Assembly (NCBI GenBank): GCA_013331535.1
Contig: DUGF01000073.1
Coordinates: 24,697-46,274 of the forward strand
Source: Microcaldota archaeon
Lineage (GTDB): Archaea > Micrarchaeota > Micrarchaeia > Anstonellales > Bilamarchaeaceae
Length of the DNA stretch: 21,578 bases
Reading direction: 5' to 3'
Shown: piece after piece, positions 1 through 21,578 of the stretch
How positions within the stretch are numbered: the stretch's first letter is position 1
How the letters are laid out: each line of letters starts with the position of its first letter
The notes under the pieces: generated by a model
Told to the model about the DNA's origin: nothing
Seen by the model: only the letters and a program-made list of their open reading frames with translations
Databases searched by the model: none
Translations under genes and position numbers: made by a program

Positions 1-2550
1 CAGGCGCATTATAAACATCGTGCCCACGTTGCTGAAAATCGTCTTGTGAAGATCAGTTGGATTCTGGCTTGCCACTATAAGCGCAAAATTATACTTACGT
101 CCTTCACGGACTATTGTTATGACATCGCTGCGTTCGTCATTTGCGATTTTCCATGCCTCGTCAAGAACAACGAATAGTTTTACTCCTTTCTCTTCCCGGA
201 TGCCTTCCCTGCGCATTATTTCCTTGATATATTGGAGAATAGTAAGTCCTGCAAGGCTGCGTATTTCCTCTGTTGGAAGGCTATGAAGATCAATGCAAAC
301 AAGGCCCGAGTGCGTGATCTTTTTCAAATCAATGCTGCTCTTCCCGGAGAAAAAATCGCTTCCTTCAACAGTGAAACGCTTGACCAGGCGGGCCGCGCTT
401 TTCTTTTTTGTCTTCAAAAGTTGTTTTGCAACATCGGCAAGAGTGGGATTTGAATTCTTTTTGGCAGCCTCATAAACTTCTTCCAGCGCCTCTTCGATAT
501 CGTCCCTCTCATGTGGATAGGTTTTGAGGTCAAGAAGAACATCCAGTGCTGAAACGATTTGTTTTATACGCTCACTTTTCGTTAATCCAGCAAGGTCAAG
601 GAGATTGAGCTTTTCTTCTCCGAGATTGATTACTGTGCCACCAGCCTGTTTTACCCATTTCACATATTCGCCAACCCAGTCCAGAATTATCGCATTGGAA
701 TCCCACAAAAGAGAGGCACGGGTAAGGAAGCTTTTTACAAGATACGAATTATGTACAAACACTCCCCCAAAACCGGCTAAGAAAACCTCGTTATCAACCG
801 AAAGGTCATACACAAATTCGTTCTTGTCGTCGACCAGTTGCTCTGTTTTTTCAACAATTGGATCCCAGAATAAATCCCCATTAGCCAGATACTCCAAGAA
901 CTCGACGTCTTTGTCTTCAAGTTGCTCCCCCTCAATCTGTACCTGTTTTAGAAAATTTGCCAGATAACCCTTAGTAGGTTGCCTTAGGCCAGTTCTGATG
1001 GAATAAGTCATTTGGGTGCGTTGAATATTGAATTTTTTCCTTACCGTTTCGATCGTGATTCCAACATTCGGAATTACATCAACGTTACTATGCCCTTTCC
1101 CACATCGCTCCACGAGTGAGATCAGGCTATGCTTTTTTCTCTCTGTTACAAAACCGATCTTTTCTGAGTATTTTTGAATATTCTCTTTGCCAGAGATGGT
1201 GATTTCATAGTAAATAGCACCTGCATGTTGAGAATTTGTCGCTCTTTTCCAATGTGGATGAAGTCTCGTTACTATTCCAAATCTCAAAAGCGCATAAGAA
1301 AGCTGGTTAGCCAGCTCTTTTGATTTTGTAGTTGCACTTACTTCTTTTTCCTCGACACCACCGTCCCCTTCAAAATAACCTTTTAAAAATTCGGCAAGAT
1401 ACTCCTGTTTAGAACTAAGGATGCAAGCAGGAATTTTTTTATCATCTGATTTGCCAGTAAGCCCGAGCCCCTTTAGCAATTGAACTATAGCTGTTGCACT
1501 TATGCGAAGGGCATCGCGTATCGAAAAGAAATTAAACCCTAGGGCTTCCAAGCATTTTTTTATATCATTCAGAAATTCGGTTTCCGTAGTAGAAATATTA
1601 ATGAAATGTTTTGTGATGCAGCCTTCAGAAACGATATAACCACATAATCTTGCAAGTGCCTTCGCCCTCGAGTCTTTTATTTCACATGGAAGCAACACCG
1701 TGCCGTTTTTGCGTCTTAGATTAATTTGCGATTTTATGGACTCCAATCCGAGTCCAAGAGCGCAGATTATTTTAATGAAATAATCTATGGGAATTGCTCT
1801 TCCGCATTTATAGCGGTACAGATATTTATCATTGCCTTTGTTAATTGGGAATTTTTTACGGATCGCACGATAATACTTTCCTATTAGTGGACCTGCTCCT
1901 GAAACATGGATGCAGCTATCCTTCAACAAATCAAATACATCGATAACGAGTTCATTCCCTTCGAACGAGATCAGTCTCGGCACAGGAAGATAATCGTCAA
2001 CCCTTACTTCTGAACCCCTGGCAACCGATATTTTTTCATCCCTGATAACTACGAGATTGTGATCCCCCGTAGTTCTTATCCCACGGCCACTTGCAGTTTT
2101 AAAAGCATACATCTTTTGCGGTGCTTTTTTACGGCCAGCAAAGCGTACTGGTATCCACTTTGCTTTTAGTCTTTCATCAAATGTATAAATTTCAAGCGGT
2201 GGATTCGGAACTCCTTCTATATCATCTAATTGTTGCACGAACATTGATTGTTTTATGATTTCGTCTACCAATTCCCCAATTTTAATTATTTCTGTGCTCC
2301 CGTTTCTTCTAATAAGGACCGGTTCGCTCTTATCTATAGATTTGCCGCTTCCAGTAATCCCGACTATGGAGATGTGCGGATTGATAAGTTTTTTGAAATC
2401 CCAAAATACAGGGGTTCCGAGAAAGCGGGTTTTACCAAGATAAATTCCATCTCCTGGAGGAGAAAGAAGCAGTTCCTTGCGTGGCTCTGGTGGATGTACC
2501 AGAATCATCTTGCCGGCAAGTTCTTTGGAAAGGATATAGTTTAATTGCAC
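1..2550 (-). CDS. VirB4/HerA-like transfer ATPase (C-terminal motor part), partial, with intein
   Basis: The frame is open from just after the TGA of the upstream gene to the left edge (850 codons seen, C-terminus missing). I chose a GTG start at 2550 because GAGGTG lies a few bases upstream and the preceding gene ends only 12 nt before. The host protein has a Walker A that becomes GITGSGKSYLVKSF after intein removal, a HerA/VirB4-type segment ILDWVGEY near 670-690, Walker B VVLDEAW near 150-175, and SQNPTDLHKTIFSNVGTMF close to the edge, which is typical of VirB4/TraC/HerA motors. The usual VirB4 N-terminal domain is absent here and seems to sit in the separate gene 2563-3345. The likely role is a hexameric ATPase at the membrane powering DNA or protein transfer. 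The family call is confident; conjugation versus DNA import versus secretion is open. Confidence 0.85.
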   Translation of the reverse strand, partial: MQLNYILSKELAGKMILVHPPEPRKELLLSPPGDGIYLGKTRFLGTPVFWDFKKLINPHISIVGITGSGKSIDKSEPVLIRRNGSTEIIKIGELVDEIIKQSMFVQQLDDIEGVPNPPLEIYTFDERLKAKWIPVRFAGRKKAPQKMYAFKTASGRGIRTTGDHNLVVIRDEKISVARGSEVRVDDYLPVPRLISFEGNELVIDVFDLLKDSCIHVSGAGPLIGKYYRAIRKKFPINKGNDKYLYRYKCGRAIPIDYFIKIICALGLGLESIKSQINLRRKNGTVLLPCEIKDSRAKALARLCGYIVSEGCITKHFINISTTETEFLNDIKKCLEALGFNFFSIRDALRISATAIVQLLKGLGLTGKSDDKKIPACILSSKQEYLAEFLKGYFEGDGGVEEKEVSATTKSKELANQLSYALLRFGIVTRLHPHWKRATNSQHAGAIYYEITISGKENIQKYSEKIGFVTERKKHSLISLVERCGKGHSNVDVIPNVGITIETVRKKFNIQRTQMTYSIRTGLRQPTKGYLANFLKQVQIEGEQLEDKDVEFLEYLANGDLFWDPIVEKTEQLVDDKNEFVYDLSVDNEVFLAGFGGVFVHNSYLVKSFLTRASLLWDSNAIILDWVGEYVKWVKQAGGTVINLGEEKLNLLDLAGLTKSERIKQIVSALDVLLDLKTYPHERDDIEEALEEVYEAAKKNSNPTLADVAKQLLKTKKKSAARLVKRFTVEGSDFFSGKSSIDLKKITHSGLVCIDLHSLPTEEIRSLAGLTILQYIKEIMRREGIREEKGVKLFVVLDEAWKIANDERSDVITIVREGRKYNFALIVASQNPTDLHKTIFSNVGTMFIMRL
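748..2340 (-). other. Intein with LAGLIDADG endonuclease inside the ATPase P-loop
   Basis: This is an in-frame insertion of 531 codons (host residues 71-601) between the Lys and Ser of GSGK/S. It starts with Ser (SIDKSEPVLIR, block A). It has TTGDHNLVV (block B with the TxxH core), two LAGLIDADG helices (ALARLCGYIVSEG around 1621-1660 and YLAEFLKGYFEGDGG around 1365-1410), and ends with EVFLAGFGGVFVHN (blocks F and G). The +1 extein residue is Ser. Removing it restores a perfect P-loop. All splicing residues visible are intact and I translated the whole insert without a stop, so it should be splicing-competent, and the homing endonuclease keeps acidic residues at both motif ends (E and D). 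P-loops of ATPases are well known intein sites. Confidence 0.93.
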
Positions 2551-2562
2551 TTCAAACGCACC

Positions 2563-3345
2563 TCAGAATGTTTCGTCCCTAAGCTCTTCCTGCGTTGTTG
2601 GGAAAAATCTGTCCCATTCAAAGCATTTGAGCATTTCTGTATCAGAAAGTTCGGTAACATCAGTGCCCATTGAACTTGAAAGAATAGTGGAGACTTCCTT
2701 TGCCTGTCGGCGTATTCTGGCGATTGCTTCTTCCTTTGTAAGGCCAAACGAGGTTGTTGAAGCAAATGCGATTACTTCCACAGGTCTTTCCCCGTGAGTG
2801 ATGCGCTCCAGCAAACGGTTCCACATCGCGATTTCTCGGTCAAGGCGCACAGATTCATCTCCTTTTCCGCCGCTAAGCTTTGCCTTCTTTGCCTCTGCAG
2901 AACTGCGCTTGGTTTTTATTTCGTCTATGTGCTTACCTAAATCAACCGCAGCGACTAGAAGGGAGATTTTAACCACATATTTGAGTGAAGAAATCGCCTT
3001 TTCAAAGGATTCGAACATAGAATGCTTTTCATCCTTGGATTTATCCAGGCTGCTTTCATAGAATCTGATTTCCAGGAACTTTGTTGCATAATATCCGTTC
3101 TCGGCTTTTTTCATGATAAAATCGCGTGTTGGAGGGACTTCATAGCCATCTCTGATTTCCACCAGATTGGTGGCCTTGGAGAACATTGGAAATAATAAGT
3201 AGCCGTATTTCCACATTACGATACTTAGGAAAAATAACAATGCTGCAATGACGGAAAAAAACGCTCCTCCAAAAATAAACGAAATCAATATTGCTATTGC
3301 ACCGCCAACGAGAGATGATATTACGATTCCACGATTCATCAACAT
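2563..3345 (-). CDS. Two-helix membrane protein resembling VirB3 fused to the VirB4 N-terminal domain
   Basis: A 260-residue protein. Two hydrophobic helices lie at about residues 8-30 and 31-52, followed by a cytosolic part. The late region (ERITHGERPVEVIAFAS, then an EEA...RIRRQAKEVSTIL helix and FEWDRFFP) resembles the N-terminal domain of VirB4 proteins, in which a strand-helix unit precedes a conserved ...Pl segment before the motor. The very next gene, 12 nt away, is a VirB4 motor lacking this domain, so I infer that VirB4 is split here, with a VirB3-like membrane hairpin fused to the N-terminal half. The start ATG has GAGGTGA four to five bases upstream. The family assignment rests on motif memory and gene order rather than an alignment. 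Confidence 0.6.
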   Translation of the reverse strand: MLMNRGIVISSLVGGAIAILISFIFGGAFFSVIAALLFFLSIVMWKYGYLLFPMFSKATNLVEIRDGYEVPPTRDFIMKKAENGYYATKFLEIRFYESSLDKSKDEKHSMFESFEKAISSLKYVVKISLLVAAVDLGKHIDEIKTKRSSAEAKKAKLSGGKGDESVRLDREIAMWNRLLERITHGERPVEVIAFASTTSFGLTKEEAIARIRRQAKEVSTILSSSMGTDVTELSDTEMLKCFEWDRFFPTTQEELRDETF

Positions 3346-3349
3346 TTTT

Positions 3350-3469
3350 TCACCTCAAATATTTAGTTTCCATATAACCCCTACAAAAAATGTTGAGACT
3401 TGAACGGATTTCACATGGAATAATATGTAATTCCATCGCACCATTGGGACCGTTCAAGCGGATCAACAT
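3350..3469 (-). CDS. Possible 39-residue small ORF embedded in a structured element
   Basis: ATG at 3469 follows GAGGTG, and the frame runs 39 codons to a TGA at 3352-3350. The last codons (AGG TGA) are themselves the Shine-Dalgarno site of the next gene, which would couple their translation. The peptide is hydrophobic/basic with two Cys and matches nothing I know. Much of the ORF is made of inverted-repeat arms, so the coding reading may be accidental. A second overlapping ATG at 3473 opens a 20-codon frame that is equally possible. Confidence 0.25.
   Translation of the reverse strand: MLIRLNGPNGAMELHIIPCEIRSSLNIFCRGYMETKYLR
3386..3469 (-). terminator. Long three-helix hairpin followed by a T-run between two operon genes
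   Basis: On the minus strand ATGTTGA (3469-3463) pairs with TCAACAT (3396-3390), CTTGAACGG (3458-3450) pairs with CCGTTCAAG (3407-3399), and ATGGAAT (3436-3430) pairs with ATTCCAT (3421-3415). All pairs are perfect within each helix. TTTTTT follows immediately (3390-3385). It lies between the VirB6-like gene and the VirB3/4N-like gene. It could be an attenuator, a processing site or a terminator; the last is suggested by the U-run, but the downstream gene then needs read-through or its own promoter. Confidence 0.5.
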
Positions 3470-3522
3470 ACATTCACCTCACAACTACACATACCGATTG
3501 CCATATATTATTGCTAAAACCT

Positions 3523-4527
3523 CTAAATTAACTTTGATGGAAGACTAAATTCCGAGCCAAGAACAGATGTCAGCTCCTTGATGAAAACAATTGTTATCAG
3601 AAGGGAAATCAACGGTGCGATTACAGAATAAAATAATAGTTTGGACACTGCGTTTGCACTCTTTTGGAGAGAAAATGAGATATCTCCGGTTAAATCGATG
3701 CCAACAACACCTGCACTAGTATTATTCGAGGAAGTGTTTCCGCTCGCGTTTCCAAGTGCGGAACTAAAACTCATGTTGTCTATTTTTGATGCGATTGCGT
3801 AATTGTTGTTTAGATCTAACAATGGAACAACTGCGTAAGCGGAATTATTGTTAAAGGAAGCGAACGAAGAGACGGACAAAGCAACTTCTGCGTCTGGATT
3901 CGGGAATGCGAGAATGAATAACGGGTAGAAAGCATAGAAACCTATTGCAAATGCGATTAGGAACCCGCCAATTCTACGGGTGGCAAAGAAAGAACGCAAT
4001 ACTAAACCGATTGGAAAGAACATGGCTAGTCCATTCTGCGCAAAGAATGAAAGAAGCTGGATATTGAGGTTGAGAAGAATTAAAACAAACTGAAGCGTGA
4101 GCAACTGCGATGCAATAATCGCAAGCGGACCACCGAGATTTGCCAATGGCTGGATTGAGAACGAACCAAAATCAAGCACAAGATTTTGATAATAGCCAAG
4201 AATATTTGACATTTTGAGCATTTCCTGAAATAAGAGAAATGAAGAATCCGCAGTTTTTCCAAAAATGCAGGAAAGTTCTCCCAATGCATCTGCGCCCTCC
4301 TGGCAGGTTACAGCAAGCAGCGAAGAAGTCGTTGCCTTGATTGACTCGACGACGACAACCGCCGAGCCGACAATCGCAGCGTTGAGAACCGACTGGAATA
4401 ATTCGTCAATTCCGAACTGTTCAATGCGACGATAACCAAGAGCCTTGCCTATGCCAAGGGCTATACCAGCGATGATAATTGAGATTGTTACAACAATGAC
4501 GGCTACTTGCATTCCTATGAGTTCCAA
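3523..4527 (-). CDS. Polytopic membrane protein, VirB6/CedA-like candidate
   Basis: A 334-residue protein with several strong hydrophobic segments: near residues 7-30, 47-65, 130-180, 190-220, and a final helix near 297-320. An Asn/Ser-rich extracellular-looking loop at roughly 222-280 precedes the last helix. The start is TTG: GGGAGGTCG lies 6-7 nt before it, whereas the next ATG (five codons in) is too far from that site. No catalytic motif is visible. Its place as first gene of an operon with a VirB4-type motor and a VirB3-like protein, and its length and topology, fit the VirB6/TrbL/CedA channel component. This is inference from context, not from recognised sequence signatures. Two Cys (residues 84 and 97 region) could form a disulfide in an exposed loop. 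Confidence 0.55.
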   Translation of the reverse strand: MELIGMQVAVIVVTISIIIAGIALGIGKALGYRRIEQFGIDELFQSVLNAAIVGSAVVVVESIKATTSSLLAVTCQEGADALGELSCIFGKTADSSFLLFQEMLKMSNILGYYQNLVLDFGSFSIQPLANLGGPLAIIASQLLTLQFVLILLNLNIQLLSFFAQNGLAMFFPIGLVLRSFFATRRIGGFLIAFAIGFYAFYPLFILAFPNPDAEVALSVSSFASFNNNSAYAVVPLLDLNNNYAIASKIDNMSFSSALGNASGNTSSNNTSAGVVGIDLTGDISFSLQKSANAVSKLLFYSVIAPLISLLITIVFIKELTSVLGSEFSLPSKLI

Positions 4528-4590
4528 GATACGACCTCCCGACTATAGCAAACAACGAAATGTATGCTCCCAGATAGAAGGGGAAAAGAA

Positions 4591-4600
4591 GATATAAAAA
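4591..4600 (-). promoter_or_regulatory. TATA-like box for the membrane/transfer operon
   Basis: The minus strand reads TTTTTATATC. Transcription would start near 4565, leaving a leader of about 40 nt that contains the GGGAGGTCG ribosome site used by the TTG-started gene at 4527. Confidence 0.5.
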
Positions 4601-4723
4601 GACTGCGATTGGCTCCTGAGGCGCGAATTCGATTGATCTTGAGATTCACTGATTCGCAGTTCGTCTTGAATCAAAAAATCCTGGTTTTTATGTTTCCTGT
4701 TCCAGATTGATTTACACTCTGAC

Positions 4724-4734
4724 ATATTTTTAAA
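4724..4734 (+). promoter_or_regulatory. TATA-like box for the gene at 4805
   Basis: The sequence ATATTTTTAAA lies about 70 nt before the ATG. A start of transcription near 4757 would put the Shine-Dalgarno site (4771-4777) and the hairpin (4784-4801) inside the leader. Confidence 0.5.
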
Positions 4735-4770
4735 CACAACTACCCAAAACGCATTTATCCTGATCATCTC

Positions 4771-4807
4771 AAGGAGGACATAACTCTGGTCTCTGCCAGA
4801 GAAGATG
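4771..4807 (+). promoter_or_regulatory. Shine-Dalgarno site separated from ATG by a hairpin
   Basis: AAGGAGG (4771-4777) is 27 nt from the ATG at 4805, far beyond normal spacing. Between them CTCTGG (4784-4789) and CCAGAG (4796-4801) form a perfect 6-bp stem with a 6-nt loop. Folding it removes 18 nt and brings the spacing to about 9 nt. No ATG, GTG or TTG lies in frame between the site and 4805, because TAA is in frame at 4781. Confidence 0.55.
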
Positions 4808-5917
4808 AACGTTGATAATATGCAAAAAGAGAACCCCCAAAAAAGAAGCGCCGCAGAAAAGCTGATTCGCCATCTGCATGCCCATATTGTCAGTGTATGG
4901 TACCGTGACGGGTTCGTAAAATTAAGTCCGATTGAACTTCTGGACAGGAAAAATTTTCTATTTATCGGGGATGAAGAAGAACGCAGTAGTATGGAACGCG
5001 AAATGATATTGATAGCCGAAAGATATCTTGAAGCTAGTGGAAAAAAAGGGCTTACTGTAATTGGAGTGCGAGTTGAGGAACGGCAGGTAAGCGATTATGA
5101 CGGGGTTTCCGTGCAATTGCATCTTAAACCGAACACCGGAAAAGGAGATTTTATACTGATAACTTTTGCATCAACTAATCGGCAAGCGGATTTTTTTCAC
5201 CATACAATATTGCCTTTTGCGCAATTTGACGCGCGTGATCCGCTTTTTGAGCCGCCGTTTAAAACTCCGGCACCTGCTTCGATAGGTCAAGAAAGACCAA
5301 TACAGGTTTTTTCAACTGTAGTCGGGACAGTGCGGATCAATATGCAAACCGGAACCCTTGAATTTAAAACAGCGGATGGAACGGAATGCAGCTTTTCATG
5401 GAGAACTAGGGAAATTCGCAGAGCAGGACGCAAAGTAGTGCTGCATAAAGATGTGCCAATGGTTTTTGTGTCTGCTGTGAATGCAATAAGAGAACGGGAT
5501 GAACAGACAAAAAAGATCGCGGATTTGTTTGACGAGGATTATGAGAATCTCGAGAAAAAGGCTCCTGTACCTGAGGTTTCTGGCACTCGTAGCTCCGATC
5601 CATTGGAAAATTCAATAAAGACATCTGATGGAATGTTTACTTTTCCGGAAAACGGTCATGTTGTTTACACTGGTGACAATAGCAGTCTTGCATGCGAATT
5701 TGTGCCTGAAAGAGAAGTTATCCGTGTTAATTTGAGAATTGTCAAAAAACATACGAATATTCCGCATGAATTTCTTGCTGCAGTTGTAGAAGCCAGAACG
5801 CAGTTGTCTGCCCAGATAGTGCAAGGTATTTCAAATGCAGTATTGGATTGCATTCCGGATGAGATAAGACAACGCATGGGAAATGTCAATGCAGTAATAT
5901 GGTGCTTGCGGCAATAG
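4805..5917 (+). CDS. Unrecognised soluble protein, 370 residues
   Basis: I do not recognise this family. The protein is hydrophilic with no signal peptide or membrane helix. It seems to have an N-terminal helical part (about 1-70), an alpha/beta part with alternating strands (about 80-150, including GVSVQLHLKP and DFILITFAS), a proline-rich linker (150-165), a beta-rich middle (about 165-225), an acidic linker (240-275) and a C-terminal alpha/beta part ending in QRMGNVNAVIWCLRQ. The two beta-rich parts could be a repeated fold. It is transcribed divergently from the VirB6-like operon and may serve the same system. The start at 4805 is supported by the hairpin-bridged ribosome site; an in-frame ATG at 4820 is an alternative. 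The stop is TAG, with TGA six codons later. Confidence 0.75.
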   Translation: MNVDNMQKENPQKRSAAEKLIRHLHAHIVSVWYRDGFVKLSPIELLDRKNFLFIGDEEERSSMEREMILIAERYLEASGKKGLTVIGVRVEERQVSDYDGVSVQLHLKPNTGKGDFILITFASTNRQADFFHHTILPFAQFDARDPLFEPPFKTPAPASIGQERPIQVFSTVVGTVRINMQTGTLEFKTADGTECSFSWRTREIRRAGRKVVLHKDVPMVFVSAVNAIRERDEQTKKIADLFDEDYENLEKKAPVPEVSGTRSSDPLENSIKTSDGMFTFPENGHVVYTGDNSSLACEFVPEREVIRVNLRIVKKHTNIPHEFLAAVVEARTQLSAQIVQGISNAVLDCIPDEIRQRMGNVNAVIWCLRQ

Positions 5918-5991
5918 AAACACTGCGATGAGTGATACAATACAAATCAGCGAGACCAGATACGAGACTGAGATCGAAGACGACCGAAAAC

Positions 5992-6002
5992 CTTTAATTT
6001 AG
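5992..6002 (+). promoter_or_regulatory. TATA-like box giving a leaderless mRNA
   Basis: CTTTAATTTAG is centred about 27 nt before the ATG at 6024, so the transcript should begin at or next to the start codon. No ribosome site is present upstream. Confidence 0.5.
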
Positions 6003-6023
6003 GTTTATCCACTAATAATAACT

Positions 6024-6287
6024 ATGAGATGTCGCATGCTGGTTCTGGGTGCAACTGCTTTAATGCTTGCTAGTCCTAATTCTGGGTGTAGAACTCCAAA
6101 ACACGAGGGGATAAATATGGGAAGCAGACCACCAATAACCGAATCAGTTGATGCCAAAAGGGAACGCAGACCAATAGATGTCCATACTCTTGTGCCAGTA
6201 AGGGAACCAGAAACAGATACTAAGGAAAACCCCAGAATCTTCAAACTGTCTCCTCGGAAACCCGTAAAGATAACACCGTTTAGGTAA
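6024..6287 (+). CDS. Small secreted or lipoprotein-like protein, 87 residues
   Basis: The N-terminus MRCRMLVLGATALMLASP has a short basic stretch and a hydrophobic core followed by NSGC, so Cys22 could be the lipid-modified residue of an imperfect lipobox. The remaining 65 residues are Pro- and charge-rich with no predicted globular core (RPPITESVD, VPVREPETDT, PRKPVKITPF), as in a surface-exposed tether. The TATA-like box at the leaderless distance supports this frame over the antisense frame. The gene converges on the TPR gene, with its TAA one to two bases from that gene's stop. The function is unknown. Confidence 0.5.
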   Translation: MRCRMLVLGATALMLASPNSGCRTPKHEGINMGSRPPITESVDAKRERRPIDVHTLVPVREPETDTKENPRIFKLSPRKPVKITPFR

Positions 6288-6288
6288 A

Positions 6289-6999
6289 TCATTTTGCGAG
6301 TTTTTCTATTTCCGCCTTCTTTTCTTGGGCATTTTTCAGCAAGATTACCGCATTTTCAGAATACTCATTCGGACCCGCTCTAATCGCAGCTCTCAAAACA
6401 TGTTCCGCCTCAGCATAAAAAAACAGTGCTTTGTCATAATCTCGTTTAACCAGTGCATCTCTTCCCGCATTGTTGTATGAAACTCCCAGATCATACATAG
6501 TCTGCACATCTTTTGGTGCGTGTTTGAGCTCCATTCTAAAATTGGCAGCTGCATTTTCATAGTCTCCACATAAAAAGTAAGAGCGCCCTAGGAGATAATA
6601 GTATGCAGATTCATCGTTTTTCATTTTTACTGCATAGTCTAGGTGTTTTATTGCCTGTTTATAGTCTCCCAACTGATGGTAGGCCTGACCAATGTTAAAG
6701 TGGGTGATTGAATTATCCATTCCTTTTTGAAGTGCAGTCTGAAAATTTATAAGAGCATCTTGCCATTGCTGGTTTGATAAGTGAATATTCCCAAGTTCAA
6801 AATAATATAATGCCTCCATGTTTGTTTGACCGCGAATGACTCCGATTTCATTTATTTTCCAGTTCCCAACCCCTCCGGTGGCTTCTTCCCTGTATTTCTC
6901 TAATTTATCCCTGAACGTTTGGTCTTTAACCACCTCCTCAGGTGCTTTGAATTTTTTGTCAAAAACCAGCACTTTTTCAAATGCCGGGTCGATATACAC
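6289..6999 (-). CDS. C-terminal part of transglutaminase-like/TPR protein (after in-frame TAG)
   Basis: Taken alone this is a 236-residue frame that can start at GTG 6999. It has at least four tetratricopeptide repeats (about residues 60-200: ALYYFELGNIHL, THFNIGQAYHQLGDYKQAI, AYYYLLGRSYFLCGDYENA, TMYDLGVSYNNAGRDAL) and a Lys/Glu-rich C-terminal helix. The frame is open upstream to the TAG at 7044-7042, and those extra codons encode GHAALFFVEGQVVYIDP. This is the His...Asp half of a transglutaminase-like active site whose Cys half is in the preceding frame. I therefore see it as the second half of one 411-codon gene. If it is translated separately, the His of the active site would lie outside it. 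It is probably a cytoplasmic protease-like or scaffold protein. Confidence 0.75.
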   Translation of the reverse strand: MYIDPAFEKVLVFDKKFKAPEEVVKDQTFRDKLEKYREEATGGVGNWKINEIGVIRGQTNMEALYYFELGNIHLSNQQWQDALINFQTALQKGMDNSITHFNIGQAYHQLGDYKQAIKHLDYAVKMKNDESAYYYLLGRSYFLCGDYENAAANFRMELKHAPKDVQTMYDLGVSYNNAGRDALVKRDYDKALFFYAEAEHVLRAAIRAGPNEYSENAVILLKNAQEKKAEIEKLAK

Positions 7000-7041
7000 A
7001 ACCTGCCCCTCTACAAAAAACAGGGCTGCATGCCCTTCTTC

Positions 7042-7044
7042 CTA
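7042..7044 (-). other. In-frame amber codon inside a conserved domain
   Basis: TAG separates the catalytic Cys (residue 128) from His (165) and Asp (179) of one transglutaminase-like fold; the frame is otherwise uninterrupted from 7524 to 6289. A small hairpin (AGGGC/GCCCT, 7036-7022) and a T-run follow. It may be a nonsense mutation, a suppressed or recoded codon, or a base error. Confidence 0.7.
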
Positions 7045-7524
7045 ACTAGTATTCTTTTCCTTGAAATTAACATAAAGCTGGGTAAAATCGGTTATTCCCA
7101 TCTTATTGGCAAGGACTACGAAAACCCTTGAAAGCTCGTCACAGTCTCCTTCTCTTGTGGAATACGTTTCCTCAACTGTTTTTGGATTTCCCTGAGACGC
7201 AGGATTATAACGAAAGTTGAAATAATCCGAATCCCTCATTATCCAGACCAATGCCTCAATTTTTTCAAAATTGGTTGCCTTTGTGATGCCTTTGCCTTCA
7301 GTGAATGCAGGTATTCCTCTGGACAATAAATTAGAAACCTCTGCATCGTGTTTTGAATCAAGAAACATTGGATTAATCTGCGTTGGTGGCGCCAGTTTGT
7401 CCAATGATTTCGTAGTTGTGAGTTCCCGGTTTTCATTCTCAAGACCAATACGCTCTCTTCGTATCTCCTCGCCCATAGGAGGTCTTCGTGTTTGCTGAGG
7501 AAGCAGAATCGGATCGTCAGGCAT
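7042..7524 (-). CDS. N-terminal part of transglutaminase-like/TPR protein (ends at in-frame TAG)
   Basis: 160 codons from ATG 7524 to TAG. There is a disordered N-terminus (about 1-60), then the start of a transglutaminase-like domain: KIEALVWIMRDSDYF (88-102) and TREGDCDELSRVFVVLANKMGI (123-144), where Cys128 is the expected nucleophile. The His and Asp needed for activity (His165 and Asp179 counting the TAG as 161) come just after the stop in the same frame. As written, this piece would be an incomplete and inactive domain. There is no signal peptide. An A/T box at 7541-7553, about 23 nt upstream, suggests a leaderless transcript. The neighbouring lipoprotein and zinc-ribbon genes do not suggest a substrate. 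Confidence 0.72.
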   Translation of the reverse strand: MPDDPILLPQQTRRPPMGEEIRRERIGLENENRELTTTKSLDKLAPPTQINPMFLDSKHDAEVSNLLSRGIPAFTEGKGITKATNFEKIEALVWIMRDSDYFNFRYNPASQGNPKTVEETYSTREGDCDELSRVFVVLANKMGITDFTQLYVNFKEKNTS

Positions 7525-7540
7525 ATGGCTGATTCTACGG

Positions 7541-7553
7541 GTAAAATTTAAGA
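7541..7553 (-). promoter_or_regulatory. TATA-like box for the transglutaminase-like gene
   Basis: The minus strand reads CTTAAATTTTAC, centred about 23 nt before the ATG at 7524. That fits a leaderless start. Confidence 0.45.
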
Positions 7554-7578
7554 GGTTTACTTGTAGGATACGGGATAT

Positions 7579-7632
7579 GAACCCTAAACGCGAAACCCAA
7601 GACTCAAAACTCTGGACTCAGGACACAGGACA
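7579..7632. repeat. Dispersed intergenic repeat, copy 1 (head plus quasi-periodic tail)
   Basis: The head GAACCCTAAACGCGAAAC (7579-7596) matches 16 of 18 bases of the head at 17933-17950. It is followed by a degenerate tract with words such as GACTC, CTCTGGACTC and GGACACAGG at 7-8 base intervals. Both copies lie just downstream of minus-strand gene ends. Confidence 0.5.
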
Positions 7633-7646
7633 ATCAGCGAAACAAT

Positions 7647-7850
7647 CTATCCGTCGCATCCGCCCCATCCGCAGGAATAGCAGACTTTGCAGCCTTCCTG
7701 AAATGTGAGATTTGATTCGCATGATGGACAAAGCCCGCTCTTAATCTTCTGTTCATCTGACATTTTTGCAACAGAAACTGTTGTTGCGGAATTAGATACG
7801 TCAGATACAACTCCCACGGATTCCACAGAAGACGTTGATGGACTTTTCAT
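7647..7850 (-). CDS. Stand-alone zinc ribbon resembling the C-terminal tail of class II ribonucleotide reductase
   Basis: A 67-residue protein. The first 30 residues are Ser/Thr/Val-rich and low complexity. The C-terminus is CPSCESNLTFQEGCKVCY then SCGWGGCDG, i.e. CxxC...CxxCxxCGWxxC. The EGCxxCxxCGWxxC pattern is the one I associate with the cysteine-rich tail of adenosylcobalamin-dependent ribonucleotide reductases, where the tail Cys pair passes electrons to the active site. Here it is free-standing, so it could be a detached tail, a redox carrier or an ordinary zinc-binding protein. An in-frame stop lies 12 codons upstream of ATG 7850, so it is not the end of a larger local ORF. TAG ends the gene right after the motif, so TAG works as a normal stop here. 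Confidence 0.6.
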   Translation of the reverse strand: MKSPSTSSVESVGVVSDVSNSATTVSVAKMSDEQKIKSGLCPSCESNLTFQEGCKVCYSCGWGGCDG

Positions 7851-8056
7851 ATATACACCAGCAGTTTCTATGAAAGAGCCTGTTTAAATAGATTTATTTT
7901 GCTCTCGGAAAATGAAAATCTATTAAGTTGATGTTGGGCGACAAATAATTTTGCATCGTGCGGAAAAACATACGGAGGAATACGCAAAAAATGAAAAATT
8001 CAGACGGAAGAATTTGACAATTCAAAACTTGCACAGGTCCTCTAACCACCTTTCGC

Positions 8057-9505
8057 TCATACTTCAAAGCGATAATAATACTGGGGATGCCCTATGGCAT
8101 ACCTGGAATTGCATTCGCCTTTTTCGTCATAGACCAGCTGCCCGCCAAGTTTCTCCATCCATTCAAAATAATTTCTCAGCTTGTCCGGATGCATGGTGCC
8201 GATATATCTGAACATGACGCGCCATGGGGTGGCGGCATAAAATTCCGTAAAGCCGTTCTGTTTTGCGAATTCCCGCACTGCTGCCAAGAGTATCCCGCGC
8301 CATCCATCCAGCATTGCTTCAAACCCGGGTGGCATTGTGGAATACGCAGCATCAAGGTCATCCAAGCGATGCCCGTTTGACCTTTTAACTAGGTCCAAAA
8401 CATCGGTTTGGATTTCCTCCAGAATAAGCCTGTCCGGCAAAATGCTAAATGCTGCCAATGCAAGGGCTCCGTCAGCATGCTCAAACGACCTGTCTCCGAT
8501 ATACGCCAAAAATCTTCTCACGGGTTCGTCTTTCGGATAAACCGCAAGCTCGAAATTTCCAACTGGATTGCCGATGGGTTTTTCCGTGAACGGGCTCCCT
8601 TCAACATCGAAAATCCATCCATTGGCTGAAATTTCGCGCCTAAATGCATGTTTTTTGTGCAGTCTGAAAAGCCGGTCAATTTCCGGCTGGTCAATCCGCG
8701 CCTCCCCACTCATTTTCATTGCATCAAAAATAATCTGCTCGGTAAGATTGTCAAACAGGTGCTTTCTGATGAATCGCCATGCCTGGTTGACGCAACGATC
8801 AAATTTCATTCTGCCTCCGCTGTATTCATCTGTTTGTTCCGAAGACCGGAAATAAAATAATAATTCAAGAGCCGACAAAGCCAATAATTCCTGCTCATTG
8901 AATTGGTCTCTGAACCTACGTAGAAGCCTGGTATATGTTCCCAAAGCAAAATAAGTGCATGACTTAGGACCGCGATCCTGAATGTCAGTTATATTTCTGT
9001 TATCTGGGTTATACACCTCATGCGTTTCTTCCAATGCAAGAAGTGGGCATTGTGAATGGAAAAAGTTTGGTACAACCATTGCATAAATGCGGTTGAGCAC
9101 TTCCATTTTTTCAGGTGTCGGCGGCAGGAGGCCACGTAAACTGGAACGGTCATCCATACTGATAAAATCAGCGAACTCGTGTCCGTCCCCTAAAAATTCG
9201 AGCATCTGCTTGAAACCATGCTCAAACTCCGATTGAACAAGCGGTTTGACATCAAGCTCGTAACAACGCTCTCCTACGTTTTTGCGCCCGAACAAGTCGA
9301 ACATTGCCCTTTCCATTGTGCTTCTTATGAAGAGATATCTGCTCAGATGAAAATGGGTAAATGGATGCTCAAACCTCAACTTTGGCTTATCAAACTCAAG
9401 CGGATTGCCCTTAAAACCCAGAACTGGTTTTTCCACATCAAGTGGGTTAAGGTAGGCACGCCACGCCCGTTGCGGTTTTGATAATTCGTGATGGATTAGA
9501 CGCAT
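8057..9505 (-). CDS. 482-residue protein of unknown function with an EEIQTD-type C-terminal domain
   Basis: There is no signal peptide or membrane helix. The N-terminal 60 residues are basic/aromatic, and the middle is mostly helical (about 100-290) with a Cys/His-rich stretch (FHSQCPLLALEETHEVY). The C-terminal part has LILEEIQTDVLDL, then WRGILLAAVREFAKQNGFTEFYAATP and a final YYRFEV. An E-E-I-Q-[ST]-D motif followed by a W..vl..A...A...G[FY].. helix recalls the acyltransferase-like domain of phage polyvalent proteins, so a link to viruses or plasmids is possible. That link is weak and based on motif memory. The start at 9505 is backed by a TATA-like TTTTTAAA about 29 nt upstream. Nothing in the neighbourhood points to a pathway. 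Confidence 0.7.
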   Translation of the reverse strand: MRLIHHELSKPQRAWRAYLNPLDVEKPVLGFKGNPLEFDKPKLRFEHPFTHFHLSRYLFIRSTMERAMFDLFGRKNVGERCYELDVKPLVQSEFEHGFKQMLEFLGDGHEFADFISMDDRSSLRGLLPPTPEKMEVLNRIYAMVVPNFFHSQCPLLALEETHEVYNPDNRNITDIQDRGPKSCTYFALGTYTRLLRRFRDQFNEQELLALSALELLFYFRSSEQTDEYSGGRMKFDRCVNQAWRFIRKHLFDNLTEQIIFDAMKMSGEARIDQPEIDRLFRLHKKHAFRREISANGWIFDVEGSPFTEKPIGNPVGNFELAVYPKDEPVRRFLAYIGDRSFEHADGALALAAFSILPDRLILEEIQTDVLDLVKRSNGHRLDDLDAAYSTMPPGFEAMLDGWRGILLAAVREFAKQNGFTEFYAATPWRVMFRYIGTMHPDKLRNYFEWMEKLGGQLVYDEKGECNSRYAIGHPQYYYRFEV

Positions 9506-9562
9506 GACACAAATGTATATGGATTAACATTTTTAAAGAGTAGATAAAGGCTTAAAAATTCT

Positions 9563-9688
9563 GGCGAGGCGAGGTGTTCCGCGCGAGCGCAACGAAGCGC
9601 CAGTTCTTATTTTACCTCCCCTTTGTTGAATTTTATGAAGAGAAAGCGAGTGGCGAGCAGTGGTGATCCGCGCGAGTGTTAGCGAGCG
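9563..9688. repeat. Pair of degenerate GCGAG-rich direct repeats before the VirB11-like gene
   Basis: Segments 9563-9599 and 9652-9688 are the same length (37 nt) and agree at 27 positions, with a shared core of GTG(T/A)TCCGCGCGAG. The first is closed into a hairpin by CTGGCG (9561-9566) and CGCCAG (9598-9603). The tract stops before the TATA-like box at 9726, which argues that this DNA is not coding although a frame is open through it. Confidence 0.45.
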
Positions 9689-9725
9689 TTTGGTCATCGA
9701 GAGTCACGAGCGACCCTGAGAGAAC

Positions 9726-9736
9726 ATTTTTAATTT
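9726..9736 (+). promoter_or_regulatory. TATA-like box for the VirB11-like ATPase gene
   Basis: ATTTTTAATTT is centred 26 nt before ATG 9757. This sets the start at 9757 rather than at a GTG 81 nt further upstream, which lies in the repeat tract. Confidence 0.55.
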
Positions 9737-9756
9737 GCAACACCCTATACAGCAGC

Positions 9757-12054
9757 ATGTGCAACCTAGTCCTTGAAGGAACAAGAGCAATATTGGATAT
9801 GGCTAAATGCCCTTATGAATTCGCATCGCCTGAGTTTTTGAATCTTCATTTAAAGGATTTATCCACCATTGAAAAACCAATCAAGACTATACGTTACGAG
9901 GAAGAAATTGTTATAGAACTGACCGAACAACAGACAACGATACTAACAGAATACTCGGGAATTATCAGGCAGATAGAAGCGCTTCTTATGAAAGAAGAAA
10001 TCTATGGAAACAAACAGGACCCGCAATTTGACAACCGGAGAAAAAAGCTCCGCAAATTCTATGAATACGCATTCATGAATCCGGTAATGGCTGGAAGGGA
10101 ACTTGATGAATACAAGGAAGAAGCCCCGGAAAAGCAGGTGTTCATGAAAGGATATCAGACATTCAAGGCATGGGTGAATGGAATATTGAAAAGATTCACA
10201 GAAACAAAAATGTACGCGCTCACGAAAAAAACCGGAGATATGAGACTTGCATTCCTTTCTGTTGTTGGATTAAAAAGCATGTATTTTGTTTCATCAATTA
10301 TTCTTGATATTCCGGCAGAGGCAAAACCAATAAAATCAGCAAATGCATCTTACCCATTATCTTATGGAATAGAAGTCCAGGTATACGAAGTTCCGGGAGC
10401 GGATGCATATCTTTATGTGCAGAGGAATAAGGAAATAGAAGAGCTTGGCGATGACCTGAGGAAGATGCTCAAACGACTTATCACTGAACAATTGAAGGAA
10501 CAGTTTGAAAACGCAGATTACAATATTTTGATGGATTTGAAAACCCGTGAGTATAGGCAATACTTCCTGGACCAGGCAATATTGAACAGTATTCAAATTA
10601 CGCCGCAGCAGGCAATGGCAATGGGAAGAGAAGCCGCGGCATGGATTGTTGGTCTTGGAGCGCCGATTGAGAACATGGCAATTGACAGGAACCATGTTAC
10701 AGATATTTACATTGATGCGGAAAATTCACCATTGTATATAGAGCATAGCGAATACGGAATATGCCACACATTATTCAGATACAACAGGGATCTGCTTGAG
10801 CACGCATTCAAGGATATTGTTTACACACTAAAAGGAACAAGAAAGTTTGATGAGACCAGCCCAATAGTGGATGTAGTTCTTAAGCGCCTTAGCATGAGAT
10901 GCCACCTTCAAAGGCCTCCGGCAACGTTTGATGAGCTGCAAGGAGCATTGAGAATAATGAAGGAGCAGCCATTCACATATGCACAGTATCTTGCATACCA
11001 TTCAATGAGCCCATTCTTCGCAGGATATGATGATGTTCTGGTATCGCTTGGATGCAGCGAGGCAGTTCTTGGATTGAAAGGAGTTGGTAAAACTGCATTT
11101 ACAGCAGCAAAGATTGCGGCAATTGGAACGCGCAGAAGAATTATTCCGGTTCAGGATATCGAGGAAATTCCAACCCGAGCATTCAGAAAACGCGGATTCC
11201 ATATAGGAGCGGCAAGGGTGCAAAGCTCAGATGTGGAAGAGACTACTACAAAAGAGCTTGATCTTGTTTCAATGGCAAACGCATTGCTGAGAATGGGTGA
11301 TGCCGCACTGATAATCAACGAAGTCAGATCAAGAGTTGCTGTGCAAGGAATTATTAACTTGTTAAACACCCAGCCCGGGGTTTTCCTACTTTACAACCTG
11401 CACGCGGAATCACTGCGAGACATCCAAGACAGACTTGAACTGGTATTTGGAATTCCATCTGCGAGTATGTATGCGACAGATAGATACACGTTCCTGAAAA
11501 AAGTCAAATTCGGAAGACGAGGAAGAATCTACCGCGTTTTGGGTTATGAATATGAAAGCGACCCGGAAGAGAAAAAATTCATAGAAGTATTCCGCTTTAA
11601 GCGTGGCGACGGAATAGACAAATGCCTACTTGAAGCAAAATTCCTGAGAAACCCCGAAGCATCTGCAGCAAGCCTTGAGAAAGTCGATCTCGGAAAACTC
11701 GAAAAGGAATTGGATATTGCATTTATACCGCCCGCACTTGCCCGCAGAAGTGAGGAAAGCGGAATAAACCCGGAACAATATATCATGCAGGCATTCTTCA
11801 AGGGAAAGATGTACGACGGTATAAAACGTGCGGCCGAGGAAACCAATGATCAGACACTGTTGGAACTTGATTTCGTGCTGAATTGCAATACGGCAGCTGG
11901 AAAGTTGCTGACATCATTGGAAAAGGAAGAGGGACAGATTGATTTCAAGGAAGCATGGACAAAATGGGAGCCGATATTCAAAGCGATTGTGAAGGATGAA
12001 CTCACTGCGAAGAAAACGGGTGGCGGGGCTGCGGCAAAGGAGAAAGAAAAATAG
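9757..12054 (+). CDS. VirB11/TadA/GspE-superfamily secretion ATPase
   Basis: 765 residues from the leaderless ATG. The large N-terminal region (about 1-330) is helical and family-specific. The C-terminal motor has Walker A GLKGVGKT (439-446), the acidic box IIPVQDIEEIP, Walker B-like ALIINEVRSR (517-526) and a His box LYNLHAES (His549), in the canonical order of type II/IV secretion, pilus and archaellum ATPases. Walker B has Asn-Glu where many relatives have Gly-Glu. The NTD2 segment includes IYIDAENSPLYIEHSEYG, the usual strand pair of these proteins. A Lys-rich tail follows (last about 10 residues). It probably forms a cytosolic hexamer docking to a membrane platform. No platform or pilin gene is adjacent, so it may serve the VirB4/VirB6-like operon 5 kb away. 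Confidence 0.9.
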   Translation: MCNLVLEGTRAILDMAKCPYEFASPEFLNLHLKDLSTIEKPIKTIRYEEEIVIELTEQQTTILTEYSGIIRQIEALLMKEEIYGNKQDPQFDNRRKKLRKFYEYAFMNPVMAGRELDEYKEEAPEKQVFMKGYQTFKAWVNGILKRFTETKMYALTKKTGDMRLAFLSVVGLKSMYFVSSIILDIPAEAKPIKSANASYPLSYGIEVQVYEVPGADAYLYVQRNKEIEELGDDLRKMLKRLITEQLKEQFENADYNILMDLKTREYRQYFLDQAILNSIQITPQQAMAMGREAAAWIVGLGAPIENMAIDRNHVTDIYIDAENSPLYIEHSEYGICHTLFRYNRDLLEHAFKDIVYTLKGTRKFDETSPIVDVVLKRLSMRCHLQRPPATFDELQGALRIMKEQPFTYAQYLAYHSMSPFFAGYDDVLVSLGCSEAVLGLKGVGKTAFTAAKIAAIGTRRRIIPVQDIEEIPTRAFRKRGFHIGAARVQSSDVEETTTKELDLVSMANALLRMGDAALIINEVRSRVAVQGIINLLNTQPGVFLLYNLHAESLRDIQDRLELVFGIPSASMYATDRYTFLKKVKFGRRGRIYRVLGYEYESDPEEKKFIEVFRFKRGDGIDKCLLEAKFLRNPEASAASLEKVDLGKLEKELDIAFIPPALARRSEESGINPEQYIMQAFFKGKMYDGIKRAAEETNDQTLLELDFVLNCNTAAGKLLTSLEKEEGQIDFKEAWTKWEPIFKAIVKDELTAKKTGGGAAAKEKEK

Positions 12055-12084
12055 GGAAGAGACAAAGAAAAACAATAACACGGC

Positions 12085-12849
12085 TCAAACTTTAGGTGGA
12101 AACCCTGCATTTATCTCGTCTGCATGCTTCAGCAAAATCTTGTGAATCCCACTTCCATACTGCATTGCACGCTTTTTTCTTTTTAGAGCAATTTCCGGAA
12201 CCCCAAGCAGCTTGCCGGCATCCCTGAGGATTCCCTTTTTTAATTCTCTTTCGGCCATCCTTTCCTCTAAAGGAATTGAGAATACCAGCTCTGCGATTCT
12301 ATTGCTATATAAGGGAAATCTTGCTTCAATTCCAATCTTGTGGCATAATTTTTTTGTTGCTGCGATGTCCCGGTCCTTTAAGGTTTTGAATTCCTCTCGT
12401 AGGATTTTGTCAAGGTCCAAACCCTCTTCTAAATAAGAATAATATCTTTCATAACCAACGAAAAGTTCCTCGGCCCCTGAACCGAACATAATTGCATCCA
12501 GACCAGCTGCTTTTGCAAGTTTGGCAACTGCATAAACCGGAACAAGAAGCTCGACTTTCAACAGATTAGATGGGACGATTTCATAGCATTTCGAGTAAAT
12601 GGCAAGAACATCGCTTTCAGAAAGAACCGCGCGTTCAAGCGGCAAAAATAATTTTCCCGCAACCTTTTCTGCAAATTGCAAATCCTCGCAGTCTTCGGTT
12701 CCTGCGGAAAAGAGGTGAACCTCGGCAGTTTTCTTTGCAACATGGGCTATAAGTGAGCTGTCAAGGCCACCTGAAAAAGAAACTGCGACCCGGTCTTCCA
12801 TGCTCTCTTCTATTGAGTGCTGGATTGCATCTGAAAGTTCCTTAAGCAT
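12085..12849 (-). CDS. Asparagine synthetase-like ATP-pyrophosphatase domain, stand-alone
   Basis: 254 residues from ATG 12849, chosen because an A/T box (12871-12880) sits 26 nt upstream; a TTG at 12927 would add an unlikely Phe/Ser-rich extension. AVSFSGGLDSSLIA near the N-terminus is the PP-loop, FGSGAEELFVGYERYYSY is the second nucleotide/aspartate-binding motif of asparagine synthetases, and EARFPLYSNRIAELVFSIPLE plus RKKRAMQYGSG complete the C-terminal synthetase domain. The N-terminal glutaminase domain of AsnB is absent. It therefore cannot use glutamine itself, and could use ammonia, a partner amidase, or a different acceptor. Position 74 nt after the protease gene with its own promoter suggests an independent unit. 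Confidence 0.85.
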   Translation of the reverse strand: MLKELSDAIQHSIEESMEDRVAVSFSGGLDSSLIAHVAKKTAEVHLFSAGTEDCEDLQFAEKVAGKLFLPLERAVLSESDVLAIYSKCYEIVPSNLLKVELLVPVYAVAKLAKAAGLDAIMFGSGAEELFVGYERYYSYLEEGLDLDKILREEFKTLKDRDIAATKKLCHKIGIEARFPLYSNRIAELVFSIPLEERMAERELKKGILRDAGKLLGVPEIALKRKKRAMQYGSGIHKILLKHADEINAGFPPKV

Positions 12850-12870
12850 AATAACAAAAGAAGTGGAAGG

Positions 12871-12880
12871 AAATAAAAAC
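12871..12880 (-). promoter_or_regulatory. TATA-like box for the asparagine synthetase-like gene
   Basis: The minus strand reads GTTTTTATTT, 26 nt before ATG 12849. It lies in the gap after the M48-like gene and decides the start. Confidence 0.5.
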
Positions 12881-12923
12881 AAACAGCTCGGAAAAAAACC
12901 TGCTCGAAACGATTCGGAATTGC

Positions 12924-13667
12924 TCAAAACGAATCGAGTTTTCTTTTGGCAGAATTAAGATGCCTTGAGGTTTCCTGAATTTTTATCGCAAACCTGTCTG
13001 CGATTGATTCCTCATCAGAAATAAGCGCATGGAACATTGGTTGGATTCCGAGCGGAGAAAACCTTGAAAGAATTCCGAAAACAAGCTTTGAGAATGACGA
13101 TTTGGCAGAGATATGGCCAAGCTCGTGAAGTATAACCGCCTCAATTTCACTATTGCCCATACTTTCAAGCAGACCTACTGAAAGAAATATTGCCGGAGTT
13201 CCGAATGAATGAGAAAATGCCTGGGGGACGCCGGAATCAAATGCATATATCATCGGGGGTTTTGGTAATCCCAACTCAAGAGATATTGCACGAGCATAGG
13301 ATACCCATTTTCCTTCAAGAATCCTGCTTTTTCTCGCGAATAAAAGCGGCACAACAAAAATACTGAAGACCATTGTGAGCAGTATTGCGACTGGAATGGA
13401 AAACGCAAGAGCCTGCGTAATAGCGATTGAGCAATCCATTTTCAACTCAGTGCATGTAAGTGAAATTCCGAACAGCAAAAGCGGGAAAATAATTGATAGA
13501 ACATGCAAAAATGAATATGCAATGCGCAAGCGCACTGTTCTTGCCGAGGAAAGAGCGCGATGGGAATAGAATAATACAACGATGGATAGAAGAACAAGAA
13601 ATATTTTGACTGGATCCGTGGCAAAGTTCTGAATATTGAACGCAAGATGGTCAAGCATCAATTCCAT
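12924..13667 (-). CDS. M48-type (BlaR/HtpX-like) membrane zinc metalloprotease
   Basis: 247 residues. Hydrophobic helices lie at about 20-37, 50-72 and 85-110, followed by a cytosolic catalytic part. AVILHELGHIS carries the HExxH zinc site, and SDEESIADRFAI supplies the downstream Glu ligand as in M48/M56 peptidases. The gene overlaps the repressor gene by TAATG (stop/start at 13667-13669), which strongly suggests translational coupling. In bacteria the BlaI repressor is cut when the BlaR1 membrane protease is activated; by analogy this protease may respond to an envelope signal and inactivate its partner. No extracellular sensor domain is present, so the trigger would differ from beta-lactam sensing. 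Confidence 0.85.
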   Translation of the reverse strand: MELMLDHLAFNIQNFATDPVKIFLVLLSIVVLFYSHRALSSARTVRLRIAYSFLHVLSIIFPLLLFGISLTCTELKMDCSIAITQALAFSIPVAILLTMVFSIFVVPLLFARKSRILEGKWVSYARAISLELGLPKPPMIYAFDSGVPQAFSHSFGTPAIFLSVGLLESMGNSEIEAVILHELGHISAKSSFSKLVFGILSRFSPLGIQPMFHALISDEESIADRFAIKIQETSRHLNSAKRKLDSF

Positions 13668-14074
13668 TATTTTTCCCTCTTTGATTGCGCGATGGAAGTG
13701 CTCCCGAATTTCTCATTGAAAAAATTAACAGCAGAAGGACCAAACGCAGATATAAGGTTGTCAACAGTCTGTTCAACAACAGTTCTGCAAAATCCATCAC
13801 GTGTTACTTTTGGAGAATATAGATAACGAACTCCGCCTCTTGCGACTTCCGCTTTTCTTATAACAAGACCACGATCATAAAGCCTGTCAAGCATTACTGC
13901 AACCGTTGTTGGAGCAACTTTTCTTTTTAACACACTTCGCACGTCGCAACAATGAACCGGGCTATTGTCCCATACGATATCCATTATTTCGGCTTCGATT
14001 CCGCTCAAGACTGCGGCAGCTCCGCTCGCCTTTTTGCCTGCCTTATCAAATGAAAGCTTTCTTATGCTGACCAT
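13667..14074 (-). CDS. BlaI/MecI/CopY-family winged-helix repressor
   Basis: 135 residues. The pattern LSGIEAEIMDIVWDNSPVHC, then RSVLKRKVAPTTVAVMLDRL and YDRGLVIRKAEVARGGVRYL, followed by YSPKVTR, is the full BlaI/MecI winged helix, with the recognition helix at about 50-68. The C-terminal half (about 95-135) is the dimerisation helix region. The partner membrane protease gene starts on the repressor's own stop codon. A large dyad just upstream (14091-14127) is a candidate autoregulatory site. This pairing is common in bacteria and is found in some archaea. Confidence 0.88.
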   Translation of the reverse strand: MVSIRKLSFDKAGKKASGAAAVLSGIEAEIMDIVWDNSPVHCCDVRSVLKRKVAPTTVAVMLDRLYDRGLVIRKAEVARGGVRYLYSPKVTRDGFCRTVVEQTVDNLISAFGPSAVNFFNEKFGSTSIAQSKREK

Positions 14075-14090
14075 AGGACATACGTGTTCC

Positions 14091-14127
14091 GGCGGCTTCG
14101 CGCGATAGCGCGATCTATTATGCCGCC
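14091..14127. promoter_or_regulatory. Large dyad upstream of the BlaI-like gene
   Basis: GGCGGC (14091-14096) pairs with GCCGCC (14122-14127), and inside it TCGCGC (14098-14103), loop GATA, GCGCGA (14108-14113) forms a second perfect stem. A TATA-like AATATATT (14137-14145) puts transcription start near 14116, inside the dyad. It could act as an operator in DNA or as a leader hairpin in RNA; the leader has no clear ribosome site. Confidence 0.5.
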
Positions 14128-14207
14128 TTGAAATCTAATATATTGTAAACGTGCGGATTAATAAACGTTACTAAATTTGTAAAGGTTCGGACAGGACCAG
14201 GATAAGG

Positions 14208-14218
14208 GATAAAAATAA
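14208..14218 (+). promoter_or_regulatory. TATA-like box for pth2
   Basis: GATAAAAATAA is centred about 25 nt before ATG 14237, which gives a leaderless transcript. Confidence 0.55.
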
Positions 14219-14236
14219 TGAACGCGGGATAACTCC

Positions 14237-14587
14237 ATGTACAAACAGACAATAATCATCCGCTCTGACCTGAAGATGGGAAAAGGAAAAATAGGCGGAC
14301 AATGTTCGCATGCGTCAGTCAGCGCATATAATGTAACCCGTAAAAAATTCCCTGAGATTGCAAACGAATGGGAACAGGAAGGCCAGAAAAAAATTGTTTT
14401 GAAGGTTGAAGGAGAAAGCGAATTGCTGGAGCAGTTCCGCAAGGCAAAGGATGCGGGAATTCCATGCGAACTTATTAGGGATGCCGGTCATACCCAGGTT
14501 GAACCGGGAACGATTACATGCATTGGAATTGGTCCGTGGAACGAAAGGAAACTGGATGAATTATTCGGGAAGTTGAAATTATTGTAA
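14237..14587 (+). CDS. pth2: Peptidyl-tRNA hydrolase, archaeal/eukaryotic Pth2 type
   Basis: 116 residues, the normal length for the family. The N-terminus YKQTIIIRSDLKMGKGKIGGQ followed by CSHASVSA is the Pth2 signature, containing the Lys/His pair of the active site; DAGHTQVEPGTITCIGIGPW near the C-terminus is the second conserved block. It releases peptides from tRNA that has dropped off the ribosome, in the cytosol. It stands alone between the BlaI-like operon (divergent) and the small gene at 14686-15123. The ORF is complete and ordinary. Confidence 0.97.
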   Translation: MYKQTIIIRSDLKMGKGKIGGQCSHASVSAYNVTRKKFPEIANEWEQEGQKKIVLKVEGESELLEQFRKAKDAGIPCELIRDAGHTQVEPGTITCIGIGPWNERKLDELFGKLKLL

Positions 14588-14685
14588 GCTGCCGGAAATT
14601 GAATAGGAGGACTGGAGATAAAAGAAGGGATAATGGGACACTATATTAAAAAATGGTGTGATACTAATTAGATGCGGGTGTCCGC
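14588..14685 (+). promoter_or_regulatory. Gap with promoter and small hairpin before the 14686/14815 gene
   Basis: It contains a TATA-like TATATTAAAAAA (14642-14653) and a perfect hairpin ATGCGG-GTGT-CCGCAT (14672-14687). The hairpin also holds a five-codon frame (ATG at 14672) ending in GCATGA, which overlaps the ATG at 14686. A GGTG six bases upstream could be the ribosome site. Confidence 0.4.
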
Positions 14686-14763
14686 ATGATAACTGATACT
14701 AGAACGTTAAACCAATTACGCACTGATTGTTTCAGAGATGAATGCTTAGGAGACGTCTTATAG
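14686..14763 (+). other. Possible N-terminal coding segment ending in an in-frame TAG
   Basis: ATG 14686 opens 25 codons (MITDTRTLNQLRTDC...) ending in TAG 14761-14763. The frame then continues without a stop into ATG 14815 and on to 15123. It may be a real N-terminus interrupted by amber, a leader peptide or chance. It is weaker than the 7042 case because this segment has no recognised domain. Confidence 0.35.
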
Positions 14764-14814
14764 TATTTCACTGGCGAAAGGGAATTCCCAGATATCTCAA
14801 AACAAAATCCGGAT

Positions 14815-15123
14815 ATGACAAGGCAAGAACTGGTTTCTCTTGTTGCAATCGCACTGGATAACGAGAACCCGAATATTGTTTATACTGCGATTTCTTGTGT
14901 AAGGAAGATGACTTCTGATGAAAGAAAACAGCTTGAGGCAAAACTCAATGCACTTGCAAAACATCCCGATAAATGGATAAGAATTGAGGCACTGGGTGCC
15001 CTTAACGATCATAATACGCAAAGGAAAAGGGGGGCCTATGGAGAATATTTCATTCGCCTTCCGAATATGGGTGCTCTGGTTCCTGCGGTGCGTAGAGGAA
15101 AACCAGCACTAAGAGCAGTCTAG
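14815..15123 (+). CDS. Small HEAT-repeat-like protein of unknown function
   Basis: 102 residues from ATG 14815. Residues 1-65 read as two helix pairs (ELVSLVAIALDNENPNIVYT, VRKMTSDERKQLEAKLNALAKH) followed by PDKWIRIEALGALNDH, which has the spacing and Asp/Arg pattern of a HEAT-like repeat. The last 35 residues are basic and unstructured (RGKPALRAV). No ribosome site precedes 14815, so translation may depend on the upstream frame at 14686 in one way or another. Convergent with NurA; stop codons are 30 nt apart. I do not recognise the family. Confidence 0.5.
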   Translation: MTRQELVSLVAIALDNENPNIVYTAISCVRKMTSDERKQLEAKLNALAKHPDKWIRIEALGALNDHNTQRKRGAYGEYFIRLPNMGALVPAVRRGKPALRAV

Positions 15124-15153
15124 CTATGAGAATGATCTGGCGAAATGAACGAA

Positions 15154-16236
15154 CTAGCGAAACGGTCTCGCATTCCTTCTCATTTGCCTTATTGAATTCG
15201 GAGACAGGTCCATCAAAGCTTTTTGAACACGTTCTAATTCTAATGGATCAAGCATTGCTTTGAGGTCTGCGTCAATCAATACCGCTGGGTAGGCATAATT
15301 CTTGTTTATAGCTGACAGGGAAAGAACAATGGGGGCAACTGCACTTGCACCAGTTCCGGAATACGAAAGAAACTCTACCCGCAGGGGATAATCCCCCTCA
15401 ACACATTTTATGTAAAAAAGGTTTAATTTATCAGCAAAATTGGAACCGCCTGCAACTTTCAAATCCGATATTCCAATGTCGCGAAGGATTAGATGCTTTT
15501 TGGGAAACTGGGAATAACTCATTGAAAACGTGCGCTCGCGTGCGGCAAGAAGATGGTTGAGAAAAACCGCGTCGGAAGCACGAGAGGATAAATGCGGCTT
15601 TATTGAATCAACAAATCGCCTTCCGCGGGAATCTTTTGAAAGCCCGATTAATAATATCTTTTCTTTTTCGCAGATTGAATAGAGCCGCACGTAACTATGA
15701 ATTAATTCTGAATACAATGACGAAAGTTCGCTTTCTGCGCCTGGCCTGTCACTTGGAAGCGGAAGGATTGAACCGTCCAGGAAAAGGATATTCGGATGCA
15801 ATTTTTCCGCAACTGAAATCGCACAGGAAATTTCCTGCTCGAGCCTGAATAACTGCCTGAAAATCTGGGCTTCTGAATGATCAAGACCAATTCGTACGTC
15901 AATAACAGACTCTGGAACGCGGGATGGAAAATAATCTGATGAAACAACTTTAGAATTGGAATAGGAAAAACAGGAACATGCAGGACGGCAAACCGCGATA
16001 TCTATTCCATGAAGCTCTGAGGAAAGAAGGCCACTATCTACTGCACAGACTTTTCCATTGATTTTTGTTCCGTTGACTGGGATAGAAATGCCTTCTTCAA
16101 GTGCGCCGTCAAATGAAACCGAATCCTGCTCGGATTTTTTAATTCCGTAATTAGCACGAATGAATCTTGCCTCGTCCGCAACCTTTGAATTAAACTCAGA
16201 AATATGTGCGGCTACTGCACGAAGCTTGTCAATCAT
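15154..16236 (-). CDS. nurA: NurA-family 5'-3' DNA end-resection nuclease
   Basis: 360 residues from ATG 16236. An upstream start at 16311 would add a hydrophobic stretch that looks like a false membrane helix, whereas an A/T box (16257-16268) sits 26 nt before ATG 16236. KVCAVDSGLLSSEL (first catalytic Asp) and ILFLDGSILPLPSD (second Asp) are the NurA metal-binding motifs, and YAYPAVLIDADLKAML near the C-terminus matches the family's last conserved block. In archaea NurA works with the HerA helicase, Mre11 and Rad50 in double-strand break processing. No herA is next to it. The ATPase at the left edge is HerA-like in fold but its neighbours are transfer genes. Confidence 0.85.
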   Translation of the reverse strand: MIDKLRAVAAHISEFNSKVADEARFIRANYGIKKSEQDSVSFDGALEEGISIPVNGTKINGKVCAVDSGLLSSELHGIDIAVCRPACSCFSYSNSKVVSSDYFPSRVPESVIDVRIGLDHSEAQIFRQLFRLEQEISCAISVAEKLHPNILFLDGSILPLPSDRPGAESELSSLYSELIHSYVRLYSICEKEKILLIGLSKDSRGRRFVDSIKPHLSSRASDAVFLNHLLAARERTFSMSYSQFPKKHLILRDIGISDLKVAGGSNFADKLNLFYIKCVEGDYPLRVEFLSYSGTGASAVAPIVLSLSAINKNYAYPAVLIDADLKAMLDPLELERVQKALMDLSPNSIRQMRRNARPFR

Positions 16237-16256
16237 GAGTGGTATAGGTGCGGAAA

Positions 16257-16268
16257 TGAAAATAAAAA
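16257..16268 (-). promoter_or_regulatory. TATA-like box for nurA
   Basis: The minus strand reads CTTTTTTATTTT, about 26 nt before ATG 16236, which gives a leaderless transcript. Confidence 0.45.
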
Positions 16269-16374
16269 AGAATAGGGCGGAAAGGATAAGACAACCAAAG
16301 TGAAACTCCATGGCGTGACTGAAGATTAACCGGATTGTGGTTCTGATGTAGCACGTTCTCCTCTTGCTTCTTTT

Positions 16375-16500
16375 ATGAAATCCAATAAACCGAAGAATGA
16401 CTTGTTGAAATCGTTGAAAAACACCCCCCTCGTTAGGTCAGCTGCTAAAGATCCTAGTAAATTCTTTGTACGAGGTAAAACTATTTCCAGTTATCACTGA
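16375..16500 (+). CDS. Possible 41-residue basic small protein upstream of fic
   Basis: ATG 16375 opens a frame of 41 codons (MKSNKPKNDLLKSLKNTPLV...). It is Lys-rich, and its last codons AGT TAT CAC TGA are the first operator-like repeat of the fic promoter. There is no TATA box or ribosome site before it. It lacks the [ST]xxxE[GN] motif of Fic antitoxins. It may be chance or a remnant. The rest of the 16237-16582 gap holds the nurA promoter and the fic operators. Confidence 0.22.
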   Translation: MKSNKPKNDLLKSLKNTPLVRSAAKDPSKFFVRGKTISSYH

Positions 16501-16579
16501 ATTATATAGTTACTAAAACCAGTTATAACTTTGGCAAGTTATCACCGAAAAGAATATATATCTATTTTCAGTGATAACT
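16489..16579 (+). promoter_or_regulatory. Array of AGTTATCAC operator-like repeats around the fic promoter
   Basis: Sites: AGTTATCACTGA (16489-16500), AGTTAC (16508-16513), palindrome AGTTATAACT (16521-16530), AGTTATCACCGA (16537-16548) and TCAGTGATAACT (16568-16579). The last is an exact inverted copy of the first. The TATA-like box GAATATATAT (16552-16561) lies between the last two, and the last overlaps the expected transcription start. Confidence 0.75.
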
Positions 16580-16582
16580 ATT

Positions 16583-17563
16583 ATGTCCCGAATAATAAAA
16601 AGAATCGTGAAAGGAAAAATCTATTATTACCTAGAAGAATCCATAAAAAAAGGAACTGTGTGGGTTAAGGAAAGTGTTTATCTCGGCAAAGATTTGCCTG
16701 ACAATGTAAAACTGACTGAGATTTACAAAAAATTTGAGGATAAACTTAAGCAGAAAGGCACATCTGGGATTACACCTCCATTCACGGAATTCATAACTCG
16801 TAATCTTGCCATAAAACTAGAAAAGGCAGTTAACGACAAGTTGTTGTTTTTGAGTTCACTTTCTCCCAAACAAAGAATTGATTTTATCAGAAGGGAAAGG
16901 ATAACCTTTGTTACTGACTCAAACGCCATTGAGGGTTCAACTCTGGACTATTGGCTGACAGAAAGAGTTCTCTCAGACCAAAAAAGAATCGAATTGTTGC
17001 AGAAACGCGGAGCGACAATTACAAATATGGATCGGGAAGAACAAGAAGCACTCAATCTCAATAAGTGCCTGGATATTTATGAAAAACTCCTTAAAAATAA
17101 AAGGGAGTTAAATGAGGAGATGATTCTGCAACTTCATTGCATACTCCTTTCGAAAATAGAAGGCTATGAACAGTACTGTGGAATTTGGAGACCCGTAAAT
17201 GTAAGAATCCATAGTTCAGACCATGTTTTTCCACATCACCAAGAAGTCCCAATGCTTATGAAAGAACTGATTGAATGGCATTACAAAAATAAGAATTTGA
17301 TTCACCCCGTAGAACTTGCAGCAAAGTTCCATACGAAATTCACTACAGTTCATCCATTCGCTGATGGAAATGGGAGGATGGCAAGACTGCTTATGAATTA
17401 TATACTTCAAGCAAATAAACTTCCATTCGCAAACATACCTCTTAGAAAAAGAAGCAAATATATGCGAACTCAGGCGGCTGGCAACAGCAACAATCATAAA
17501 CTGTTTGTCATTTTCTTGGCTCAGGAAATAATCAAACAAAACCAAAAACTGAAATCAAAGTGA
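16583..17563 (+). CDS. Fic-domain protein (class II-type, self-inhibited)
   Basis: 326 residues from the leaderless ATG 16583, about 26 nt after the TATA-like box. The Fic motif HPFADGNGRMAR (257-268) is complete, so AMP- or other nucleotide transfer is possible. SNAIEG (113-118) matches the inhibitory [ST]xxxE[GN] helix upstream of the Fic core, as in class II proteins that are held inactive by their own helix. The N-terminal 60 residues are basic (IIKRIVKGKIYYYLEES), resembling the fold found before many archaeal/bacterial Fic domains. The C-terminus lacks an obvious winged helix, so the repressor acting on the operator array is not evident here. A toxin-like or regulatory modification role is inferred. 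Confidence 0.92.
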   Translation: MSRIIKRIVKGKIYYYLEESIKKGTVWVKESVYLGKDLPDNVKLTEIYKKFEDKLKQKGTSGITPPFTEFITRNLAIKLEKAVNDKLLFLSSLSPKQRIDFIRRERITFVTDSNAIEGSTLDYWLTERVLSDQKRIELLQKRGATITNMDREEQEALNLNKCLDIYEKLLKNKRELNEEMILQLHCILLSKIEGYEQYCGIWRPVNVRIHSSDHVFPHHQEVPMLMKELIEWHYKNKNLIHPVELAAKFHTKFTTVHPFADGNGRMARLLMNYILQANKLPFANIPLRKRSKYMRTQAAGNSNNHKLFVIFLAQEIIKQNQKLKSK

Positions 17564-17581
17564 CCGAAGAGCCCCCATGTC

Positions 17582-17898
17582 GCGAACGTCCGATAAAACG
17601 TCGCAACGTTCATGAACATGTACAAAATGCGATACATTTTGTATCAGACAAGTTCGCTGATGCGAACTTGCAGATGTTCAGGAACGAAGCGTCGTTCATG
17701 ACATACTGAACCAACGACCGATAAATCGATGATTCGATTTATGGTGTCGTAATCGACGATTCGATTACGAGCATGTTCATGAACGAGGTGTCGTTCATGA
17801 CATCCATTGAACGGATCGCAGTTCAATCGGAGATGAAACTTAAATTTTCAAATCCGTGTGGCTTTTAGCCACATCTCTTGAAGTTTTAGAAACTTCAA
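17582..17898. repeat. Array of about nine consecutive short hairpins
   Basis: In this 317-bp gene-free stretch almost all bases belong to inverted repeats. Stem pairs: 17621-17629/17635-17643 (9 bp, loop CGATA); 17649-17657/17662-17670 (9 bp, loop TGAT); 17682-17687/17692-17697; 17721-17729/17734-17742 (9 bp, loop TGAT); 17748-17756/17761-17769 (9 bp, loop CGAT); 17777-17786/17791-17800 (10 bp, loop GGTG); 17806-17812/17821-17827; 17857-17863/17867-17873; 17878-17886/17890-17898 (9 bp, loop TAG). A bulged stem at 17582-17604 encloses CCGATAAA. Stem sequences differ while the loops stay CGAT or TGAT-like. There is no coding frame of note. Confidence 0.85.
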
Positions 17899-17932
17899 AA
17901 TCGGTATTACTTATTTGGTTCAGTATAGGGCC

Positions 17933-18003
17933 GAACCCAAAACACGAAACAGGATGCTGAATGCCCGATGCTGGATGCCGGCTGCTCGCTGCTGATTGCT
18001 GTA
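17933..18003. repeat. Dispersed intergenic repeat, copy 2 (head plus quasi-periodic tail)
   Basis: Head GAACCCAAAACACGAAAC (17933-17950) is followed by GATGCTG/GATGCTGG/GCTGCTGATTGCTG words repeating every 7-9 bases. It abuts the stop of the thioredoxin-like gene, as copy 1 lies near the end of the zinc-ribbon gene. Confidence 0.5.
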
Positions 18004-18010
18004 AACAGCT

Positions 18011-19141
18011 TTACTGCGGCGGCATTGGCGGCTTTGTCTGTGTTCCTGTTATAGGTGCCTTTGTTTCGGTTGATGTTGCGGAAGACGGAATTACGGCTGA
18101 TGAACCGCTCCCGAACGTGATTGTGGTTTCATTTGAAGTGGCTGCAGATGAACTGGATGCAGTTGAAGCTGCCGAAGATCCCGAACCAACGCTCAAATCC
18201 GTATATGAACCGCTTGTTATCTGCTCGACCGCACGAAATATCAATGAACCATCAGATTCGATTGAACCAACCTGTGACCAGATCTCATCAAAATTTGGAT
18301 ATGCACTTGCGTCATTGGAAAGAATTACCGTAGGCACCTTGGTTATTTTGTATTTTGATACAAGTGCTTTCCCATTTTCAGAAGAGATGTCAAATGTAGA
18401 TACTCCACCAAGGCGCATTGCAAACTTGGTTTTGAGAAGATCCTGATGCAGTGAGACGTTATAACAGTCTGCACACGTAGCATCCACAAGTTCTATAACG
18501 GAAACGTCACCGACAATCTCTTTTGAATCAAGGTCTAAATATGGTGGGTAAGGAGAGCGAAATACCAGAGTTCCATCGCTTTCGCGGGTTCCGAAATTTA
18601 CCCAGGAACTGACAAGCTTGGAATCCTCGGAAAGCTTTCCGGTTATAATAAGAGTTGGGACTCTTGTAATGGAATATTTCTGAATAAGTTCTACACCCTT
18701 TTCATCGGTTGAATAGACACTGTCAACGTTTGCTATTTCTATTTCAAGAAGTGCTGCATTATTTGCAAGTGCAGTTACAAGATAGTCCGCACCTTGACAG
18801 TCATTACAGACCGAATCCTTGATTATAGTTATATAAACCGGAGTGATAGGAGTTTTAACAACGTTTACCGGAGCTGAAATAGTTTCGTTTCCTGCCAAAG
18901 CAGATGGTTGCGCAGCCTGCGGTGCAATAAAAGCGAAATAAGCCACAATCCCTAGTAAAATAACTGCAAGTGCAAGAAGAACCATTTCATTTTTTCCAAG
19001 CGCAATAGAGGAAGATGGGCCTGAAGATGGTTGCGATAACGCAGATTTCGTCTGTTGTGATTGCGTCGGCGCACTAACAGTAGTATTTGGCTTAAATTTG
19101 ACTGACCCGCTCTCTCCAGAAGTTTGTTTTTTGACTACCAT
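18011..19141 (-). CDS. Membrane-anchored protein with two thioredoxin-like CxxC domains
   Basis: 376 residues. Residues 1-50 are Ser/Gln-rich and cytosolic, with one membrane helix at about 52-73 and the rest outside. Domain 1 (about 100-195) has SVCNDCQ (Cys112/Cys115) and the cis-Pro motif RVPT (160-163). Domain 2 (about 212-307) has ATCADCYN (Cys223/Cys226) and KVPT (268-271). Both domains share the sequence layout of a duplication, including matching ESDG..VFR / ESDG..IFR ends. The last 65 residues are Ser/Thr-rich with no structure. It is likely a surface disulfide oxidoreductase or isomerase. A TATA-like ATAAAATTTT (19158-19167) about 20 nt upstream supports ATG 19141. Follows Pelota by 74 nt. 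Confidence 0.8.
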   Translation of the reverse strand: MVVKKQTSGESGSVKFKPNTTVSAPTQSQQTKSALSQPSSGPSSSIALGKNEMVLLALAVILLGIVAYFAFIAPQAAQPSALAGNETISAPVNVVKTPITPVYITIIKDSVCNDCQGADYLVTALANNAALLEIEIANVDSVYSTDEKGVELIQKYSITRVPTLIITGKLSEDSKLVSSWVNFGTRESDGTLVFRSPYPPYLDLDSKEIVGDVSVIELVDATCADCYNVSLHQDLLKTKFAMRLGGVSTFDISSENGKALVSKYKITKVPTVILSNDASAYPNFDEIWSQVGSIESDGSLIFRAVEQITSGSYTDLSVGSGSSAASTASSSSAATSNETTITFGSGSSAVIPSSATSTETKAPITGTQTKPPMPPQ

Positions 19142-19157
19142 AAAAATTTCACCCTTA

Positions 19158-19168
19158 AAATTTTATAC
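19158..19168 (-). promoter_or_regulatory. TATA-like box for the thioredoxin-like membrane protein gene
   Basis: The minus strand reads TATAAAATTTT about 20-25 nt before ATG 19141. A GGGTGA lies in the same short leader region and may be incidental. Confidence 0.45.
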
Positions 19169-19214
19169 TGTCGGAAACGTTTTTCTTCCATACCATACGT
19201 TCACCTAAAAAGTA

Positions 19215-20252
19215 TTAACTGTCTGTTTTAACACTGAACTTTAAAAATGCTACTATGCTGCCAAAGCCCTTTAGCCGCATGCCAGCATCGCCTTCTTCGG
19301 ACATGATAATGACCTTTCCTTTAGAGCGGCTAGCTGCATCTGCAATGCTTTCGGCCTCCTTTGACATTCGAAGAAGTGAATCAAGCACAAGAAGCCTATT
19401 GACTGCGGACATTTCTGATGCATGAGCAACCTCCTTAAGTCCGTATGCGATAAGATTGCTTTCTTTGTTAAGCTCTGTGAGAAACTCCTCCATCATCTGC
19501 TCTTCCTGTTCAAGGCGGGCCTCACCGATAATTTTTTCAATTGTGCCGCGTTTGAGAAGTTCGCTTACTCCGTTTCGTTCAGCATAGCTGCATGATTCGA
19601 AAATAATGCGCTTGAGAAGCACGGGGTCTTTCTTTCCAATAAACTTCCTAAGATTATCCTTTGTGAAGCCAGGGCCAGCTACAATATGTTTTTCTTCATG
19701 CTTTCCTATTTCGGCCATTATGTCTCCAAAATATTGCGCCGTGCGCTCATCATATTTTTCATCGCTCTTTCTTGCAGAATTGTGGAATTCCTTCCCATAG
19801 TCAATGCCATAACCTCGCAAAACAGCAGTTAGTGCTTTTTCATCATCCATAACAATTATCCGAATTTGTGGTCTTTTGGATTCCTTTTCCGCATCCTTGA
19901 GACGACCGAGTTGATAGGAATGCCATATCTTTACAACCTCTATTTTATCTCCTGGTTCAACATCGATTGTATGATAGCGGCCAAGCTGGATGAAATCCTC
20001 TGGTTCCCCCCAGATAATCTTGCCATGCACCCTTAGACGGTTCACAGACTTTGAAAATTCGACGTTCTCCACGGCCACAGTGAGTTTGACGTGCTTTTTT
20101 TCTTCTTTTGTACCGATGCGGACACTACGCATGGAATGCGCGGTTACCTTATCCCCTGTTGATAGGATTTTTTCCAGATGCCATAAATCATCCACTGTGT
20201 CTATGGCAATCTTTGCCTCTCCGGTCTTATGATCAAGACGAATCAGTTTCAT
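19215..20252 (-). CDS. pelA: Pelota (Dom34) ribosome rescue factor
   Basis: 345 residues, normal length. The N-terminal Sm-like domain (about 1-130) opens with MKLIRLDHKTGEAKIAIDTV and includes IIWGEPEDFIQLGRYHTIDV. The central domain (about 135-235) carries EKHIVAGPGFTKDNLRKFI. The C-terminal eRF1-like domain (about 240-345) ends with GDAGMRLKGFGSIVAFLKF. There is no GGQ motif, as expected for Pelota. It splits stalled ribosomes together with the aEF1A/ABCE1 partners. The start overlaps the upstream lipoprotein gene by 20 nt, and AGGTGG lies 8 nt before the ATG. Confidence 0.96.
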   Translation of the reverse strand: MKLIRLDHKTGEAKIAIDTVDDLWHLEKILSTGDKVTAHSMRSVRIGTKEEKKHVKLTVAVENVEFSKSVNRLRVHGKIIWGEPEDFIQLGRYHTIDVEPGDKIEVVKIWHSYQLGRLKDAEKESKRPQIRIIVMDDEKALTAVLRGYGIDYGKEFHNSARKSDEKYDERTAQYFGDIMAEIGKHEEKHIVAGPGFTKDNLRKFIGKKDPVLLKRIIFESCSYAERNGVSELLKRGTIEKIIGEARLEQEEQMMEEFLTELNKESNLIAYGLKEVAHASEMSAVNRLLVLDSLLRMSKEAESIADAASRSKGKVIIMSEEGDAGMRLKGFGSIVAFLKFSVKTDS

Positions 20253-20778
20253 TGTTTAGCCACCTGGATATTTCTGCGGAGACCACTGTTTCATTTATAG
20301 GAATACTGCCATTTATACTTTCGATGCCAACGAAATGCTTGTTACCAATAATCAGCATTGGAATAAGTCGGCTTTCGTTTGGAATATTAAACTCGTCGGT
20401 ATGTTTATTGAACGCAGTGAGCCCCTGGAGATTTACCACATTAAACTCCTTCCAGACTACAGACTTATTGAATTTTTCATGGATTGAATCGACCGTTGGA
20501 CGAACAGCCTTTGAAATGGCGCACATGGTTGAGTGATAATAGTATATTGTCGGAAGCGAGATAAGCTCTGCGGACAGGTTTTCAAGCTCTGAATCGGTTT
20601 CATTAAAGCCGCTTTCGTTTATTTCCAATGGAAACTGAGAGGACAGAATAGACTCATTTAACTGAGCTGGAATAGCATCTGTCAAGTCCTCTTCAATCGA
20701 CTTTGGACCGATCTGCTGGATGCAACCCAAGAGGAGAAACAAGACAGAGAGCATTAGAACTGTTTGTATGTCTGGCAT
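20233..20778 (-). CDS. Thioredoxin-fold lipoprotein with a single CxxS cysteine
   Basis: 181 residues. MPDIQTVLMLSVLFLLLGC is a clear lipoprotein signal, with lipobox LLGC and Cys19. Residues 20-70 form an Asn/Glu-rich linker. Residues 76-170 look like a thioredoxin fold: IYYYHSTMCAISKAVRP with Cys86-x-x-Ser89 in place of CxxC, and RLIPML with the cis-Pro at 140. A CxxS site usually allows isomerase- or glutathione-type chemistry rather than full oxidation. It is in one operon with the AbiE-like genes (5 nt after the previous stop) and Pelota (20-nt overlap). The redox role is inferred. Confidence 0.75.
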   Translation of the reverse strand: MPDIQTVLMLSVLFLLLGCIQQIGPKSIEEDLTDAIPAQLNESILSSQFPLEINESGFNETDSELENLSAELISLPTIYYYHSTMCAISKAVRPTVDSIHEKFNKSVVWKEFNVVNLQGLTAFNKHTDEFNIPNESRLIPMLIIGNKHFVGIESINGSIPINETVVSAEISRWLNNETDSS

Positions 20779-20783
20779 GGAAA

Positions 20784-21311
20784 TCAGTCCATTTTCTCCC
20801 TAAACCTTTTTTTATCTTTCCTTATCTGCGAGCGGAGCGCATACGCGCCATAAGGCGTGCGCTTGAACTTTGCGCCTTCAATGCTTTTGACTTTGTGGAA
20901 GATGATTTTATTGCCGTAAAGGGAGAGGATTACCGCCGTATTCTTCGCCCGCCAGGTCGTCTTTTTTCTGTTTTGTTCTATGCGTTTTTTCAAATCAATG
21001 GTTTTACTTATCTTTTCATTGACTATATGCACATGTCCAATCGGCTGCCATTTGATTGCGTAATGTTCCTCTGCAGTCCTACAACTAAAATAGTAATCAT
21101 CGCTATTTAGATAAAGTTTCGCAGCGCGATATAATGTTCTTCCAGGATTGTCGATAAATTTTCCCCTTCGTTCCTCTTCGCCTGGAACGTAATAAATTCC
21201 CTTGAACGGAGTGGGAAACAGTTTAAGCCCAGCACTCAAATTTTTTATTTCCGTTTCGTTTAATCCTTGTTTTAACAAAGATGCGTAGGTTATAACTTGT
21301 CTAGATAGCAT
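20784..21311 (-). CDS. AbiEi-like partner protein (putative antitoxin/regulator)
   Basis: 175 residues from ATG 21311, chosen because GAGGTG lies about 7 nt upstream; a TTG at 21326 is less likely. The N-terminus SRQVITYASLLKQGLNETEI resembles a short helix-turn-helix, followed by PFKGIYYVPG, YRAAKLYLNSDDYYFSCRTA and PIGHVHIVNEK, which recall the AbiEi family of type IV toxin-antitoxin systems. The last 40 residues are very basic. It overlaps the AbiEii-like gene by 11 nt and comes after it, whereas in typical abiE loci the antitoxin comes first. The call rests on pattern and neighbourhood and is moderately sure. Confidence 0.6.
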   Translation of the reverse strand: MLSRQVITYASLLKQGLNETEIKNLSAGLKLFPTPFKGIYYVPGEEERRGKFIDNPGRTLYRAAKLYLNSDDYYFSCRTAEEHYAIKWQPIGHVHIVNEKISKTIDLKKRIEQNRKKTTWRAKNTAVILSLYGNKIIFHKVKSIEGAKFKRTPYGAYALRSQIRKDKKRFREKMD

Positions 21312-21578
21312 TAGCAAACACCTCAACGAATTTCTTGAATAGGCTCTGATCGAAAACCATTTCTTGCAGATAATTCAGGTTTTCGGGCTTGCCGTATTTT
21401 CGCACCAGAGTTTTCATTGTTTCCACCCCTCCACCATATATCTCTGGGATGCAAAAAATATCATATAGATCGCGCCCTTGTTTCCTTGATGCGTATGTTT
21501 CGAGTTTCATTGTGGCCAGATCATCAAGAGTTGCCACAAGAAGCAGATTTCCCTGCACATCCATTTCAACAGGATTTC
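21301..21578 (-). CDS. AbiEii-like nucleotidyltransferase, C-terminal fragment at the window edge
   Basis: The frame is open to the right edge (92 codons seen; more lies outside), so an ATG at 21564 need not be the start. NPVEMDVQGNLLLVATLDDLATMKLETYASRKQGRDLYDIF is the conserved second half of AbiEii/AbiGii nucleotidyltransferases, where a DL..mKl...SR...RD.yD core follows the catalytic domain. The nucleotidyltransferase active site itself is not in the window. Stop is TAG. Confidence 0.7.
   Translation of the reverse strand, partial: NPVEMDVQGNLLLVATLDDLATMKLETYASRKQGRDLYDIFCIPEIYGGGVETMKTLVRKYGKPENLNYLQEMVFDQSLFKKFVEVFANAI

Follow-up and report, generated by a model that had tools for sequence, protein, structure and literature searches.

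The window, that is, the whole stretch of 21,578 nucleotides that was analyzed, contains a dense array of hairpins placed between a forward-strand gene encoding a Fic-domain protein (16571..17563; Pfam Fic, 1.4e-22) and a thioredoxin-like gene on the opposite strand, which ends at position 18011 (18011..19141; Pfam Thioredoxin_3, 3.4e-5, slightly under the cut-off). At the other end of the window (positions 1-2550, reverse strand), an 850-aa frame has by eye the look of a HerA/VirB4-type ATPase with an intein-like segment after GSGKS. The array contains a chain of nine hairpins at 17621-17898. Six of these have perfect stems of 9-10 bp, the hairpin at 17678-17701 has a 10-bp stem with one mismatch, and two (17806-17827 and 17857-17873) have 7-bp stems. 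The spacers are mostly 4-7 nt but widen ahead of 17721 (to approximately 19 nt) and ahead of 17857 (to 29 nt). The preliminary description had reported nine or more hairpins, most of them with perfect 9-10 bp stems, and almost no spacer; nine hairpins were found, six of them perfect at this length, and the close spacing is interrupted at these two points. The recurrence of GAACGA/TCGTTC at 17682 and 17781 was borne out. A script that searched the 317-bp region at 17582-17898 for perfect stems of 9 bp or longer and loops of 3-5 nt recovered five (six with one at the edge), whereas 300 dinucleotide shuffles of this region yielded 0.007 on average and never more than one. The array is real and far above chance expectation. 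It is also wider than 17582-17898, as its first unit starts at 17578 and its outer palindrome ends at approximately 17926.

The array is not one feature but several, namely, short dispersed palindromic elements of Candidatus Micrarchaeota that appear to be stacked and mutually inserted. The left flank contains one half of a further dispersed palindrome (AAAGTGACCGAAGAG...; 17557..17577), whose motif also occurs at G000:C9 (L025), at C41 (L029), and at locus L049 of G026. It is followed directly by the first copy of a unit designated A (unit A no. 1; 17578..17703). This copy begins with TG, ends with CA, and is enlarged by nested pieces, as delimited by coordinates and homologous junctions. Its left hairpin has arms at 17580-17589 and 17606-17615, and its right hairpin is the mismatched one at 17678-17701. 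The host junction, ATCTA followed by TACTG, is uninterrupted in four copies of the same genome (L009, L019, L023, and L031), and L003/L010 contain a unit homologous to unit A no. 1 with unit C in the linker. The loop of the left hairpin possibly holds a remnant of a second unit, B (17590..17600), as suggested by comparison with L011 (4150-4640), in which a whole B/A composite lies at the matching point, with CCG...TGG between TCATGAACGT and TCGCAACGTTCATGA. The linker of unit A no. 1 is occupied by a third unit, C (17621..17673), which consists of a TACAAAATG hairpin, a TCAGA linker, a CAAGTTCGC hairpin, and CAG. The same nesting of C in A was identified in L010 and L011, and the linker is uninterrupted in L018. 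Relatives of unit C were found at L049 and L051 and, in another family, at L144 and L145; the relative at L145 (genome G053) has the linker TCTGA and lies directly after an apparent tRNA gene.

The right part of the array is built on E1, a palindrome of the 62-bp class (TACTGAACCA...TGGTTCAGTA; 17704..17926) that was recognized by facing pairs of ATACTGAACCA and has been enlarged to approximately 224 bp by insertions in the window. E1 harbors unit B, which has the form CCG[hairpin]GGTCC[hairpin]CGG and is split into a left half, CCG[ATAAATCGA(TGAT)TCGATTTAT]GG (17718..17744), and a right half, TCC[ATTGAAC(GGATCGCA)GTTCAAT]CGG (17803..17830). When the two halves are joined, they agree with copies of unit B that are not interrupted, namely those in L129, L099, and L089 and, in part, L038. 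The GGTCC linker between them contains a second copy of unit A (unit A no. 2; 17745..17802), which is 58 bp long, follows the family pattern, and corresponds to G000:C76:42441-42498; its exact boundaries gave filled/empty scores of 23/24 (L038) and 21/24 (L129). Another double hairpin in the E1 interior (TGTGGCT / TTGAAGTTT; 17857..17898) is missing from the otherwise similar L009 and has a relative in a similar position in L015. Units B and C were represented by far fewer copies than unit A. The nesting read from these alignments comprises A in B, C in A, B in A, and B in E1, and most of what lies between the seemingly unspaced hairpins is thus linker sequence of units inserted one after another.

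Unit A is 58 bp long and has the architecture TG-[hairpin]-NCATGN-[hairpin]-CA. The pattern used for its identification, TG[TC-N5-CG-N-(4)-N-CG-N5-GA]NCATGN[same hairpin]CA, fixes the invariant letters only and leaves six pairs per hairpin free. The 43 units that were found collapsed to 36 distinct ones for the pairing and loop counts. The pattern-free stem pairs of these units were Watson-Crick in 421 of 432 cells, the remainder being two GT, four AC, and five other mismatches, and the 72 hairpins contained 33 different stem arms, which is not the sequence conservation of REP elements. The left loop was CGNN in 27 of the 36 units and the right loop NNCG in 31. These forms were commoner in the related units than the GAT core that the preliminary description had assigned to the loops, which is present in four of the nine loops of the array (CGATA, TGAT, TGAT, and CGAT). 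As a whole, unit A is thus roughly equal to its own reverse complement, loop rule included, with no clear sense strand, and this near-identity argues for a DNA element and against an RNA gene. A comparison of GT with AC pairs as a strand test was abandoned, since a mirror-symmetric unit can be oriented either way, and the rarity of both was used instead. Loop-loop kissing of the two CG loops was also rejected, as loss of CG on one side was by eye unmatched on the other side.

A second set of 23 aligned units gave a covariation score of 0.439, compared with 0.162 after shuffling (0/500 as high), and changes on both sides in 17 of 27 pairs (shuffled mean 14.1; 4/500 as high). All 460 cells of both hairpins were paired in this set, compared with 24-42% in slid versions and only 56.5% for the helix outside the unit, although the set was chosen from adjacent hairpin pairs and its pairing is partly by construction; the pattern-based count of 421/432 is therefore the fairer one. 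Further pair types numbered 32, which is under the shuffled mean of 36.7. The invariant positions of the 23 units, TGTC...CG...CG...GA.CATG.TC...CG...CG...GACA, are partly fixed by the finding procedure. None of the 36 distinct units had identical stems in its two hairpins; random arm pairing would give approximately 1.6 such units, so that this difference is not significant and carries no weight.

Elements of the array are dispersed in the genome of the window. The 371 bases around the array gave at least 46 matches (E<1e-3; window included) on 25 contigs of this 1.18-Mb genome, a lower bound because 40 of 46 candidate regions were scored; similar arrays therefore do exist elsewhere, an outcome whose opposite the preliminary description had named as damaging to its case. 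The pieces were reordered at other places: a stretch of C30 shares 96% identity with 17703-17854 of the window, and a different piece of the array has a counterpart of 96% identity in C98. The sequence ATACTGAACCA occurred 28 times in the genome (reversed control, 0), in 11 facing pairs (eight of 59-62 bp, the others of 110, 176, and 224 bp) and at six single places. The looser pattern TGAACGN6CGTTCA occurred 37 times and was present in 21 of 59 genomes searched, including that of the window; its reversed control gave one match each in G013 and G049. The exact pattern of unit A occurred 13 times in the genome of the window (reversed control, 0). Among 84 genomes of the order, 12 contained it, with 43 units in total, and extension of the search to 301 genomes of the phylum added no further carrier; it was thus present in 12 of 43 genomes of the family of the window and in none of 258 outside it. 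The reversed controls of the order and phylum searches were 0, and these counts come from fragmented, incomplete genomes and from an exact pattern that misses diverged copies. A collection of 84,980 species yielded 22 stretches with the two-hairpin pattern and an NCATGN linker, all titled Micrarchaeota or "archaeon." The same pattern was absent from a viral collection, and plasmid and phage records had no similarity to the array; viruses, phages, and plasmids were rejected as carriers on these grounds.

Several related arrangements were noted in other genomes. G053, which belongs to another family of the order, contained a different double hairpin of approximately the form [TGTCGAGC(nnn)GCTCGACA]AT[TGTTGAACGC(nnnn)GCGTTCAACA], in either orientation, at six of seven fetched places (L144, L146, L147, L148, L149, and L150). 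In L148 and L146, it lies, by eye, apparently inside an open reading frame; the palindromic elements of Rickettsia also lie within open reading frames. Elsewhere, a TnpB gene of the IS605 type identified by Pfam (L067:3619-4752) had unit A at its 3' end, with candidate empty counterparts in L091 and L079 and similar flanks in L063. One genome contained unit A with nearly the same flanks at L060, L064, L068, and L079, each within approximately 150 bp of a contig end; the probable carrier of these copies is a larger repeated element at which the assembly breaks.

The preliminary description had listed a structured RNA among its candidates, and the hairpins could in principle belong to one or several non-coding RNAs in which they are kept by selection on the transcript. 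The strong compensatory change in the stems is consistent with such RNAs, as is the location of 20 or more of the 36 tabulated unit-bearing places (25 places in relatives) in DNA that a crude gene caller classed as intergenic. Genes of the TnpB type have a guide RNA made at their 3' end, and one unit occupies this position. However, there is no clear strand polarity, wobble-type cells (6/432) are about as rare as other mismatches (5/432), and no Rfam family matched the window at the gathering threshold. Unit A was also found in unrelated host sequences. Among 37 clusters, 15 overlapped an open reading frame of the crude caller, 3 were unclassifiable, and 19 were classified for orientation; the last lay between convergent, tandem, and divergent genes in 4, 11, and 4 cases, respectively, which is similar to all 141 gene pairs (25, 87, and 29). 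A structured RNA is accordingly disfavored and appears improbable. A function as terminator or at 3' ends was rejected because gene orientation around the arrays is unbiased.

The mobility of unit A was assessed by comparison with empty sites. The two 30-nt flanks of each unit were joined by script and compared with fetched sequence. Contexts with a flank of less than 30 nt were excluded, as were those with N in a flank from the target tests, and 36 distinct contexts were left, which are not the same set as the 36 distinct units of the pairing counts. A candidate empty site was identified for 22 contexts and none for 14. The best filled/empty pair was G078:C45 and G078:C126 from the same genome (E 2e-20), followed by C98 (L003) of the genome of the window and L019 (E 8e-20), L025 and L043 (E 3e-18), L002 and L129 (E 5e-16), and L076 and L036 (E 2e-13); the weakest matches (E ~4e-4; L033 within a simple repeat) may be due to chance. 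Most empty sites were other copies of the host palindrome rather than the same locus in a sister strain. G036 harbored a unit between two genes; in five relatives of its genus, the corresponding genes flanked no unit, but the DNA between them was too diverged to show an exact junction.

For a test of the boundaries, each end of the removed piece was moved by as many as six bases in 22 filled/empty pairs; these pairs represented 16 of the 22 contexts, were hand-picked, and were mostly the stronger ones. In 19 of the 22 pairs, every best-scoring removal shifted both ends equally, so that the removed piece had exactly the length of the unit (58 bp alone and 114 bp with nested unit C), which leaves no room for a target duplication such as would be expected of miniature inverted-repeat elements (MITEs) of DDE transposons. 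The exact TG/CA boundaries were among the best-scoring in 10 of the 22 pairs, and the best junction otherwise lay one or two bases over. Unequal best solutions occurred in three pairs: L059/L133 was one base off where the host stem was a base pair shorter, L067/L091 had an exact solution tied with two unequal ones, and L030/L046 had no single boundary solution. As regards targets, the unit was preceded by A or followed by T in 35 of 36 contexts and in 18 of 19 host groups; at shifted positions, the count was 10-23 of 36. The grouping is relevant because contexts that share a host group are not independent. The junction was within a perfect hairpin of at least 7 bp or at most 5 nt from one in 16 of 36 contexts, compared with 174 of 4000 random positions, and a perfect hairpin was split in 7 of 36 contexts, compared with 100 of 4000; this control covered the whole DNA rather than intergenic DNA alone. 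By this test, no perfect hairpin was touched at 20 of the 36 junctions.

On these comparisons, the array is likely to be a pile-up of non-autonomous mobile mirror-image double hairpins, each of which enters the loops, linkers, or edges of other hairpins as an exact unit. The recombination site or growing element proposed in the preliminary description was close to this reading, except that growth apparently proceeds through whole double-hairpin units entering existing hairpins and linkers.

Growth without transposition was also considered, in which hairpins are born and kept perfect by template switching during replication at quasi-palindromes. Mismatches are rare (11/432) despite wide variation of the stems, as hairpin-templated correction predicts. 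On the other hand, this process does not account for a fixed unit that has the same ends, linker, and loop polarity wherever it occurs among unrelated sites, or for empty counterparts whose difference from the filled sites is exactly one unit. As the sole cause of the array it is thus slightly less probable even than a structured RNA. The templated inversion suggested in the preliminary description may help to explain the perfection of the stems but leaves exact fixed-end units at unrelated sites unexplained; template switching can still be the way in which stems stay perfect, though it is unlikely to be the only cause of the array.

It is very unlikely that the hairpins are sites for a DNA-binding or chromosome-organizing protein that have multiplied because they are useful to the host. 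Their dyad symmetry and the invariant positions of the 23 aligned units would fit such sites, although these positions are partly fixed by the finding procedure, as stated above. However, 31 of 43 genomes of the family had no match to the exact pattern, the units are nested in one another, and the stem sequences differ in most copies far more than would be expected of sites that a protein reads as double-stranded sequence. The hairpins are scarcely credible as remnants of ordinary MITEs derived from an insertion sequence with a DDE transposase, which would likewise be short, palindromic, dispersed, and non-coding. In 19 of 22 pairs a target duplication has no place, and there was no recurrent transposase among 151 neighboring proteins, no terminal repeat beyond the hairpins at the TG...CA ends, and no same-ended insertion sequence with a DDE gene and direct repeats in the fetched stretches. 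A CRISPR or integron cassette array was rejected because the stems differ from hairpin to hairpin and the eight window proteins examined with Pfam include no cas or integrase family.

If the units are mobile double hairpins, they would move through folded single-stranded or cruciform DNA, as suggested by the retention of pairing rather than sequence and by the lack of preference for either strand. An enzyme supplied in trans would cut and join without stagger, as in IS200/IS605-type or REP systems. IS200/IS605 elements are not known to produce a target duplication, and the lack of a target duplication together with the role of hairpins suggests a chemistry like that of these elements or of REP systems. 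The stems would stay perfect either because only well-folded copies move, because each hairpin is corrected from its own other arm, or both. No mobilizing enzyme was found in a survey of Y1 transposases in 59 genomes and among the 151 proteins encoded beside the elements. The Y1 transposase family (PF01797) was present in 2 of 8 genomes with unit A and 11 of 51 others, which indicates no association, and six fetched Y1 loci of relatives had no clustered hairpins. The neighboring proteins contained no recurrent gene or transposase, but only five weak pairs that were 25-33% identical. The only Y1 match in the genome of the window was a truncated gene approximately 120 bp from a hairpin array (L027:1005-1319 / L089:1805-2119). 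Y1 transposase was rejected as the partner on account of the lack of association and this truncation.

By organization, the closest known systems are REP doublets or REPINs, and the statement in the preliminary description that the hairpins are unlike REP was overstated. REP doublets, REPINs, and BIMEs with RAYT are described as pairs of palindromic units in inverted order that are separated by a short spacer, are symmetric overall, and are dispersed between genes (PMC3116915, PMC6006769). The same reports describe compensatory changes in the folding part of REPINs, movement that is thought to occur as single-stranded DNA, an alternative "clover" fold, a highly conserved REP sequence tied to a specific RAYT, and GI REPIN ends 71 bp apart (PMC3116915, PMC6006769). 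Unit A likewise consists of two inverted palindromic repeats as a unit (43 units, 36 distinct, with the linker NCATGN fixed by the pattern). In contrast to REPINs, its stem sequence is not conserved, it is nested within hairpins, it is shorter (58 bp vs. 71 bp for the GI REPIN), its host is archaeal, and no common RAYT or associated Y1 gene was identified in the genomes searched.

REPs of the CGTC class are reported to have stems of 8-9 bp and loops of 4-5 bp, often to form dimers with unlike stems, and to have no associated transposase; some REP dimers are inserted within palindromes, and the CGTC tag is sometimes TGTC (PMC3733652). Unit A resembles this class in its 10-bp stems (8 bp without TC/GA), its 4-nt loops, and its dimers. 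According to the same source, the CGTC- and GTAG-tagged families described are bacterial, have an unpaired tag with a 3-bp unpaired tail, show frequent GT pairing, and in most dimer families prefer unlike stem pairs (PMC3733652). In unit A, however, the TC of the outer TGTC pairs with GA in all 23 aligned units (these letters being fixed by the pattern), there is no tail, and GT pairing is rare (2/432).

The hairpin elements of sponge mitochondria are described as short double hairpins that form multi-hairpin structures by tandem insertion, occasionally insert in genes, and differ by a few complementary substitutions (PMC2800124). Unit A is similar in its many sites, matched empty sites, lack of coding capacity, and apparent mobility. 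The mitochondrial elements are organellar, and the account of them, as far as it was available, includes no 58-bp TG...CA unit or mirror-image loop rule (PMC2800124). IS200/IS605 elements have subterminal hairpins and single-stranded intermediates (PMC6006769), whereas unit A is mirror-symmetric and has no consistent Y1 transposase in the genomes that carry it.

A survey of bacterial and archaeal REPs published in 2025 does not name Micrarchaeota or DPANN in its main text (PMC12306157), and titles and abstracts of the open-licence literature on hairpins or inverted repeats in Micrarchaeota and on miniature inverted repeats in DPANN contained no description of such elements. Tentatively, the units may represent a new class of archaeal mobile DNA, composed of gene-free, mirror-symmetric double hairpins of 50-60 bp with no conserved stem sequence, which would be recognized by fold more than by sequence and would land in each other's hairpins to form branching trees. 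The enzyme would then be a structure-guided DNA strand-transferase of Micrarchaeota, its host, or a virus; this proposal is clearly more doubtful than the mobility of the units itself. If true, an archaeal lineage with small genomes would harbor very small mobile elements in which the fold is inherited more than the sequence. These elements would also provide a natural data set on the persistence of hairpins, on an enzyme that reads folded DNA, and on archaeal REP-like elements without RAYT.
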